From positions 1-64,000 of the forward strand of contig JAHHHK010000036.1 in assembly GCA_019359395.1 (NCBI GenBank): a stretch of 64,000 bases of DNA. Direction: 5' to 3'. This document shows, one piece after another, positions 1 through 64,000 of this stretch. Within the stretch, counting starts at the first letter, position 1, and the number at the start of each line of letters is the position of its first letter. A program made the translations under genes and the position numbers. The stretch comes from Komarekiella atlantica HA4396-MV6 (GTDB taxonomy: Bacteria > Cyanobacteriota > Cyanobacteriia > Cyanobacteriales > Nostocaceae). A model generated the notes under the pieces. That model was not told where the DNA came from and made no database searches. It was given only the letters and a program-made list of their open reading frames with translations.

Positions 1-570
1 CTGCTGAGCGGCGAACGGGTAGCTCTCAACTTGGCTATGCGGTTAAGTGGTATCTCAACCCTCACTAACATATATGTTGATAAAATTGCTGATTTCCCTG
101 CTCTACTGGTTGATACCCGCAAAACTACTCCAGGACTGAGAATTTTGGAAAAGTACGCGACTGCTTTGGGTGGGGCGATTAATCACCGCATGGGATTGGA
201 TGATGCGGTGATGATTAAGGACAACCATATTGCGGCGGCTGGAGGTATTAGAGAAGCAATTACTCGCATTCGTTCTCGGATACCTTATCCTCTGACAATA
301 GAAGTAGAGACTGAAAATATAGAGCAGGTGAAAGAAGCTTTACAGTACAAAGCCAACATTATTATGTTAGATAATATGCCTCTGGAAATGATGCATCAGG
401 CTGTACAGTTAATTCGTCAAGAGGATAGCCACGTGAAAATTGAAGCTTCAGGGAATGTAACTTTGGACACGATTCGCGCTGTAGCAGAGACGGGAGTGGA
501 CTATATTTCTAGTAGTGCGCCGATTACTCAGTCGAAGTGGTTGGATTTGAGTATGAAGATTTCACTTTAA
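1..570 (+). CDS. nadC: Nicotinate-nucleotide pyrophosphorylase (quinolinate phosphoribosyltransferase), 3' part
   Basis: This enzyme converts quinolinate and PRPP to nicotinate mononucleotide, PPi and CO2 in cytosolic de novo NAD synthesis. The reading frame is open from base 1 (GERVALNLAMRLSGIST precedes the first in-frame ATG at 37), so the gene starts outside the window and about 189 C-terminal residues are seen. Family motifs follow in order: DTRKTTPGLR, MIKDNHI (active-site lysine), EVETEN, MLDNMP, and the phosphate-binding EASGN followed by SSSAP. The C-terminus looks complete. The family is usually 280-300 residues, so about one third is missing to the left. No downstream operon partner is visible. 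Confidence 0.95.
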   Translation: MLSGERVALNLAMRLSGISTLTNIYVDKIADFPALLVDTRKTTPGLRILEKYATALGGAINHRMGLDDAVMIKDNHIAAAGGIREAITRIRSRIPYPLTIEVETENIEQVKEALQYKANIIMLDNMPLEMMHQAVQLIRQEDSHVKIEASGNVTLDTIRAVAETGVDYISSSAPITQSKWLDLSMKISL

Positions 571-730
571 ATAATAGCGATCTGTAAAATTCTAAAATCT
601 TAGATGGGTCAAGAAAACTTTTAACGAATTCGGCGGAATTTCACTTCCTCAGGGTAGCAGGAAAGGATGAATAGCCGGGTGACGACGAAAGGAAAGCACC
701 TCCAACCAATATCAAACGTTGTACTAACGA

Positions 731-1018
731 TTGAGGCGTGAATACTTAAAACATCACCCTTATTCTGAAAATATTTTTTGGCTGATTGAATATTCAGATT
801 CCAGCTTAGACAAGGATTTAGAGACTAAAACCAAAATCTATGCAGAGGTCAACATTCTTGAATATTGGGTAGTTAACCTTAAAAGAAAACAGCTTGTGGT
901 GTTTCAAGACCCCCAAGATGGGGAATATAGATCAAAGTCTACATTAACGGTTGGGATTATTTATCCAGTTGCATTTCCGAATGTAGCTGTGTCAGTAGAT
1001 GCCATTGTCGGTAGGTGA
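731..1018 (+). pseudogene. Truncated Uma2-family (DUF820) endonuclease remnant
   Basis: The 95-residue frame matches only the C-terminal half of Uma2/DUF820 proteins: HHPYSENIFWLIEYSDSSL, the LETKTKIYAEVNILEYWVVNL core and a trailing strand. The PD-(D/E)xK-like N-terminal half is absent, and an in-frame TAA at 725-727 precedes the only possible start, a TTG with no convincing ribosome site. Complete family members are about 190-220 residues; two occur elsewhere in this window. I infer a decayed copy. The 571-730 spacer holds nothing else I recognise. Confidence 0.7.
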
Positions 1019-1418
1019 GTGTAAGGTGTGCGATCGCTTTACCAATTCCCTAAATCTTGTTTAGATAAAAGTGGTTCTCAGTTAGGTGCAATTTTATAGC
1101 AATAGTAGTGGATGAACCATCCATTCAAAAATTCCTTGGGTTGGTTGCTTCACTCAAAGCATCCGGTAACAGTAAAAAAAAGAAAAGTTACAAGCGGCTC
1201 AGACTTATGCGGTAAAGCCTTTTGGTAGTAGGTTTATACTAGTATTGAGCCAAAATAAGCACGCCTAAAAAATGACATTGGTCAAAGACTTAGAAAATTG
1301 GATAGTGATAAAGCAGCGGGCCGCGCACTCAAGCTGGTTGAGAATCGAATTACAGCACACGCAGCACGGCTGTGTTCAGATAATTGGTCAAAGTCTACAG
1401 TCCAATGGAAACTAAAAA
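1019..1418. other. Gene-poor spacer with a short open segment
   Basis: About 400 bases lie between the broken Uma2 gene and the ABC exporter. The only coding-like stretch is on the plus strand from a TTG at 1298 to a TAG at 1424-1426 (42 codons, beginning MDSDKAAGRALKLVENR). It is helical in composition, has no ribosome site, and its stop overlaps the exporter start at 1419. It may be a gene remnant. I see no repeat or RNA structure here. Confidence 0.3.
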
Positions 1419-3245
1419 ATGCCTAGAGTGAAACGAAATGCGTTACACCAATCACTGATGGTTTTCCGCTACAGTGGAAGGGCTGTAAGCTTGGTATGGA
1501 CTACTAGTCACTCTCTTACCATTATTCTGGCTACTTTAACTTTAGTGGCTGGGCTTTTACCAGCTGCGATCGCTTACATCAGTAAATTAATTGTTGATGC
1601 AGTAGTTTTTTCTCAGGGTAATGCACAGAGCAATGGTTTTGTCAATATTTCTCAACCTCTGTTATACGTAGGATTAGAAGCATTCGCTGTAGTTTTATTA
1701 GCAGGTAGTCAAAGAGGACTCGGTGTTTGTCAATCATTGTTGCGAGCGTTACTTGGTCAGCGAGTGAATGTACTTATTCTAGAAAAGGCGCTGACACTCG
1801 ATCTATGGCAGTTTGAAGACTCAGAATTCTATGATAAATTGAGTAATGCACGGCGAGAAGCATCAGTTCGTCCTCTCTCCCTAATCAACCGCACCTTTGG
1901 ACTAGTGCAAAGTGCTGTTTCTCTTGTTACCTATGGCGTTTTACTAATAAGATTTTCACTTTGGGCAGTAGTGGCGCTGATTTTGGCAGCTATGCCTGCG
2001 TTCATTGCAGAAACGAAGTTTGCTGGAGAAGCCTTTCGCCTGTTTAGTTGGCGTACGCCAGAAACCCGCCAACAGCACTACTTAGAAAATCTACTGGCGA
2101 GAGAAGACTTTGTTACAGAAGTCAAACTTTACCAGTTGGGTCAGATGCTACTAGGACGTTATCGCAACCTTTTTCATCAACTCTATGGTGAAGATCGAGA
2201 TTTGACTTTGCGACGGGGACTGTGGGGATATCTTCTAAGTTTAGTGAGTACTGCCGCTTTTTACATGGCATATGCTTGGATCGTACTGGAAACAGCGGTA
2301 GGTAGGGTTTCCTTGGGAGATATGACAATGTATCTGATTGTATTCCGTCAAGGACAGTCTACTTTCTCTGGTATCCTCACGAATATTGGAGGGATGTACG
2401 AAGACAACCTATATTTATCAAATCTTTACAACTTTTTAGAAGAAAAAGTACCAAAATCTTGGGGTAAAGCTATCAAAGGTTTAAATCCTCAAGATGGTAT
2501 CCGCTTTGAGAATGTATCGTTTACTTATCCGGGAAGTTCAAAGCCTGCTTTAAGAAACATCTCGCTACAATTGAAACCCGGAGAGAAACTTGCAATTGTA
2601 GGTGAAAACGGTTCCGGTAAAACTACCTTAATCAAACTACTTACTCGACTTTACACCCCTGATTCTGGACGTATCTTACTAGAAGGTTTGGATTTGCAGG
2701 AATGGGATGTAGATGTGCTACGGCGTCGCATTGGTGTAATTTTCCAAAACTTTGTTCGCTACCAGTTTACTGTGGGGGAAAATATTGGCGTGGGTGATGT
2801 AGAGTATCTAGAAGATAAAACACGCTGGCAAATTGCTGCCCAAAAAGGCATGGCGCAACCTTTTATTCAACAATTGCCCCAAAGCTTCCAAACCCAGCTT
2901 GGCCGGTGGTTCAAGGGAGGACAGGAACTCTCTGGGGGACAGTGGCAGAAAATAGCTTTGGCACGTGCTTTTATGCGAACTCAAGCAGATATTTTGGTGT
3001 TGGATGAACCGACATCGGCAATGGATGCCCAAGCTGAGTTTGATATTTTTAATCATTTTCGCAGCCTTACTCAAAGTCAGATGGTATTCTTGATTTCCCA
3101 TCGTTTTTCGACAGTACGTATGGCCGATAAAATTTTGGTTATAGAAGATGGCAAAGTTGTGGAACAGGGAACTCACGAGGAATTATTGCAGGTTAAAGGG
3201 CGCTATGCCAGATTGTTTTCGTTACAAGCAGCAGGTTATCAGTAG
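1419..3245 (+). CDS. ABC exporter half-transporter (fused permease and ATPase)
   Basis: This is a 608-residue fusion of an N-terminal transmembrane domain (about residues 25-320, several hydrophobic helices) and a C-terminal nucleotide-binding domain (about 355-600), the architecture of a type IV exporter that works as a dimer in the inner membrane. Visible motifs are Walker A GENGSGKT near residue 395, the Q-loop in VIFQNFVRYQF, signature LSGGQ near 504, Walker B ILVLDEPTS near 526 and the H-loop SHR. The linker KPGEKLAIVGENG is typical. The substrate cannot be read from the sequence; lipid, peptide or drug export are all possible. It is not in an obvious operon. Confidence 0.9.
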   Translation: MPRVKRNALHQSLMVFRYSGRAVSLVWTTSHSLTIILATLTLVAGLLPAAIAYISKLIVDAVVFSQGNAQSNGFVNISQPLLYVGLEAFAVVLLAGSQRGLGVCQSLLRALLGQRVNVLILEKALTLDLWQFEDSEFYDKLSNARREASVRPLSLINRTFGLVQSAVSLVTYGVLLIRFSLWAVVALILAAMPAFIAETKFAGEAFRLFSWRTPETRQQHYLENLLAREDFVTEVKLYQLGQMLLGRYRNLFHQLYGEDRDLTLRRGLWGYLLSLVSTAAFYMAYAWIVLETAVGRVSLGDMTMYLIVFRQGQSTFSGILTNIGGMYEDNLYLSNLYNFLEEKVPKSWGKAIKGLNPQDGIRFENVSFTYPGSSKPALRNISLQLKPGEKLAIVGENGSGKTTLIKLLTRLYTPDSGRILLEGLDLQEWDVDVLRRRIGVIFQNFVRYQFTVGENIGVGDVEYLEDKTRWQIAAQKGMAQPFIQQLPQSFQTQLGRWFKGGQELSGGQWQKIALARAFMRTQADILVLDEPTSAMDAQAEFDIFNHFRSLTQSQMVFLISHRFSTVRMADKILVIEDGKVVEQGTHEELLQVKGRYARLFSLQAAGYQ

Positions 3246-3418
3246 AAAAGGAGATGGAATTGACGGTAATAAACTTAACCCACCCTCTGACTAGATGAAG
3301 CATTGTCAATACCCATATAGTTGGATGAAATATTTTTGCACGTCTCTTATGCTGTGATCAAAGCTTAGAGTTGCCGCTACCATAAACTCAAGAATCGAAA
3401 AACCATTAGGAGGATAAC

Positions 3419-4045
3419 TTGAGTCCTACTATTGATTTCAATACTTTATTCAATCTCAATACATTTATCGAATTCTTACTGGGTATCAGTTTAAGTGCGG
3501 CGGCTGGCTTTAGAGTTTTTGTACCACTGCTGGCATTAAGTGTAGCTTCAGTTGTTGGGCATTTAGATTTGCCGACTGACTTTGATTGGGTAGAAACACC
3601 TCAAGCTTTAATTGTATTTGCGATCGCTTGTTTACTTGAAATCAGCGGTTATTATGTTCCTTGGTTGGATCATCTGCTGGATATTGTTTCCACACCTGCG
3701 GCAATTATCGCTGGGACGATTGTAACGGCATCTCTTGCTCCTGAGATGAATCCACTGGTGCAATGGACGTTAGCTTTAATCGCAGGTGGTGGAACCGCCG
3801 GGTTAACTAAGGGATTAATGAATATCTTGCGGCTTGGGTCTACTGGCGTCTCAGGCGGATTAACTAATCCAGTCTTGTCAACTACTGAACTGATTATCGC
3901 TATTGTACTGTCTGTATTAGCGATCGCTCTACCAGTGGTAGCAGGAATTATTGTAATTGGTGTTCTAATAATAGCTATTCAAAGAATCTGGAAGTTCTTG
4001 AGTAGCAAGTCATCTTCTCAAACTAATGAAACTATCTCTCCATAA
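3419..4045 (+). CDS. DUF4126 family membrane protein
   Basis: This 208-residue, strongly hydrophobic protein has about five predicted membrane helices, beginning after ITFIEFLLGISLSAAAGF-like sequence. It contains glycine/alanine-rich helices and the segment LDHLLDIVSTPAAIIAGTIV, characteristic of DUF4126 proteins. The start is TTG at 3419, chosen because AGGAGG lies at 3408-3413 at good spacing. The function of the family is unknown. It stands alone between the ABC exporter and a gene-free spacer. Confidence 0.75.
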   Translation: MSPTIDFNTLFNLNTFIEFLLGISLSAAAGFRVFVPLLALSVASVVGHLDLPTDFDWVETPQALIVFAIACLLEISGYYVPWLDHLLDIVSTPAAIIAGTIVTASLAPEMNPLVQWTLALIAGGGTAGLTKGLMNILRLGSTGVSGGLTNPVLSTTELIIAIVLSVLAIALPVVAGIIVIGVLIIAIQRIWKFLSSKSSSQTNETISP

Positions 4046-4473
4046 AGATATTTGCTAACGCGAACAGCATGACAATAAAGTTGCACATCGCGTTACTTAC
4101 TATGTTGACAAGCCGACAAAAGCTTGTGGCAAACGTCCAATAAGCATAATGTATTTTTAATCACATTGTTTTGTAATATTTACTTCCTACTTTTGGTAGA
4201 GGTGCAGATGAAACACCAACCGTTAAGTTCTTGAAGGGTGTTAAGCTGAGCTTGTGAGGATTTCCAGACACTTGAACGATTAGCCCTCGTGTTTATAACC
4301 AAGTCTGGCAATCCTCTCGGGTTTCCTATATTGTCTGTTATTGGTCTGAGTAATATCTTCACTAACCCAGGTAACGTATAAGCCTCATAAAAAGTCATTT
4401 GTCATTGGTTATTTGTTTAAGAGTTAAGTGTTAAAAGTCATTTGTCCTGCTTTTCCTACTGCTGCACATCTGG
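4046..4473. other. Gene-free spacer with a short direct repeat
   Basis: No convincing gene occurs in these 430 bases. The only open frame is a 72-codon one on the minus strand with no family resemblance. The motif AAAAGTCATTTGTC occurs twice, at 4389-4402 and again at about 4433-4446, in the style of the short direct repeats common in Nostoc spacers. Nothing else is recognised. Confidence 0.4.
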
Positions 4474-5928
4474 TCATCTTCCCTTCATCTCCTGCCGTTC
4501 TTTGAGTTTTAGCATTATTTCTGCGTGCATCTCGCGGGTAATAGGGTAAAAGTACGTTAAAAATAAGCCACAAATTAAACAAATAGTAGGCAAAGGGCCA
4601 ATGGCTATGCGAATGGCTAATAGTGCAGAATCAGGTTGGATGGGTAGTGTACTCTGTCCTGGTACAGATTCTTTGAAACCATATATTTGCAAAGCATTAC
4701 CTACCAAAAATAGTCCGAAAGCTAAACCAAATTTTTGCAGCAAAACCATGAAGCCATAAAAAATTCCTTCTCGGCGTTGTCCGGTTTGGAGTTCATCTAA
4801 TTCAATTACATCTGGAATCATCGACCAGGGAACTAGATAAGCTGTGGAAACTCCAAAACCTGCCATCACAGCCATCAGATACATCAAACCTATTTGACCA
4901 GGCTGTAAGAAAAATAGTCCGGCTGCTGCTATTATCCATAAACTCATTCCCATAAAATAAACAAGTTTTTTCCCGACTTTTTTACTCAACGCACCCCAGA
5001 CAAATAGCATCACAAGGGCGGTTCCTTGGACTGCAATCATAACTGTAGGTACGTCTGATTCTTGGAGGCGCATACAGTTAACTGCAAAGTAGGGAATAAT
5101 GCTGGCTGTTATCTGCACGCCTAACCAAGAAAAAAGATATATACCGATAACAAATAGAAAAGGTCGATTTTTGAAGACGATTCTTAGCTGTTCGCCGATG
5201 GGAATGGATGGAGGTTCTTCAAGTTGAATGCGTTTTGCCTCAAAAGCTAAAATGCGATCGCGTGTTCCAAAAACGCACCAATACAACGACAATACAGAAA
5301 TTACAGTGCAAATTGCTGCTAAAACTATATATTGTTGCTGGCGATCGGCAATCTGAGAAAAAACAATTTTCGATAAAATCAGCGATAAAATACTGCCACC
5401 AATGGAAAACGTAAAGCGAAAGCTGTTGAGGCTTGTACGTTCGTCATAATCCTGAGTTAGTTCTGGAGTCATTGCCGTATAAGGCAAATTTACAACGGTG
5501 TAAAAAACCTGAGATATCAACCCAATTGCTACGTAATACCAGAACAACGGCCAAATATTATTACTCTGTTCTGCACTAAATCGCGGTACAATCCACTGCA
5601 AGAAAAAGAAAATCCCAAAGGGAATTGCCCCATATAATAGCCAAGGAAGACGGCGGCCCCAGCGGCGAGATTTTGTTTTATCAGTCAGTAACCCGACCAT
5701 TGGATCGTTTACCGCATCCCAGATTTTACCAATCATCAAAATACTGCCAGCTAAACCTGCTGGAATACCGGCAACATTGGTAAAGAAAACCAACAGAAAA
5801 AAGATAGAGATATTTGCAGTAATTGCTGGCCCTAAATCGCCTGCACCATAAGCCAGTTTTGTTTTAAAAGGCAGTTTTTCACTTTCAAGAGTTCGTTGGG
5901 CATCGCTATCAGCGGTTGAATCGTTCAT
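4474..5928 (-). CDS. MFS transporter of the glycoside-pentoside-hexuronide:cation symporter (GPH) family
   Basis: This 484-residue protein with about 12 membrane helices resembles MelB-type sugar:cation symporters. The first helices carry KLAYGAGDLGPAI and then WDAVNDPMVGLLTDKTKSRRWGRRLPWLL; the loop after helix 2 with NDPxxGxxxDxTxxRxGRxRP is the family signature. A central cytoplasmic loop (about residues 215-250) separates the halves. The likely role is sodium- or proton-coupled import of a sugar or glycoside across the inner membrane; the substrate is unknown. The gene ends in a short charged tail. It is divergent from the phosphoribosyltransferase gene at 6001 with only about 70 bases between them. 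Confidence 0.85.
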   Translation of the reverse strand: MNDSTADSDAQRTLESEKLPFKTKLAYGAGDLGPAITANISIFFLLVFFTNVAGIPAGLAGSILMIGKIWDAVNDPMVGLLTDKTKSRRWGRRLPWLLYGAIPFGIFFFLQWIVPRFSAEQSNNIWPLFWYYVAIGLISQVFYTVVNLPYTAMTPELTQDYDERTSLNSFRFTFSIGGSILSLILSKIVFSQIADRQQQYIVLAAICTVISVLSLYWCVFGTRDRILAFEAKRIQLEEPPSIPIGEQLRIVFKNRPFLFVIGIYLFSWLGVQITASIIPYFAVNCMRLQESDVPTVMIAVQGTALVMLFVWGALSKKVGKKLVYFMGMSLWIIAAAGLFFLQPGQIGLMYLMAVMAGFGVSTAYLVPWSMIPDVIELDELQTGQRREGIFYGFMVLLQKFGLAFGLFLVGNALQIYGFKESVPGQSTLPIQPDSALLAIRIAIGPLPTICLICGLFLTYFYPITREMHAEIMLKLKERQEMKGR

Positions 5929-6000
5929 AATATCTTGCGCTCATAATAAAATAAAAAGTTTGCGTTGTCTTACTAACGATTAATCACTTCCTTTAACCTT

Positions 6001-6513
6001 ATGCCAGACATTTACGTTTCTTGGTCAGATTATCACCAAAAAATCGAACAACTGGCTATTCAGATTTATCAATCAGGTTGGGAATTCAACCAGATTATCT
6101 GTCTTGCCAGAGGGGGACTGCGAGTTGGAGATATTTTGTCTCGTATATACCAGCAACCGCTGGCAATTTTAGCAGCATCATCTTATAGTGGCCCTGGCAA
6201 GCAAGAAAGAAGTAATTTAATCTTCTCGCACCACTTGACGATGACCAGCGAAAAGTTAGGTTCACGCATTCTTCTTGTGGATGACTTGGTAGACTCTGGG
6301 ATCACACTCCAGCAGACTATACCTTGGCTTAAGGAAAATAGCGATTTCCCTATTGAGGAAATTCGCACCGCCGTACTTTGGTATAAAGCTTGTTCGGTTA
6401 TAGCACCCAATTACTACGTCGATTACTTACCTGACAACCCCTGGATTCACCAACCCTTTGAACACTACGAGCAGATGAACCCCGCAGAACTTGCAGCCAA
6501 GGTGATGAGGTGA
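6001..6513 (+). CDS. Phosphoribosyltransferase-domain protein
   Basis: This 170-residue type I phosphoribosyltransferase-fold protein has the PRPP-binding loop ILLVDDLVDSGITLQQT (about residues 90-106) and the N-terminal loop CLARGGLRVGDILSR. It resembles the xanthine/hypoxanthine-guanine and Gpt-like group, which transfer ribose 5-phosphate from PRPP to a nucleobase. The base specificity is not determined by what can be seen. Its ATG start is at the end of a short divergent promoter region shared with the MFS gene. It stands alone. Confidence 0.8.
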   Translation: MPDIYVSWSDYHQKIEQLAIQIYQSGWEFNQIICLARGGLRVGDILSRIYQQPLAILAASSYSGPGKQERSNLIFSHHLTMTSEKLGSRILLVDDLVDSGITLQQTIPWLKENSDFPIEEIRTAVLWYKACSVIAPNYYVDYLPDNPWIHQPFEHYEQMNPAELAAKVMR

Positions 6514-6718
6514 GAGGTGGGGGGTAGGGGAGCAGGGGTAGAAATTTTTGACTGTTAATAATTCTTACAAGCAAATATTCAATGTTAAATGTTTCATAGC
6601 TTATTTGCATCGCGGGCTATCTCAACGCAACCTCTGACAATTCGATTGCATCGGCCGACAATGCCAATTTATCGACCTGCAAAAATAACGTATGCTTTCT
6701 TTAACCTTGTTTGATCTG

Positions 6719-6772
6719 AAAACCTTACCCCAGTCCTAAACACAGATGTGTTCGATAGGATGGGGTGATTTT
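6719..6772. repeat. Extragenic palindromic repeat, copy A
   Basis: A 54-base imperfect palindrome has arms AAAACCTTACCCCAG and the complement of GGATGGGGTGATTTT around a smaller inner palindrome (ACACAGATGTGT). A second copy in the opposite orientation lies at 46517-46572. It sits in the 310-base spacer between two convergent genes and could act as a bidirectional terminator. The rest of that spacer holds nothing recognisable. Confidence 0.65.
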
Positions 6773-6823
6773 GTCTTTAATGCGAATAAGAACCGCTATA
6801 AATACTGTCTCCTATCTCCTGTC

Positions 6824-7741
6824 TCAAAATAGCCACAGCCAAACTGGGAGAGTAATCAGCAATGCCATAACCCCAGCTGCTAAGGCAGTCACAGCAAGAT
6901 CGCGATCAAGATTGAATGTTTCAGCAATTACCAGTGTGGCGAACGCTGGAGGCATTGCCATTTGTAACACAATTACCTGTGCTGCGGAACCAGTTACACC
7001 AAACAGTGGTAGGATGCTGCCTAAAATCAAGGGAACTAGTAGCATTTTGATTACTAAGCTGATCCCTGCCTGTGGTAGGCTATGCCAAGAATTGAGCCGC
7101 GAGAGTCGCATTCCAATTAACACCAGAGACAAAGCAACGGTACTCCAACCAAGTTTTTCTAGGCATAATTCTATTACTGTGGGGATTTTTACCTGTCGAA
7201 ATAGCAAGCCAAAGCCGAAACTCCACAGAGCAGGATTAATTAAAATTGCTTTAGCAATTTGCCAATAACTCCTGACATTGCTGCCAAAATGAGATGCAAG
7301 CACTACACCCAAGGCATAAGCTCCAAAGAGTGACCCCAGTAAATCGTAGAATAGTGCCCAGGCAAAGTACTCTTGTCCTACCATTGCTAAGGTGACAGGA
7401 AAGCCAAGATAACCTGTGTTACCGACCATTGCCGCCAAAATTAAACTACCCTGTGTTGATTGTTGAGGAATGGAATTTGTGAAATGGGCTTGCGCTTTAA
7501 TTCCCAACCAAGCTAAAAATGCTCCTAGTAAAATAGCTAAATAGGCGATCGCAGGTGCAATCCAAATTTGCCCTGACAAGTCAGCTTGGCGTAAAAACGC
7601 TACTATGCTTATAGGTACTCCCACCCAGAAAAGTGTCTGCCCCAAAAGATTGGGCACTGTGTTAGGTAGTTTACGTCCCAAAATAAATCCTACTAGGACT
7701 AATCCCACCAGCTTGACGTATAGTTCTAGGAGATTTGTCAA
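6824..7741 (-). CDS. AEC (auxin efflux carrier) family transporter
   Basis: This 305-residue, highly hydrophobic protein has about ten membrane helices in two inverted halves. The first helix holds YVKLVGLVLVGFILGRKLP, typical of the AEC/MdcF-type family, and the second half contains the conserved MAMPPAFATLVIAE stretch with a helix-breaking proline pair. Bacterial members export or import organic acids and amino-acid-like anions by a secondary mechanism. The substrate is unknown. It is divergent from the carboxypeptidase at 7837, which begins 95 bases away. Confidence 0.85.
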   Translation of the reverse strand: MTNLLELYVKLVGLVLVGFILGRKLPNTVPNLLGQTLFWVGVPISIVAFLRQADLSGQIWIAPAIAYLAILLGAFLAWLGIKAQAHFTNSIPQQSTQGSLILAAMVGNTGYLGFPVTLAMVGQEYFAWALFYDLLGSLFGAYALGVVLASHFGSNVRSYWQIAKAILINPALWSFGFGLLFRQVKIPTVIELCLEKLGWSTVALSLVLIGMRLSRLNSWHSLPQAGISLVIKMLLVPLILGSILPLFGVTGSAAQVIVLQMAMPPAFATLVIAETFNLDRDLAVTALAAGVMALLITLPVWLWLF

Positions 7742-7836
7742 GATTACGCCTAGGAATACAGATGTAAAATGTTACCCAATATGTTTATTTCTGTCCAGTC
7801 TACAATCTGTTATAAATCAAAAGCAGGAGTTGACCT

Positions 7837-8646
7837 TTGAATAAAGTTGGGTTTTCTGGAAAACCGCAAAGCTCATCGGGTGAACCTGGTGATGATATTC
7901 CAGCGGCTTTACGCGATACTCCTGATTTAGGAACCAAGGTACGTGTACGCACCCAGGTTTTGCTGATTGGGGGAGTAGTGGGATTTGTCATACTGGCTTT
8001 GATTAGTGGTTTTTTGTTTTTCGTCACTGCACCCAAAAGAACCGCTGATTCTCAAACTTCACCAGCACCTACACCATCAGAATCTAGTAATTCTGTCAAC
8101 CCCCAAGGTAATAGTGGCGATGCTCTATTGGGACATTTGATATACCCGGAAGCACCTGAGTCCGAGCTAGCACCGATTAACGCCAATGGGCGGATCAAAA
8201 TGCGAAAAGCTGCTGCTGAAAAGTTTCAGGCAATGGCACAAGTAGCGCGGAGTGCGGGTGTAATTTTAGTGCCAATTTCTGGCTTTCGCTCGGTGAAAGA
8301 GCAGGAACAGTTATTTTTTAATGTTAGCGCTCAGCGAAATCAAACCCCAGCCCAAAGAGCTGCCCTCAGCGCTCCTCCTGGTCATAGCGAACATCACACA
8401 GGTTATGCTGTGGACATTGGAGATGGGGCAGTACCAGCAACTAATCTCCAAACCAACTTTGACAATACCAAAGCTTATCAGTGGCTACAAGCGAATGCAG
8501 CACGCTTCAGCTTTGAGATATCATTTCCTAAAGACAATGTTCAAGGTGTGAGTTATGAGCCTTGGCACTGGCGTTATGTGGGCGATCGCAACAGCTTAGA
8601 AACGTTTTACAAAGCCAGAAATTTGAAACCCGCTCAGATACCCTAA
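7837..8646 (+). CDS. Membrane-anchored D-alanyl-D-alanine carboxypeptidase, VanY/M15B family
   Basis: This enzyme would cleave the terminal D-Ala from peptidoglycan stem peptides in the periplasm. The 269-residue protein has a short cytosolic N-terminus, one membrane helix at about residues 43-66 (ILALISGFLFFV), a Ser/Pro/Thr-rich linker, then the zinc peptidase domain. That domain shows GFRSVKEQEQLF, the zinc-binding SEHHTGYAVDIGDG near residues 183-196, and EPWHWRYVG near the C-terminus carrying the catalytic glutamate and third zinc ligand. The start is TTG, chosen because GCAGGAG sits at 7823-7829, seven bases upstream. There is no VanS/VanR or ligase neighbour, so this is cell-wall maintenance rather than a vancomycin cluster. 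Confidence 0.9.
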   Translation: MNKVGFSGKPQSSSGEPGDDIPAALRDTPDLGTKVRVRTQVLLIGGVVGFVILALISGFLFFVTAPKRTADSQTSPAPTPSESSNSVNPQGNSGDALLGHLIYPEAPESELAPINANGRIKMRKAAAEKFQAMAQVARSAGVILVPISGFRSVKEQEQLFFNVSAQRNQTPAQRAALSAPPGHSEHHTGYAVDIGDGAVPATNLQTNFDNTKAYQWLQANAARFSFEISFPKDNVQGVSYEPWHWRYVGDRNSLETFYKARNLKPAQIP

Positions 8647-8820
8647 TCAAAGCGATCGCACAGTCTAATAAAATCATCTGACTTTGTTTGTTGCGATACA
8701 CCTGAAGTGTTTCAGCTTCGTGTCACCGCACCCTCTTGGAGATTTTTTGTTAGAAAATAATGAATATATTGCCGAAAATTCAGACAAATCTCAATAAATC
8801 TCAAGTTGGGAGCTTATGCG

Positions 8821-9636
8821 ATGTCAACTAACATTACTCAAAACCAAAGTTTCCCAATGCCTCCTGTCCCAGACTGGGAACCTCCTTTGCCACCGACAGA
8901 TTTAATATTTGATGACGCAGAACCATTGGAAAGTAACCGCCACCGTATTGCCATGAACGTTTTGATCCGGTCTTTACAACAAGCTTGGTCAGACCGCAAT
9001 GATTACTTCGTCGGTGGTAATATGTTTGTTTACTATAGTCGTACCCAGGCGCGAAACCAGGATTCCAGGGGGCCAGATTTTTTTGTAGCTCTCAACGTCG
9101 AAGGAAATCGTTCTCGTCAAGGTTGGGTTGTGTGGGACGAGGACGGACGCTATCCTGATGTAATTGTCGAATTAATGTCCCCCTCAACAAGAAATGTGGA
9201 TATAGGGGAGAAAAAGAATCTTTATGAAAAAGTTTTTAAAACTAGAGACTGTTTCGTTTTTGACCCTTTTGATGCCAACTCCTTACAAGGATGGCGATTA
9301 GATGTAAATTTTCGCTATCAGCCTTTAGTTGCCAATGAGCAAGGTTGCTTGTGGTGTGAAACATTAGGATTTTGGTTGGGAACTTGGGAAGGAACAATAG
9401 ACCGAGAAACTGCCACTTGGTTACGATTTTATGACCGCGAAGGAAATTTAGTTTTCTTACCAGAGGAAGCAGCACACCAACGCGCACAAGCCGAAAGTCA
9501 GCGTGCAGAAGCAGCATACCAACGTGCGGAAGCCGAACATCAACGCGCAGAAGCAGCATACCAACGTGCGGAAGCCGAACATCAACGCGCAGAACGTTTA
9601 GCTGCAAGGTTAAGGGAGTTAGGAGAAAATCTATAG
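8821..9636 (+). CDS. Uma2-family endonuclease-like protein with C-terminal coiled-coil repeat
   Basis: The first ~190 residues form a DUF820/Uma2 domain: FVGGNMFVYYSR, the predicted active-site strand RGPDFFVALNV, DGRYPDVIVELMSPSTRN, EKKNLYEKVFKTRDCFVFDP. These are PD-(D/E)xK-fold proteins whose physiological role is unproven. The tail is a charged alanine/glutamate/glutamine-rich coiled coil built from QRAEAAYQRAEAEH units. I place the start at ATG 8821 because GGGAG at 8808-8812 is well spaced; an in-frame TTG at 8806 is the alternative. A similar arrangement of Uma2 plus QRAEAE repeats is common in cyanobacteria. Confidence 0.8.
   Translation: MSTNITQNQSFPMPPVPDWEPPLPPTDLIFDDAEPLESNRHRIAMNVLIRSLQQAWSDRNDYFVGGNMFVYYSRTQARNQDSRGPDFFVALNVEGNRSRQGWVVWDEDGRYPDVIVELMSPSTRNVDIGEKKNLYEKVFKTRDCFVFDPFDANSLQGWRLDVNFRYQPLVANEQGCLWCETLGFWLGTWEGTIDRETATWLRFYDREGNLVFLPEEAAHQRAQAESQRAEAAYQRAEAEHQRAEAAYQRAEAEHQRAERLAARLRELGENL
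9499..9596 (+). repeat. 42-bp coding tandem repeat in the Uma2 tail
   Basis: Two adjacent 42-base units (9499-9540 and 9541-9582) differ at only two or three bases and are followed by a partial third unit (9583-9596). Each encodes the 14-residue QRAEAAYQRAEAEH block, i.e. two heptads. The near identity at DNA level indicates recent duplication by slippage or unequal recombination. Confidence 0.85.
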
Positions 9637-9698
9637 AACATTTGATATATTAATAGCTTCTTTATATTGGGATCATCCGAATAAAGGAGGCAGAAGTC

Positions 9699-9785
9699 AT
9701 GTCTATCAAAACTGCTTTCAGTTTTTCCCTTATCCTTAATAGTTTTGACGGGTGTTATCTTGGGATTGAAGTCTCTGGTTTCTGA
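9699..9785 (+). CDS. Possible 28-residue peptide with a strong ribosome site
   Basis: An ATG at 9699 follows a near-perfect anti-16S match, AAAGGAGG (9683-9690), with eight bases of spacing. The frame gives a hydrophobic-start peptide beginning MSIKTAFSFSLILNSF and ends at TGA 9783-9785. It overlaps the 3' end of the opposite-strand PBP2 gene by about 30 bases. It may be the truncated 5' end of a lost secreted-protein gene or a genuine small protein. I recognise no family. Confidence 0.3.
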   Translation: MSIKTAFSFSLILNSFDGCYLGIEVSGF

Positions 9786-11578
9786 AACTTACCTGGATAC
9801 TTTCGCTGGAAATAGTCCTCCATAATTTGTAAGATCATCGGAGCAGCAACACTACCGCCACCGCCGCCGGAATGTTCGGCAAATGCCACGATGAGAATTT
9901 CTGGCTTTTCAGCGGGTGCATAAGCACCAAACCAAGCGTGATTTTGCTTGATACGACCCTTCCATGCTTCAGCAGTGCCACTTTTACCAGCCACAGGGGG
10001 AATTGTTGGCTGGTTCAAAACTTTGCCTGTACCTTCAGCCACGACTTTCCGCAGTCCTTCGCGGAGAATATTTATAGTTGTCGGTTTCATATTTAAAGAT
10101 TCTCGCCAGCTTTTTGCTTCTTCATTGTCCTTAAGTAAGTGCGGCTGGACTCGATAACCACCATTCGCTGGCACAGCAAACATGATGGCAACTTGCAAAG
10201 GTGTGGTTTGTAAAGCACCTTGACCAATTGACATATTGATGCTGTCGCCTACAGTCCAAGGCATCTTCCAAACTTTCTGTTTCCAGATCTCATCTGGAAC
10301 CAAGCCTTTTGATTCTTCGTTGACGAACTCAAGTCCAGTTTTTTTGCCAAATCCATACTTACGAGTCCATTCAATCAGAGTTGGGCCGCCGACTCCCCGA
10401 CCAATTTGGTAGAAGAAGGTATCACTACTCCACTGTAATGCCCCAACAAAACCCAACGGCCCGAATCCGGCGTGATTCCACTCCCCAAAGCGAGTTCCAC
10501 CAATGTTTAGAGAACCATAGGTTTGTAGAACTGTCTTAGGAGAAAATTTACCCGATTCTAGCCCAGCAGTCGTGGTGACGATTTTGAAGGTACTGGCGGG
10601 TGGAAAAGCGCTGAGGGCACGATTAACTAAGGGATGATCTGCACCTTGTACAGTCTCCCAATCTTTTTGGGTAAGTTTCTGCTTAGAGAAAATATTTGGG
10701 TCAAAGGTGGGGTGAGATACCATTGCTAAAACAGCGCCGTTTTTAGGGTCAAGGGCCACGATCGCACCATCGCGATCGCCTAGAGCTTTTTCTGCTGCCT
10801 TTTGCACATCTAAATTGATGGTCAAGTGTAAATCATTACCGGCTTTTGCCTGTTTCTCGCCCAAAACTCGCAGCGGCCGACCAGCACCATCTACTTCCAC
10901 CTGCTGACCGCCCCATTCACCCCGCAGCGTTTTCTCATAAGCCTTTTCGATTGCCATCTGACCAATGACATCGCCCAATCGGTAGCCTTCCTTTCGCTTT
11001 TCTTTTAACTGCTCGGCGGTCAATTCGCGTGTATAACCTAGTACATGTGCCAATTCCTTGCCGTGAGGATAATAGCGAACAGCTTCCGTATGAATTTCTA
11101 CATTTTGGAGTTCGTTTGCATACTCTTTCAATGCCGTGATTTGGGCTTCATTTAAGTCACGAGCAATTCTAATGAGTGAAGAAGAGTTAACACCTGCTTC
11201 TTCTAGCTTCTTTTCCATCTCTTCTTGAGAGATGTCGAGAATTTGGGATAGACGCGATCCTACAACCGACCACGCGGGCTTAGTATGTGCCATCGGCCAT
11301 AAGTACACAGACCGAGGGTAGCGAGTGCTGGCTAAAAGTTTGCCATTACGATCAAAAATGTTGCCGCGTTCCGGGTGTTTGGGAATCAACCGAATCCGGT
11401 TCGCCTCTGCTCGCTTTCGATGATGTACTCCTTCAACAATTTGCAAATATGCTAGACGAGTGCTGATTCCAGCTACCATTAATAAGGTAAATATGATTAA
11501 AAATGTTGGCTGAAAACTGCGTCCGACTGTACGTGTATTTTTTTTGATGCTCAGTGGAGATGGTTGCAATAGAGCCAT
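9755..11578 (-). CDS. mrdA: Penicillin-binding protein 2 (peptidoglycan transpeptidase), copy 1
   Basis: This 607-residue class B PBP would crosslink peptidoglycan during cell elongation, acting with a RodA-type glycosyltransferase. An N-terminal membrane anchor (about residues 27-45, FLIIFTLLMVAGIS) is followed by the dimerisation domain starting RGNIFDRNGKLLASTRYPRS, then the transpeptidase domain. The penicillin-binding motifs are all present: STFK near residue 330 (active-site serine), SSD near 385 and KSGT near 531. A paralogue about 75-80% similar by eye starts 2.2 kb upstream on the same strand, so these arose by tandem duplication. The stop is followed closely by an opposing small reading frame. 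The symbol reflects family resemblance. Confidence 0.92.
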   Translation of the reverse strand: MALLQPSPLSIKKNTRTVGRSFQPTFLIIFTLLMVAGISTRLAYLQIVEGVHHRKRAEANRIRLIPKHPERGNIFDRNGKLLASTRYPRSVYLWPMAHTKPAWSVVGSRLSQILDISQEEMEKKLEEAGVNSSSLIRIARDLNEAQITALKEYANELQNVEIHTEAVRYYPHGKELAHVLGYTRELTAEQLKEKRKEGYRLGDVIGQMAIEKAYEKTLRGEWGGQQVEVDGAGRPLRVLGEKQAKAGNDLHLTINLDVQKAAEKALGDRDGAIVALDPKNGAVLAMVSHPTFDPNIFSKQKLTQKDWETVQGADHPLVNRALSAFPPASTFKIVTTTAGLESGKFSPKTVLQTYGSLNIGGTRFGEWNHAGFGPLGFVGALQWSSDTFFYQIGRGVGGPTLIEWTRKYGFGKKTGLEFVNEESKGLVPDEIWKQKVWKMPWTVGDSINMSIGQGALQTTPLQVAIMFAVPANGGYRVQPHLLKDNEEAKSWRESLNMKPTTINILREGLRKVVAEGTGKVLNQPTIPPVAGKSGTAEAWKGRIKQNHAWFGAYAPAEKPEILIVAFAEHSGGGGGSVAAPMILQIMEDYFQRKYPGKFQKPETSIPR

Positions 11579-11897
11579 AAGATAAAAAGGATTTTAGAAT
11601 TAACATTATTTATATACAATTTTGCTAAATTCTTGACGAGCACTTAGCAGCAAAATAATTGGAACAGCCTCATGTTCATTATTTATTTTTAATTAATACG
11701 ATAAACTAAAATTTTATATTTAGTATGCTTAATATATGACAGGATTTATACCAGCATAATTAAAATTATGGCTTTATCGCTTAAAATCTTTAATGCAGAA
11801 TCAGTTTTGCTAGGCTATTAGATCCCCAGCTTCTTAAAGAAGTCGGGGAGCTGATCACGTTCAAGATCAATTGGATGTGAGGCGAACTCACGTTGAT
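11579..11897. other. Spacer between the tandem PBP2 genes
   Basis: This 319-base AT-rich spacer includes a hairpin at 11821-11856 (listed separately) just downstream of the second PBP2 gene. No reading frame or other repeat is recognised. A promoter for the downstream PBP2 copy presumably lies here, but I cannot mark boxes with confidence. Confidence 0.5.
11821..11856 (-). terminator. Hairpin downstream of the second PBP2 gene
   Basis: The arms CCCCAGCTTCTT and AAGAAGTCGGGG form a 12-base stem with mismatches around a very short loop, bounded by GATC on both sides. On the minus strand it follows the stop of the gene at 11898 by about 40 bases, so it may terminate it. Closely similar hairpins are a common dispersed repeat in Nostoc genomes (from general knowledge), so it may also be a repeat insertion. 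The poly-U tail is weak. Confidence 0.5.
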
Positions 11898-13796
11898 TTA
11901 GTCTCCAGTAACATTCCCTGAATTCTGAGTTTTAGCTGCTGATTCTTCAGATTGAGGTTTTTCATATTTGCCTGGATACTTATGCTGAAAATAAGCTTCC
12001 AGCACTTGTAAAACCATCGGCCCACAAACAGTACCGCCATGCTCACCGGAGTTTTCACCAAACGCCACAACTACAATTTCTGGTTTATTGCTGGGGGCAT
12101 AAGCACCAAACCAAGTATGATTTGGGCGACCAGCACCAGCTTCAGCAGTACCACTCTTTCCAGATGCAGGGGCAATTGATGGCACATTCAAGCGTTTACC
12201 TGTACCCTCAGTTATTACCTTCCGCAGTCCGTCGCGCAGAACTTTAATAGTTATCGGCTTCATATTCATAGATTCTCGCCAGCTTTCTTGAAAAGTTTGC
12301 TCTTGGGGGAAACCCCCAAGCCGCAACTTTTCGCTTTTTGCTTGTTTATGCTCTTTGAGCAAATGTGGCTTAACTCGATATCCGCCATTAGCTGGAACAG
12401 AAAACATAATTGCCGCTTGCAAGGGTGTCACTTGTAGAGCGCCCTGACCAATTGACATATTAATAGTGTCGCCTATAGTCCAGGGTGTCTTCAAAGCTTT
12501 CAGTTTCCATATTTCATCTGGAACCAAACCTTTTAATTCTTCATTGACAAACTCAATGCCAGTTTTTTGACCAAATCCATATTTGCGACTCCATTCGATT
12601 AAAGTTGGGCCACCGACTTGTCTACCAACTTGATAGAAGAAAGTATCACTACTCATAGCCATCGCCCCTGGAAATCCCAACGGGCCAAATCCGGCGTGGT
12701 TCCACTCACCAAAAGTTACTCCACCAATAGTCAAGGAAGCAAAGGTCTGTAGTACTGTATCAGGAGAAAATTGACCTGATTCCAGCCCCGCTGTTGTGGT
12801 GACAATTTTGAAGGTACTGGCGGGTGGAAAGGCACTCAGGGCACGATTAACCAAGGGATGGTCTTTACCTTGTACGCTTTCCCAATCTTTTTGGGAGAGT
12901 TTTTGCTTGGAGAAAATGTTTGGGTCAAATGTAGGATAAGACACCATTGCTAAAATAGCACCGTTATTTGGGTCAAGTGCGACGATCGCACCTTGGTATT
13001 TTCCCAAAGCTTTTTCTGCTGCTCTTTGCACATCTAAGTCTATGTTCAAGTGCAAGTCATTGCCAGCTTTTGCTTGTTTCTCTCCCAAAACCCGGATTGG
13101 CCTTCCAGCACCATCCACTTCCACTTGCTGACCACCCCATTCGCCCCGCAGCATTTTTTCATAAGCTTTTTCCACTCCCATCTGACCAATCACATCTCCC
13201 AGTCGATAACCTTCCTGCTTCTTCTCTATTAACTGTTCGGCGGTTAGTTCACGCGTATAACCTAGTACATGCGCCAAATCTTGAGCATGAGGATAATAGC
13301 GTACGGCATCTGTATTAATTTCAACATCTTTGAGTTCGTTTTTATATTCCTTCACTGCTGTGATTTGTGCCTCATTCAGATCACGAGCAATCCGAATTAG
13401 TGAAGAAGAATTCGCACCTGCTTCTTCTAATTTCTTCTCCATCTCTGCTTGCGGAATATTAAGAATTTTCTCTAAACGCGGCCCTACAACTGACCAGGAT
13501 GGCTTGGTATGAGCCATAGGCCACAAATATACAGAGCTAGGATAGCGAGTACTGGCTAAAAGTTTGCCATTACGGTCAAAAATATTCCCCCGTTCGGGTT
13601 GTTTAAGAATCAATCGAACCCGGTTTGCCTCTGCTCGTTGCCGAAGTTTTGGGCCTTCAACAATTTGCAAATATGCTAGACGGGCCTCGATGCCACCAAC
13701 CATCAATAATGTAAATATGATTAAAAATATTGGTTGAAAACCACGTCCTACTGTACGTGTATCTTTCTTATTGCCTAGTGATGGGAATAAAGACAT
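11898..13796 (-). CDS. mrdA: Penicillin-binding protein 2, copy 2, with in-frame repeat insertion
   Basis: This 632-residue class B PBP has the same layout as the copy at 9755-11578: membrane anchor near residues 27-45, RGNIFDRNGKLLASTRYPSS, STFK near 329, SSD near 385 and KSGT near 546. It differs by a 17-residue insertion around residues 487-504, reading EKLRLGGFPQEQTFQE after AKS. That insertion is exactly a copy of the dispersed ~50-bp palindromic element seen elsewhere in the window. It lies between the SSD and KSGT motifs, and the frame is preserved. The C-terminus is longer and more polar than in copy 1. The function is peptidoglycan transpeptidation in elongation, with no sign of inactivation. 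Confidence 0.92.
   Translation of the reverse strand: MSLFPSLGNKKDTRTVGRGFQPIFLIIFTLLMVGGIEARLAYLQIVEGPKLRQRAEANRVRLILKQPERGNIFDRNGKLLASTRYPSSVYLWPMAHTKPSWSVVGPRLEKILNIPQAEMEKKLEEAGANSSSLIRIARDLNEAQITAVKEYKNELKDVEINTDAVRYYPHAQDLAHVLGYTRELTAEQLIEKKQEGYRLGDVIGQMGVEKAYEKMLRGEWGGQQVEVDGAGRPIRVLGEKQAKAGNDLHLNIDLDVQRAAEKALGKYQGAIVALDPNNGAILAMVSYPTFDPNIFSKQKLSQKDWESVQGKDHPLVNRALSAFPPASTFKIVTTTAGLESGQFSPDTVLQTFASLTIGGVTFGEWNHAGFGPLGFPGAMAMSSDTFFYQVGRQVGGPTLIEWSRKYGFGQKTGIEFVNEELKGLVPDEIWKLKALKTPWTIGDTINMSIGQGALQVTPLQAAIMFSVPANGGYRVKPHLLKEHKQAKSEKLRLGGFPQEQTFQESWRESMNMKPITIKVLRDGLRKVITEGTGKRLNVPSIAPASGKSGTAEAGAGRPNHTWFGAYAPSNKPEIVVVAFGENSGEHGGTVCGPMVLQVLEAYFQHKYPGKYEKPQSEESAAKTQNSGNVTGD
12286..12335. 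repeat. Palindromic element inserted in frame in the PBP2 gene
   Basis: The sequence begins TCTTGAAAAGTTTG, has the central palindrome GGGGGAAACCCCC and ends CAACTTTTCGCT. This matches the ends and architecture of the dispersed element at 31023-31073, 37583-37634 and elsewhere. Compared with the PBP2 paralogue, which reads AAAAAGC directly into TGGCG, 51 bases are added. AAAGC occurs on both sides, which could be a 5-base target duplication. Confidence 0.85.
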
Positions 13797-13913
13797 AATA
13801 CCAATTCGTGGGGCTACGCCCCGCTACGCTAAACGTAATTGAGAACAGGAAGATGTAATTTGGGTTTTCAGGTTGATATCTGTAGTCTTCCTTCCTTCTA
13901 GAGAATTGGTACA
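13797..13913. repeat. Possible short inverted-repeat element upstream of PBP2 copy 2
   Basis: TACCAATTC at the left (about 13799-13807) and GAATTGGTAC at the right (13903-13912) are inverted copies enclosing about 95 bases, including GGGGCTACGCCCC. The size and ends suggest a small non-autonomous element, but no target duplication is clear. The rest of the spacer to 14114 is AT-rich and presumably holds the promoters for the divergent PBP2 and potA genes. Confidence 0.4.
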
Positions 13914-14114
13914 AGATAAAAAGTGATTTTGCCATCAGTGCTAAGTGTATATATTTTTCTAAATATCTCCGTATTTATTGTGAAACAATGGGGCGAGTAT
14001 ATTAAGCAATTGTTTTTGCCGGATACAATAAACCAAAGTGTGGTAATTTAGTTTGCTTAATAGGCTACATCAACTATCAAAATCGCGTAATATCACTGCA
14101 TTCTACTGAAGATT

Positions 14115-15242
14115 ATGGCTCAACCTGTCATGCAGAATCAAAGGGGGGTAACGACCTTTCAACCACTAGATGTTGAATTACGTAATGTCTTCAAGTTTTT
14201 TAACCAAGAACCAGCTGTACACGGAATAGATTTGGATGTCAGACAGGGGGAATTTTTTAGTGTTTTAGGCCCTTCTGGTTGTGGCAAAACCACTACACTA
14301 CGTTTAATTGCTGGGTTTGAAAAAGCTGACGCCGGTAAAGTTTTGATACAGGGTCAGTCAATGACTAATGTGCCGCCTTACCGCCGACCCGTCAACACTG
14401 TATTTCAAAGTTATGCTCTGTTTAACCATCTGAATGTGTGGGATAACATTGCTTTTGGGTTACAGCTAAAAAAACTACATAAATCAGAAATTGCTAGTAG
14501 AGTCCAAGAAGCTTTAAAGCTAGTGAAAATGGAAAGTCTGCGATCGCGCTTTCCCAATCAACTTTCTGGTGGTCAACAGCAACGGGTTGCTTTAGCAAGG
14601 GCCCTGGTTAATCGTCCCGCAGTCGTACTACTGGATGAACCTTTGGGAGCGTTAGATTTAAAACTCCGTAAAGAAATGCAGGTTGAGTTATCCAATTTAC
14701 ACAAAGACCTAGGATTAACCTTTGTCATGGTGACACACGACCAAGAGGAGGCACTTTCGTTGAGCGATCGCATTGCCGTGATGAATCATGGCAAAATTGA
14801 GCAAATTGGTACTCCTAAGCAAATTTACGAGCGTCCCCAGACATCTTTTGTCGCCGATTTTATTGGTGATACTAATTTATTCAGTGGTGAAATCGTTACG
14901 GTAGACTCTTCCAACATCCAAATTTTGACGAAAACAGGACTCTCAATTATCATCAGTCGTGCTGAAGATACACCAACCGAATTATCTCAAGCGGTGGTAG
15001 TGAGTGTGCGCCCAGAAAAAATAGAGCTTTCGCTTTATCCACCCAATTTGCCCGCTAACTGTTTTGAAGGACGGTTAGTCAACGTTATGTATTTGGGTAC
15101 TCACATCAATTACGTTGTGGAGTTAATCAATGGCATAAGCATCAACGTTTTACAACCCAATACTTTTGGTAGTTTGCCAGACCGCGATACACCCATTTAC
15201 GCTTGGTGGGCGGAAACTGATTGTTTAGCTATTGGCCAGTAG
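14115..15242 (+). CDS. potA: Spermidine/putrescine-type ABC transporter ATPase (PotA-like)
   Basis: This 375-residue ATPase energises uptake of a polyamine-type substrate at the inner membrane. The motifs are Walker [10 protein letters not shown] near residue 52, signature LSGGQQQR near 149, Walker [10 protein letters not shown], and the D-loop/H-loop region ending [17 protein letters not shown]. The last ~90 residues form a TOBE-type regulatory domain, as expected for PotA/CysA-like ATPases. It is followed by potD- and potB-like genes in the same direction, with spacers of about 207 and 53 bases. The downstream gap contains repeated palindromes and a gene remnant. Confidence 0.9.
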
Positions 15243-15255
15243 TCATGAGTCAAGG

Positions 15256-15306
15256 GTAGAGACGCGATTAATCGCGTCTCTACAAGAGCCACGCGATTAA
15301 TCGCGT
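15256..15306. repeat. Palindrome GACGCGATTAATCGCGTC, one full and one partial copy
   Basis: A perfect 28-base palindrome with half-site GTAGAGACGCGATT occupies 15256-15283, followed at 15291-15306 by its 16-base core ACGCGATTAATCGCGT. Further copies lie at 32605-32632 and, degraded, at about 45712-45734. The spacer position after potA would allow a hairpin that attenuates read-through into potD. Confidence 0.8.
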
Positions 15307-15359
15307 CTGTACAAGAGCCAAGAGTCAAAATTCAAGGGTTAAAGGTTTATACTCCATAG

Positions 15360-15446
15360 ATGTCTAGTAGTTATTTTCAAGAATTACGAGTTTATAAATT
15401 GGCAAAGAAATTAGCTGATGAAATTTGGAAAATAGTTGACTCCTGA
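15360..15446 (+). pseudogene. N-terminal remnant of a four-helix-bundle (S23-type) protein
   Basis: An ATG at 15360 opens 28 codons (SSYFQELRVYKLAKKLADEI then WKIVDS and stop) that match only the first helix of the four-helix-bundle/S23 ribosomal-intervening family, normally about 115-125 residues. The rest is missing, and potD starts immediately afterwards at 15450. I read it as a truncated gene left by a rearrangement. Confidence 0.55.
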
Positions 15447-15449
15447 CAA

Positions 15450-16535
15450 ATGACTAACAGACGACAATTCTTAAAAAAGTTAGCAGCACTTTCTAGCCTC
15501 TCTTTAACTAGTTGTGGCTGGAGGCTGGCTGATGTGCGAGCTAATTCTACTATTTCTGAGCAACGTGACCAACTTTATATCTATACCTGGACACAATACA
15601 CTGATCAACAATTATTAAAAACTTTTAGCACCCAAACTGGCATGAAAGTGCTTGCAGATGTGTATGATTCTAATGATGTCATGCTGGCTAAATTCCAGGC
15701 TGGAGGTGGTAGCAGTTATAGCATTATCTACCCATCTGATTACATGGTACAGAAGATGGTAGATAAAGGTTTATTAACAGAAATAAATCATGATCGCTTA
15801 ATTGGTTTAGAGAATTTATTCCCACGGTTTAGTAATCCTAGTTATGACCCCAATAATCGCTACAGTATCCCTTTTAACTGGGGAACAACAGGTTTACTTT
15901 ACAACTCCGAAAAAATTAAAGATGCACCAGAAGATTGGGAGTATCTTTGGCAAAATCAGGAAAAACTTAGTAAGCGGATGACCTTGCTCAATGATGTCCG
16001 TGAGGTAATGGGTGCGGTGTTGCGGATGCTGGGTTATTCTTACAACTCACAAAATGAAGTGGAAATTAGACAAGCTTATGAAAAATTGAAGGCATTAAAA
16101 CCTGCGATCGCAGCTTTTGACACAGATGCTTGGCAAAATCAAATTCTAGCAGGAGATTTATTATTGGCAATGTGTTATTCAGCAGATGCGGTGAGAATTT
16201 CTCAAGAAAATCCTCAACTAAAATATGTAATTCCTCGCAGTGGTTCTTCACTGTGGACTGACACTATTGTAATTCCGAAAACAGCCCCTAATACCTCTGG
16301 AGCCTATGCCTGGATTAACTTAATTCTGCAACCAGAAGTAGCAGCCCAAATTAGCCAACGTCTGAGCATTGCTACGCCTAATAGTGCTGGATTCGAGCAA
16401 TTACCAAAGCAAGTAAAAGATAATATTAATTTATTTCCTCCAGACTCGCTTTTAGAAAATTGCGAACGTATAAGTCCTTTAGAAGAATTTAACGAGGTTT
16501 ATGAGCGTTATTGGACTGAATTAACTAGTAGTTAA
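15450..16535 (+). CDS. potD: Extracellular polyamine-type substrate-binding protein (PotD/PotF-like)
   Basis: This 361-residue periplasmic-binding protein has the N-terminus MTNRRQFLKKLAAL, a twin-arginine-type signal, and ends the signal with SLTSC, a plausible lipobox with cysteine 22. It is therefore probably a Tat-exported lipoprotein. The mature part begins DQLYIYTWTQYTDQQLLKTF, typical of spermidine/putrescine-binding proteins, and contains IIYPSDYMVQKM and IPFNWGTTGLLYN, conserved around the ligand cleft. It would deliver its ligand to the PotB-like permease encoded 53 bases downstream. Spermidine or putrescine is the family expectation and is not proven here. Confidence 0.88.
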   Translation: MTNRRQFLKKLAALSSLSLTSCGWRLADVRANSTISEQRDQLYIYTWTQYTDQQLLKTFSTQTGMKVLADVYDSNDVMLAKFQAGGGSSYSIIYPSDYMVQKMVDKGLLTEINHDRLIGLENLFPRFSNPSYDPNNRYSIPFNWGTTGLLYNSEKIKDAPEDWEYLWQNQEKLSKRMTLLNDVREVMGAVLRMLGYSYNSQNEVEIRQAYEKLKALKPAIAAFDTDAWQNQILAGDLLLAMCYSADAVRISQENPQLKYVIPRSGSSLWTDTIVIPKTAPNTSGAYAWINLILQPEVAAQISQRLSIATPNSAGFEQLPKQVKDNINLFPPDSLLENCERISPLEEFNEVYERYWTELTSS

Positions 16536-16588
16536 AAAGTCAGGATCAAGAGTATTAATTTATAACTTATAAATAATAAATTAGGATT

Positions 16589-17506
16589 GTGTCTAATCAA
16601 ATTGGTCAATCTCAACTCAATTCACCAGATGATATTGCTGAAGTAGCTAAATTGCATCGTTCACAAGAAAACTGGCTACAGCCATTAGCATTACTTGCAC
16701 CATCTGGAATTTGGTTATTGCTTTTGTTGGTGCTACCAACATTGATAATTTTTGAGTTGAGTTTAGTACCCGACATTCGACCTGGGGATGTAGTCAACCC
16801 CAGCGGGTTCAAAAACTATGTTCGCATATTTGACCCTCTTTACTTACAAGTAATTTGGCGATCGCTATTTTTAGCCTTTGGCACTACCGTAATTTGTTTA
16901 ATCTTGGGCTTTCCCGTTGCTTATTGGATTGCTCAGATAGCACCGAAGCGTTGGCGAAACTTGCTAATAATCGGCTTTGTCTTACCTTTGTGGACTTCTT
17001 CATTACTACGCTCTTATGCTTGGATAACAATTCTGCGTCCTACTGGTTTATTAAACACTTTACTAACTAATTTAGGCTTGCCTACTTTGGAATTACTTAA
17101 CCGAATTCCAGCCGTATTAATTGGTATGAGCTACGGCTTATTACCTTACATGGTTTTAATTTTATATGCTTCTCTTGAAAAACTAGACAAGCGATTGCTA
17201 GAAGCGGCTGCGGATTTAGGTGCAAATCCATTGCAAGCTTTTTGGCAAGTAACCGTACCTCAAATTTTGCCTGGAATTGCTGCTGGTTCCATGCTTGTAT
17301 TCATCACAGGCTTAGGGGATTTTATCGACCCAGAATTACTTGGTGGTGCTTCTAGTATGACGGCGGCGCGGTTAGTTTATAACCAGTTTTTGGGAGCTAC
17401 CCAAAATTGGGGATTTGGTTCAGCTTTGAGTATGACGTTAATTCTAGTTGTTAGTATTGCGATCGCCTTTTTAATTAAGTTGGGTGAGGCTACACCCAAA
17501 CAGTAA
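16589..17506 (+). CDS. potB: Polyamine-type ABC transporter permease (PotB-like)
   Basis: This 305-residue inner-membrane permease has about six helices. The conserved cytoplasmic EAA loop is visible as EAAADLGANPLQAFWQVTVP near residues 210-230, where it contacts the PotA-like ATPase. The start is GTG at 16589, supported only by a weak GGA upstream; the first 30 residues are polar. A PotC-type second permease would be expected next to it but none is encoded in the window, and the next gene runs the other way. Either the permease acts as a homodimer or potC is elsewhere. Confidence 0.87.
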   Translation: MSNQIGQSQLNSPDDIAEVAKLHRSQENWLQPLALLAPSGIWLLLLLVLPTLIIFELSLVPDIRPGDVVNPSGFKNYVRIFDPLYLQVIWRSLFLAFGTTVICLILGFPVAYWIAQIAPKRWRNLLIIGFVLPLWTSSLLRSYAWITILRPTGLLNTLLTNLGLPTLELLNRIPAVLIGMSYGLLPYMVLILYASLEKLDKRLLEAAADLGANPLQAFWQVTVPQILPGIAAGSMLVFITGLGDFIDPELLGGASSMTAARLVYNQFLGATQNWGFGSALSMTLILVVSIAIAFLIKLGEATPKQ

Positions 17507-17513
17507 ATAGCCT

Positions 17514-19484
17514 TCAGGCTGTCGCAATTTTGGGTGTTTCAATAGTCAGATCAACCAGCTTTGGTGGTGTTTGTTCATCAAAGACAGTTAAGTCGAACCA
17601 AAAAGTAGTACCAACACCGACTTCACTCACCAAATGGACTTTACTACGATGTCTGTCGATGATATTTCTCACAATCGATAAACCCAAACCTGTGCCTTCT
17701 AAGGTGTGAACTCGGTTTTCTACGCGAAAGAAGCGCTCAAAAATTGAGTGTTGGTCTTCTGTGGCGATGCCAATTCCAGTATCGGAGATTTCAATCCGCA
17801 CCTGAGAAGGCTGACTGTGTTCGCGTAGCGTTCCAGAAGAAGAGTTTGGTTTGGCATCTAGTTGGTAGGCACGGATTGCAACTTTACCACCTACTGTAGT
17901 GAATTTGAGGGCATTACCGATCAGATTACCAAACACTTGTACCAACAAATCATAATTACCTATTACTAAAGGCAAATTCGGGGCTACTTCCTGAATTAGT
18001 TCGACACCTTTATCTTTAGCATTGAGTTGGTAAGTACGTAGTGTTTGCTCGATCGCTTGCGTTAAATCCACCCCATCGAAGCTGTAGCTACGACCAGATT
18101 CGAGTTTTGACAAATCCAAAACATCGTTAACTAAGCGAGTTAGGCGATCGGTTTCATGATTCACAGTTTGCAGAAATTCTTGCCGTTCTTCTAAACCTAA
18201 GTCTTCACCGTAGTCGTGCAGAGTTTCTATATAAGTTTTGATGTTAAATAAAGGCGTTCGCAGTTCGTGAGAAACGTTGCTGATAAACTGACTTTTTGCT
18301 TCGTTAAGTTCTACCTCGCGGGTAATATCTTGCACAGTAATAGCAATGCCTTTGATGCTTTCTCGTTGTAGGTTGAGTACTGTAGTTAAGAGAATACGGA
18401 TTGTGCGCTTGGTGGGTTGGTTGAGACAAATACGGAATTCAGCACTTTCACACTCACCTGCTGCCATTTCGTACAAAGTACGGGTAATTTCCATTTGTAC
18501 TGCTGAGGGTAAGTGATGCAAAACATTGCTACCTACTACTTCAGCGGCTTCCCAACCAAAAATTCGCTCTGCTGTAGGATTGACTAAAATCACCTGCATA
18601 TTGTTGTCAATCAGCACAGCACCATCGGCAATTGTTGAAACCAGGGTTTCTAGCTTGGCTTTTTCTGCCGTAATTTCCTCAATATTTTGCTCGTCATAAC
18701 TCTCCAAGCGCTCCGCCATGTCATTAAAGCTTAAAATTAGCTCTCCTAGTTCGCCCCCTAGAGGTAAATCAATACGTTGCTTGAAATTCCCGCTAGCGAT
18801 TTGTTTTACTCCTACTAGCAGTTCTTTAATTGGCTTAGTGATGGTTAAAGCGTTAATTACTCCTGCCAAAATTACCATTACCCAAATCGTGATAAAAACG
18901 GCAATAGTAACATCGCGGGTGAAATTGGTGGATATGACAGCGGTCTGATTAGGATTGATGCCGATCGCCAATACACCTAAGTATTTTTGATTGACAATTA
19001 GAGGAACAAACACATCGGTGACTGCCCCATCTGGAGTCATGTGTTGCCGCACCATCGGCTTTTCCCCATCACCAGGGTAATCTTCTGGCAGCTGTATTCG
19101 TCGCTCAATGGTGAGGGAGTTTTCTACCTGTGCGTCCCAAAAAGGAATCCCAAGAAAGATTTCCCCACTTTCGTCAGCGTAGAGCATGTAACGCACGCTA
19201 GAGGTGCTGCTATAGAAGCGTTGGGAAAATTGGGCAACCTCGCTGAGATTATGGTCAGCAATTAGGGGGGCAACATTGGCAGCAAGCAGCAGTCCTAGGT
19301 CACGACCGAAACGGGTATCATTCAGACGCGCATCCTGCTGAATTGTGTTTACCGCCCAGAAGGTAAGACCACTCATCACCAACGAAACCACCATTGTGGC
19401 GACAGCCAACAGCTTGGTTTGGAGGGTGAATTCTGACCACCAATTGGCGATCGCTTCTCGGATTGTTTTTAACAGAACTATCAT
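17514..19484 (-). CDS. nblS: Sensor histidine kinase NblS/Hik33
   Basis: This 656-residue membrane sensor kinase controls high-light, nutrient-stress, cold and phycobilisome-degradation responses in cyanobacteria. The order is TM helix about 27-48, periplasmic sensor about 50-190, second TM about 192-215, HAMP about 214-266, PAS about 270-385, HisKA with SNVSHELRTPLFNIKTYIET (phospho-histidine near 405), then a HATPase domain with N, G1 (DTGIGI) and G2 (GTGLGLSIV) boxes. Length and layout match NblS/Hik33. It lies downstream of purD on the same strand with a 350-base spacer, a linkage known in other cyanobacteria. Its NblR/RpaB-type partner is not in the window. Confidence 0.9.
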   Translation of the reverse strand: MIVLLKTIREAIANWWSEFTLQTKLLAVATMVVSLVMSGLTFWAVNTIQQDARLNDTRFGRDLGLLLAANVAPLIADHNLSEVAQFSQRFYSSTSSVRYMLYADESGEIFLGIPFWDAQVENSLTIERRIQLPEDYPGDGEKPMVRQHMTPDGAVTDVFVPLIVNQKYLGVLAIGINPNQTAVISTNFTRDVTIAVFITIWVMVILAGVINALTITKPIKELLVGVKQIASGNFKQRIDLPLGGELGELILSFNDMAERLESYDEQNIEEITAEKAKLETLVSTIADGAVLIDNNMQVILVNPTAERIFGWEAAEVVGSNVLHHLPSAVQMEITRTLYEMAAGECESAEFRICLNQPTKRTIRILLTTVLNLQRESIKGIAITVQDITREVELNEAKSQFISNVSHELRTPLFNIKTYIETLHDYGEDLGLEERQEFLQTVNHETDRLTRLVNDVLDLSKLESGRSYSFDGVDLTQAIEQTLRTYQLNAKDKGVELIQEVAPNLPLVIGNYDLLVQVFGNLIGNALKFTTVGGKVAIRAYQLDAKPNSSSGTLREHSQPSQVRIEISDTGIGIATEDQHSIFERFFRVENRVHTLEGTGLGLSIVRNIIDRHRSKVHLVSEVGVGTTFWFDLTVFDEQTPPKLVDLTIETPKIATA

Positions 19485-19834
19485 CTTAAATAAAGTTGTT
19501 AGCAGTTTTTGCTGTAAACCCCAACAACTAAAAAATTAACAGTTATTTTGATAAACATGTTAGAGGGAGATGGGGAAATGAGGAAGTGCAGGAGGTATCC
19601 ATGTTAAAGTAGTCTTAACGAATTTACCTTATTTCAGCGATCAGAGTTAAGATCTAGTTGAGATTAACGCGTTAAACCCTATTTTTACGACTAGTGGATT
19701 ACACGTAGAAGTGTATTAGTGTTATAAAAATCCAACTTGTCGAAATTTTGAGCTAGTTGTCCGCTTCAGATAAATAGTGGCTAGTAAACTTGAACTCAGC
19801 CCTAAAATATTCGTACCGTCCGCTGCACAGCATT
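19485..19834. other. Spacer between purD and nblS
   Basis: These 350 bases lie between two genes on the minus strand. They probably hold the nblS promoter, but no box, hairpin or repeat stands out on either strand. Confidence 0.4.
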
Positions 19835-21148
19835 TTAAGAGTTCGTAGATGGGGCTTGCTTCCCTTGCTTCGCACTCATTATTCGATGACCGATATCTCT
19901 GCGGTAGTATATTCCCTCAAACTGAATATGTTTAATTCCGGCGTATGCTTGGGCGATCGCTTGCTCAAAATTTTTTCCTATGCCAGTTACATTTAATACT
20001 CTTCCCCCATCGGTTACTACTTGTTGCTGCTGGTTCAACTTCGTACCTGCATGAAACACAGTTGCGCCTGCTACCTCTGCTGCTGGAATGCCAGTAATCA
20101 CTCGGCCTTTCTCATATTCGCCTGGATAGCCGCCTGATGCGGCGACGACAGTTGCAGATGCCCCCTCTTTCCAAGCTATGGGCGGCAATTCGGCTAACCG
20201 CTGTTCTACACAGGCTAGGATCAATTCTTCTAGGGGTGTTGCTAACAGTGGCAAAATTACCTGGGTTTCTGGATCGCCAAAGCGACAGTTAAATTCTAGA
20301 ACTTTAAAATTGCCATCGGGTGTAATCATTAACCCAGCGTACAGCACGCCTCGGTAATCAATGCCTTTAGCTCGTAAGGTGGCGATCGCCCTTTCTAACA
20401 CTTCTGTTTGAACGCGTGCCATCAACTCTGGCGTGGCAATGGGTGCTGGAGCGTAAGCTCCCATCCCACCAGTATTCTCCCCCGTATCGCCCTCACCAAT
20501 CCGCTTATGATCTTGAGCTGGCAACAAAGGCCGGATCGTTAACCCATCAGTTAAAGCTAAAACTGATACCTCTTGTCCAATCAAACATTCTTCAATGATG
20601 ACAAATTTACCAGCACTGCCAAACTGTCCCTGGAAAATAGCATCAATTGCACTCTGAGCCTGTTCAATGGTTTCGGCAACTATTACACCTTTGCCAGCCG
20701 CCAAGCCATCAGCTTTGACGACAATCGGTGTCCCCTGAGTTTTCACGTAAGATTTTGCTGCTGCCGTCTCTGTAAAAACCGCAGCCTGTGCTGTCGGAAT
20801 TCCCGCCTCCTGCATTAAGGCTTTTGCCCAAGCTTTACTCGCCTCAATCTGCGCTCCTGCTCTGGCTGGGCCAAATACCATCAGCCTTTTGTCTTGGAGG
20901 TAGTCGGTGATTCCCTTAGCCAAAGGCACTTCTGGCCCAACTACCACCAGAGAAATACCATTTTGCAAAGCATATTGGCTGATGCCTTCAAAATCATCTA
21001 CCGCCATAGGCAAGTTCTGACAACGTTCCATGCTTGCTGTGCCTCCATTCCCTGGCACACAGACAACCTGCTCAACTTGCTTGGATTGCAACAGTTTCCA
21101 TGCCAGAGCGTGTTCGCGCCCCCCATTACCGACAACTAAAACTTTCAC
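19835..21148 (-). CDS. purD: Phosphoribosylamine-glycine ligase (GAR synthetase)
   Basis: This enzyme joins 5-phosphoribosylamine and glycine with ATP, the second step of purine synthesis, in the cytosol. The 437-residue protein has the N-terminal loop MKVLVVGNGGREHALAWKL, the PEVPLAKGI segment, an ATP-grasp domain (about residues 100-300) with VVKADGLAAGKGVIV, the signature GMGAYAP, and FNCRFGDPETQ near residue 290. Length is normal for PurD (420-440). The C-terminus after YRRDIGHRIM is slightly extended. It is upstream of nblS on the same strand. Confidence 0.95.
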   Translation of the reverse strand: MKVLVVGNGGREHALAWKLLQSKQVEQVVCVPGNGGTASMERCQNLPMAVDDFEGISQYALQNGISLVVVGPEVPLAKGITDYLQDKRLMVFGPARAGAQIEASKAWAKALMQEAGIPTAQAAVFTETAAAKSYVKTQGTPIVVKADGLAAGKGVIVAETIEQAQSAIDAIFQGQFGSAGKFVIIEECLIGQEVSVLALTDGLTIRPLLPAQDHKRIGEGDTGENTGGMGAYAPAPIATPELMARVQTEVLERAIATLRAKGIDYRGVLYAGLMITPDGNFKVLEFNCRFGDPETQVILPLLATPLEELILACVEQRLAELPPIAWKEGASATVVAASGGYPGEYEKGRVITGIPAAEVAGATVFHAGTKLNQQQQVVTDGGRVLNVTGIGKNFEQAIAQAYAGIKHIQFEGIYYRRDIGHRIMSAKQGKQAPSTNS

Positions 21149-21561
21149 TGATTTCCTCGTACATCCCTTGCAAAACGAGAATACCTTAAAGCTACTCGCG
21201 GATCAATTTTTCACTAATTCTTATACTTATGCAAGCCCCATCTGACTGAGCATAGAAGCACAAACTAATATAACCGGGTTTAATTGCTCATATCTACTAA
21301 CCTGCCTTAATTATTTAATTTATGCTGTATTTACTCTTAAGATTTAACTTAGCAAACTAGTAATTTGATAATTTTTATTAATAATAAAAAATCAATAAAT
21401 ATACTGAATATTCTGAACAGGAAATTAGAAAAATTAAGGATCATCATGAGTTGCTTGTCGGTTAACATGAACGCTTACTAATCGTCAAGTAATGACGATA
21501 TTGATGACAAGTATTAACCTGTTAGTATTGTGATTAATAAAACATCAAAAAAGTAGGGGAC
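21149..21561. other. Divergent promoter region of purD and the epimerase gene
   Basis: This is a 413-base AT-rich spacer. The one clear structure is a perfect 7-base hairpin ATCGTCA-AGTAA-TGACGAT at 21481-21499, about 65 bases before the epimerase ATG at 21562. It could be an operator or transcript hairpin. No small gene or other repeat is recognised. Confidence 0.45.
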
Positions 21562-22509
21562 ATGGTTAAAGTTATCGTCACTGGAGCCGCAGGGTTTATC
21601 GGTTCTCAACTTATAGAAACATTGTTGCAACAAGACCAAGAAGTCATTGGGATTGATGAATTTAATGATTACTACGATCCGATGTTAAAGCGTAAGAATG
21701 TTGCACACTTACACTGGCAACCTGGCTTTACATTAATCGAAGGAGATGTGCAATTTTTAGATTGGCAGACACTTCTAAAAGATGTTGATGTAGTTTACCA
21801 TCAAGCTGCACAGGCAGGTGTAAGAGCGAGTTGGGGTAAATCTTTCCGGGATTACACCGAACGCAATATTAACGCTACACAAGTTTTGCTAGAAGCAGCA
21901 AAGGATGCTAAAAATTTAAAAAGGTTAGTATTTGCCTCTTCGTCGAGTGTATATGGTGACGCAGAAACATTACCCACTCACGAGGGAATTTGTCCCCAAC
22001 CAGTTTCTCCTTACGGCATCACTAAGCTAGCGGCTGAGTTGTTGTGCGGACAATATTACAAAAACTTTGGTGTGCCTTGTGTGTCATTGCGCTATTTCAC
22101 AGTTTATGGCCCCAGACAGCGCCCAGATATGGCATTTCATAAATTTTTTAAATCCATTTTGCAGAATGAGGCAATTCCTATTTACGGCGATGGGCAGCAA
22201 ACACGGGAGTTTACGTTTGTGAGTGATGTTATTGCCGCCAATTTAGCCGCGGCTACTGTACCTCAAGCAGTAGGAGAAATCTTTAACATTGGTGGTGGTA
22301 GTAGGGTAGTTTTAGCGGAAGTCTTGGACACAATTGAAGAAATTGTTGGAAAACCAATCAAAAGAAATCATATAGAAAAGGCGATGGGAGACGCCCGTCA
22401 TACAGCAGCCGATGTATCTAAAGCTCAGACAATTCTGGGGTATCAGCCGCAAGTCTCACTCAGAGACGGACTAACTCAGGAATGGCAATGGATTAAGTCG
22501 TTGTATTAA
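21562..22509 (+). CDS. NAD-dependent sugar-nucleotide epimerase/dehydratase (UDP-glucuronate 4-epimerase-like)
   Basis: This 315-residue extended short-chain dehydrogenase has the dinucleotide motif GAAGFIGSQL at residues 8-17, the FNDYYDPMLKRKN segment typical of UDP-glucuronate/galacturonate 4-epimerases, the catalytic triad serine in FASSSSVYGD, and YGITK at residues 151-155. The RYFTVYGPRQRPDMA motif also fits UDP-sugar 4-epimerases. It would supply a nucleotide sugar for surface polysaccharide. It starts with ATG after AGTAGGGGAC and ends at a strong terminator. Confidence 0.85.
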   Translation: MVKVIVTGAAGFIGSQLIETLLQQDQEVIGIDEFNDYYDPMLKRKNVAHLHWQPGFTLIEGDVQFLDWQTLLKDVDVVYHQAAQAGVRASWGKSFRDYTERNINATQVLLEAAKDAKNLKRLVFASSSSVYGDAETLPTHEGICPQPVSPYGITKLAAELLCGQYYKNFGVPCVSLRYFTVYGPRQRPDMAFHKFFKSILQNEAIPIYGDGQQTREFTFVSDVIAANLAAATVPQAVGEIFNIGGGSRVVLAEVLDTIEEIVGKPIKRNHIEKAMGDARHTAADVSKAQTILGYQPQVSLRDGLTQEWQWIKSLY

Positions 22510-22515
22510 GGTTGT

Positions 22516-22548
22516 AAAAAACTCCATCCCCAAGGGGGTGGAGTTTTT
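22516..22548. terminator. Strong bidirectional rho-independent terminator
   Basis: The stem ACTCCATCCCC/GGGGGTGGAGT (11 pairs, two-base loop plus wobble) is flanked by AAAAA on the left and TTTTT on the right, so it can terminate in both directions. It lies between the stops of the convergent epimerase and hybrid kinase genes. Confidence 0.88.
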
Positions 22549-22587
22549 GGGCATGAGGTGTAGCAAATGTTTACTCTGCTTGCTTCC

Positions 22588-25071
22588 TTATCTCTCCTTA
22601 GCTTCTTGGACTAAGTTAGCAATCGTTGCAATTAACTGGGCTGGGTCTATTGGCTTTGAAATATGCGCTTGAAAGCCTGCTGAAATTGCTTGCTGCTCGT
22701 TTCCTTCTCCAGCATAGGCTGTAAGAGCGATCGCTAAAATTTGCCCTCCTTGTTCTGGAGGCAGTAACCTGACTTGTCTAAGCAGCATATAACCATCCAT
22801 TTCTGGCATCCCGATATCGCTTACTAGTAAATCTGGTTTTGACTGAGCCAAGGCTGCTAATACCTCTGCTGCTGATGATACAGCCCTGACTGTTGCTCCA
22901 CAACCTTCAAGGATGAAGGTAACTAACTCTAAAGAATCAGGATCATCATCTACAGCTAAAATTTGAATACTATCAAAAGCTGAAAGACAGGCATCTGTAG
23001 TATTATTTTCTTCACTACTGACTAGTGAATCGGTAACTATCATAGGTAAATTTACAATAAAGGTTGCTCCCTGGCCTTCTCCTAAACTTTCTGCAAAAAC
23101 AGTTCCACCATGCATTTCTACTAAATAACGGACAATTGCTAACCCCAATCCCAAGCCGCCAAATTTTCTAGTTGTTGCGCTATCGGCTTGACGGAAGGTG
23201 TCAAATACATAGGGGAGAAAATCTCGGCTGATTCCTTTACCTGTGTCTGTAATCCGAATCTGAGCCTGAGAACCAACTGGCTCTAAATAAACTTCAACTT
23301 GTCCGCCTTCTGGAGTGAACTTAATCGCGTTGGAGAGTAAATTCCAGACGACTTGCTGCAAACGCCCCGAATCCCCAAATACTTGACCAACAGTAGAATC
23401 AAGCTCAGAGTGAATTTGAATCGATTTTACCTCAGCCGACAGTCGCACTGTTTCCATCGCGGCTCTAACAATGGTTGCCAAATCAACAGGGCAAACATTG
23501 AGGCTTAGTTTACCTCGCAAGATACGGGAAATATCTAGTAGATCTTCAATGAGTTTAGTTTGTAACTGAGCATTACGTTCAATGGTTTCAAGAGCAAAAG
23601 CAGTCTTTTTTTGATCAAGCTTGTTACTACGCAAAAGTTTTGCCCAACCCAAAATGGGATTTAATGGAGTTCTGATTTCGTGAGATAGAACAGCGAGAAA
23701 CTCATCTTTAATTCGATTGGCGTCTATTGCTTGCTGGTAAAGGCGAGCGTTATCAATTGCGATAGCTGCTCTTTGAGCCAGTGCTTTAGCCATTGCCAAA
23801 TTGCTTTTACTGTAGCGGCGGTTCGGTTGGTTTGTCAGAAAAGTAATTGTACCTAGCTTGCGATCGCGAGCTACTAGCGGCACAATCATATAAGATTGAA
23901 TGTTTATCTGGCGCATCAGTCGTAGATGTTCTACATCCTGTCTCATTGCCAAGAAAAACGCATCTGACGCATCACTGACTAACTGCGGTTTACCTGTTGT
24001 GAACACATTACGCACGCCAAAATCACCATCAATTGAGTTGGAATAAAGCCGTCTTAATACAAGCGCTATCGCTTCTATTTCAGGGGTTGCGGCAGCAATA
24101 ACTGGTTCTTCAAATACTGTCAGATTACTTTCGACAACATCAATAAAACAGCAATCAGCTAAAGTGGGAACCACTAAGGTGGCTAACTTTGTCAGAGTTG
24201 TGTGGTAATCAAGCGAAGATGCTAATAGTCGGCTGGCTTCAGACAGTAAACTATAATTTTGCTTCTCAGCTTCAGCTTCCATCCTGGCAGCTTGTTCACG
24301 GATCAGTAGTTGCTCTCGTTCTAACTGTGCGTGTTTGCGATCGCTAATATCCTCTATTAAACCGTCAATGATGCCGTTACCGCTCATTTGTGTGAAAGTT
24401 TGACTGACACGCACCCAAATCAAATTACCATCTGCTCGTCGCAGTTGCATCTCGCGATCGCGCACCTCATCAATTTGTCGCAATTGGCTGATTAACTGAG
24501 CATGGTCTTCTAATTGAAAATAAGGCTCTATAAACTGACTCGTCTGTTCTTGGGGCAGTGTTCCTAGCCCAATCAAACGCAGGAATGCTGGGTTACACTC
24601 TAATAAAGCACCATCCAAACTTGCCCGATAAATCCCAACATTTAACCGATTGAGCAGAGTTTGGAAACGCGCTTCTAAATTCGCTGCTTTTTGACGAGTT
24701 TCAACTCGTTCTAAGGCAGAGCGAACTGCGGCACTCAAACGTATCTGATGCTGAGGTGACTTAACAACATAGTCATCCAATCCAGACTTCATTGCCTCTA
24801 CTGCAATCTCCTGAGTACCGCTATTGGTGAACATAATCACTGGACAGTCAGGATAACGTGCCTTAATTACCCGTAGCACTTCTAAACCATTGCTCCAGCG
24901 CAATTGATAATCGGTGACAACCAAGTCAAACTGTCCCCTTTCTAATGCCTGAGCTAGTTCTTCTGCCATAGCAACTTGTTCTACTTGGAGGTCAATAAAC
25001 TCTCGTTCCAGTTGTCGAATTGCTAATAAGCGATCGTTTGGGTTGTCATCAATCAGGAGAATGCGTAACAT
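22588..25071 (-). CDS. Hybrid sensor histidine kinase/response regulator
   Basis: This is an 827-residue soluble phosphorelay protein with no membrane helix. Domains in order: receiver (1-120; phospho-acceptor in DLVVTDYQLRW), PAS/PAC (about 130-245), short coiled coil, GAF (about 270-440), HisKA with LAVLSHEIRTPLNPILGWAK (His near 463), HATPase (about 560-680; DTGKGI and GGLGLGLAIV), and a C-terminal receiver (about 700-820; DLLVSDIGMPEMDGY). The GAF domain has no obvious chromophore cysteine in the usual CH motif, so a bilin ligand is doubtful. The signal and output are unknown. It converges on the epimerase gene. Confidence 0.9.
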   Translation of the reverse strand: MLRILLIDDNPNDRLLAIRQLEREFIDLQVEQVAMAEELAQALERGQFDLVVTDYQLRWSNGLEVLRVIKARYPDCPVIMFTNSGTQEIAVEAMKSGLDDYVVKSPQHQIRLSAAVRSALERVETRQKAANLEARFQTLLNRLNVGIYRASLDGALLECNPAFLRLIGLGTLPQEQTSQFIEPYFQLEDHAQLISQLRQIDEVRDREMQLRRADGNLIWVRVSQTFTQMSGNGIIDGLIEDISDRKHAQLEREQLLIREQAARMEAEAEKQNYSLLSEASRLLASSLDYHTTLTKLATLVVPTLADCCFIDVVESNLTVFEEPVIAAATPEIEAIALVLRRLYSNSIDGDFGVRNVFTTGKPQLVSDASDAFFLAMRQDVEHLRLMRQINIQSYMIVPLVARDRKLGTITFLTNQPNRRYSKSNLAMAKALAQRAAIAIDNARLYQQAIDANRIKDEFLAVLSHEIRTPLNPILGWAKLLRSNKLDQKKTAFALETIERNAQLQTKLIEDLLDISRILRGKLSLNVCPVDLATIVRAAMETVRLSAEVKSIQIHSELDSTVGQVFGDSGRLQQVVWNLLSNAIKFTPEGGQVEVYLEPVGSQAQIRITDTGKGISRDFLPYVFDTFRQADSATTRKFGGLGLGLAIVRYLVEMHGGTVFAESLGEGQGATFIVNLPMIVTDSLVSSEENNTTDACLSAFDSIQILAVDDDPDSLELVTFILEGCGATVRAVSSAAEVLAALAQSKPDLLVSDIGMPEMDGYMLLRQVRLLPPEQGGQILAIALTAYAGEGNEQQAISAGFQAHISKPIDPAQLIATIANLVQEAKER

Positions 25072-25370
25072 TTGGCTGTAAGTCAGAATCGCATTAATAT
25101 CATAAGTGTAAATAGAGGCTAAAAGGCTAGAAACTACGAGACCTTTGCATCAGATGCCAGAAAGTTTCGTGTGCTGTTGCCCAGTTTTGATGCTTTACCA
25201 GAATGTAGTAAAAATACTCCCACAGTGCCGCTTTAAACAAAACATTTGAGGAAAATTTTGAGATTTTTGTAACCTATGATACTTTTTATCTCAATGCCTT
25301 TTGATATTTGTAATCTTGAGTATAAAAAACTAAGCACCAAAAACAACTACTAGCAATTGGGTAAAAATTA
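25072..25370. other. Divergent upstream region of the hybrid kinase and guanidine operon
   Basis: About 300 bases lie between the kinase start and the riboswitch. GAGACCTTTGCATCAGATGCC at 25138 resembles transposon-end sequence but has no inverted partner here. The promoter driving the riboswitch leader should lie in the AT-rich stretch 25260-25370; I cannot assign boxes. Confidence 0.4.
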
Positions 25371-25480
25371 ATAGCTTCTAGGGTTCCGGTTTAACACTTT
25401 TGTAGTTAAATGACTGGTCCAAGAGAAGCACCCAGTTTAGAAAAAACTGGTCACACGGCGGGAAAAAAGCCCGGGAGATA
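25371..25480 (+). promoter_or_regulatory. Guanidine-I riboswitch aptamer (ykkC class)
   Basis: The three conserved blocks of the ykkC/guanidine-I class are present in order and spacing: CTAGGGTTCCG at 25378-25388, ACTGGTCCAAGAG at 25413-25425 and ACACGGCGGGA with AAAGCCCGGGAGA at 25453-25478. The variable helix CCAGTTTAGAAAAAACTGG lies between the last two blocks. In this class bound guanidinium stabilises the aptamer and turns on downstream genes. Here it leads the guanidine hydrolase gene at 25561, which independently supports the call. Confidence 0.93.
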
Positions 25481-25517
25481 CATAGCAGAATATTATCTGT
25501 TATGGCTTGCCCGGGCT
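25468..25517 (+). terminator. Riboswitch expression platform (alternative hairpin)
   Basis: AGCCCGGG at 25468-25475, the 3' strand of the aptamer, is perfectly complementary to CCCGGGCT at 25510-25517, followed by GTGGTTTT. Formation of this long hairpin would compete with the ligand-bound aptamer, so it fits a transcription terminator used when guanidine is absent. The U-run is short, so a different read-out is possible. There is no clear ribosome site between it and the ATG at 25561. Confidence 0.65.
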
Positions 25518-25560
25518 GTGGTTTTGCATTGCAAATCTTAAAATTTAAATTTCCCGAAAC

Positions 25561-26754
25561 ATGACTGAACAATCTTTTTCTGATTCCAATTCTCCTTTCC
25601 AACCACCTTCTACGCAAGCGGGTCGGGCGTTGGAAAAAGAAGCACATTTACCGCTAACAGGCTGGCAGCAGGAAGTTTCCAAAGGGCTAGAATATGGGTT
25701 AGAAGCAGCAGAAAGTATACGCGATCGCTCGATTCCTACCTTTTCCCGTGGGGAACTGCCGCACTTCGCCGGGATAAATACTTTCTTAAAAGCACCTTAT
25801 TTAGAAGATGTGCGGAAAGTTGGTGAATATGACGTTGCGATCGTTGGTGTACCACACGATTCTGGAACTACTTATCGACCCGGAACACGTTTTGGCCCCC
25901 AAGGAATCCGCCGAATCTCTGCATTATACACCCCTTATAACTTTGAATTGGGTGTAGACTTGCGCGAGCAGATTACCCTATGTGATGTCGGTGATATTTT
26001 CACCATTCCAGCCAATAATGAAAAGTCTTTTGACCAGATTTCTAAAGGTATTGCACATATCTTTAGTTCTGGTGCATTCCCCATAATTATGGGAGGTGAT
26101 CACTCAATTGGCTTTCCCACAGTTCGTGGTGTTTGTCGTCATTTAGGTGATAAAAAAGTGGGTATCATTCACTTTGATCGCCATGTGGATACCCAGGAAA
26201 CAGACCTGGATGAAAGAATGCATACTTGTCCCTGGTTTCATGCCACAAATATTAAAAATGCACCAGCAAAAAACCTAGTTCAATTAGGAATTGGTGGATG
26301 GCAAGTACCGCGTCAAGGTGTAAAAGTTTGTCGAGAAAGAGCCACGAATATTTTAACAGTCACAGACATCACTGAAATGGGGCTAGATGCAGCCGTCAAC
26401 TTTGCTTTGGAAAGAGCATTAGACGGTACAGATTGCGTTTATGTCAGTTTCGATATTGACTGCATTGATGCCGGATTTGTCCCCGGAACTGGATGGCCGG
26501 AACCCGGTGGATTATTACCGCGTGAGGCGCTGTATTTGCTGGGTAAAATTATCCAAAAAGCACCTGTTTGTGGACTGGAAGTCGTAGAAGTTTCACCGCC
26601 TTATGACATTAGTGATATGACATCATTAATGGCAGCGCGAGTAATTTGTGATACGATGGCGCATTTAGTTGTCTCAGGACAATTACCGCGCAAAGAAAAA
26701 CCTGCATATATTCATCCCGCAGCAGAACCAGAGTTAGTTGAGGAATGGAGGTAA
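25561..26754 (+). CDS. gdmH: Nickel-dependent guanidine hydrolase (SpeB/agmatinase-fold)
   Basis: The enzyme is predicted to hydrolyse guanidine to urea and ammonia. It is a 397-residue ureohydrolase-fold protein closest to the cyanobacterial guanidine hydrolase group (Synechocystis Sll1077, about 390 residues), longer than true agmatinases (about 300-320). Metal-site motifs: GGDHS (178-182), HFDRHVD (204-210, arginine replacing the usual alanine of DAHxD) and SFDIDCID (296-303), then PGTGWPEPGG. The PHDSGTTYRPGTRFGP loop near 98-113 carries the threonine-rich segment seen in the guanidine enzyme. The riboswitch upstream and hypA/hypB downstream support guanidine and nickel over agmatine and manganese. 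Databases may label it agmatinase. Confidence 0.9.
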   Translation: MTEQSFSDSNSPFQPPSTQAGRALEKEAHLPLTGWQQEVSKGLEYGLEAAESIRDRSIPTFSRGELPHFAGINTFLKAPYLEDVRKVGEYDVAIVGVPHDSGTTYRPGTRFGPQGIRRISALYTPYNFELGVDLREQITLCDVGDIFTIPANNEKSFDQISKGIAHIFSSGAFPIIMGGDHSIGFPTVRGVCRHLGDKKVGIIHFDRHVDTQETDLDERMHTCPWFHATNIKNAPAKNLVQLGIGGWQVPRQGVKVCRERATNILTVTDITEMGLDAAVNFALERALDGTDCVYVSFDIDCIDAGFVPGTGWPEPGGLLPREALYLLGKIIQKAPVCGLEVVEVSPPYDISDMTSLMAARVICDTMAHLVVSGQLPRKEKPAYIHPAAEPELVEEWR

Positions 26755-26757
26755 ATT

Positions 26758-27120
26758 TTGCACGAAACTGACATGACAAAGGCACTAATTTTAACAGTAA
26801 AAGATTGGTGGGAATCCCAACCTGAGCAACCAGAAATTTCTCAAGTTCACTTAATTGTTGGAAAGTTCACTTGCGTTGAACCTGTAAGTTTGCAATTTGC
26901 TTTTGAAGTACAAACGCGCAACACCTTTTTAGAAAAAGCAAAACTGATAATTCAGGAAACACCACTAATTGCCTTTTGTCATCGTTGCCAACAAGAATAT
27001 TCACCACAAATTGGTTTACAGTACGCTTGTCCTGAGTGTAATTCTCCAATGGACGATATTCGCTCAGGTAGAGAGTTAAAAATTGACAGGATTGAGTACG
27101 CTTATGCATCAAACGTTTGA
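26758..27120 (+). CDS. hypA: HypA-type nickel chaperone of the guanidine hydrolase operon
   Basis: This 120-residue nickel-insertion protein starts MHETDM, giving the N-terminal Met-His nickel site, and has a zinc domain with CHRC and CPEC pairs at about residues 74-95. The start is TTG at 26758, chosen because the hydrolase gene ends in GGAGG TAA just upstream and the Met-His-Glu N-terminus is universal in HypA. In this operon, homologues (GhaA) help load nickel into guanidine hydrolase rather than into hydrogenase; no hydrogenase gene is nearby. It overlaps the start of the next gene. Confidence 0.9.
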
Positions 27121-27829
27121 CGCGGTATTAGGAATTAACTTGCTCCATGCTAATCAGCAAGGCGCTGACCACAACCGAGCGCATTTTGATGAATGGGGAA
27201 TTACTTGTTTTAACATCATGAGTAGTCCCGGTGCTGGAAAAACAGCACTACTAGAGCGTACCCTTGCGGCTTTAACTAATGAGTTAAAAATCGCTGTCAT
27301 TGAAGGCGATATGACAACAGATTTAGATGCAGAACGCCTGCGGAAATATAATGTTCCTGTAATTGCAATTAATACAGGTCGTTCCTGCCATTTAGATTCC
27401 AGAATGGTAGCAGGCGGGATTCATCAACTGGAGCATGAATACAATCCTTCAGACTTCGATTTAGTGCTAGTAGAGAATGTTGGTAATTTAGTTTGTCCTG
27501 CTGAATTTGAAGTAGGAGAACACGGCAAAGTTGCTTTATTAAGCATCACTGAAGGTGAAGATAAACCACTGAAATACCCAATTATGTTTCAAGAAGCAGA
27601 TTGCTTGCTGATTACGAAAACAGATTTGGCTCCCTATCTAGATGTTGATATTAGCCGCATTGAGGCAAACGTCCGTCAGATAAATCCTGATGTTGAGATT
27701 ATTCCTGTTTCTACTAAAGCAGATGAGGGGTTAGAAGTTTGGTTTAATTGGGTGCGTACGCAAGTTTTGAATCAACACCAAACCTCTCTATCTACAGCAA
27801 CAATTCCCAATATTGTACATATTCATTAG
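27104..27829 (+). CDS. hypB: HypB-type GTPase, nickel insertion
   Basis: This SIMIBI-class GTPase delivers nickel to its client enzyme together with HypA. It is 241 residues from the ATG at 27104, which gives [20 protein letters not shown] as in other HypB proteins; an in-frame TTG at 27083 is the alternative. Motifs: P-loop SSPGAGKT near residue 40, the switch-region [12 protein letters not shown], the metal-binding SCHLDSRMV, and [12 protein letters not shown] and TKTDLAPY for guanine recognition. The histidine-rich nickel-storage tail of some HypB proteins is absent. It overlaps hypA by 17 bases, indicating translational coupling. Confidence 0.9.
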
Positions 27830-28180
27830 CAATTCCTAGCACATACACATTTCATAATTAGGTCGCTGTGTGTATAAACAAAAAATATTTGGAACACTGT
27901 TTATTAAGCCTCCGACCTATTATGAAAGCGGTTTGCTAAAATATTCTATTTCTATTTCCATAGCTTTCCTAAATGATTCGTGAAATGCTCTCTCCCCTTT
28001 CTTGGCGTGCTTGGCGTGCTTGGCGGTTCGTTATAAAGGAAAATAATTTATGCCTACGGCAGGCTACGCCAACCAACTCAAACACAATTGCTATATCTTC
28101 TACCTACCTAGGTCAATTTTACTTAAATTCATAACAACGTAGACGTAAATATCTCCCAGCATAAATCAGAGTAAAATACA
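27830..28180. other. Spacer inside the guanidine locus with an inverted repeat
   Basis: The 351 bases between hypB and the transporter genes contain inverted copies CATAATTAGGTCG (27853-27865) and CGACCTATTATG (27912-27923), about 46 bases apart, and a short tandem GCTTGGCGT run near 28005-28025. The inverted pair could be a terminator-like hairpin or a small inserted element. Whether the importer is co-transcribed with the hydrolase genes cannot be decided from sequence. Confidence 0.5.
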
Positions 28181-29218
28181 ATGAATATTCGCAAGTTCTC
28201 ATCTCTATTCACAGTCTTTTTACTCAGTCTTGTTATCGCAGTCAGTTGTACTCCCAACCAGCAAAATCCTACGCAGAGTAATTCTACTACCTCAGTTAAC
28301 ACTGCACCAATTCAAGTTGGTTTTAGTGCTTGGCCAGGTTGGTTTCCCTGGCAAGTTTCTCAAGAGCAAAAGTTATTTGAAGCAAACAAAGTTAATGTAG
28401 ATTTGAAGTGGTTTGATGGCTATTTAGATTCTATTAATGCCCTGCGAGCAGGTCAACTTAACGCCAACACCCAAACCTTAAATGATACGATTAGCTCAGT
28501 AGCAGCAGGTTCAGATCAAGTAATTGTTTTGGTCAACGATAATTCAACTGGTAACGACAAAATTATTGTTAGAGAAGGAATCAATAACATTGCTGACCTT
28601 AAAGGTAAAAAAGTTGCTGCTGAAGAAGGAACAGTTGACCATTTTCTGTTATTGCTGGGTTTGAAAAAAGCAGGTTTAACCCAAGCTGATATTCAGTTTC
28701 AACCATTAGAAACAGGTGCAGCAGCAGCAGCTTTTGTGGCTGGTCAAGTTGATGCAGTCGGAGTTTTTGCACCTTTTACAACAAAAGCTTTATCACGTTC
28801 TGGTAGCAAAGAATTATTTAGTTCTAAAGACTTTCCTGGTGCAATTCCCGACCATTTAGTTGTCAACCGCAGACTGATTAACGAACGTCCGCAAGATGTA
28901 CAAGCTTTAGTAAATACTTGGTTTGCTACTTTAGATTTCATCAAAGCCAACCCAGACAAAGCTTACGAAATTATGGCGAAACGCGCTGGCGTCTCAGTTT
29001 CAGAATATAAGGCATACGACGCAGGCACAAAAATCTTTTCACTAGAAGACAATTTGCAAGCTTTTAGTCCCGGTAAGGATATGAAATCCTTGAGTTACGC
29101 TGCTGGGGAAATTAGTAAATTTCTTGTTGAAGCTGGTTTGACCAAACAAGCACCTAATCTTAACCAAATCCTTGACGATCGCTTTGTCAAAGCCTACGCA
29201 GCGCAGCAGAAATCATGA
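28181..29218 (+). CDS. ABC transporter substrate-binding lipoprotein (guanidine uptake, probable)
   Basis: This 345-residue NMT1/SsuA-like periplasmic-binding protein has a signal peptide of about 22 residues ending IAVSC, with cysteine 23 as lipid attachment site. The mature protein begins with a Ser/Thr/Asn linker, then QVGFSAWPGWFPWQVSQEQK, typical of the taurine/nitrate-type binding family. It is the first of three genes encoding a complete importer; the next gene overlaps its stop by four bases (ATGA). The same gene order after guanidine hydrolase and HypA/HypB occurs in Synechocystis (sll1077-sll1082), hence guanidine as the likely ligand. That assignment is inference from context. Confidence 0.82.
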   Translation: MNIRKFSSLFTVFLLSLVIAVSCTPNQQNPTQSNSTTSVNTAPIQVGFSAWPGWFPWQVSQEQKLFEANKVNVDLKWFDGYLDSINALRAGQLNANTQTLNDTISSVAAGSDQVIVLVNDNSTGNDKIIVREGINNIADLKGKKVAAEEGTVDHFLLLLGLKKAGLTQADIQFQPLETGAAAAAFVAGQVDAVGVFAPFTTKALSRSGSKELFSSKDFPGAIPDHLVVNRRLINERPQDVQALVNTWFATLDFIKANPDKAYEIMAKRAGVSVSEYKAYDAGTKIFSLEDNLQAFSPGKDMKSLSYAAGEISKFLVEAGLTKQAPNLNQILDDRFVKAYAAQQKS

Positions 29219-30063
29219 ACCCATACGCTGAAGACTTACAAGAAATAAATTCTAAGCGTTCTCAGAAAATATTACCACAAACCGTGTTTTGGCGCATTGC
29301 TGAGGATATTCCTAAAAACTTGGCTTGGACTTTAATGTTCTTGTCCATTACTGTCCCAGTACTTGTCTGGTGGATTGTTTCTAATACTGGATTAATCCCG
29401 GCTTTATTTCTTCCTACTCCCGGTCAAGTTTGGAGTGCATTTCAAAGACTTTTAGCAAGTGGCGATTTACAAAAAGATATTGCTTTTAGCTTATTTCGGG
29501 TCGTGGCTGGTTTTTCTCTGGCGGCAATGGTTTCCATTCCTTTAGGCACTTTAATGGGGACTTTTGCTAGCTTCCGAGCATTACTAGAACCAATCATTGG
29601 TATTGTCCGCTATATGCCAGCCCCAGCTTTTATTCCTTTACTAATTCTATATCTTGGGCTGGGAGAAACTCCAAAAATAATGCTGATTTTTATCGGCACT
29701 CTGTTTTTTAACACCTTAATGGTGATGGATGCAGTCAAATTTGTCCCTAAACACTTATTGGAAACTACTTATACTTTAGGAGGTCAAAGAAAACAAGTTT
29801 TACTACAAGTTATTTTCCCATTTATTCTGCCTAATATTATTGATGCTTGTCGGGTTAACATGGCAGCATCTTGGAACTTAGTGATTGTTTCGGAATTAGT
29901 AGCAGCGACAGAAGGTTTAGGTAGGAGGATTAGCGTTGCTCAAAGATATCTCAAAACTGATGAAATCTTTGCTGGATTGATTGTTATTGGCTTGATTGGT
30001 TTAGCAATTGACCTTTTGTTTCGATTGTTACTGCGCGTTTCTTGTAAGTGGGCTAAAGATTAG
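29215..30063 (+). CDS. ABC transporter permease (guanidine uptake, probable)
   Basis: This 282-residue SsuC/TauC-type permease has about six membrane helices. After a ~40-residue polar N-terminus, it shows LPTPGQVWSAFQRLL, the conserved FRVVAGFSLAAMVSIPLGTLMG region, and the EAA-type loop TTYTLGGQRKQVLLQVIFP near residues 180-200. The ATG overlaps the stop of the binding-protein gene, a strong sign of a single operon. It would form a homodimeric channel with the ATPase encoded 25 bases downstream. Confidence 0.85.
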   Translation: MNPYAEDLQEINSKRSQKILPQTVFWRIAEDIPKNLAWTLMFLSITVPVLVWWIVSNTGLIPALFLPTPGQVWSAFQRLLASGDLQKDIAFSLFRVVAGFSLAAMVSIPLGTLMGTFASFRALLEPIIGIVRYMPAPAFIPLLILYLGLGETPKIMLIFIGTLFFNTLMVMDAVKFVPKHLLETTYTLGGQRKQVLLQVIFPFILPNIIDACRVNMAASWNLVIVSELVAATEGLGRRISVAQRYLKTDEIFAGLIVIGLIGLAIDLLFRLLLRVSCKWAKD

Positions 30064-30088
30064 ACAATTTGTAATTTAAAAACGCTTT

Positions 30089-30886
30089 ATGCATTTAGAA
30101 GTTAATCAACTCCACAAACAATTTAAAACTAGACACGGTTTGTTGGCTGCACTTAAAAACATCAATTTGCACGTAGAAGAGGGCGAGTTTGTCTGTGCAG
30201 TAGGAGAAAGTGGTTCTGGTAAGTCAACATTGCTGCGGTTAATTGCAGGGTTAGAGACTCCAACCGCAGGGGAGATCCTGGTTGATGGGATGCGCGTGAC
30301 AGGGCCAGGGTGCGATCGCGGTATGGTATTTCAAAGCTACACTCTCTATCCGTGGATGAGTGTGATGGAAAACGTCGAATTTGGCTTAAAGCTACAAGGC
30401 GTGTCTAAACTAAAGCGACGACAACAAGCCGCTTATTATTTAGAAGTGGTGGGGTTGTCGGGATTTGCTAAAGCGCTACCACAGGAACTTTCTGGTGGGA
30501 TGAAGCAACGAGTAGCGATCGCTCGTGCTTTAGCATCAAGACCCAAAATCTTACTCATGGATGAACCCTTTGGTGCGTTAGATGTCCAGACGAAAGAAGT
30601 TATGCAGCAATTTCTACTAGAAATTTGGCGTAGCACAAACACTACAATTTTGATGATTACTCACGATGTTGAGGAAGCAATTTTTCTATCTCAACGCATC
30701 TACGTGTTAAGCGCCCGGCCAGGCACAATTAAGCAAGAATTGCAAATCGAATTGCCAAGCAAATCTGATCCTCAAGTCAAGCGTTATCCCATATTTCAGA
30801 AATATAAGGATAAAGTAATGAGTTTATTACACAATAATGAGGAGCAGTTAAGTGACAGCACAGAAGCGCTACCTTTAATAAACTAA
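30089..30886 (+). CDS. ABC transporter ATPase (guanidine uptake, probable)
   Basis: This 265-residue SsuB/TauB/NrtD-like ATPase has Walker A GESGSGKST near residue 40, Q-loop MVFQSYTLYPWMSV, signature LSGGMKQR near 135, Walker B ILLMDEPFGALD and H-loop ITHDVEEA. The YPWMSV segment after the Q-loop is characteristic of nitrate/sulfonate/taurine-type systems. It is the last gene of the guanidine locus; two palindromic repeat elements follow directly after its stop. Confidence 0.87.
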   Translation: MHLEVNQLHKQFKTRHGLLAALKNINLHVEEGEFVCAVGESGSGKSTLLRLIAGLETPTAGEILVDGMRVTGPGCDRGMVFQSYTLYPWMSVMENVEFGLKLQGVSKLKRRQQAAYYLEVVGLSGFAKALPQELSGGMKQRVAIARALASRPKILLMDEPFGALDVQTKEVMQQFLLEIWRSTNTTILMITHDVEEAIFLSQRIYVLSARPGTIKQELQIELPSKSDPQVKRYPIFQKYKDKVMSLLHNNEEQLSDSTEALPLIN

Positions 30887-30925
30887 ACGCCACTGCTGAA
30901 TTTCAACTCTTACTCTCTGCGACTC

Positions 30926-31073
30926 TGTCTTGAAAAGTTTCCTGCGGTTCGCGTTAGCGTCTCGTAAGAGAGGGAAACCCTCCTTCTCCTGACGGAGACG
31001 CTATGCGAACAGAACTTTTCGCTGTCTTGAAAAGTTTCCTACGGCGGGAAACCCGCCTACAGAACTTTTCGCT
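30926..31073. repeat. Two head-to-tail palindromic elements (GAAAAGTT family)
   Basis: Copy one (about 30926-31024) begins TCTTGAAAAGTTTCC and ends AACTTTTCGCTG. Its stem is enlarged by a nested stretch containing GTTCGCGTTAGCGTCTCG and its partial complement. Copy two (31023-31073) is the simple ~51-base form with core GGCGGGAAACCCGCC. They share the junction GCTGTCTTGA. They lie after the guanidine-uptake ATPase gene and could terminate it. The trailing CTCTGCGTGATACAAATTC to 31130 recurs in variant form at about 41063-41118. Confidence 0.85.
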
Positions 31074-31124
31074 GCGCCTCTGCGTGATACAAATTCATAT
31101 TTCTACTCAGCAACGCCAATTAAA

Positions 31125-32081
31125 CTATTTAGCACTTTTAACACCGCTAATTTTTAAAACATCACTCATAGTTGCACAGTAATTTGGTAGATTAAAACTC
31201 CCAGGATTAATCGCCTTTTCATAAGTAAAATGGCGATCGCTCATGCAGAATCTATCCCAAGCAGCCATCTGAATGCGGAACACAGCAATAATTAAATTAG
31301 CTAACCCTAAAGATAGGGGAATGCGAAAGTAAATCTTTTTGCCCAGATAAGCACAAACTTCTTTCACTGCTTGATTAGCAGTTAACGGCGCTTGACCTAA
31401 AACAAAGGAGCGTGGTTGATTTATTTGGGGAGGATGATCAATCAAATATTGCACTATAGTAGCAATATCTCGCCCATGGATAAAGTGGAAACTGCCATCT
31501 ACCTTTAAAAAACGAATTAAGTTAACATATTTCGTAATTTCTGGAATGCCAGATGTGACAGGAGAATAGGGTTTATTGGCATCGCCGCCCACAACTAAAG
31601 TAGGAAAAACAGTAGTAATTTTGGGTGCGATCGCTAACTTAGATTTTTGATGCAAGCATTCATATTTAGAACGGATATAATCTGTACCAATTTCCCCAGC
31701 TTCTTTTAATGGTTGATTATGGCGATTCAAAACACTAGCTGTTGAAAAATAAATTACCTGTTCACATCTATCTGCATTAAGCAGCTTCAGCAACTCTAAA
31801 GTTTTAGTTACATTAATATCAAATGTCTCATCACCACCCCAGGCTGTGGCTGTGAGTACTGCTATATCAATTGTTTGTAGCAAATCAGCAAAATCGCTAA
31901 TTTTTTGCATATCGCCCTGCAAGACGTTGATACCTGGACGTGCTTGAATATCAACTTGCAGTTTATTGGGATTTCTAACTAGTAGAAATAACTCGTAATT
32001 TGTATTTTGAATTAAAGCTTCTGAGATATAGTGACCAACACAGCCGCTTGCTCCGGTGACTAAAATCCGTTTCTGGCTCAT
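31125..32081 (-). CDS. NAD(P)-dependent epimerase/dehydratase family protein
   Basis: This 318-residue extended SDR has the nucleotide-binding motif GASGCVGHYI at residues 8-17, LLQTIDIAVLTA in place of the usual beta-4 segment, the serine of YFSTASVL and a tyrosine/lysine pair in DYIRSKYE. The C-terminal substrate domain is divergent from known sugar epimerases, so the substrate is unknown. It runs towards the guanidine-uptake genes, separated by the palindromic elements. It starts with ATG at 32081. Confidence 0.8.
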   Translation of the reverse strand: MSQKRILVTGASGCVGHYISEALIQNTNYELFLLVRNPNKLQVDIQARPGINVLQGDMQKISDFADLLQTIDIAVLTATAWGGDETFDINVTKTLELLKLLNADRCEQVIYFSTASVLNRHNQPLKEAGEIGTDYIRSKYECLHQKSKLAIAPKITTVFPTLVVGGDANKPYSPVTSGIPEITKYVNLIRFLKVDGSFHFIHGRDIATIVQYLIDHPPQINQPRSFVLGQAPLTANQAVKEVCAYLGKKIYFRIPLSLGLANLIIAVFRIQMAAWDRFCMSDRHFTYEKAINPGSFNLPNYCATMSDVLKISGVKSAK

Positions 32082-32223
32082 TGTGGATGTTTTAAAAGTT
32101 AGGAGTTAAGAATAACCCTGTTAAGGTAGTGAAAATCTGCTTTATCGGTGCGATTAATAAATGATTTTACTTAGTGTCTTTATGTCTTTGTGGTTAATTT
32201 TAATTTTTGTCACCACAGAGGCA

Positions 32224-32344
32224 CAGCGAAAAGTCTGAGCGGCGGCTTCCGCCGTTGGCGTAGCCCGCCGCAGCGAAAAGTTCTGTAGGCGGGTTTCCCG
32301 CCGTAGGAAACTTTTCAAGACAGGCATCTGAACTTTTCAAGACA
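32224..32344. repeat. Cluster of palindromic elements reaching into hicB
   Basis: A degraded copy (about 32224-32272, CAGCGAAAAGTCTGAGCGG onward) abuts a full copy (32271-32322, core GGCGGGTTTCCCGCC). An isolated right half AACTTTTCAAGACA follows at 32331-32344. That half-element supplies the stop codon and last codon of the minus-strand HicB frame at 32337. Confidence 0.8.
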
Positions 32345-32531
32345 AAGGCACAAAGAACATTAAATAAGCTAGATTTTCATCATCTAGCAGCATCTCAATT
32401 ACTTCACGTAGATTCTCGTGTAACTCATCCCAGGTTTCACCTTGAGAATGCGCTCCGGGAAAACCAGGAACGTAACCGACATATAGATTTGTATCAGAGT
32501 CGCATTCGATGATCGCACTAAAAGTTCTCAT
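32337..32531 (-). pseudogene. HicB-family antitoxin, C-terminus altered by a repeat
   Basis: The 64-residue frame starts MRTFSAIIECDSDTNLYVGY, then PGFPGAHSQGETWDELHENL and REVIEMLLDD, the partial-RNase-H-fold HicB antitoxin signature. Typical single-domain members continue 5-15 residues further with a conserved polar tail. Here the end reads LMFFVPLS and stops in a fragment of the palindromic element. No HicA-type toxin (small double-stranded-RNA-binding-like protein) is encoded beside it, so it is an orphan. It may still be expressed; its role is uncertain. Confidence 0.65.
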
Positions 32532-32604
32532 AAAAAATTAACTGTAAATATTAAGAAAAGCAGGGGGCAGAAGGGCAGGGGGAGAAAATGACCCTTTGAC
32601 CCTT

Positions 32605-32632
32605 GTACAGACGCGATTAATCGCGTCTCTAC
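32605..32632. repeat. Palindrome GACGCGATTAATCGCGTC, third copy
   Basis: This is a 28-base near-perfect palindrome with the same core as at 15256-15283. It lies in the spacer downstream of hemE among short TTGACCC direct repeats (32590-32665). It could act as a terminator for hemE on the minus strand. Confidence 0.75.
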
Positions 32633-32670
32633 TCTTGACCCTTGACCCTTGACTCTTGACCCCTTGCCTC

Positions 32671-33732
32671 CTAACCCCTAACTCCTGCCGCATCAAGTTG
32701 CTTTGCCGTTTCAAAGAAGAAAGCGACATTTTCCTCTGGAGTTTCTGGGAGTACACCGTGACCAAGATTGAGAATGTGACCCCAATTACCAGCTTTGCGA
32801 ACCGTATCAAGGATGCGATCGCGGATAAACTGTTTGGAACCAAATAGCACTCCTGGGTCAAGATTTCCTTGCACTTTGACGTGCTTGCCTAATCTGGCTC
32901 TTGCTTCTGCCATATCTACCGCCCAATCTACGGTGACGACATCTGCACCAGATATTGCCATTCTTTCCAACACACCCGCGCTACCGCTAACCAGCAAAAT
33001 CAAAGGTGTATCAGGATGGGTTTGCTTGACTTGTTGGAAAACTCTTTGCTGATAGGGGAGAGCAAAGGTGTCATAATCTTGAGGACTCAGTTGTCCTGCC
33101 CAAGAATCGAACATTTGCACAACTTGAGCACCGCAGTCAATTTGGTAGCGCATGTAAACAGCGATCGCATCTGCTAATTTAGCTAACAATTGATGCAGTG
33201 TTGTTGGGTCTGAGAATGCCATGTTTTTGATAACGGAGTAGGTTTTAGAACCTTTTCCTTCCACTGCATAAGCCGCTAATGTCCACGGCGCACCCACAAA
33301 GCCCAATACAGTTGATTTGTTGCCCACTTCTTGACGCAACGCCTGCAAAATTGTTTTGATAAATGGGACAGATTCTTCTGGTTCTAACGGACGCAATCGA
33401 TCAATTTGTTCTTGAGTGCGGATGGGCGAGAAAATAACTGGCCCTTTACCTTCTGCAATGTCCATTTCAATGCCCAAACCGGGCAATGGAGTTACAATGT
33501 CGGAAAATAAAATTACTCCATCTGGCTGGAAAGCTCTCCAAGGTTGCAAAGAAACTTCAATCGCTACTTCGGGGATTTCCGAGCGATCGCGAAATGAAGG
33601 ATACTTTTCTCTTAAATCTCGATAAGCTTTCATATATCGTCCCGCTTGTCGCATCATCCATACGGGGGGACGATCTACTACTTCACCACGAGCAGCCCGT
33701 AAGAGATGAGGAGTCGTTGAGGAAACACCCAT
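32671..33732 (-). CDS. hemE: Uroporphyrinogen decarboxylase
   Basis: This enzyme decarboxylates the four acetate side chains of uroporphyrinogen III to give coproporphyrinogen III on the haem/chlorophyll/bilin pathway, in the cytosol. The 353-residue protein has normal length and carries [14 protein letters not shown] near residues 21-34 (substrate-binding arginines), the [12 protein letters not shown] aspartate loop, and [16 protein letters not shown] and [11 protein letters not shown] near the C-terminus. It starts at ATG 33732 and is not in an obvious operon. Confidence 0.96.
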
Positions 33733-33848
33733 TTATCACTTCATCCTAAGTCACTTTTTTATGCCACTGTTTAGCTTATCATTCTGGGATTACGCTTTTT
33801 CAGCAGGTTCGCCGCAAAAGTACTATTCGCTTCTTTACTAAACTTTAT

Positions 33849-34577
33849 ATGCAATCTGACTCTAACAGTCCTTACCAAGTTGCATCTACTAACAGCGATT
33901 CCAACCCAGGAAAATTTTTGATTCCACGCTCCCAGAGACGAAAGTTCTTTATCCAGTTTACCTTGATGAGCGTCATTGGATGGGTTGTGGGTGGCATTGC
34001 CAGTATAGCATTAGAAAAAATTATTCTAGAAAGCTTGCCTACAGTAGCTCAACAGTCAACATTGAGCGTTTTGGTCAGATTTCTTAGCAATGTTGTATTT
34101 GCAGTGATTTTCGCCGCCGACCAAGCGTTAATCATTTACAGTTATTTATCGGGTTGGCTGTGGATACTTGCTACCAGCGCCGGCTGGCTGATTACCAACA
34201 GCGTTTCTACAAACTGGATTAACTACATTTCATCCATTGCCTCATCGTTAAATGAAACTTTATCTCCTGAGAAATTGCTTATTTATGGATTTTTGTCAAC
34301 CATTGCATACATTATTTCGGGAATTTGGTTAGGTCTTTGCCAATGGTTGGTATTAAGAAGATACACAGCAGGCGTTTGGTGGTGGAGTTTTCTCCCCTCA
34401 ATGTCTTTCTTATTTATCAGTATATTGATTTGGTTGCTTTCGCTCATACAAGATTTGATTCCAGAAGCAAGTCGTACTAACGTACTGCATTGGAGTGGAC
34501 AAGGATTTGCAGCAGTAATTCTGGGAGTTATACCAGCAATTGGCTTGTGTACTTTAAAAAGAAACTCTCATCGCTAG
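33849..34577 (+). CDS. Hypothetical multi-span membrane protein
   Basis: I do not recognise this 242-residue protein. It has a polar N-terminus of about 35 residues (QSDSNSPYQVAST...), then five or six hydrophobic helices, with conserved-looking WLGLCQWLVLRRY near residue 170. That GLxQWLVLR segment recurs in many uncharacterised cyanobacterial membrane proteins. It starts with ATG at 33849 and is divergent from hemE. It is followed by a 150-base spacer without features. Confidence 0.6.
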   Translation: MQSDSNSPYQVASTNSDSNPGKFLIPRSQRRKFFIQFTLMSVIGWVVGGIASIALEKIILESLPTVAQQSTLSVLVRFLSNVVFAVIFAADQALIIYSYLSGWLWILATSAGWLITNSVSTNWINYISSIASSLNETLSPEKLLIYGFLSTIAYIISGIWLGLCQWLVLRRYTAGVWWWSFLPSMSFLFISILIWLLSLIQDLIPEASRTNVLHWSGQGFAAVILGVIPAIGLCTLKRNSHR

Positions 34578-34751
34578 ACAAGAATTTCTCAGGAGTAAAA
34601 AATCATGTGAGTCGTCTGAACCATGATACGAATCATCGCTATATAGATAAAAGTCTCGGAAGCTTGAGGTAGTCTTTCATATAAAACGAATCTGGAAACA
34701 ATACGTTAGTATCTGGATAATCTGAAGTTTTTGTTGGACGAAGGCGGATTC

Positions 34752-36302
34752 ATGTTCCAAAAGATTGCTGCTCAGATTGCTTTTTCTGACTCATTTCCAT
34801 ATTTAGTTACCGTCTCAGGCGTTACTAGCATAGCGGTCATACTTGGCTTGCGCTGGCGGAAACAAAAGAATACTTACAAATCTCTAAACTCGCTCCCCTC
34901 TCCTCCTAGACACTGGCTGTTAGGAAATATCCCTCAAGTATTAGCAGCAGTAAAACAGAAGAAATACTTCCAATTATTGTTTGATTGGAGCCAGCAGCTA
35001 GGGCCAATGTATGTCATCTGGACTGGCTATCCAGTTCTGGTTTTGAGTAAGCCAAAAGTTATTGAAGACACTATCGTAAATGGAATGAGAGACGGTAGCC
35101 TAGTTAGAACCCAGCGAACGAGCAAAGCTTGGAACGATATTAGTGGGCCGATTCTTTTAGGGCAAAACGGGGCTGAGTGGCAGTGGCGACGCAAGGCTTG
35201 GAACCCCGAATTTAGTTCTAGCGGTCTTTCCAAATATGTTGAGATGATTAGCCAAGCTTGCGAACAAGTAATCGAGACACTTAAAGAAACTGCTCCACCA
35301 AAGGAAGTTCAGGTAGATCCTCTGTTTGTAGAACTGACGATGAGGGTAATTTCCTGTTTAGTATTGGGGATTCCTATAGATAAAAAGAGCGCTAGTCATG
35401 AAGGGCCACCCCTCGAAGTTCTCAAGGTGTACGAGGCAATGGCTATTGTAGGCTATCGATTCCTACGGGTAGCTACTGGCGAGAAGAGATGGATGAAATA
35501 TCTGCCGACTAAAAATTCACGAGATTATTGGGCAGCAAGGCGATATTTGGAGGAGTTTCTTACTCCCAGAGTAGATTTAGCTTTACAGATGAGAGAACAA
35601 AACAAGACCGACCTAGCACAGGTAAGTCCTTTGTTCCAAGAATCAATGCTAGTGAAAATAGCTGCTAAAGAACCGAAATACAATCGGGAAACACTCATAG
35701 CAGAAACTATTGAACTATTAATAGCTGGTACTGACACTACAGCTCATACCTTATCCTTTGCAGTCGCAGAGTTGACTTTAAATCAACGGGTTTTTCAGCA
35801 GGCACAGGCTGTGGTTGACCAAGTTTGGCATCAAGGCGGCATTAATACAGAAACCTTAAAGGAATTGACTTACCTCCGCGCTATTGTCAAGGAGACTTTG
35901 CGCCTTTATTCAGTCGCCTCCGGCTCGACTTCATTGGAGGCACAACGCGACATTGTTATTGAGGGTAAGCTTATTCCTCGTGGTACAAAAGTATTCTGGT
36001 CAATGCTTGCTGCTGGACGAGATCCAGAAATTTATCCTCATCCTGAAGAATTTCTGCCGGAGCGTTGGTTAGACAAGAATAAGGAAAGTAGTTCACTTCC
36101 AATGATAGACTTTGGCTCAGGTTCTCATCGTTGCTTGGGAGAACATCTGTCAATGCTGGAAGCAACGGTGATGCTGGCACTACTGCTGCGCTACTTCGAC
36201 TGGGAGTTAGTCAATGGCCGTTCATCTGTGCAACAGTTACAGCAGAATCTTTTGATTTATCCATCCGACAGAATGCCGATGCGTTTTCGGTTGAGAAAGT
36301 AG
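34752..36302 (+). CDS. Cytochrome P450 with N-terminal membrane anchor
   Basis: This haem-thiolate monooxygenase is 516 residues from ATG 34752. I chose that ATG because AAGGCGG lies five bases upstream; a TTG at 34731 is possible. An N-terminal hydrophobic helix (about residues 12-35) and proline-rich SLPSPPRHWLLGN hinge precede the catalytic domain, an arrangement usual in eukaryotic microsomal P450s. The core motifs are intact: I-helix AGTDTTAHT, K-helix ETLR, PERW, and the haem loop FGSGSHRCLGEHLS with its cysteine. The substrate is unknown; no ferredoxin or reductase gene is adjacent. Confidence 0.9.
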   Translation: MFQKIAAQIAFSDSFPYLVTVSGVTSIAVILGLRWRKQKNTYKSLNSLPSPPRHWLLGNIPQVLAAVKQKKYFQLLFDWSQQLGPMYVIWTGYPVLVLSKPKVIEDTIVNGMRDGSLVRTQRTSKAWNDISGPILLGQNGAEWQWRRKAWNPEFSSSGLSKYVEMISQACEQVIETLKETAPPKEVQVDPLFVELTMRVISCLVLGIPIDKKSASHEGPPLEVLKVYEAMAIVGYRFLRVATGEKRWMKYLPTKNSRDYWAARRYLEEFLTPRVDLALQMREQNKTDLAQVSPLFQESMLVKIAAKEPKYNRETLIAETIELLIAGTDTTAHTLSFAVAELTLNQRVFQQAQAVVDQVWHQGGINTETLKELTYLRAIVKETLRLYSVASGSTSLEAQRDIVIEGKLIPRGTKVFWSMLAAGRDPEIYPHPEEFLPERWLDKNKESSSLPMIDFGSGSHRCLGEHLSMLEATVMLALLLRYFDWELVNGRSSVQQLQQNLLIYPSDRMPMRFRLRK

Positions 36303-36344
36303 GAGTTAAGCTTTCTACAAAGTGTAATTTCTCCTTAAGCCAAT

Positions 36345-37259
36345 TTAATCAAGGTATTGAGTTCTGACATCCAATATTCCCTGATCTGCATCTAAAGTTA
36401 CTTCTACGCCTACTGGTAAAACTCCATTTGGCCCGTCATGACCAAAAGGCAGGTTAGAGACAACAGGAATCCCTAAATCGCTTAAGCGATCGCGCAAAAC
36501 TTCTTCTATGCTAAAGCTAGGTATGTTAGGTGGTGCTTCACAGCGACTAAAACCACCTAAAGCAATCCCCCGGACTTTTGATAAAGCGCCACTCAAACGC
36601 CACTGGGTCAACATGCGGTCGATGCGGTAAGGTGCTTCTGTGACATCCTCAATTGCCAAAATTACACCGTCGAAATTGGGTTGCAGTGGTGTACTTAAAA
36701 GATGAGTCGCCACCGTGAGATTACCTGGTAGTAAAACGCCAGTAGCAATACCGCCACCCCAACCACAACCTTTAAGCGGGGCGAGAGCACGCCCTTCTAG
36801 CCAATTAAATAATCGCTCAATTGACCAATCTGGCTCATCGGCAAGAGTTGTCAGCACAGGGCCGTGAACGCTGGAAATCCCTACGTTGTAAAGGCTCCAC
36901 AAGAGGGCGGTAATATCAGAAAAGCCAATTAACCACTTTGGGAATGTACAGTCGCTTGAGTGCCAATGCCAATTTTCTAAGATGCGGGTACTGCCGAAAC
37001 CACCTCTGGCGCACAGAATACCGCGACAATCTGGATCTGTCCAGGCTGCTGCTAGCTGGTTACGGCGATTTTCGTCTGTTCCAGCTAAGTAACCCCATTT
37101 GTCATCTATCTTTGGGATGATTTTGACTTGGTAGCCGCGCGATCGCCAAATTTCTAAACCCTGCTCAAATGCCTCCAATTCTCGTAAAGCACCACTAGGG
37201 GCAATAACTCGTAGCAAGTCACCAGGCTTGAGAGGCTGTGGTAGGATTTTAGACTGCAT
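36345..37259 (-). CDS. Muramoyltetrapeptide LD-carboxypeptidase (peptidase family S66)
   Basis: This enzyme removes the terminal D-Ala from the L,D bond of muramoyl tetrapeptides during peptidoglycan recycling, typically in the cytosol. The 304-residue protein has PGDLLRVIAPSGALRE at the N-terminus, ILCARGGFGSTRILENW, the nucleophile serine in LIGFSDITALLW near residue 115, the glutamate of ILAIEDVTEAPYRID, and the histidine of LPFGHDGPN, completing the Ser-Glu-His triad. Length is normal. It converges on the P450 gene with 40 bases between the stops. Confidence 0.9.
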   Translation of the reverse strand: MQSKILPQPLKPGDLLRVIAPSGALRELEAFEQGLEIWRSRGYQVKIIPKIDDKWGYLAGTDENRRNQLAAAWTDPDCRGILCARGGFGSTRILENWHWHSSDCTFPKWLIGFSDITALLWSLYNVGISSVHGPVLTTLADEPDWSIERLFNWLEGRALAPLKGCGWGGGIATGVLLPGNLTVATHLLSTPLQPNFDGVILAIEDVTEAPYRIDRMLTQWRLSGALSKVRGIALGGFSRCEAPPNIPSFSIEEVLRDRLSDLGIPVVSNLPFGHDGPNGVLPVGVEVTLDADQGILDVRTQYLD

Positions 37260-37391
37260 AGATAGAATTTAAAATCTCAAATAAATTGTGGCAAGTGTCA
37301 AAATAATTCGTAATTGATAATAAGGCTTGATGACTCACTAACATAATTCGTAGTTGCACTTCTAAGGGGCTTGTACCCATTTAATTACGAA

Positions 37392-37685
37392 CAGGACTTA
37401 CGCAAAAACTCTCTGAAACTCTTATTTCTCCCTTCGGGTTTACAGTCGCCTGCGGAGGGAAACCCTCCCGCAGCGCTGTTTCACCGTGCCCTCCGTGTCG
37501 CGCCAGTTGCTTCTCCCAGGGGGAGACGCTGCGCGAACAAGTCGGGGAACCCGCCCAACGCACTGGCTTCTCTGTGGTAGCCTGTCTTGAAAAGTTTCCT
37601 ACGGCGGGAAACCCGCCTACAGAACTTTTCGCTACGGCAAGCCGCTCCGCGTCTACGATTTTCCGTTACCTGTGCGTAAGTCCTG
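37392..37685. mobile_element. MITE-like element, ends CAGGACTTACGCA, with target duplication
   Basis: This 294-base insertion begins CAGGACTTACGCA and ends with its inverted copy TGCGTAAGTCCTG. The flanks carry ACGAA directly on both sides (37387-37391 and 37686-37690), a likely 5-base target duplication. It has no transposase frame; the interior is made of nested palindromes, including a full copy of the GAAAAGTT element at 37583-37634. The 37260-37719 spacer holds no gene. Confidence 0.75.
37583..37634. repeat. Palindromic element (GAAAAGTT family), single copy
   Basis: This copy begins GTCTTGAAAAGTTTCC, has core GGCGGGAAACCCGCC and ends GAACTTTTCGCT. Apart from the flanks it is identical to the copy at 31023-31073. 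It is nested within the MITE-like element at 37392-37685, so it inserted into, or was carried by, another mobile repeat. Confidence 0.85.
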
Positions 37686-37719
37686 ACGAATTAAGAATTA
37701 CGAATTAGTAATTATTTAG

Positions 37720-39039
37720 TTAATCCCACATTAAATCTAGGTTTGTTTGGGCTTGTTTCAATGCTGTTTCTGGAGATGCACCTAACATAGTAGCTTCGAT
37801 GGCTCGACCCAAACTTTCAGACAGGCGGCTATACTTACGTATAATCGGTCGAGAACCTGATACAGACATTTGGTCAAGAAAGACTTTCAAGACAGGTTTT
37901 TGCTTCAGAAATTCTTGGTAAGCTTGACTTTGGACAGATTTCAAATTTACGGGCAAAAAACCTGAGCCAATACTCCATTCGGTTTGGAATTTTTCACTAA
38001 CAACGTATTCTAAAAACTTCAAGGCTGCCTGTTCTCTTTTATCTGTGGTTTTCATTACAAACATATTGCCACTAGCTAGCACACTTGCTGCCTGAAGTTT
38101 GCCAGGAATAGGAAGTACATCATAATCAACTTTACTTTTCATAATGAATGTCCAAGGCCCCGTTATTTGCATAGCAACACGACCGGCAATGAAGTCATCT
38201 TCTTCGTATCCCCGTTCTGGTGCAGAGAATTTAGTAGAGCCGTCTTTAATCAAGTCTTGCCAAAATTGTAAGGCCGCGATCGCTTTTGGATTCACCAAAT
38301 TGGGATGATTATTTTCTACTACTGTTCCACCACTACTTAATAAAAAAGGAAACCAACTGAAGACTGTCCATTCTCCTTTACCCAAGGGCATTGATAAACC
38401 ATACTGATCTGGAGTGCGATCGCCATTACGGTCTATTGTGAGTTTTTTGGCAACATATCGCAATTCATCCCAGGTTTTTGGCAAATCAGTAATTCCTGCT
38501 GCTTTAAACAGATCCGGTCTGTAAAAAAGGCTCATATTACCTGCAAATAGAGGGACTGACCAAATATGTCCATCTAACTGCATTTCGCCAAAGCAATTCT
38601 GAATAATTTCTGACTTGAGTGGCGATTTGTCCAGCCAATTTTCCAAGGGTCGAATCGCCCCAAGTTCCACAAGCTGACCTGTAATTTGGGGATTGAAAAA
38701 CAAGATATCTGGTGGAACATTACCAACAACTGCGGCTAACACTTTGGGCATCTGTTGGTCAAGTTGACCCGCATAAATAGATTCCAACTGAATATCAGGG
38801 TGAGTCTGATTAAATTGGTCTACCAGTTTTTGGAATACATCCCGATTTGCAGGGGGATTAATTCCTTGCCACAAGGTCAGATGAATTACTCCGTTGTCCT
38901 TTTGTGGTGGACTTTGACAGCCAGATAAAAATATTAGAAACACACTCAAGACAGTAGCCAGCAGTGAAGTCCGGCAAAGATAGCCGATAAACTGGCGAAG
39001 GTAGTTTCTGATTTTCGGAGTAAAAAGGGTAATGGTCAT
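37720..39039 (-). CDS. Extracellular solute-binding lipoprotein, family 1 (sugar-type)
   Basis: This 439-residue periplasmic-binding protein of the maltose/sn-glycerol-3-phosphate type has a hydrophobic signal segment ending LIFLSGC, giving a lipoprotein with its cysteine near residue 41. The mature part starts ITLTLWQGI-like sequence and includes PKTWDELRYVAKKLT, RNGDRTPDQYGLSMP and a conserved MQITGPWTFI motif near residue 290. It should bind a carbohydrate or related polyol for an ABC importer. No cognate permease or ATPase gene is within the window, so it would have to use a system encoded elsewhere. Confidence 0.85.
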   Translation of the reverse strand: MTITLFTPKIRNYLRQFIGYLCRTSLLATVLSVFLIFLSGCQSPPQKDNGVIHLTLWQGINPPANRDVFQKLVDQFNQTHPDIQLESIYAGQLDQQMPKVLAAVVGNVPPDILFFNPQITGQLVELGAIRPLENWLDKSPLKSEIIQNCFGEMQLDGHIWSVPLFAGNMSLFYRPDLFKAAGITDLPKTWDELRYVAKKLTIDRNGDRTPDQYGLSMPLGKGEWTVFSWFPFLLSSGGTVVENNHPNLVNPKAIAALQFWQDLIKDGSTKFSAPERGYEEDDFIAGRVAMQITGPWTFIMKSKVDYDVLPIPGKLQAASVLASGNMFVMKTTDKREQAALKFLEYVVSEKFQTEWSIGSGFLPVNLKSVQSQAYQEFLKQKPVLKVFLDQMSVSGSRPIIRKYSRLSESLGRAIEATMLGASPETALKQAQTNLDLMWD

Positions 39040-39173
39040 TTACATAATAATTAATGTTGTTAAAGCTTTAAAAGCAAAAACACGTACTTTCTAAAAACCA
39101 TTTTTTAGAGAAAATTATAACATCCTTAACATAGTATCATAAGAGAGTTCAGATTTATTTTGGTGCTCCACTA

Positions 39174-39917
39174 ATGCTGACCTCCCTTAATCAGCCTTTC
39201 TTAGAAAATTATTGGCAAGATTCATTTAATTTAAAGCAGCATCTACAAGAGTTTTTGCAATTAGATTCAGAAACACTAGAGACAAAATTAAAGGCTGGTC
39301 AACAACAGATGGCTGAGTTAGGCCATAAAGATTTTGACTGGGAAAAAGCAAGTACTTTTTATCGTGACAAGGTAGGACAAGCTTACTTATTTGAACTGGG
39401 TGCGTGGCATTTAACAAGTCATGACTATATTGGAGATACACTACGACTAATTTCCGATCATGCCCAAGGTCGAGTGTTAGATTTTGGCGGTGGTATTGGG
39501 ACTCATACAATTGGTGCTGCTCTTTGTCCTCAAGTTGAACAAGTAATCTATTGCGATATTAATCCTGTTAATCACGAATTTGTTCATTCACGAGTAAAAC
39601 AGATGGGGTTGAATGAAAAAATATTTTTTTGTCATGAAATACCTACAAAAGAGACTTTTGATACAATCATTTCCTTTGACGTTTTAGAACATTTGCCAGA
39701 CCCCAGCCAACAGATGCTAAACTTCCATCAAGCTCTAGCACCTGAAGGTAAGATTATTCTCAACTGGTATTTCTTTAAAGGTTTTAAGCAAGAGTATCCC
39801 TTTCATAATGACGACCCTAAAGTAGTAGACACTTTCTTCCGCACAATTCAGACTAACTTCTTAGAGGTTTTTCACCCTCACTACCTTACAGCTCGTTGCT
39901 ATCGCAAATGGGGATGA
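39174..39917 (+). CDS. Class I SAM-dependent methyltransferase
   Basis: This 247-residue protein has motif I VLDFGGGIGTHTIGAA at about residues 100-115, an acidic post-I residue in VIYCDINP and motif IV FDTIISFDVLEHL followed by PDPSQQMLNFHQAL. This is the pattern of UbiE/type-11-like methyltransferases. The first 90 residues are helical and unrelated to known substrate domains. The acceptor is unknown. It nearly abuts the opposing glycosyltransferase gene (three bases between stops), so the two are convergent and not an operon. Confidence 0.82.
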   Translation: MLTSLNQPFLENYWQDSFNLKQHLQEFLQLDSETLETKLKAGQQQMAELGHKDFDWEKASTFYRDKVGQAYLFELGAWHLTSHDYIGDTLRLISDHAQGRVLDFGGGIGTHTIGAALCPQVEQVIYCDINPVNHEFVHSRVKQMGLNEKIFFCHEIPTKETFDTIISFDVLEHLPDPSQQMLNFHQALAPEGKIILNWYFFKGFKQEYPFHNDDPKVVDTFFRTIQTNFLEVFHPHYLTARCYRKWG

Positions 39918-39919
39918 GT

Positions 39920-41017
39920 TTAACTATTTCCTGAATCGCATCTAAGATTTAAAATCTTGTGGAACCAGTTTTCAAAGCGATCGCCAACTGCTTGAAGAGA
40001 AAATTCTGTCTCTGCTTGCTGGCGACAGGTGTATCGGTTGATTTCATCAAGGCGGGCGATCGCATTTATCAAACCAGGAACACTATCAGGTTCTACCAAA
40101 AAGCCAGTTTTGCCATCTTGGATAATTTCCGCAGGCCCACCCCGACGATAAGAAATCACTGGGACACCACAGGCTAGACTCTCAATTGTGACATTTCCAA
40201 ATGCTTCCACCCAATGCGGCGTCATCAATAATGCGCGACATTCACGCATTACCTGCTGCATTTGATTTGTTGATAAAAACCCCAGATATTCCAAAGGTGC
40301 ATTTAGGTAATTATGACAAATTTTTTGCCAGTACAATTCATCCTGGATTTTACCCATCACCTTTAGAGGAATATTCGTACTTTGCGACGCTGCTACCGCA
40401 TCCTCCAAACCTTTTTCTGGTGCAATTCTACCTACCCAAGCTAACTGCTGCTTTGGTTCGCTGCAAAAATCATACAGTGATAAATCAATACCGTTACTTA
40501 AATAAGGACACTCCTGCTCAAGCGCAAAAGTAGCAGCTTGCGTTTGAGTATGGAAGCCAATTGTACCGGGAAACTGGTTGACTAATTGTTTGATAATTTG
40601 GTCTAAAGCATTACTCAATGAACCCATGCTGACTAAATGAGCGATCGCACAGCCAAAAAAAGGTGTAAGGTAAAACGGCAACCAATCGTAAGCAAAATTC
40701 ACAATCAAGTCATAATCACCTTGAACCTGACGAGCATAATCCCACATATTCGCCAGCACAGAATTTTCCGGCATAGTAATAGAGGCTGTGCGTTCCTGGC
40801 TTTGAGCAATGATTTGTAAATTACCAGGAATTTGCACCAATGGTAGATCATTCCAAGTCGAACCAGCGGGGGCGACGATTTGCAGTTGATGTCCTCGCCG
40901 AATCATTTCTTGGGCAATATTATATAAACTCAATTCCACACCGCCACCCATACCACTACCCAGAGGCCCAACAGGAGTAGAGACAAAAAGTAATTTCATT
41001 TTGGCAGAAACAGTCAT
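39920..41017 (-). CDS. Glycosyltransferase family 4 protein
   Basis: This 365-residue GT-B fold enzyme begins with the acceptor domain (MGGGVELSLYNIAQEMIRRG loop, HQLQIVAPAG). The donor domain follows with WVGRIAPEKGLEDAV, LLMTPHWVEAFGNVTIESLA (donor-binding glutamate cluster) and GGPAEIIQDGKTGFL. It would transfer a sugar from a nucleotide donor to a lipid or polysaccharide acceptor at the cytosolic membrane face. The specific sugar is not determined. It starts at ATG 41017, after a stretch of dispersed short repeat (41063-41118). Confidence 0.88.
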   Translation of the reverse strand: MTVSAKMKLLFVSTPVGPLGSGMGGGVELSLYNIAQEMIRRGHQLQIVAPAGSTWNDLPLVQIPGNLQIIAQSQERTASITMPENSVLANMWDYARQVQGDYDLIVNFAYDWLPFYLTPFFGCAIAHLVSMGSLSNALDQIIKQLVNQFPGTIGFHTQTQAATFALEQECPYLSNGIDLSLYDFCSEPKQQLAWVGRIAPEKGLEDAVAASQSTNIPLKVMGKIQDELYWQKICHNYLNAPLEYLGFLSTNQMQQVMRECRALLMTPHWVEAFGNVTIESLACGVPVISYRRGGPAEIIQDGKTGFLVEPDSVPGLINAIARLDEINRYTCRQQAETEFSLQAVGDRFENWFHKILNLRCDSGNS

Positions 41018-41125
41018 CCGCAGAGAGTATGAACAGTAGAGTTATACTCTTATTCTCTGTGCCTCTGCGTCTCTGCGTGACACTAATTCATACTTTCACT
41101 CAGCAACACCCAATTTTAATTCCTT

Positions 41126-41917
41126 TTATTTGTCAACTAGCCCCTCAGACTCAACCACTGAAATGTAAACTTGCTTTGAAGTAACTTGTTGAACAGCCAC
41201 AGATAATGTCTCAAGTGGTTCTTCACAGGAACAACTTGCAACCCCATCCCTTGGTTTAACAGCCAAAGTTATTAGAGGCTCCTTAGTAAACAAGGGACAT
41301 GAGGGCAATTGCCATTTTACAGTTGATATATTCAAGTCTTTGATTAATCCAGTGCCGATATCCAGCAGCCAGCCGTGAACCATAGGTGCTTTTTGATCGT
41401 GGAGTGCTTTACGCATAATAGAAGTTTGGTACAGATTTTTAACCTGTGCCAAAACATTGATTTCCGCCAAGCGATTCAGACGTTCTTTTCTGGTTGGTAA
41501 AATATCAATTTCGTCTTGTTTTTGTAAATAAAGTTCTCGAATTGGATTCACCCAGTTATCAATAATTCCAGTTGTTCTCCCTTCTAACGCCGCCTTAATT
41601 CCGCCACAATCATAGTGCCCGCAAATAATAATATGTTCAACTTCTAAATGGAGAATTGCGTATTCTAAAACAGCTAAAAAGTTAATATCCGTCAAAGAAA
41701 CTTGATTAGCAATATTACGATGTACAAAAAATTCTCCGGGTTCGGTGCGGGTAAAATTTGTTAAAGGTAGACGACTATCAGAACACCCAATGTAGAGAAA
41801 GGGTGGTTTTTGTCCACTACTCAATTTTTCAAAGTAGATTGGGTCTATAGCTAGTTTTTCTGCAACCCAAGCCTGATTATTTTCCAGGACTTCGTTGATG
41901 TTGTGATATTTCATCAA
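41126..41917 (-). CDS. Beta-class carbonic anhydrase with C-terminal extension
   Basis: This zinc enzyme interconverts CO2 and bicarbonate. The 263-residue protein has the zinc site CSDSRLP near residues 45-51 and HYDCGG near residue 102, plus the conserved HRNIANQV. It resembles E. coli Can (LSSGQKPPFLYIGCSDSR-like core, PIRELYLQK) more than the carboxysomal CcaA type. About 45 residues beyond the catalytic core include CSCEEPLE, not seen in Can. No signal peptide is evident, so it is probably cytosolic. Confidence 0.9.
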   Translation of the reverse strand: MMKYHNINEVLENNQAWVAEKLAIDPIYFEKLSSGQKPPFLYIGCSDSRLPLTNFTRTEPGEFFVHRNIANQVSLTDINFLAVLEYAILHLEVEHIIICGHYDCGGIKAALEGRTTGIIDNWVNPIRELYLQKQDEIDILPTRKERLNRLAEINVLAQVKNLYQTSIMRKALHDQKAPMVHGWLLDIGTGLIKDLNISTVKWQLPSCPLFTKEPLITLAVKPRDGVASCSCEEPLETLSVAVQQVTSKQVYISVVESEGLVDK

Positions 41918-42087
41918 TATTTCCGGGAGTCGTCTATAATCAATATTTTATATTATTCATATTTATAGATAGTTGATAAATTTAACGTAATCTTAAGCTA
42001 TAAAAATTTGCCTTTTGAAAATAAAGTCAATAAACTTACAGTTAGTGCAGATTAAACACTATTAAAAGCGATACCACTGAAAATTGT

Positions 42088-42540
42088 ATGGTCAAAAGAT
42101 TGAGATTTAGTATACTGCTGTTAGCAGTTATGGGATTGGCATTGCCATTCAGTGCCAAGGCAAGTTTTAACGGTAAACTTGCGGTAGAAATTGATGGATT
42201 AAAGAACAAACAAGGACAAGTCTGCGTTAGCATCTTTGCCAGTAGTCAAGGGTTTCCTAATAACCGCGATCGCGTCTTACAAAAACAGTGTACTAAAATT
42301 ACCGACACTCCCTTACTAGTTAACTTTGAGAACTTAAAAGCAGGTAACTACGCTGTTGCTGTCATCCACGATCAAAATAATGACCGTACCCTCAATCGTA
42401 ATGGCCTTGGTATGCCCATCGAAGGCTTTGGGTTTTCCAGAAATCCAGAAGTTCGCACAAGTGCGCCCAAGTTCGGCGAAGCAGCATTTTTAGTAGCAGG
42501 GCCAAACACCAATATTCAAATCCAGTTGAAATATTTTTAG
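42088..42540 (+). CDS. DUF2141 family secreted protein
   Basis: This 150-residue protein has a signal peptide of about 25 residues (LLLAVMGLALPFSAKA, cleavage after ASA/AKA-like site). The DUF2141 domain follows, with its characteristic VCVSIFASSQGFP and YAVAVIHDQNNDRTLNRN strand-loop; the acidic DxNxD loop suggests calcium binding. The function is unknown; the location should be periplasmic or extracellular. It starts with ATG at 42088; the alternative upstream frame is on the other strand only. A MITE starts seven bases after its stop. Confidence 0.8.
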   Translation: MVKRLRFSILLLAVMGLALPFSAKASFNGKLAVEIDGLKNKQGQVCVSIFASSQGFPNNRDRVLQKQCTKITDTPLLVNFENLKAGNYAVAVIHDQNNDRTLNRNGLGMPIEGFGFSRNPEVRTSAPKFGEAAFLVAGPNTNIQIQLKYF

Positions 42541-42546
42541 GCTTAT

Positions 42547-42692
42547 TAGACCTCTTGCATAAATGCTTCAATTGTCATGTTGAGCGGAGCGAAACATCTC
42601 GGAGATTCTTTCCTACGGAACGCTACGCGAACCCTCCACTACGTTCTGGTCAGAATGACACTAATAGTTTTCGGACTTTTGCAAGAGGTCTA
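42547..42692. mobile_element. MITE with TAGACCTCTTGCA ends
   Basis: This 146-base element has ends TAGACCTCTTGCA (42547-42559) and its inverted copy TGCAAGAGGTCTA (42680-42692). The outermost TA on each side may be a TA target duplication. It has no coding capacity; the interior includes GAGCGGAGCGAAACATCTC. It sits between the DUF2141 gene and the convergent HEAT-repeat gene and supplies the stop codon of the latter. Confidence 0.8.
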
Positions 42693-43859
42693 TTGTCGTG
42701 AATCTTGGTGTGAATCTTCTGGTAAACTCTTTTGTTCGGACAAGTTACGTATTCGATTGATCTGATTCAAAGCATACCTTGCTGTTGCCCGCACTTCAGC
42801 ATCGGGATCTTCCAGTGCATGACGTAACACCTGACTCATTTGACTTACCATGTCATAAATACGAGTCAGGTCACGGATTGCATTTTGGCGCACTTGTGGA
42901 CTTGCATCTTGCATTGAAATTGCTAAAGCACGGTTCATCGGTTTGAGTGTACGGACGCCAATTTCTGCTAAAGCTGCCAAAACTAAACTAGTTTGTTGAG
43001 AATCTGCATCAACCATCAACTCCATCAATGGCTGAATTGCTCGCGAGTCTCCCTGCTGACCTAATTCCCAAATAGCTTTGCGCCGCTTTGTTGAGTCATG
43101 ACTACCTAAGTCTTTCATCAATTCATCAACAATATTGACTTTCGCAAGACGAGAAGTTTTTTCTGGTAGCAGCAGTTTTGTAGCTGGTGGTGTTTGTGAA
43201 CTAGTTACAGATGTATCTTGATGCTGATTTGGCGTTGTCTCTAATGGTAACGGTGGTACAACTGGGTCTTTGTTAGCTTTACTGAAAGTTTTGCTATCTA
43301 AAGTTTTGAAATTTTGGGCTAATCTAACCTGACGCACCCATTTCATCAGATAAAGCATTGCGCCAATAGCCCCCAAAGACCCAAGCCCCAATAATAACCA
43401 CCAAACTAAGCCTCGCTGAGTTTGCTTGGGCTTAGCAGTTGATTGGGAAGTGGAGATAGGAGCAGCAAAAATTGGAGAATCAATAATCGAAGAAGTAACA
43501 ATTGGATTTTTTACTATCAAAGCTGCTTGCAGACTCCGCTGAGTTGTCACATCAGCAATACCATCTACTCTTTTTAAACCCTTTGCTTTCTGGAATTTAG
43601 CTACAGCAGTTCGCGTACTAGTGTTGTAGCGTCCATTTACCCCACGATTGTAGTATCCTAACTTTTTTAATTGGGTTTGCAATACCTGCACATCAGACCC
43701 GCTACTACCAGGTCTGAGAACAGTTTGCTCAGGTGATGTAGAACTGGCTTGTGCAAGTTCTATGATTTTAGGTGCTAGGTTAGGTGCAGCTGTACTTGCC
43801 CGTGGGTACAGGCAAGAGAAACAGGTAAATATTAAGATTGAGGAACGGCGCAGCCTCAT
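42690..43859 (-). CDS. Membrane protein with peptidoglycan-binding domain and HEAT repeats
   Basis: This 389-residue protein has an N-terminal signal or anchor (residues 8-24), then a peptidoglycan-binding type 1 domain (about 42-112; RPGSSGSDVQVLQTQLKKLG and RYNTSTRTAVAKFQKAKGL). A membrane helix lies near 150-170 (GLVWWLLLGLGSLGAIGAML), followed by a polar linker, then HEAT/PBS-type repeats (about 240-375; DSTKRRKAIWELGQQGD, ASPQVRQNAIRDL). The topology suggests a link between cell wall outside and helical-repeat protein interactions inside. The stop TAG at 42690-42692 lies in the end of the MITE. The function is unknown. Confidence 0.75.
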   Translation of the reverse strand: MRLRRSSILIFTCFSCLYPRASTAAPNLAPKIIELAQASSTSPEQTVLRPGSSGSDVQVLQTQLKKLGYYNRGVNGRYNTSTRTAVAKFQKAKGLKRVDGIADVTTQRSLQAALIVKNPIVTSSIIDSPIFAAPISTSQSTAKPKQTQRGLVWWLLLGLGSLGAIGAMLYLMKWVRQVRLAQNFKTLDSKTFSKANKDPVVPPLPLETTPNQHQDTSVTSSQTPPATKLLLPEKTSRLAKVNIVDELMKDLGSHDSTKRRKAIWELGQQGDSRAIQPLMELMVDADSQQTSLVLAALAEIGVRTLKPMNRALAISMQDASPQVRQNAIRDLTRIYDMVSQMSQVLRHALEDPDAEVRATARYALNQINRIRNLSEQKSLPEDSHQDSRQ

Positions 43860-44016
43860 AATTTTGGAAGTCTTAGCCTGAACGTGCTTTTGAAGTCATG
43901 GATATAACAATAACTTCCAGTGGTCTAAATGTTAACTAATAACGTGACACAAAAAATCTTGTCAGTATTTAGTTGTTATTAGTTACTCCTTTCCCCATCT
44001 CTTTGTCTGTCGTTAG

Positions 44017-45087
44017 TTAAGGCAAGATTTCTGGTTCAGATTCTCTCACAGTTAGGGTTACAGGGTTTAGCTTATTAGCCGATGCTTCTAAAAGCTGTTG
44101 CTGTTGTGTAGTAGTTTTTTCGTTAACAGTAACCGTATTATTTTGCCCAGATAAGGTATCGCGTTGGTTGATGAGATAGATGCTGATTAAAGTCAAACCT
44201 ACTCCTACCCACTGCAACGGACTGAGAACTTCGCAGAGGAAGAGATTACCAAAAAGCAGAGCAAAGATAGGTGTGAGGAAGGTGAGGGAACTGAGACTAG
44301 TGAGACTACCACTAGAGGCGAAGTAGAAAAACAATCCGTAGGCGATCGCACTGCCAAATATGGTAGCGTAACCTAAAGCCGCCCACTCAGATACTCCAAG
44401 ATTCTGCCACTGTTGGGATTCAACAACTGATGAAACTCCCCATAACGGTAATCCACCTAAAATCATGTGCCATCCTGTAGCAGATACCGGGTCAGCATAT
44501 CTACACACAAATCGGATCATCACCGTTCCCACAGCCATTGATAGCGCGGCTAACAGCATTAACCACTCACCACTAGCAAATAAATCTTGCCAGTTGCCTA
44601 GTGTAATATTTGCACTGGAGTTAAGAAAATTTAAAATCCACTCATCCGGCAAACCAATTAAACTAATGCCTGTGACTCCCAATCCTAACCCTAGCCATCC
44701 CCAAAAACCGATGTGTTCCTGAAATAGCCACAACGACAGCAAAGCGACAGCCAGAGGTTGCGAGTCAATCATCACAGACCCTAACCCAGCACTAGTTCTG
44801 ACCAATCCCTCTGCCAAAAAGCCTTGAAATAGCGTCCCATCCACCAAGGCAAATAAGGTAATCCACAGCCATGCTGACCACCCTTTAGGCTGTGGTCTAC
44901 CCATGAATGCTGCTGCGATTAAAATTAACATCCCAGCTGGTAGCAAACGCACTCCCGCCATGAATAACGGTGTCGTGTGGGGTATTACTCCTTTCATCGC
45001 TACCATTGCCGTTCCCCATAGGAAAAACGGGGCGATTAACAATAGAGAAGCAAAGGGAAGTCGAGACTCACTGAGTTTCAGCTGCAT
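44017..45087 (-). CDS. DMT superfamily (EamA) transporter
   Basis: This 356-residue exporter with ten predicted membrane helices in two EamA repeats is read from ATG 45087, which gives MQLKLSESRLPFASLLLIAP. A TTG at 45120 would add 11 polar residues and has no ribosome site. The repeats start IAPFFLWGTAMVAMKGV and ASGEWLMLLAALSMAVGTVM. The family moves metabolites such as amino acids or nucleobases; the substrate is unknown. The last ~55 residues form a soluble, threonine/glutamine-rich tail (TTTQQQQLLEAS). Confidence 0.85.
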   Translation of the reverse strand: MQLKLSESRLPFASLLLIAPFFLWGTAMVAMKGVIPHTTPLFMAGVRLLPAGMLILIAAAFMGRPQPKGWSAWLWITLFALVDGTLFQGFLAEGLVRTSAGLGSVMIDSQPLAVALLSLWLFQEHIGFWGWLGLGLGVTGISLIGLPDEWILNFLNSSANITLGNWQDLFASGEWLMLLAALSMAVGTVMIRFVCRYADPVSATGWHMILGGLPLWGVSSVVESQQWQNLGVSEWAALGYATIFGSAIAYGLFFYFASSGSLTSLSSLTFLTPIFALLFGNLFLCEVLSPLQWVGVGLTLISIYLINQRDTLSGQNNTVTVNEKTTTQQQQLLEASANKLNPVTLTVRESEPEILP

Positions 45088-45230
45088 GGGTTTGCTGATG
45101 CCTTTATTTAACAAGCGCAAAAATTGCTTTACCCAATTTTACCGAATTATGTAGTTTTGTGTTCTCTTTAGCGTAGCCTCTGTCTACGACACGCTCCGCG
45201 AACGCAGAGAAGGAAAGAATATTCAGAGAT

Positions 45231-45577
45231 TAGACTTCTTGCAAAAATCGGAATAAGACCAAAATAAACCACAGCGAAAAGTTTGCGCGTCCGGGTTTCC
45301 CGGCGCAAAACTTTTCAAGACAGCGAAAAGTTCTGCAGGAGGGTTTCCCTCCGCAGGAAACTTTTCAAGACAGATGAACATAGATAAACACAGATAAATA
45401 TCGGTGTTTATCTATGGTTCAATTTAACAAATCTCGACTTATGCAAGAGACTCCATGAACAGAGTGAGCGCAAAGCGCACGCTATGCGAGCACAAAGAAG
45501 GAATGAAAATATTTCTTCCCCAGTCCCCATTCCCCAGTCCCCATTCCCCAATCCCCAATCCCCATTCCCCATTCCCC
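45231..45577. repeat. Composite MITE-like repeat, copy 1, with short-repeat tail
   Basis: This copy begins TAGACTTCTTGCAAAAATCG at 45231; the inverted end CGACTTATGCAAGAGACT finishes near 45451. Inside are two head-to-tail palindromic elements (about 45272-45323 and 45321-45373). The tail CCATGAACAGAGTGAGCGC and a run of CCCCATTCCCCAGT heptamer-type repeats (45517-45577) follow. The whole block recurs at 58441-58862 and, inverted, in part at 54539-54797. The spacer up to 45762 contains no gene. Confidence 0.8.
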
Positions 45578-45762
45578 AACCTTCGAGGGAGAATATTATG
45601 ACCGAGAAAATCCAAAATAATAAAGATACCTCTTTACTCGCCAAGAGGGATTCTGTGGAAATTAGCGGTAACTGAGTGGACATGATATGACATAATTTTT
45701 TGTTTAACCTTTGTAGACTGCGATTAATCGCGTGGCAAATAACAATACAGGAAGAAAAACTT

Positions 45763-46287
45763 ATGGGACTTTTCGATCAAATTCTTGGTGCCGTTGCTAA
45801 TCCCAATCAACAAGGCAGTTTGGGGCAGTTGGGGAGTATCATCAACACTGTGGATCAGTTGAGCAGTAGCACAGGAGCAGACTCTTCTACTATCCAATCA
45901 GTTTTATCAGTTGTAGGTGGTCAAGTGCGTTCTGCTTTACAACAAAAGCAAGCCACAGAGGGTAATCAAGCAGCGCAAAATCTGGTGAATCAATATGCTG
46001 GGAATTCTCCTAACCCCCAAGCTGTTAATTCGCTATTTTCTCCTAACATCCAACAACAGGTAGCTGAATTTGCTGCCCAGCGCACGGGGTTGAATGCTGG
46101 CACTATTCAACAATTGCTACCTCTACTTGTGCCTGTTGTGCTGAATTTCTTGAAATCTGGTGCGAATGCTCAGAATCCCCAAAGTGGCGGAAATCCCGTA
46201 CTCAATTCTTTCTTGGATGCAGACGGAGATGGCGATGTCGATATTGCTGACGCCATCCAGTTAGCTAGTCGCCATATCAGACGGTAA
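45763..46287 (+). CDS. DUF937/YidB-like protein
   Basis: The protein is 174 residues from ATG 45763, chosen because GGAAG lies about nine bases upstream and MGLFDQILGAVANP is a natural N-terminus. An upstream in-frame TTG at 45700 would run through repeat DNA. The body is glutamine/asparagine/serine-rich with IQSVLSVVGGQVRSALQQ and TIQQLLPLLVPVVLNFL helices, as in DUF937 (YidB) proteins. The C-terminus has DADGDGDVDIADA, an EF-hand/dockerin-like acidic loop that probably binds calcium. The function is unknown; no signal peptide. Confidence 0.75.
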   Translation: MGLFDQILGAVANPNQQGSLGQLGSIINTVDQLSSSTGADSSTIQSVLSVVGGQVRSALQQKQATEGNQAAQNLVNQYAGNSPNPQAVNSLFSPNIQQQVAEFAAQRTGLNAGTIQQLLPLLVPVVLNFLKSGANAQNPQSGGNPVLNSFLDADGDGDVDIADAIQLASRHIRR

Positions 46288-46659
46288 TAGGGTATTGTAG
46301 CAGTTCTGAATTTTGTGCAATACACTCTCGTTTGAGAAGTCAAAGAAAAATCTGAGTGGCTCGCGAATTTCGGTGACTCAGGACTAAGTAAAGTCAATGA
46401 AAATGAAAAGGGTAGGTTCCAGAAATCAATAAAGGAAAGACAAGGAGCAAGTCAAATTTATTGCCCAAGTTTTTGGAATCGCTGCATATAGAAGTTCTGA
46501 TTTGCATGAAATACAAAAAACCTCATTCCATCCTATTGAACACTCCTGTGTTTAAGGTTGGGGTGAGGTTTTAGAGCAAAGATAAAGTGTGCCGATGCAT
46601 TGGCAATGTAAGTCGATGCATTATCAATTTTATGTACATTCTTTTTTGCATTAGTACTT
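46288..46659. other. Spacer with extragenic palindromic repeat
   Basis: These 372 bases lie between the YidB-like and kinase genes. Apart from the palindrome at 46517-46572 (listed separately), no gene or RNA is recognised. Similar short ATGCATTG direct motifs occur near 46590-46625. Confidence 0.45.
46517..46572. repeat. Extragenic palindromic repeat, copy B
   Basis: This 56-base imperfect palindrome (AAAACCTCATTCCATCC left arm, GGTTGGGGTGAGGTTTT right arm, inner ACACTCCTGTGT) is the reverse-complement relative of the repeat at 6719-6772. Both arms end in A or T runs, so it could terminate transcription in either direction. Confidence 0.65.
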
Positions 46660-47286
46660 ATGAATAAATTAATCAATGAAACACGAGTGATTTTAATTGG
46701 CGGCTCCTCTCATGTAGGCAAATCGACCCTTGGCCAATCTTTGGCGGCGAAGCTTGGTTGGAGTTATCGTTCTACAGACAAACTCGCTCGGCATCCTGGC
46801 CGTCCTTGGGTAGGTACAAATGGAAAGGCTATTCCAGAACACGTAGCAGAACATTATGGGACTTCATCTGTCGGCGCTCTTTTTTTAGATGTATTGTCGC
46901 ATTATGAGAAAAATGTGTTGCCGCAGGTCGAGGCTATTGTTCATTCTCATGCGTCTGATTTATCAACGGAATGCCTTATCCTTGAAGGATCTGCGTTATG
47001 GCCCGGATTTGTTGCGAATTTAGTTGGCGAAAATGGTGTTAAAGCGATTTGGCTTACGGCTAGCGACCAACTCTTCTGTTACCGAATCTTTAGTGAAAGT
47101 AATTTTTATAATGTAGGTGAGGATAAAAAGCACCTAATTCAAAAGTTTCTGGGCCGTACCCTATTCTACAATAAACGCATGAGAGAGAAGGTTGAGCGTC
47201 TCGGATTTATATGTATTGATGTAGAATCTTTGTCAATAGCAGACGAACTTTCAAAAAAATGTATGGAATTGATGCAGGTTTCGTAA
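46660..47286 (+). CDS. P-loop kinase-like protein (2-phosphoglycerate-kinase/shikimate-kinase-like)
   Basis: This 208-residue P-loop NTPase has Walker A in ILIGGSSHVGKSTLGQS at about residues 11-27, SYRSTDKLARHPGRPW as a substrate or switch segment, and ECLILEGSALWPGF as a Walker-B-like strand. It resembles small-molecule kinases such as shikimate or 2-phosphoglycerate kinase, but no specific substrate is indicated. The start ATG is preceded by AT-rich sequence without a clear ribosome site. It appears monocistronic. Confidence 0.65.
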   Translation: MNKLINETRVILIGGSSHVGKSTLGQSLAAKLGWSYRSTDKLARHPGRPWVGTNGKAIPEHVAEHYGTSSVGALFLDVLSHYEKNVLPQVEAIVHSHASDLSTECLILEGSALWPGFVANLVGENGVKAIWLTASDQLFCYRIFSESNFYNVGEDKKHLIQKFLGRTLFYNKRMREKVERLGFICIDVESLSIADELSKKCMELMQVS

Positions 47287-47642
47287 ATGGGGGCGATTAG
47301 ACACACATCGTTAATAAGAGTGGAAAGTCGTTTTTCAATTTTGGAAAGTTAGTTTTTGAACGTAAGTAAACTGATTTATAAACCTGAATAGCCAGAGAGT
47401 TTTAACTAACAATCATCAGGAGCAACAGTCAGTGTATCGGTTGTGTTGCAATTTGCTATAAATGGAAAGCCTGAGTGTTATTTAATGTAAACGCGATCGC
47501 CTTTCATAATTTAGATGAATCCTCATTCTGATTCTTGACCAAACAATTCCCAATTAAAAATAATTATGATCCACTAACCTCTATGTAGTGATATCCTCAG
47601 CGATGAACGTCACATCTCGCAGTCTAAACAGAGAGATTAAAG
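47287..47642. other. Gene-free spacer
   Basis: These 356 bases lie between the kinase-like gene and the amino-acid permease. One HIP1 octamer is at about 47493. No reading frame, hairpin or repeat beyond short AT-rich motifs is recognised; the permease promoter is presumably here. Confidence 0.4.
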
Positions 47643-48938
47643 ATGTCACTTAAAAACTCACCGCCCCAACTGAAACGAGAGTTAGGGGTTGCTGGTGCAA
47701 CTCTGATGGGACTGGGTTCGATTGTTGGTACGGGTGTATTTGTTAGTATCGGGATTGCAGCGGGGATTGCTGGGCCTGCGGTAATTCTGGCGGTAGCAAT
47801 AGGGGCAATTGTCGCCACTTGCAATGGACTCAACAGCGCTCAGTTGGCGGCTAATCAACCTGTCAGTGGTGGCACTTATGAATATGGCTACAAGTATCTC
47901 ACTCCCGCCTTGGGTTTCACAGCCGGCTGGATGTTTTTGGTAGCAAAAACTGCTTCAGCTGCAACCGCAGCCTTGGGTTTTGCTGGTTACTTGCTAAACG
48001 CCGTAGGTTGGAGTTCCACTTGGACTGTTCCTATAGCCCTTTTATCTGTAGTAATTGTCACGCTAGTTGTTTTAAGTGGTATCCGGCGATCTAATGTTGC
48101 TAATACTGTAATTGTGTCGGTAACATTACTATCTTTAGGGTTCTTTGTTCTGGTTTGCTTACCAAGGGCCGCAGAGGTAGGGATTGATAATTTGACACCC
48201 TTTTTTACAAGTTCACCAGGGGCGATACTCCATGCTAGTGCCTTGATGTTTGTCGCCTACACAGGTTATGGTCGCATTGCCACAATGGGGGAAGAAGCAC
48301 GTTCCCCAAGGGAAACTATTCCGAAAGCCATGATTGTCTGTTTACTGCTGACAATGGTGCTTTACATAGCAGTAGCAGCAGTTGGGATTGGGGCTGTGGG
48401 AGCAGATGTCTTAGGCAATGCCACTTTACAGACAAAAGCCGCTCCCCTAGAGGTAGCAGTCCGTAGTGTTGCTGGTTCGGGTGCTGCCTTTGTCTTAGCT
48501 ATTGGGGCAATGACAGCGATGTTGGGTGTGCTACTGAACTTAATTTTGGGTTTATCCCGCGTGTTACTGGCAATGGGACGCCGCTCTGATGCTCCAAGAT
48601 TTTTAGCGCGTCTTAACCAACAACAGACAACGCCATACTGGGCTGTGTTATTTGTGGGAATAGCGATCGCTCTATTAGTACTGTTAGGCAATGTGAAAAC
48701 AACTTGGTCGTTTAGTGCCTTCAGTGTCTTAATTTACTACGCAGTTACCAATTTAGCAGCTTTACGCCTGAGTGCATCAGAGCGACTCTATCCTGTATGG
48801 GTGGGTTGGATAGGTCTTTTATCTTGCCTTTTCTTAGCTTTCTGGGTGGAATCTTCGATTTGGCAAGTGGGTTTAGGATTGATTGTTGCTGGGTTAATTT
48901 GGCATAAAGTTAGGCAGGCGATCGCGCGATCGGCGTAG
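47643..48938 (+). CDS. APC-family amino-acid permease
   Basis: This 431-residue protein with 12 predicted membrane helices has the APC signature near the N-terminus: LGVAGATLMGLGSIVGTGVF (unwound helix 1), GPAVILAVAIGAIVA, and the helix-6 region HASALMFVAYTGYGRIATMG. It is followed by EEARSPRETIPKA, the conserved loop of the family. It would symport or exchange an amino acid or amine across the inner membrane. The substrate is unknown. It starts with ATG at 47643 after AGAGATTAAAG. Confidence 0.88.
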   Translation: MSLKNSPPQLKRELGVAGATLMGLGSIVGTGVFVSIGIAAGIAGPAVILAVAIGAIVATCNGLNSAQLAANQPVSGGTYEYGYKYLTPALGFTAGWMFLVAKTASAATAALGFAGYLLNAVGWSSTWTVPIALLSVVIVTLVVLSGIRRSNVANTVIVSVTLLSLGFFVLVCLPRAAEVGIDNLTPFFTSSPGAILHASALMFVAYTGYGRIATMGEEARSPRETIPKAMIVCLLLTMVLYIAVAAVGIGAVGADVLGNATLQTKAAPLEVAVRSVAGSGAAFVLAIGAMTAMLGVLLNLILGLSRVLLAMGRRSDAPRFLARLNQQQTTPYWAVLFVGIAIALLVLLGNVKTTWSFSAFSVLIYYAVTNLAALRLSASERLYPVWVGWIGLLSCLFLAFWVESSIWQVGLGLIVAGLIWHKVRQAIARSA

Positions 48939-49179
48939 GATTATTTTTAAATCTCCAAATATCTCTCATCAGGATGAAATTAATTACTAACTATAGATAG
49001 TGGCGTTAGTAATTTAGGATAGCTAAAGTTATTTAATAGTCCAGCATTCACTGTTGTTGAGTCACAATACTAATCTTGATGTTGCTTGCGCTGCTGGCGA
49101 TTTTTTGCCTATCTGGGTAGTCTGGATTGCCTTAACTAGACGTTTCATTAGCACAGCGACAGACACTAGCAAAACAGAT

Positions 49180-49719
49180 ATGACAGATATGAAAGCAGAT
49201 GAACTCCTGAAAAACTATGCAGCAGGCGTAAGAGACTTCACCGCTGCCGATTTGAGTGAAGCAAATTTAAGAGAAGCTAATCTTAGTGGAGCAATTTTAG
49301 ATAGAGCCACATTAGACGGAGCTAATCTGAGCTATGCTAACTTAGCGCAAACCAGTTTGATTGAGGCAGATCTCAACGGAGCAAATTTGAGCCATGCCAA
49401 CCTCAGTGGGAGCAACTTAGGTGGAGCCATCTTGGATGGAGCCATTCTAGATGGAGCATTTTTAGATGGAGCTAACTTAAGTCAGGCTGATTTGACTGTT
49501 GCCAAACTCATTCAAGCAAACCTCAGCGAGGCGGAGTTACAAGAGGCAAACTTGAACGCTGCAAATTTAGATGGAGCCGATTTGAGTGGCGCAGATTTAA
49601 CCATAGCCGACTTGACTCAAGCGAATCTCACCCAAGCCGACTTGAACCAGACAAATTTGAGCGGAGCCAACTTAGATGGCGCCAATATAGAAGGAACAAT
49701 CCTGGATGAAAACTCTTGA
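49180..49719 (+). CDS. Pentapeptide-repeat protein
   Basis: The protein is about 179 residues from ATG 49180 (MTDMKADELLKNYAAG); the ATG at 49189 is equally plausible, while the in-frame TTG at 49054 would add residues unlike the family. From about residue 20 on it is almost entirely A(N/D)LXX units, such as ADLSEANLREANLSGAILDR, forming a right-handed quadrilateral beta helix of roughly 30 units. No signal peptide or extra domain is visible. Pentapeptide proteins are abundant in cyanobacteria, and the function of this one is unknown. Confidence 0.85.
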   Translation: MTDMKADELLKNYAAGVRDFTAADLSEANLREANLSGAILDRATLDGANLSYANLAQTSLIEADLNGANLSHANLSGSNLGGAILDGAILDGAFLDGANLSQADLTVAKLIQANLSEAELQEANLNAANLDGADLSGADLTIADLTQANLTQADLNQTNLSGANLDGANIEGTILDENS

Positions 49720-49756
49720 TTACACTCAATTTCAGATTAAAGCCATTCTATAAGCT

Positions 49757-49975
49757 AATACAGTTCAGTTAAGAATTTCTTCCTCTTCTTTGCGCTCTTT
49801 CTCTTGGAAAGTCTGAGCGGAGGAAACCTCTGCTCAGACTTTCCGCTGCGTCCTTCTCTACGAGACCAAGGCGTTGGCGGAAGCCTCTGTCTACGACACC
49901 AAGGCGAACGCAGAGAAGGCAGTTCGTTAAAAAATTGAATTTGACAAAGAGTTTTAGCCTTAACTGAACCGTATT
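49757..49975. mobile_element. MITE-like element with AATACRGTTCAGTTAAG ends
   Basis: The left end AATACAGTTCAGTTAAG (49757-49773) and inverted right end CTTAACTGAACCGTATT (49959-49975) match at 16 of 17 positions and enclose 219 bases. The centre holds a palindrome related to the GAAAAGTT family (49805-49851, TCTTGGAAAGTCTGAGCGG) and GCGTTGGCGGAAGCC. There is no transposase frame. The spacer 49720-50113 has no gene. Confidence 0.7.
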
Positions 49976-50113
49976 GTTATATAAGCAGCTTTTAGAGATT
50001 GTCTGATTTCCAGTCTCTAACTAGAATGCCTATTAGGAGGGCTACCGCCTCCTGACTTGCGTTAGAGCCGCATTAGACTACATTTCCAAAGTAGAAGCTG
50101 AATTATCTACTAC

Positions 50114-51022
50114 TCACGTATCATCACGATTTGACTCCCGTTGTGTCGTCTTCCGTGCCAAGCCCAGAAATGCTCTGACTGCTGGAGAGGAATCATGCTG
50201 CCGCCAAGCAAGATAAAGTTCGGTCTTAGGTGTCTGCTCTTGTAAGGGTTTGTAAATGACTCCGCTTCTATGGAAATTTTGCAAGGAGGCGGGAACGAAA
50301 GCGATGCCCAGTCCTGCTGCAACCAAGCCGATGATAGTTTGCATCTGAACTGCCTCCTGAACGACTTTCGGACGAAATCCAGCTTGTTGACAAATGCTAA
50401 TAATCTGCTCGTAAAAGATGGGCCCCATTTTGGCAGGAAATAGGATAAATAATTCATCTGCCAAAGTGGAGAGAGACACTTTGGCCTGGGCAGAGAGCGG
50501 ATGGGTTTGTGGCAACGCCAATACCAATGATTCTTGCAAAACGCATTCCATACTTAGACCTGGCTCGACGATCACAGAACGAACAATGCCAACATCAACC
50601 TGTTTATGATGCAAGGCTTGAATTTGCTCTTGCGTCGTCAGTTCATGCAATCGCAATTCTACAGCCGGAAACTGTTCTCGAAAGACACTTAAAATATCTG
50701 GCAGCACGGTATACGTTGCCGAGCCGACAAACCCGATAGCCAACCGTCCAACCTCACCCCGCCCTATCTGTTGTGTCACTTTAATCGCCTGTTCGAGTTG
50801 CGCTAACACTCCATAGGAGCGCTCTAAAAACACCTTGCCTGCTTCAGTCAGATGCACGTGTCGCTTCGTTCTCTCAAACAACTTGACGCCTAGTTCATCT
50901 TCCAAACTGCGAATCTGCTGACTGAGCGGGGGTTGGGAAATGTGCAACCGCTCTGCTGCTCGGCTAAAATGCAGCTCCTCAGCCACCGCGATGAAGTAGT
51001 GCAGATGCCGTAGTTCTATCAC
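50114..51022 (-). CDS. LysR-family transcriptional regulator
   Basis: This 302-residue regulator has an N-terminal winged HTH (residues 1-60; MIELRHLHYFIAVAEELHFS, RLHISQPPLSQQIRSLEDEL), a linker helix, and a C-terminal effector-binding domain (about 90-290; GRLAIGFVGSATYTVLPDIL). It resembles the BenM/CatM-like group that responds to aromatic or small organic ligands, but the ligand cannot be read. It is divergent from the SDR gene at 51138, the classic arrangement for autoregulation and control of the neighbour. The imperfect dyad CTAACCTATTAATCTTAG lies at 51033-51050. Confidence 0.88.
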   Translation of the reverse strand: MIELRHLHYFIAVAEELHFSRAAERLHISQPPLSQQIRSLEDELGVKLFERTKRHVHLTEAGKVFLERSYGVLAQLEQAIKVTQQIGRGEVGRLAIGFVGSATYTVLPDILSVFREQFPAVELRLHELTTQEQIQALHHKQVDVGIVRSVIVEPGLSMECVLQESLVLALPQTHPLSAQAKVSLSTLADELFILFPAKMGPIFYEQIISICQQAGFRPKVVQEAVQMQTIIGLVAAGLGIAFVPASLQNFHRSGVIYKPLQEQTPKTELYLAWRQHDSSPAVRAFLGLARKTTQRESNRDDT

Positions 51023-51137
51023 ATTTATATGTCTAACCTATTAATCTTAGTCAAATATATATTGGACAGTCACATGACTGTCTCCTATCGTAAGAAATAT
51101 GAGGCGCGTCTCATCATTTTTGTATTGGAGAAAACAA

Positions 51138-52019
51138 ATGAATTCAGACAAAAATCCTGTCGCTCCTAAAGTTTGGTTGATTACAGGATGTTCAACAGGG
51201 TTCGGACGTGCCCTAGCGGAAGCTGTTTTGAAGAAGGGTGACGAAGTGCTTGCTACTGCTCGCGAACCAGAGCAACTTCGCCCTTTGATTGAGGACTATC
51301 CAGAAACCGCAAAGGCTGTATATCTGGATGTAACGTTGTCCCAAGACATACAAGCAGCCGTTGATACAGCGATCGCCACATTTGGTCGAATTGATGTACT
51401 GGTCAACAATGCTGGCTATGGATTAATTGGAGCACTTGAAGAAGTCAATGATACTGATATTCGCCAACAGTTTGAAACCAACTTCTTTGGGGCGCTCCGT
51501 CTAATGCGAGCTGTCTTGCCCTTGATGCGTCAGCAAGGCAGCGGTCACATTGTGAATATGTCATCCACAGCAGGATTAGTGGGATTTGGTGGAAGCAGTA
51601 TCTACTGTGGCACTAAATTTGCCCTGGAAGGCACATCTGAAGCCCTGGCTAAAGAAGTCGAATCCTTTGGAATTAAAGTGACTTTAATTGAACCTGGGGC
51701 ATTTCGCACAAACTTTAACGGGCGCTCTCTGGCAGCAGCCGAACAATCCATTGATGCTTATGCGACCGTGAGCGGTGCTTCATTGCAGTGGTTTAAAGAG
51801 ATGGATGGTAAGCAACCTGGCAATCCAGCGAAAGCAGCGCAAGCCATCATTCAAGCCGTGGAAAGTCATCATCCACCGATGCGACTGGCGTTAGGCACAG
51901 ATGCCATGAGTCTGATTCAGGAAAAACTGGAATCGGTCAAAACGAATTTGGATGCTTGGCAGCAGGTGACTGTAAGTACGGATTATCCAAATAGGAACAG
52001 TGAGGTAATCGTTGGATAG
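51138..52019 (+). CDS. SDR-family oxidoreductase, probable LysR target
   Basis: This 293-residue short-chain dehydrogenase is read from ATG 51138, selected because TTGGAG is seven bases upstream; an upstream ATG at 51099 would add 13 atypical residues. The cofactor motif is GCSTGFGRALAEA near residue 20, then NNAGYG near 95, the catalytic serine in NMSSTAG and YCGTK for the Tyr-Lys pair near 160. The likely reaction is NAD(P)-dependent oxidation or reduction of an alcohol or ketone. The substrate is unknown. It is divergent from the LysR gene. Confidence 0.85.
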   Translation: MNSDKNPVAPKVWLITGCSTGFGRALAEAVLKKGDEVLATAREPEQLRPLIEDYPETAKAVYLDVTLSQDIQAAVDTAIATFGRIDVLVNNAGYGLIGALEEVNDTDIRQQFETNFFGALRLMRAVLPLMRQQGSGHIVNMSSTAGLVGFGGSSIYCGTKFALEGTSEALAKEVESFGIKVTLIEPGAFRTNFNGRSLAAAEQSIDAYATVSGASLQWFKEMDGKQPGNPAKAAQAIIQAVESHHPPMRLALGTDAMSLIQEKLESVKTNLDAWQQVTVSTDYPNRNSEVIVG

Positions 52020-52154
52020 CTAATACCAGTTCTCTTTGAAGGCGCACAGTATCTACAGCTATATGCAAGTCTAAAGAGACTTTCAACTCAACTAGATGCG
52101 ATCGCCCCAACGGTTCGGAAGATAGCCAGTCCACCCTCTACCATGAGAGGATGT

Positions 52155-52300
52155 TATGCAGAAACTTTCAACCTATTCACCTCTACGGAGCGTCTTATGC
52201 GGAAAGATTCGGCTTAAACAGCGGCTTTGGAGTATTACACAGAAACTTTCTGGCTATCCGCCTACTACGGGATCTTAGACAGAAACTTCAGTCTAATAAT
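52155..52300 (+). repeat. Degenerate ~40-bp tandem array (four units)
   Basis: Units begin at 52155 (TTATGCAGAAACTTTC), 52196 (TTATGCGGAAAGATTC), 52236 (TTACACAGAAACTTTC) and 52276 (TTAGACAGAAACTTCA), giving a period of 41, 40 and 40 bases. The second half of units one and three is also similar (CTATTCACCTCTACGGAGC versus CTATCCGCCTACTACGGGA). The period is not a multiple of three, so it is not a coding repeat. It lies in the leader region of the macrolide phosphotransferase gene. Confidence 0.65.
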
Positions 52301-52344
52301 AGTTATACAGCCAAGATTAAGTATTCTGGTACGTGGCAAGCGAC

Positions 52345-53262
52345 ATGATCAAAGATGTAAAATCGCATCAAGAAGTGCTGGAGTTAGCTCAAGAAAATAA
52401 TTTGAGAATCGAGGAAGGTTCAATTCAGTTCAATGAATCGGGTCTTGATTTTCAAGTAGTGCTAGCAAAAGATGCAGATGGAGTTCAGTGGATTCTACGT
52501 CTTCCTCGACGAGAAGATGTTCTGCAATCGATAGCTAAGGAAAAACAAACGCTGGAACTGATTGCTCCGCTGCTCAGCGTAGATGTGCCACGATGGACAG
52601 TCTGCACTGATGAACTGATTGCTTATCGGGCATTGAAAGGTGTACCAGCGGGAACGATCGATCCACAGGCAAAAGCTTATGTGTGGGAGATTAACCCAGC
52701 GAATGTGCCCGATCTATTTCATGAATCGTTGGCAAAGGGAATTGCTTCCTTGCATCGAGTTAGCCTTGAGAAGATACGAGTGGTGGGGCTTCCTGTTAAA
52801 ACCACCGAAGAAGTCCGTGTTGAGATGAAGCATAGGATGGATGCAGTCAAGAGCGAATTTGGTGTGGGTCATACGTTATGGGAACGCTGGCAATCCTGGC
52901 TTCATGACGATGAAATTTGGATGGGAGAAACAGTTTTAACTCACGGTGATCTACATGCTGGGCATATCCTGATTGACTCACAGGCACAAGTGACTGGATT
53001 CATCGATTGGACTGAAGCATCTGTCGCAAACCCGGCGACAGATTTTGTCGCCCACTACCGCACATTCGGTCAAGACGCTCTTACTAAGCTGATCTCGGCA
53101 TACGCAGAGGCAGGTGGGCACACGTGGTCAAGGATGGCAGAGCATGTGATTGAACTGAGCGCTACTTCTGGTATATACCTTGCGGAATTTGCGCTGAGGT
53201 CGGGTTTGGAGGAGTACAAACAAATGGCTGTGCAGTCGCTTTGTATGAACGAATCAGAGTAA
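52345..53262 (+). CDS. Macrolide 2'-phosphotransferase-like kinase (Mph family)
   Basis: The protein is 305 residues from ATG 52345; a GTG at 52333 is possible and neither has a strong ribosome site. It is an aminoglycoside-phosphotransferase-fold protein whose N-terminus (NESGLDFQVVLAKDADG then WILRLPRR) aligns with MphA/MphB-type enzymes. The catalytic loop is LTHGDLHAGHILID (HxDxxxxN-like) and the magnesium segment is GFIDWTEA. Mph enzymes phosphorylate the 2'-hydroxyl of the macrolide desosamine with GTP. In a cyanobacterium the natural substrate is uncertain. It is preceded by a degenerate tandem array. Confidence 0.8.
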   Translation: MIKDVKSHQEVLELAQENNLRIEEGSIQFNESGLDFQVVLAKDADGVQWILRLPRREDVLQSIAKEKQTLELIAPLLSVDVPRWTVCTDELIAYRALKGVPAGTIDPQAKAYVWEINPANVPDLFHESLAKGIASLHRVSLEKIRVVGLPVKTTEEVRVEMKHRMDAVKSEFGVGHTLWERWQSWLHDDEIWMGETVLTHGDLHAGHILIDSQAQVTGFIDWTEASVANPATDFVAHYRTFGQDALTKLISAYAEAGGHTWSRMAEHVIELSATSGIYLAEFALRSGLEEYKQMAVQSLCMNESE

Positions 53263-53439
53263 TAGATGTCTAAATACAGATGGAACACAATTTGTTGGTA
53301 GATGATGAGATCATCGCATTGCTGTATAACAATCCCATTGCACGCCGACCGCATCAAGTTGATCGGTGAGTTCACAAGGTTGCTAGCGGCGGGTGAACGG
53401 GGTCGTTAGACTGATCAAAAACCGTTGCATAAGTGCTTG

Positions 53440-53487
53440 GAGACAAATATCAATCACTGCAAAGAGACAAATATCAATCACTGCAAA
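53440..53487 (+). repeat. Perfect 24-bp direct duplication upstream of an SDR gene
   Basis: GAGACAAATATCAATCACTGCAAA occurs as 53440-53463 and again at 53464-53487 with no difference, ending 57 bases before the GTG start at 53545. Its position fits a duplicated regulator site or simply a recent slippage product. Confidence 0.85.
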
Positions 53488-53544
53488 GTTCTCATATCAC
53501 GCTACGCCCACTAAAATTCAGAATTTAAGTCAGGAGAAAGTTAA

Positions 53545-54402
53545 GTGATTCGACTTGACGATAAAGTAGCTATTATTACTGGAAGTGGGCGAGGTTTGGG
53601 GGCAGCCTATGCTCGTTTGTTGGCAGAAAGAGGGGCGCGAGTCGTGGTTCACGACGCAGGCGTTAACAAAGAAGGGACTGGCTCCGATCCAATGGTAGCG
53701 GCTGATGTCGCCAGCAGCATTCAAGAAGCTGGTGGGGTGGCGATCGCCAGTGATGTACTCCTGGATAATCGAGGCAACTGTCAAAGCCTGGTAGAAACGA
53801 CACTAGAAAAGTTTGGTCGCCTCGACATCTTGATCCACAATGCTGGATGGGTTGCTTACCAATCCATTCAAGATTTGACACCTGATTTTCTACAGCGGGC
53901 GATCGCCGTTCATGTAGAAGCGCCAACGTGGTTAGCTCAAGCCGCCTTGACAACGATGAAGCAACAACACTACGGACGAATTGTGTTGACAACTTCGGAT
54001 CGAGCAATTTACCCGCAATATGCACTCAACGGTCTTGCTGCTTACGCGATCGGAAAAATGGCACAGATTGGTCTGATGAATGTGCTTGCAGTGGAAGGCA
54101 AAGAACATGGAATTCTGGTGAATGCAATTTCACCAGTCGCCAAAACACGAATGTGGAATGTCCAGGATGAGCCAGAAGATTTACGACCAGAGCAAGTGGC
54201 TCCAGGGGTTTTATACCTCGCCTCTGGTGAATGCCGAGAGTCTGGATTTATATTAAGGGCAAGCAATGGTCAATTCACAGCCGTGCGCTGGATCGAGCGA
54301 GACAACGTGGACTATCCATTAAACCTTGCCGCTGTTGAAAGTTCTACTGCGGAAGATTTGGCTACTCGCTGGCAGGAGATTGCCGCTCCTGTTGCGTTTT
54401 AA
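53545..54402 (+). CDS. SDR-family NAD(P)-dependent oxidoreductase
   Basis: This 285-residue short-chain dehydrogenase starts at GTG 53545, chosen because AGGAGA lies seven bases upstream. It contains GSGRGLGAAYARLLAERG near residue 11, HNAGWV near 95, a serine in VLTTSDRAIY and a Tyr-Lys pair in YAIGKMAQ near 170. It resembles the hydroxysteroid-dehydrogenase-like/MFE-2-type SDRs, with a VVVHDAG segment after the first strand. The substrate is unknown. Co-regulation with the first SDR at 51138 is not obvious; the genes share only a neighbourhood. Confidence 0.83.
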   Translation: MIRLDDKVAIITGSGRGLGAAYARLLAERGARVVVHDAGVNKEGTGSDPMVAADVASSIQEAGGVAIASDVLLDNRGNCQSLVETTLEKFGRLDILIHNAGWVAYQSIQDLTPDFLQRAIAVHVEAPTWLAQAALTTMKQQHYGRIVLTTSDRAIYPQYALNGLAAYAIGKMAQIGLMNVLAVEGKEHGILVNAISPVAKTRMWNVQDEPEDLRPEQVAPGVLYLASGECRESGFILRASNGQFTAVRWIERDNVDYPLNLAAVESSTAEDLATRWQEIAAPVAF

Positions 54403-54538
54403 GGACTGGGCTTGTACTTCGAGATGGTCTTTCGGGAAACAACCCTTGATTATTGGTGGCAGCGTAGTTGAAAGGATGTGGGTAAGGGGCGATCGCTTCT
54501 CTCCTCAAAGCCTTCGGTGAATGAGAGCAATTGCTCAA

Positions 54539-54797
54539 TAGACCTCTTGCATAAGTCGAGATTTGTTAAATCGAACCACCGATGTAGACGCGCAGCGGCT
54601 TCCCGCAGGGTACACTGATGAACACCGATATTTATCTGTGTTTATCTATGTTTATCTGTCTTGAAAAGTTTCCTGCCCAGGGAAACCCTTCCGCAGAACT
54701 TTTCGCTGTCTTGAAACGTTTTGCGCCGGGAAACCCGGACGCGCAAACTTTTCGCTGTGTTTTATTTAGTCTTATTCCGATTTTTAGAAGAAGTCTA
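54539..54797. repeat. Composite MITE-like repeat, copy 2 (inverted)
   Basis: This 259-base copy begins TAGACCTCTTGCATAAGTCG and ends AGAAGAAGTCTA. It contains two GAAAAGTT-family elements (54656-54708 and 54707-54757) in reverse orientation relative to 45231-45451, and the stretch TATTTATCTGTGTTTATCTA shared by the copies. It lies in the 519-base spacer 54403-54921, which has no gene. Confidence 0.8.
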
Positions 54798-54857
54798 ATC
54801 TAGAATCATTCATGGTCGAAACCTGAAAGTGAGAATAACGAAAATACTATTAATTAG

Positions 54858-54885
54858 TAGGGGGCACATTATATTGTGCCCCCTA
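54858..54885. terminator. Terminator hairpin after the SLH/beta-helix gene
   Basis: A perfect 10-base stem, TAGGGGGCAC and GTGCCCCCTA, has an 8-base AT loop. On the minus strand it follows the stop at 54922 by about 37 bases and is succeeded by an AT-rich stretch ending in TTTT, so it most likely terminates that gene. Confidence 0.75.
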
Positions 54886-54921
54886 GTGTAATCAATTCAA
54901 TTGAAAACTGCTATATCTACC

Positions 54922-57000
54922 TTAACTGTTTTCGCTAGTTTTCTTTCCTACTATCCAAACAGGATCACCTGTTTTAATAGCACCGAAGTTAACTGTTTTA
55001 CTGCCACTGTTAGGCATATAGTATGGTGAAGGTAAAGCTCCTGAAAGCTTGAATTTAGGGTCAAGCTTTATCGCTTGAGATCCCGCTGGTTTGATGTTGA
55101 AAAAGATGTTATTCGCTACACCAGCCGACGCTCCCAGCGAATTGTTGATTTCGTCAGATGAGTTATAGAAAATGTTATTACGAATCTCTTGATTATCACC
55201 ATCCCCTTTAAAAAGACGGAAGAAAGGATCTTTTGAGTTTTTAGCATACACTGTGTTGTTAGTAAACTTGAAATTGTCCCTTTTTTCCCTAAAATGACCA
55301 ACTACAGTAGGCCCACCTGTTTTTTCAAAGATGTTGTGATGGACATTCAAGCCTTGAAATTTAATTCCAAATGAAGCAAGGGGGTAAGCGCCTCCACGAA
55401 TATAGTTATGGTCAAATTCGATATTGTTGCTAGACACTTCACAAGCATATAAGGGATTATCTGGCCCATACCACAGATTATGATGTGCGTGGATGCTAGT
55501 TGGCTGTTTATTTGCAGGGGATGCTAATGACAGCGTACTGTTAAAGGTAGAGTTATAAATCTCGCAGTTGTAACAGTTTTGATGCCAAAGCTCCAAAGCC
55601 ATTTGTGGAGTGTAACCGCTTCCCCAAGCATTCCACTTATCGACTTTTATATCCAAGTTATAAAATTTGACATTCCTTAAGTACCCCTCTTTAAACTTGG
55701 AACCGCTGGGTTTCCCTACCCAATCCTCGCTAATTGTTCTCATTCCTCCGCCACCACGTGTTCTGGTGTCGATATTCATGTCATGCAAATTAACGTTTGT
55801 TAGATTTCCAACACCAAAAGCGTGTGATTGTTTGCCACCTCCACCAGCGATTCGATTGTTATAGGAACTATCTGTAATGTTAATATTGTAGATATTACTA
55901 CCAGATACTCTGTCCATATCGATCGCTGTATTGGCATAGCCATTAAATGCCAAATCGTGAATCGTCAATTTATTGGCATCTAGAATATACATACCCAATT
56001 CATAGGCACGATTTTTACCATCAAATTTCATGCGACTAATGGATATGTTTTTAACTCCAGCCAGCCGCAATTCTCCCGTGAGAGTAGTCGAATTAACTCC
56101 TGAACCGACAAGGTTTACTCCTGATGGTACTGAAACCTTTTTGCCTACATCAAAAGTCCCGGCTCCCATTTGAATAGTATATCCCTGGTCAGGAGGAACA
56201 GATGCGAAAGCTTTGTTCAGGGTACGCCAAGGTGAAGACTGTGTGCCTTTAGCATTATCTGACCCTTTGGCATCTATATAATAGTATTTAGATTTGGAGC
56301 TAGTACGACCTGCAATATACTGCTCAGGAATACCCGAAGCTTGCTTAGAATCAGCTAAAGCTTGACATAAGAAAGCTGACACTTCAGCGCGACTGGCTAA
56401 CTTATTGGGTTTGAGGGACTTAACATCGGGATAATTGACGACAAGGCTTTTTTCGGTTGCTGCTGCTATTCCAGCATAGGCATAGCCAGGAATTGTTTTT
56501 GCATCAGTAAAGTTAGTATTTAACGTTGTAGTAGCAAACTGAGTTGGAGAGTAGTTCAAGCCGCTAGTCAAAGCTACTAAAGCTTGAGCGCGAGAAATGT
56601 TTTGGCTGGGATTGAATACCTTACCGGGATAGCCTGACAAGAATCCTGTTTGAGCAGCTGTTTGAATCGCATTGTAGGCCCAGTAATTTGAGGGGACATC
56701 GACAAACTCAACTGAATTACGAGTCTTTTTGGCGTTGGGGAAAGCCTTATTAACCATTGCTGCAAACTCACCTCGAGTTACAGAGGAATTTGGTCGGAAA
56801 GTACCTTCTGGATAACCACTGATAATACCTTTGTTAGCCAGTTGTGTGATACATGATTGAGACCAGTTGCCTTGAATATCTGTAAATTTAGATTGAGCTA
56901 GTTTAGGAGCTGCTATTACCAAATGCGTAACAGCACTAATCACTATTCCCAATCCAACTAGTAAAGCAAAGCCAGATTGCCATTTGCGGATTCTAATCAT
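54922..57000 (-). CDS. Secreted protein with three SLH domains and a right-handed beta-helix
   Basis: This 692-residue protein has an N-terminal signal segment (residues 8-32). Three SLH-type repeats span about 35-215 (IQGNWSQSCITQLANKGIIS, GYPEGTFRPNSSVTRGEFAA and two further units ending in similar glycine-proline loops). A long parallel beta-helix (about 235-690) follows, with many isoleucine/asparagine turns such as NISISRMKFDGK and NNTVYAKNSKD. The fold is shared by polysaccharide lyases and surface glycan-binding proteins. SLH domains of cyanobacteria usually anchor to wall polymers. No catalytic residues can be assigned. It ends at a clear terminator. Confidence 0.85.
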   Translation of the reverse strand: MIRIRKWQSGFALLVGLGIVISAVTHLVIAAPKLAQSKFTDIQGNWSQSCITQLANKGIISGYPEGTFRPNSSVTRGEFAAMVNKAFPNAKKTRNSVEFVDVPSNYWAYNAIQTAAQTGFLSGYPGKVFNPSQNISRAQALVALTSGLNYSPTQFATTTLNTNFTDAKTIPGYAYAGIAAATEKSLVVNYPDVKSLKPNKLASRAEVSAFLCQALADSKQASGIPEQYIAGRTSSKSKYYYIDAKGSDNAKGTQSSPWRTLNKAFASVPPDQGYTIQMGAGTFDVGKKVSVPSGVNLVGSGVNSTTLTGELRLAGVKNISISRMKFDGKNRAYELGMYILDANKLTIHDLAFNGYANTAIDMDRVSGSNIYNINITDSSYNNRIAGGGGKQSHAFGVGNLTNVNLHDMNIDTRTRGGGGMRTISEDWVGKPSGSKFKEGYLRNVKFYNLDIKVDKWNAWGSGYTPQMALELWHQNCYNCEIYNSTFNSTLSLASPANKQPTSIHAHHNLWYGPDNPLYACEVSSNNIEFDHNYIRGGAYPLASFGIKFQGLNVHHNIFEKTGGPTVVGHFREKRDNFKFTNNTVYAKNSKDPFFRLFKGDGDNQEIRNNIFYNSSDEINNSLGASAGVANNIFFNIKPAGSQAIKLDPKFKLSGALPSPYYMPNSGSKTVNFGAIKTGDPVWIVGKKTSENS

Positions 57001-57525
57001 TAAAATTATTACCTCAATTCATATTTTTCTGGTTTAAGCAGATACTAGTGCCACTAAAACATTCTAGAATTTTTTTTCCAATCCCTTGGGGAATGTGTTC
57101 AAAGATATTCCTTTAAGCAATCACCGCAGATGGTGCGTATATGTGATACATAGTAACAAAATCAAGGCTTAGGAAGTTTGGAAGTTGGACTGAAGCCGAT
57201 ATTGAGGCATTAAAACAGTTTTTCAGTAAAGCACGCAACGATAAAACTATGCAGTTATTGAAGAAATTAGCAACTACCACAAAGGTACATTTAGGAACAA
57301 AGTAATTGAGCCACATTGAAGATGAATTGTTCCACATTAAGGGTAATTACTTAGCTGTTTTGGTATTTAATAATATATAAAATTTAGCGATCGCACTGCT
57401 CAACGCAATTAAAGCTAGTAAGTAAGTCAGTGCAAATAAACGAAGGTTCGTAGTTAGGGTTTCAGCCCTTAAAATTCCCTATCTCAAAGCTAAAGCCTGA
57501 CTATAAATCAAGAGTATATTTAGTT
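57001..57525. other. Spacer with an unassigned open segment
   Basis: The promoter region of the SLH protein is followed by sequence without a confirmed gene. On the plus strand 57147-57305 is open for 52 codons and reads like protein (KFGSWTEADIEALKQFF, then helical, charged) but lacks a start codon and ribosome site, so it may be a gene remnant. The inverted motif TTAGGGTTTCAGCCCT lies near 57457. Confidence 0.35.
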
Positions 57526-57692
57526 TTATCGATTCAACTTTGCTCGGAGTTTATCATCGATGTCGCGCACATGCACATCTCTATTCCTAGCGATCGCTTG
57601 ATCACCGCTATTAAAAATTAGTTCAACATCTCCTACTAAAGTGCAACTTCAATGCCTAACGACTGAACAAGTTGAAACAATTTAAATCTCAT
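57526..57692 (-). pseudogene. Possible frameshifted small gene after the Crp-family regulator
   Basis: An ATG at 57692 overlaps the last codons of the regulator gene and reads MRFKLFQLVQSLGIEVAL to a TAG at 57636-57638. One extra T in the CTTT run there would continue LVGDVELIFNSGDQAIARNR and so on to a stop at 57526-57528, giving about 55 residues. The overlap suggests translational coupling. I recognise no family; a real frameshift and a sequence error are both possible. Confidence 0.35.
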
Positions 57693-58272
57693 AGTACCAA
57701 ATATCTTCTTCTCGCAGCACAATTCGATGCAGAGAGAGACGATCAATCAAGCCTTCATGCTCAAACTGCCCCAGAATACGAGTAATTGTCACACGAGTTG
57801 AACCCAACATTTCCGCAAGGTCTTCATGAGTTAGACGCATATCTATTAAACGTCCCTTCTCAACTTCAGAACCAAACTTTTTGGATAACCATGCCAACAG
57901 CTTGATTAGCATAGTATCCACTTTTTTATAGCTACGAATAACCATCAATTCTTCAGCCTGTTGGATGTGAGCAAGTAGAGTTTCTGTTAGTTGCGGCCAC
58001 TCTTCTAAAGGTAAGATGATCGCTTCAACTTTAGTCAGACATTCTATCTGATGGGGTTCTAATTTTGACAAAGCTTTACCGACGATATCTCCGGGGCCCC
58101 ACAATCCCAGCGCAACGGTTGTACCATCTTCTAAATAGGTAAAAGTCCGAACAAAACCCGCTTCAATTTTCCAAAGATTATTTTCATGTTCTGGCAAGAA
58201 CGACCGACGTGTAAAAAGCTGCTTGGGATTTTTGCTGAACGGCTCAGCAAAGGTTGAGTATAAAGACACCAT
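57682..58272 (-). CDS. Crp/Fnr-family transcriptional regulator
   Basis: This 196-residue regulator has an N-terminal cyclic-nucleotide-binding-like barrel (about 20-110; VRTFTYLEDGTTVALGLWGP) that lacks the conserved arginine-containing phosphate cassette of cAMP sensors. A dimerisation helix follows, then a C-terminal winged HTH (about 145-190; LTHEDLAEMLGSTRVTITRI). It resembles the NtcA/CysR-type cyanobacterial group. Proximity to cysE, an Rrf2 regulator and cysK suggests a role in sulfur metabolism, as for CysR of Synechococcus; this is inference. A shared motif lies 26-41 bases upstream of its start. Confidence 0.85.
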   Translation of the reverse strand: MVSLYSTFAEPFSKNPKQLFTRRSFLPEHENNLWKIEAGFVRTFTYLEDGTTVALGLWGPGDIVGKALSKLEPHQIECLTKVEAIILPLEEWPQLTETLLAHIQQAEELMVIRSYKKVDTMLIKLLAWLSKKFGSEVEKGRLIDMRLTHEDLAEMLGSTRVTITRILGQFEHEGLIDRLSLHRIVLREEDIWYYEI

Positions 58273-58297
58273 AATATATAAAACTATTTCTCGATAA

Positions 58298-58313
58298 ACT
58301 AACCGTAGTATAT
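58298..58313 (+). promoter_or_regulatory. Candidate operator ACTAACCGTAGTATAT, site 1
   Basis: This 16-base sequence is repeated exactly at 59827-59842 and in degraded inverted form at 59717-59731. Here it lies 26-41 bases upstream of the Crp-family regulator start. It continues into TATATATCAGGTTA, so TAACC and GGTTA form a spaced inverted pair. I infer a binding site for the Rrf2 or Crp-type regulator of this cluster. Confidence 0.5.
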
Positions 58314-58440
58314 ATATATCAGGTTATGGCATATTGTCTCCTTTCCGAGATGCTTCTCTACGTTCGCGTAGCGTAGACAGAGGCTCCGCCCAACGTATAG
58401 CTTGCTTAAGAGTAGGGGTAGGCTATTAGGAATTAGTAAT

Positions 58441-58862
58441 TGGACTTCTTGCAAAAATCCGAATCAAAGCAAAAATAAACCACAGCGAAAAGTAAGCGAA
58501 GCTCCGGGTAACAGGAGCGTAAAACTTTTCAAGACAGCGAAAAGTTCTGCAGGAGGGTTTCCCTCTCTTACGAGACGCTAACGCGAACCGCAGGAAACTT
58601 TTCAAGACAGATGAACACTGATAAACACTGATATTTATCTGTGTTCACACCGAAGTTCAGAGCGGCGGAAGCCGCCGCACCCTGCGGGTTCGCGTAGCGT
58701 TCCGTAGGAAAGCAAGCTACCGACACTTCTCTCTGTGGTTCGATTTAATAAATCTCGACTTATGCAAAAAACTCCATGAACAGAGTGAGCGCAAAGCGCA
58801 CGCTATGCGAGCACAATGAGGGAATGAAAACATTTTTTTCCCAGTCCCATTCCCCAGTCCCT
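58441..58862. repeat. Composite MITE-like repeat, copy 3, with tail
   Basis: This copy begins TGGACTTCTTGCAAAAATC and reaches the partner AAATCTCGACTTATGCAA near 58766. The tail CCATGAACAGAGTGAGCGCA is shared with copy 1, ending in CCCAGTCCCATTCCCCAGTC. Two palindromic elements lie inside (58482-58536 and 58535-58610), the second enlarged by the same nested block as at 30926. An extra GGCGGAAGCCGCC-containing insert near 58660-58720 makes it longer than copy 1. The spacer 58273-58893 has no gene. Confidence 0.8.
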
Positions 58863-58893
58863 ATTAATTATTCGGTTACACCCCTGAAAATGC

Positions 58894-59619
58894 TTAGATT
58901 CCCGCACCATCTAGAAAATCTTCAATCATCCCATCAGAATTATTGCTTTTAGCTTTGTCGGCATGTCCATTACCAACTTCTGTTAAGGACATTGCTGGAG
59001 ATGCCATCTGCTCGAACTGTTTTTCTAGAGCTTTGACTCTTTCAAATAAAGCTCGAATCACTTCAGCTTCTACATCGCGGACTTTATCATGATCCAGAAC
59101 ATTGTTACTCAAATTGTTCTGACGAGTCACGCGTCCTGGAATCCCAACTACTGTGGTATTACTAGGCACATCTCGCAACACTACCGAACCTGCTCCGATA
59201 CGGACGCGATCGCCAATTTGAATGTTACCTAATACTTTTGCACCCGCTCCCACAACTACATGAGAGCCTAGAGTTGGATGGCGTTTACCACTTTCTTTAC
59301 CAGTACCGCCGAGGGTAACACCTTGATATATTAGGGCGTAATCACCCACAATTGCTGTTTCACCAATCACTACCCCCATACCATGGTCAATAAATACTCC
59401 CTGACCAATTAACGCCCCAGGATGGATTTCAATTCCAGTTAAAAACCGACTAATGTGGGAAATCAATCGAGGTATGAAGGGAACTCCCACTTTATATAGC
59501 CAGTGTGCCGTTCGATGGCACAGTAAAGCTTGGAGTCCAGGATAGCAGAACAATACCTCCAGCCAATTACGGGCTGCGGGGTCACGCTCAAAAATAGTCC
59601 GTAAATCATTTATTAGCAT
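58894..59619 (-). CDS. cysE: Serine O-acetyltransferase
   Basis: This enzyme transfers acetyl from acetyl-CoA to serine, giving O-acetylserine for CysK. The 241-residue protein has the N-terminal helical domain ([20 protein letters not shown]), then the left-handed beta-helix built of hexapeptide repeats ([45 protein letters not shown]). The catalytic histidine lies in FIDHGMG. The C-terminal ~60 residues are charged and lack the typical terminal isoleucine-rich CysK-binding tail, although it does end in isoleucine (DGAGI). It is shorter at the N-terminus than E. coli CysE, as in other cyanobacteria. It is divergent from the Rrf2 gene. Confidence 0.93.
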
Positions 59620-59716
59620 ACTTTCTAGTTGAGATCATCATTGCTAGGCGAAGCTCTGAAAAGAAATTCAAATAATTTCCAAAAAGATTAGGCCATTATT
59701 GGGAATTTTATAAGAT

Positions 59717-59731
59717 AATCTACGGTAAGAC
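59717..59731 (-). promoter_or_regulatory. Candidate operator site 2 (inverted, degraded)
   Basis: On the minus strand this reads near GTCTTACCGTAGATTA, matching ACTAACCGTAGTATAT at the ACCGTAG core. It lies between the divergent cysE and Rrf2 genes, about 100 bases upstream of the cysE start. The match is weaker than sites 1 and 3. Confidence 0.35.
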
Positions 59732-59763
59732 GATAGATTTATAGTTTATTTTTGGATGGTGGG

Positions 59764-60309
59764 ATGCTATCACATCCGAATACTTTGAAAAAAATTAATT
59801 TAGCACAAAACCCGATAAACCAGTTGACTAACCGTAGTATATTGAGTACAGACTTGAATAGCCAAAACTACGCTCTTTTGGATCTGTCTTCCAAGGTTGA
59901 GTACGCGCTCCTGGCGCTTCTAGAACTGGCAAGCCATCACGGCAAAAAAGTTCCTCTGACCATGAGCGAGATCACTGCCAAGCAACCCATACCCGAACGT
60001 TATTTGGAACAAATTTTGACCAACCTCCGGCGTACTGGTGTGGTGCAGAGTCAACGCGGCTCTAAAGGAGGTTTTATTTTAGTTCGTGAACCTTGGCAAA
60101 TTACCTTGTTGGAGATTGTCACTTTAGTCGAAGGTGAGCGCAAAGAGAAAGAAAGCTCTGAACCTCCCACTCTCGAAAGGTCTCTAGTTTATGAAATCTG
60201 GGAGCAAGCCAATGCTGCTGCGATTGAGGTTTTGAGAAGCCATACGCTACAGGACTTGTGCCAAGAAAGAGAGGCTCGTGCTCAACAGAGTCCAATGTAT
60301 TACATTTAG
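59764..60309 (+). CDS. Rrf2-family transcriptional regulator
   Basis: This winged-HTH regulator has the Rrf2 core LSSKVEYALLALLELASHHG, helix-turn-helix TMSEITAKQPIPERYLEQIL and wing VVQSQRGSKGGFILVREPWQ. No cluster-ligating cysteine triad is visible, so it is of the CymR type that senses cysteine synthesis rather than IscR type. From ATG 59764 it is 181 residues with an atypical ~38-residue N-terminal extension. Family members usually begin at the SSKVEYALL segment, so TTG 59878 may be the true start; site 3 then lies just upstream. It is followed 20 bases later by cysK. CymR regulates cysteine metabolism with CysK in Bacillus. Confidence 0.88.
   Translation: MLSHPNTLKKINLAQNPINQLTNRSILSTDLNSQNYALLDLSSKVEYALLALLELASHHGKKVPLTMSEITAKQPIPERYLEQILTNLRRTGVVQSQRGSKGGFILVREPWQITLLEIVTLVEGERKEKESSEPPTLERSLVYEIWEQANAAAIEVLRSHTLQDLCQEREARAQQSPMYYI
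59827..59842 (+). promoter_or_regulatory. Candidate operator ACTAACCGTAGTATAT, site 3
   Basis: This is the exact 16-base copy of site 1. If the Rrf2 regulator starts at TTG 59878, the motif lies 36-51 bases upstream of it, similar to the spacing at site 1. If it starts at 59764 the motif is inside the coding region. The repeat supports the shorter start and autoregulation of the cysteine cluster. Confidence 0.5.
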
Positions 60310-60329
60310 TCAAATAAGGAGTACCGAAT

Positions 60330-61292
60330 ATGGGGATAGCGAAAAATATTACAGAGTTAGTCGGAAGAACTCCTTTAGTTCAATTAAACAAGATTCCCCA
60401 AACGTCGGGAGCTGTGGCTCAGATTGTTGTGAAGCTAGAAAGCATGAACCCAGCGGCTTCTGTCAAAGACCGGATTGGGGTGAGCATGGTGGAAACAGCA
60501 GAGGAAGCAGGCTTGATTTACGCTGGAAAAACCACTTTAGTGGAGCCAACTTCTGGTAATACGGGAATTGCCTTGGCAATGGTGGCAGCGGCCAAGGGGT
60601 ACCGTCTTATTCTAACAATGCCTGACACAATGAGCCAAGAACGGCGAGCTATGCTCAGAGCTTATGGCGCTCAACTAGAGTTAACACCAGGTGTGGAAGG
60701 GATGCGAGGGGCGATCGCTCGTGCAGAGCAAATTGTAGCTCAAACGCCCAATGCCTATATGTTACAGCAGTTCCGCAACCCTGCTAACCCCAAAGTTCAC
60801 GCCCAAACTACGGCAGAAGAAATCTGGAAAGACACCGAAGGAAAGGTAGATATCCTTGTGGCGGGAGTGGGTACTGGAGGGACTGTTACGGGAGTTGCAG
60901 AAATTATAAAAGAGCGTAAGCCTAGTTTCCAAGCGATCGCAGTTGAGCCAAGCAGCAGTCCAGTACTAGTTGGTGGTCAATCAGGGCCTCATAAAATTCA
61001 AGGTATCGGCGCGGGTTTTATTCCAGCAATTTACCGTGCGGAATTAATAGATGAGGTGATTCAGGTAACAGATGAACAGGCGATCGCCTACAGTCGCAGA
61101 TTAGCAAAAGAAGAAGGATTACTATCGGGCATTTCTTCTGGAGCTGCTTTATACGCTGCTATTCAAGTAGCACAGCGACCTGAAAATGCAGGCCGCCTAA
61201 TTGTGATGATACAGCCTAGCTTTGGTGAACGCTACCTCAGTACCTCACTGTTTAAAGACCCAGAAGAGAGTGAGTGGTTAAACAGAGTTTGA
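60330..61292 (+). CDS. cysK: Cysteine synthase A (O-acetylserine sulfhydrylase)
   Basis: This PLP enzyme forms cysteine from O-acetylserine and sulfide. The 320-residue protein has the PLP lysine in [13 protein letters not shown] near residue 44, the substrate loop [12 protein letters not shown] near 70-80, the phosphate-binding [10 protein letters not shown] near 180, and the SGISSGAAL serine motif near 270. It starts at ATG 60330 with AAGGAG about 9 bases upstream and ends in a normal C-terminus. With cysE and the Rrf2 regulator it forms a compact cysteine-synthesis unit; the Rrf2 gene and cysK are probably co-transcribed. Confidence 0.96.
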
Positions 61293-61410
61293 TAAAAAGG
61301 AGTTAAGAGAACTTCATTTTGAATTTTCTCCAAGCCGTTGCAAGTCTCATTATTTTTCACCAAAATCATTAGACTTTTCAAACACCCTCTTGGAGTTGAT
61401 TTTCAAATAA

Positions 61411-62052
61411 TTAACTCTGAAATTGAGTTAATAACCAAGCACCAACTTGACCTTGATTCATTTGCCGAGTCCGCCTTAATGCATCATTTAGCAGGGAAAT
61501 TGCCAAACCAGGTAATACTTGAGATTCAGTAATCCGTCTGCTACCTAAATTTTCTACTGCAAAAGCCATAACTTGGACATTTCGCACATCCACAATCCAG
61601 TATTCTTGTACTCCTAAATCTTCATACATTAGCCGTTTCTCACCTTGGTCATCAGCAAGTGAAGTATTAGCAACTTCTATTACTAAAGCTGGTGGTGGGT
61701 AAATATCTAAGTTAATAATAGAAGTGCCGTAAGGAATGACATCAGCGTTTTCTCCAATATAGTAAGACGCATCAGGTTGAACTTCTTGAAATCCTGTTTT
61801 CCGATACGTACAATTATCCTTACCATTTAGAGCAATGCCTTTAATGCTGGCAAACAGGTTAACAGCAAACATAACTACTGTGTGGTCACTGGCATGGTCA
61901 TTTCCTACTGGTGGCATCTCAACCCTCATTTGTCCATTATGGTAGTAGCACTTAGCTTTTTCGTAGGCAGGGCTTTCAACTGCTTGGATATATTCATCCC
62001 AAGTAGCTACTATCCAGGTATCAGTTGGTAATTTTGTTTGGATTTCGCTCAT
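61411..62052 (-). CDS. Uma2-family endonuclease-like protein
   Basis: This 213-residue protein is a complete DUF820/Uma2 domain: EYIQAVESPAYEKAKCYYHN, MRVEMPPVGNDHASDHTVVM, VQPDASYYIGE (predicted metal-binding aspartate), PPALVIEVANTSLADDQGEK (second catalytic aspartate/glutamate region) and YEDLGVQEYWIVDVRN. The fold is that of PD-(D/E)xK nucleases; no activity has been established for most members. The start ATG 62052 follows GAGGTAATTT. It converges on cysK and contrasts with the degraded copy at 731-1018. Confidence 0.83.
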   Translation of the reverse strand: MSEIQTKLPTDTWIVATWDEYIQAVESPAYEKAKCYYHNGQMRVEMPPVGNDHASDHTVVMFAVNLFASIKGIALNGKDNCTYRKTGFQEVQPDASYYIGENADVIPYGTSIINLDIYPPPALVIEVANTSLADDQGEKRLMYEDLGVQEYWIVDVRNVQVMAFAVENLGSRRITESQVLPGLAISLLNDALRRTRQMNQGQVGAWLLTQFQS

Positions 62053-62371
62053 AAATTACCTCTAATAATTATAATTATTCTAGCTATAAATCATTGGAAA
62101 TCTTTAAGTTGGAAAATATTAATAAATTTAGAAGCGATCGCTCTGTTGAAAATGCCATTAATATAGCGATCGCTTCTAATGCAATTTATAGTTAAAAAAG
62201 GGCAATCGCTTGACCCAATAAACTCAGAGTGGTTACGCCTTTCATTTACTAACGTAAATCTGGTTATAGGGGTAGAGATCGCTAGGTTTTAAATTGATCG
62301 CTTTTTTAAGCTTGATAGGATGTGTGATGATAGTGAATATTATGTGATTATTATTTAATTATTTAGCTTAG
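62053..62371. other. Spacer with a HIP1-based perfect inverted repeat
   Basis: The 15-base inverted repeat TTAGAAGCGATCGCT (62128-62142) and AGCGATCGCTTCTAA (62165-62179) is perfect, with a 22-base gap. Each arm contains the HIP1 octamer GCGATCGC. No gene is recognised in the spacer; the hairpin could terminate the minus-strand gene at 62372. Confidence 0.7.
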
Positions 62372-63010
62372 TTAAGCATCTCTCCAAGAACCATTGATAG
62401 AGTAGCGGCTGCCTCTAGGCTCTCGACCAATAATATTAAGAGTATAACAAAAGTTAGAGTCTACTCCTTCATTTAAATAGAATGTTCCAGTCCCATATTC
62501 ACGTGACAATGAAGGTATGTTCTCCCTCTGTCCTGAAGCTAATATTCGTATAATATTAATGCGAATACGACCACTTTCTACTTTAATTGTTGCTTTAACT
62601 TGACTCTGCCCACACACAGGTCTAGTATCAGGGTTAAGAGTTTCGCCTTCGCTAATGTCTTGATCTATTCTGAAATTGAAGATAGATGGCGACTCAATAT
62701 CTTGTATTTTAGTCAATTCTATGGATACTTCAATTTCTTTATTTGATGCTTGCTCTACATCAACCTCTGGAAATGAAGGTTCTTCAGTATCTTCTTCATT
62801 CATATGATTTTCTGACTTTAAAGTTTGTCTTAATTCCCCTGAAACTACCTCGAAATTGGCACGTAAATTTTTGGTATATTTGTTTACTACTGCTTTATCA
62901 TAACCATTAACTTTAACAATAAATTGCTGTTCCTTGTCATTCTCAAACGTAGCAATTCTTTCATAACGAGCTTTTATATCTGAAAATTTTAGCCAATTCA
63001 ATTCAGTCAT
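62372..63010 (-). CDS. Hypothetical protein downstream of the FGE-sulfatase gene
   Basis: I do not recognise this 212-residue protein. It begins TELNWLKFSDIKARYERIAT, has a charged acidic middle (NEEDTEEPSFPEVDVEQASN) and a C-terminal beta-rich part with two cysteines (VCGQSQ, FCYTLN) ending RGSRYSINGSWRDA. No signal peptide or membrane helix is present. The gene starts 24 bases after the stop of the larger gene on the same strand, so the two are very likely co-transcribed, and its function should be tied to that protein. Confidence 0.6.
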   Translation of the reverse strand: MTELNWLKFSDIKARYERIATFENDKEQQFIVKVNGYDKAVVNKYTKNLRANFEVVSGELRQTLKSENHMNEEDTEEPSFPEVDVEQASNKEIEVSIELTKIQDIESPSIFNFRIDQDISEGETLNPDTRPVCGQSQVKATIKVESGRIRINIIRILASGQRENIPSLSREYGTGTFYLNEGVDSNFCYTLNIIGREPRGSRYSINGSWRDA

Positions 63011-63034
63011 TTTTTTATTTCCTTAATTTTTTCC

Positions 63035-64000
63035 TTACTTAGCACAACGTATGCCAACTGCTGAATCATGATACGACCCTAAAAGATCTACCCGAACTGT
63101 AATCGGCTGCATACTATTTTTCCAGTTACCTCCGCGTACAATCAATGGATGATCAGAAATTAATGGTTTTTGCGGGTATGTCCACACTTTCTCGTGCTCA
63201 TAATTCTGATAATTTTGTAAATAAGATGAAGTCCATTCCTCAACGTTACCAACTAAATTGTAAATACCTTCTCTAGCACCTGTAGGATAACTTTTTACAG
63301 GTTTAGTTCCTTGTCCTGCGATATTTGCAGGTGGTGGTTTTGGGGTATCGTTTCCCCAAGGCCATAGTTCTCCATTAGGGCCTCGTGCTGCCCGCTCCCA
63401 CTCAAGTTCAGTCGGTAAGCGTCTACCCAGCCAGTGACAGTAAGTAGCTGCTTGAAATACTGTAACCTCAACAACTGGATGGTTTAGTTTGTTGGTGTTA
63501 TTAAATTCAGTGGGATCTAACGGTTCACTGCAACGTCTAGCTCGGACGCACAGGCGATACTGCAAATTTGAAGTTTCAAATTTTTCGATTTGAAAAGCCG
63601 GAAGGTGAGTATGCCACTTAGGTTTCTCTCTTAAAGTAGCTAGAGGTAGAGAGTCATCTGTGCCAATAGTGGCATCGCCCTCTAAGATATGTGCCATAGG
63701 CCCAAGATAATCTGCCTGCCACCGCAGAAACTCAGGATAAACAAGTACACTTGTAGTACCAAGAGCGATCGCACCCAAAACAGCAACTAGCGATCGCAAC
63801 CTGGTTCGTGATTGTCGCATCAGTAAAAGTTCACGCTGTTGGATCTGTTCCCGTTCTTGCTTCTCCCTATCCCGTAGTGCCAGACTCAACTGGATAAAAA
63901 CTCGCTCCTCTGAACTCAGTTCCTCTAACCGCTTTTGCTGCCAACCTTCCGCCTTCGCCAGTGAGACACCTCGCAGCAACGCCCCGTCGTCTTTTTTACT
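63035..64000 (-). CDS. C-terminal part of an FGE-sulfatase/SUMF1-domain protein, 5' truncated by window edge
   Basis: The frame is open to base 64000, so the N-terminus lies outside; about 321 residues are visible. They run: a charged helical linker (EGWQQKRLEELSSEERVFIQ followed by a RDREKQEREQ coiled coil), one membrane helix (about LVAVLGAIALGTTSVLVYP), then a formylglycine-generating-enzyme-like domain with FETSNLQYRLCV, YCHWLGRRLPTELEWERAAR, GNVEEWTSSYL and VRGGNW. The sulfatase-maturation fold is often reused as a ligand-binding domain. The linker SSEERVFIQLSLALRDRE resembles that after AAA/STAND modules in cyanobacteria, so an ATPase may precede it; this is inference. Confidence 0.82.
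   Translation of the reverse strand, partial: SKKDDGALLRGVSLAKAEGWQQKRLEELSSEERVFIQLSLALRDREKQEREQIQQRELLLMRQSRTRLRSLVAVLGAIALGTTSVLVYPEFLRWQADYLGPMAHILEGDATIGTDDSLPLATLREKPKWHTHLPAFQIEKFETSNLQYRLCVRARRCSEPLDPTEFNNTNKLNHPVVEVTVFQAATYCHWLGRRLPTELEWERAARGPNGELWPWGNDTPKPPPANIAGQGTKPVKSYPTGAREGIYNLVGNVEEWTSSYLQNYQNYEHEKVWTYPQKPLISDHPLIVRGGNWKNSMQPITVRVDLLGSYHDSAVGIRCAK

What the first reader, a model, noticed from the sequence alone, without database searches (positions are those of the whole stretch)
12286..12335. Palindromic element inserted in frame in a PBP2 gene
The two tandem PBP2 paralogues are collinear except that the upstream copy has 51 extra bases. These encode 17 residues (EKLRLGGFPQEQTFQE plus a serine) between the SSD and KSGT motifs. 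The extra DNA carries the ends (GCGAAAAGTT and CTTTTCAAGA) and central palindrome of the dispersed ~50-bp element found intergenically elsewhere in the window. The paralogue gives an empty site, and AAAGC flanks the insertion on both sides, consistent with a 5-base duplication. In-frame palindromic elements in proteins are described for Rickettsia and Wolbachia; I know of no such case for this family in cyanobacteria.
Basis: partly seen in the sequence, partly recalled or inferred. Interest (0 to 1): 0.78.

Follow-up and report, generated by a model that had tools for sequence, protein, structure and literature searches.

The report
Mobile hairpin DNA inside cyanobacterial genes
A roughly 50-base hairpin repeat scattered through a Nostoc genome has inserted itself, without breaking the reading frame, into a cell-wall enzyme gene and several other housekeeping genes, so that it should now be read as protein; such insertions are best known from Rickettsia.

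Summary
The upstream PBP2 gene (A) carries 51 extra bases (17 residues) that are a copy of a dispersed palindrome with at least 130 copies in this genome. Gene A of three same-genus genomes (94-95% DNA identity) and paralogue B here lack them.

Three results go further. (1) SufD, MutS, SMC, a LysA-type gene, PutA and a TnpB-like frame in this genome also carry the element in frame. For the five that I compared, relatives are empty or filled differently, by multiples of three bases in 19 of 19 comparisons. (2) In Nostoc sp. B(2019), same genus, the identical 51 bp sits at the identical site in paralogue B, while its A is empty; the shared tract is at most 77 bp. A third lineage has a decayed relative at the same site in B. 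(3) Seven non-PBP2 copies of this subtype (three genomes) have a T that would be a TAG stop in the PBP2 frame; the PBP2 copies have G, the decayed one C.

Best reading: a protein-coding palindromic repeat, a known kind, smaller than described and in a new host group.

The parts
12283..12333 (-). 51-base inserted palindromic unit (CGAAAAG...CAAGAAAG in gene direction), read as 17 residues in frame; placement ambiguous by 5 bases (AAAGC)
   Evidence: an 80-base stretch around it folds at -26.5 kcal/mol
11898..13796 (-). PBP2-class gene A (632 aa), the filled paralogue
   Evidence: Pfam Transpeptidase and PBP_dimer; MrdA chains are the best PDB matches
9755..11578 (-). PBP2-class gene B (607 aa), the empty paralogue
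10109..10113 (-). empty insertion site (AAAGC in gene direction) in paralogue B
31022..31075 (-). other copy, 50-base unit, between ORFs of 80 aa or more
32270..32323 (+). other copy, 50-base unit, between ORFs of 80 aa or more
37582..37635 (-). other copy, 50-base unit, between ORFs of 80 aa or more
45271..45373 (+). two copies in tandem (49- and 50-base units) next to 10-base repeats
49799..49849 (-). divergent copy in which both arms have changed together
54656..54758 (-). two copies in tandem
58534..58610 (+). copy with a second short repeat nested in it

Best explanation
The 51 bases are a copy of a mobile, non-autonomous palindromic repeat (unit 5'-CGrAAAG...CTTTyCAAGACAG-3', mostly 48-51 bp) that landed in a PBP2 gene and is read as 17 residues. 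It persists because it landed where a length change is tolerated (between the SSD and KSGT motifs, where the solved MrdA chains that I saw aligned also have extra residues), has a length divisible by three, and lacks the in-frame TAG that other copies of the subtype carry. The same filter explains the other genic copies: insertion with little regard to genes, partly into short tandem repeats of 8 or 10 bases, followed by selective removal of what shifts the frame or stops translation. The identical copy in paralogue B of a same-genus strain most likely arose by short-tract transfer between the two neighbouring paralogues. Shown: the extra DNA, the empty sites, the frame rule, the shared subtype, purifying selection on the filled genes. 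Inferred: mobility, translation of the peptide, near-neutrality, and the transfer route.
For: Empty sites in A of G001, G002, G003 and in B of own, G002, G003, G004. 130 copies in the genome (150 of 1542 candidates scored, so a lower bound); matches in 152 of 217 family genomes. In-frame copies in six further frames with Pfam domains, five of them aligned with relatives; 19 of 19 gene-by-relative length differences are multiples of 3, two of them zero. Insert length divisible by 3 in 7 of 7 genic copies against 22 of 123 others (p = 1.5e-5); with the nine long-frame copies that I had set aside by eye counted as genic too, 10 of 16 against 19 of 114 (p = 2.3e-4). No copy other than these seven has open frames of 70 residues or more on both sides. 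dN/dS of pairs with a filled gene: own A/G002 A 0.071, own A/G001 A 0.086, G001 B/G003 B 0.059, own B/G001 B 0.050; of pairs without: 0.081, 0.087, 0.038. Own A is A-type and G001 B is B-type at the diagnostic sites up to -13 and +65 of the insert, with no difference inside it. All 7 non-PBP2 matches have T where the PBP2 copies have G; T gives TAG in that frame.
Against: No transposase or target duplication could be tied to the element. Of four Y1-type transposase loci one has a full copy about 0.7 kb away and three have no full copy within 1.5 kb by my pattern, one of them with a half match. The genic set was picked by eye from long open frames, which builds in part of the frame result; searches are the checks. 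One set-aside copy (C62:205458, 50 bases) runs into the end of a frame that looks PIN-like by eye, so some copies may truncate genes. The five non-PBP2 sites are variable linkers in relatives, so their changes may be more than one event. Translation is not shown. The AlphaFold model was unusable (mean pLDDT 38).
Confidence: 0.85

Rival explanations
1. Recurrent site-specific insertion: this subtype prefers this exact PBP2 site and inserted independently into own A, G001 B and G046 B; no transfer between paralogues is needed.
For: G046 (another genus) has a decayed 42-base relative at the same codon of its B gene. If the T of other copies is ancestral, the escape from TAG differs: GAG in genus g1, CAG in G046. 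The bases around the site are the same in A and B of this genome.
Against: Own A and G001 B are identical over 51 bases, share the G and the AAG end not seen in the other matches, and no further copy of the subtype is within 3 mismatches in the five same-genus genomes, so a donor would have to be lost. Copies elsewhere sit at many different sites.
Confidence: 0.3
2. One old insertion in a PBP2 gene of an ancestor, moved between paralogues and then precisely lost in nearly all lineages by deletion between the short flanking repeats.
For: AAAGC flanks would allow precise loss; G046 shows an older, decayed state.
Against: Needs losses in every other listed PBP2 gene that covers the site and in G002, G003 and G004 inside the genus.
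Confidence: 0.1
3. The 17 residues are an adaptive addition that changes PBP2 function and is kept by positive selection.
For: Frame kept in three genes; G046 has kept 14 extra residues while the palindrome decayed (60-base stretches fold at -7.7 against -25.5 kcal/mol).
Against: Different genes, frames and peptides are hit, the B copy here lacks it, and selection on the filled gene looks ordinary.
Confidence: 0.08
4. Ordinary loop-length variation or slippage that happens to resemble the repeat.
For: The two solved MrdA chains shown have residues aligned with the insert.
Against: Match to the dispersed family at model E 3.3e-13, clean empty sites, and the same subtype elsewhere in G169 and G077.
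Confidence: 0.01

Closest known systems
Rickettsia palindromic elements (RPE) and the protein-coding palindromic repeats of Wolbachia
   Same: Palindromic repeats found both between and within genes, in frame in unrelated conserved genes (passages of PMC2229807, and PMC10969869; Wolbachia from a cited title and a passage of PMC2996958).
   Different: RPEs are given there as 105-146 bp or about 150 bp; these are 48-51 bp in genes. The host is a cyanobacterium with a 7.8 Mb genome. Sequence relation to RPEs was not tested.
In-frame MITEs and coding repeats elsewhere: ERIC and Yersinia elements, Cod-2 of Corynebacterium diphtheriae, Methanocaldococcus jannaschii
   Same: Small repeats read in frame in several proteins (passages of PMC2229807; PMC2267715; PMC2996958; originals not seen).
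   Different: Other hosts; longer in the enterobacterial cases (127 and 168 bp). No sequence comparison made.
Small dispersed repeats (SDR) of Nostoc, Elhai et al. 2008
   Same: Very small, presumably mobile repeats of the same bacteria, often nested or in tandem repeats (recalled; the paper is not held).
   Different: Recalled as 21-27 nt. I could not compare the sequences, so the element may overlap one of those families.
REP sequences (GTAG- and CGTC-tagged)
   Same: Short abundant hairpins, also reported in filamentous cyanobacteria (PMC3733652 passages).
   Different: Those carry a GTAG or CGTC end tag; here the ends are CG and ACAG.
MITEs of Anabaena and other cyanobacteria
   Same: Non-autonomous inverted-repeat elements that can lie in reading frames (PMC10969869 passage).
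   Different: No cognate transposase or target duplication established here, and shorter than the 70-300 bp given for MITEs (PMC3733652 passage).

Membership tests
Protein-coding palindromic repeats (RPE-like) | Palindromic DNA repeated between and within genes | tested here: met
   130 copies, 7 judged genic; two-sided changes at 5 of 13 predicted pairs in 9 copies
Protein-coding palindromic repeats (RPE-like) | In-frame insertion into unrelated conserved genes | tested here: met
   PBP2, SufD, MutS, SMC, LysA-type, PutA, TnpB-like
Protein-coding palindromic repeats (RPE-like) | Orthologues without the element | tested here: met
   for six of the seven; the TnpB-like frame was not compared
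Protein-coding palindromic repeats (RPE-like) | Product made and active | not testable with these tools
   needs protein work; only dN/dS
Rickettsia RPE families proper | Sequence homology to an RPE family | not tested
   no RPE sequence fetched; length differs
REP / RAYT system | GTAG or CGTC tag at one end | tested here: not met
   unit ends CG...ACAG; GTAG stands before the unit in 7 of 130 copies
REP / RAYT system | Copies beside a Y1 transposase gene | tested here: inconclusive
   1 of 4 Y1 loci has a full copy within 1.5 kb
MITE | Target-site duplication | tested here: inconclusive
   left and right triplets agree in 97 of 130 copies against a shuffle mean of 90.0 (sd 1.9; reached in 0.1% of 2000 shuffles), 95 of them CAG/CAG; of the 35 other copies 2 agree, one of them PBP2
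MITE | Ends shared with an autonomous element | not tested
   no search designed for it beyond
Nostoc SDR families | Sequence identity with a published SDR | not testable with these tools
   paper not held

The most novel reading that the evidence does not exclude
A tiny palindromic repeat is shuttled between neighbouring PBP2 paralogues, or homes repeatedly to one PBP2 codon, in at least three cyanobacterial genomes of two genera. The in-frame stop of the element has been removed by two different point changes, and in one lineage the palindrome has decayed while the peptide stayed: repeat, insertion, stop escape and domestication caught at successive stages at one site.
Probability: 0.35. Interest if true: 0.8.

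Novelty: new variant of a known kind. Interest (0 to 1): 0.62.

Why it matters
Protein-coding palindromes are best known from Rickettsia and Wolbachia, bacteria with reduced genomes, with scattered cases elsewhere. Here the same thing happens in a cyanobacterium with a 7.8 Mb genome, in genes such as mutS, smc, sufD and a PBP2. Because same-genus genomes have empty, filled and differently filled sites, the fate of such insertions can be followed step by step. The effect of an inserted peptide on an important enzyme could be tested directly in culturable Nostoc. The PBP2 insert, in A of one strain and in B of another, gives a rare case in which the route of spread of a 50-base element is nearly readable from sequence.

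Tried and rejected
A 5-base target duplication was rejected: GC is element sequence in 124 of 130 copies, and the right end is ACAG in 112 of 130. A shorter duplication stays open: triplets on the two sides agree slightly more often than in shuffles (97 against 90.0). REP membership was rejected on the missing tags. Link to a Y1 transposase: inconclusive. I first called the tandem repeats around copies heptads and thought most copies lie in them; two counts corrected this. A 7-base period was found in 2 of 130 copies; any period of 6-12 bases, mostly 8 or 10, in 34 of 130 against 23 of 1178 control places. My early notes keep the word heptad. A pattern scan with too rigid a spacer found nothing. 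AlphaFold on a 28-row alignment failed, and I ran no fold search on it. Plasmids: a DNA query matched three Tolypothrix plasmids over 47-55 bases with no listed gene there; a composite peptide matched none. Rfam at gathering thresholds lists no family at the window copies. Assembly error as the cause of the A/B difference was thought unlikely, since each genome has one match of this insert with A- or B-type flanks from 13 bases away; reads were not available. Nine of the 16 copies in frames of 150 residues or more were set aside by eye as upstream extensions or unrecognised frames. A long frame reported for G022 was not confirmed, and those of G127 and of G047:C1 may be N-terminal extensions. 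Literature: ten searches seen as listings and passages of seven papers; none of what I saw describes in-frame palindromes of this sort in Nostoc genes, but Elhai 2008, Ogata 2002 and many subscription papers were not held.

Full report
What is there. The window is bases 1-64000 of contig C32 of a 7.78 Mb genome in 80 contigs. One same-genus genome, G001, has a 19,664-base contig that carries the insert; the named record NZ_WVID01000053.1, Nostoc sp. B(2019), found by pattern, has that length and the insert, so I take it to be G001. Two PBP2-class genes lie in tandem on the minus strand; I call them A (11898-13796) and B (9755-11578). Both have the transpeptidase and dimerisation domains, and the best PDB matches of A are MrdA (PBP2) chains. 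Their alignment shows 51 extra bases in A.

The insert is a repeat. Aligned with eight other window copies it keeps AGCG.AAAGT at one end, GGTTTCC in the centre and CAAGA at the other end, with two-sided changes at 5 of 13 predicted pairs. A model of these nine finds 130 matches in the genome at E 0.01 or better; 150 of 1542 candidates were scored, so this is a lower bound. At E 1e-5, with stricter filters, it has matches in 152 of 217 genomes of the family. Copies occur singly, in tandem or nested. Their joined flanks show a tandem repeat of period 6-12 (mostly 8 or 10, as in GCGCAGAG or ACAGATAAAC) in 34 of 130 cases against 23 of 1178 control places. The unit that comes and goes is CGrAAAG...CAAGACAG, as the empty site of mutS in G001 shows (GAACCGCAG | AGGCGCGG). 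In PBP2 the same unit stands after AAAAAG, with AAG for CAG at its end. The AAAGC on both sides is therefore partly the element's own end.

Insertion, not loss. In the same genus, gene A of G001 and G002 and gene B of own and G004 have the exact empty sequence AAGCAAAAAGCTGG; B of G002 and G003 differ from it by one base, and A of G003 lacks the insert with a few changes around it. G004 has, besides B, only a short match to the start of the query. In 217 family genomes (212 with a match) a 65-residue query with the insert gives three listed genes with inserted residues: own A, G001 B and G046 B; the seven other listed rows that cover the whole query span 144 bases, the empty length, and the remaining listed rows match only the right-hand part (list cut). 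Full-length rows and the segments printed agree. An even sample of 388 genomes of the order, overlapping the first set, gave own A as the only filled one among listed rows that cover the whole query.

The swap between paralogues. G001 carries the identical 51 bases in B and not in A. Of 193 A/B diagnostic sites (defined without own A and G001 B), own A is A-type at 188, B-type at 4 and neither at 1; G001 B is B-type at 193. The nearest diagnostic sites, 13 bases before and 65 after the start of the insert, are A-type in own A and B-type in G001 B, so any shared tract is at most 77 bases. In 217 genomes the subtype has nine matches with up to three mismatches: these two, one in G169, one in G077 and five in G192; the last five have other outer ends. 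All seven non-PBP2 copies have CCCAATAGC where the PBP2 copies have CCCAAGAGC; in the PBP2 frame that T makes TAG. G046, of another genus, has at the same codon of B a 42-base relative, AACGAAAAGTCGCGGCATTCCCAACAGCAAACTTTTTCA being its recognisable part, with C at that place (CAG) and a weak fold. So there are filled sites in three genomes and, if T is the older state, two different ways out of the stop. Transfer between the neighbouring genes explains own A and G001 B best; G046 may be a separate or much older event. Repeated site-specific insertion is not excluded.

Other genes. 55 of 130 copies lie in a stop-to-stop frame of 90 residues or more and 16 in one of 150 or more; I kept seven of the 16 as genic by eye. 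Besides PBP2 these are, with Pfam, SufD (inside SUFBD_core), MutS (between domains III and V), SMC (just after the SMC_N match), a LysA-type decarboxylase, PutA (between proline dehydrogenase and aldehyde dehydrogenase; a compound of more than one element) and a short TnpB-like frame. Five of these were aligned with same-genus genomes: mutS is filled only here; sufD here and in G002 and G003, not in G001 and G004; smc here, while G001 has a different palindrome at the spot and G002, G003 and G004 lack it; lysA here and in G003, with a different palindrome in G002 and none in G001 (G004 not recovered); putA compound here and in G001, empty in G002, another linker in G003 and G004. All 19 gene-by-relative length differences are multiples of three; some include further linker changes. 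In other genera, translated frames with the element include an SMC at about the same place in another frame (G085), an ABC-transporter ATPase (G047:C38), a 1494-residue protein (G158) and C-terminal tails (G152, G110); these names are by eye and recalled. Peptide searches matched 57 and 35 of 217 genomes, most listed rows in short frames.

The filter. Genic inserts are 48 (five), 51 and 93 bases, 7 of 7 divisible by 3, against 22 of 123 others. Without the TnpB-like frame it is 6 of 6 against 23 of 124 (p = 8e-5), and with the nine set-aside copies counted as genic 10 of 16 against 19 of 114 (p = 2.3e-4). Asking for open frames on both sides whatever the phase: at 60 residues or more there are ten copies, the seven plus three with short unidentified frames and inserts of 49 or 50 bases; at 70 or more only the seven. 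Filled genes evolve under purifying selection like empty ones.

Limits. Mobility is inferred from presence and absence; no enzyme is identified. Translation is inferred. Structure prediction failed. Papers seen in passages describe protein-coding palindromes or in-frame small repeats for Rickettsia, Wolbachia, M. jannaschii, enterobacteria and C. diphtheriae, and MITEs in Anabaena frames. Ten literature searches showed no cyanobacterial in-frame palindromes of this sort, but key papers are not held.

Noticed in passing
window 25367-25479 (+): A guanidine-I riboswitch (Rfam RF00442, 82 bits) stands just before the ORF 25561-26754.
   Followed up: no
window 9466-9591 in ORF 8806-9636: Five overlapping 42-base units in 21-base steps encode a repeated EAAYQRAEAEHQRA-like tail.
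   Followed up: no
window 58534-58610 and long copies such as G000:C28:14717-14817: A second short repeat (TCTTACGAGACGCTAACGCGAA, and a TTCGC...GTCTCCGTCAGGAGAAG partner) is nested inside the palindrome at the same place in several copies.
   Followed up: partly
G001 smc (L160) and G002 lysA-type gene (L164): A different palindrome (GAGAGAAGT..GAGCGGCGGCTTCCGCCGATC..CTTCGGTGG) sits in frame at the sites where this genome has the 48-base unit.
   Followed up: partly
G192:C1, five places (L061-L065): The centre of the PBP2 subtype recurs with quite different outer arms (GCGGAGAG...CGGAGGGTTCC), as if centres and arms had been shuffled.
   Followed up: no
window 15242-15321 and 32596-32646: Inverted copies of another repeat built on ACGCGATTAATCGCGT next to TTGACCCTTG-like words.
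   Followed up: no
G000:C56:340293-341452 (L297): A divergent Y1-type transposase gene lies about 0.7 kb from a full copy of the element.
   Followed up: partly
G000:C62:205458-205511 (L071): A 50-base copy is read as the last part of a 176-residue frame that looks PIN-like by eye; it may have replaced the end of a gene.
   Followed up: no
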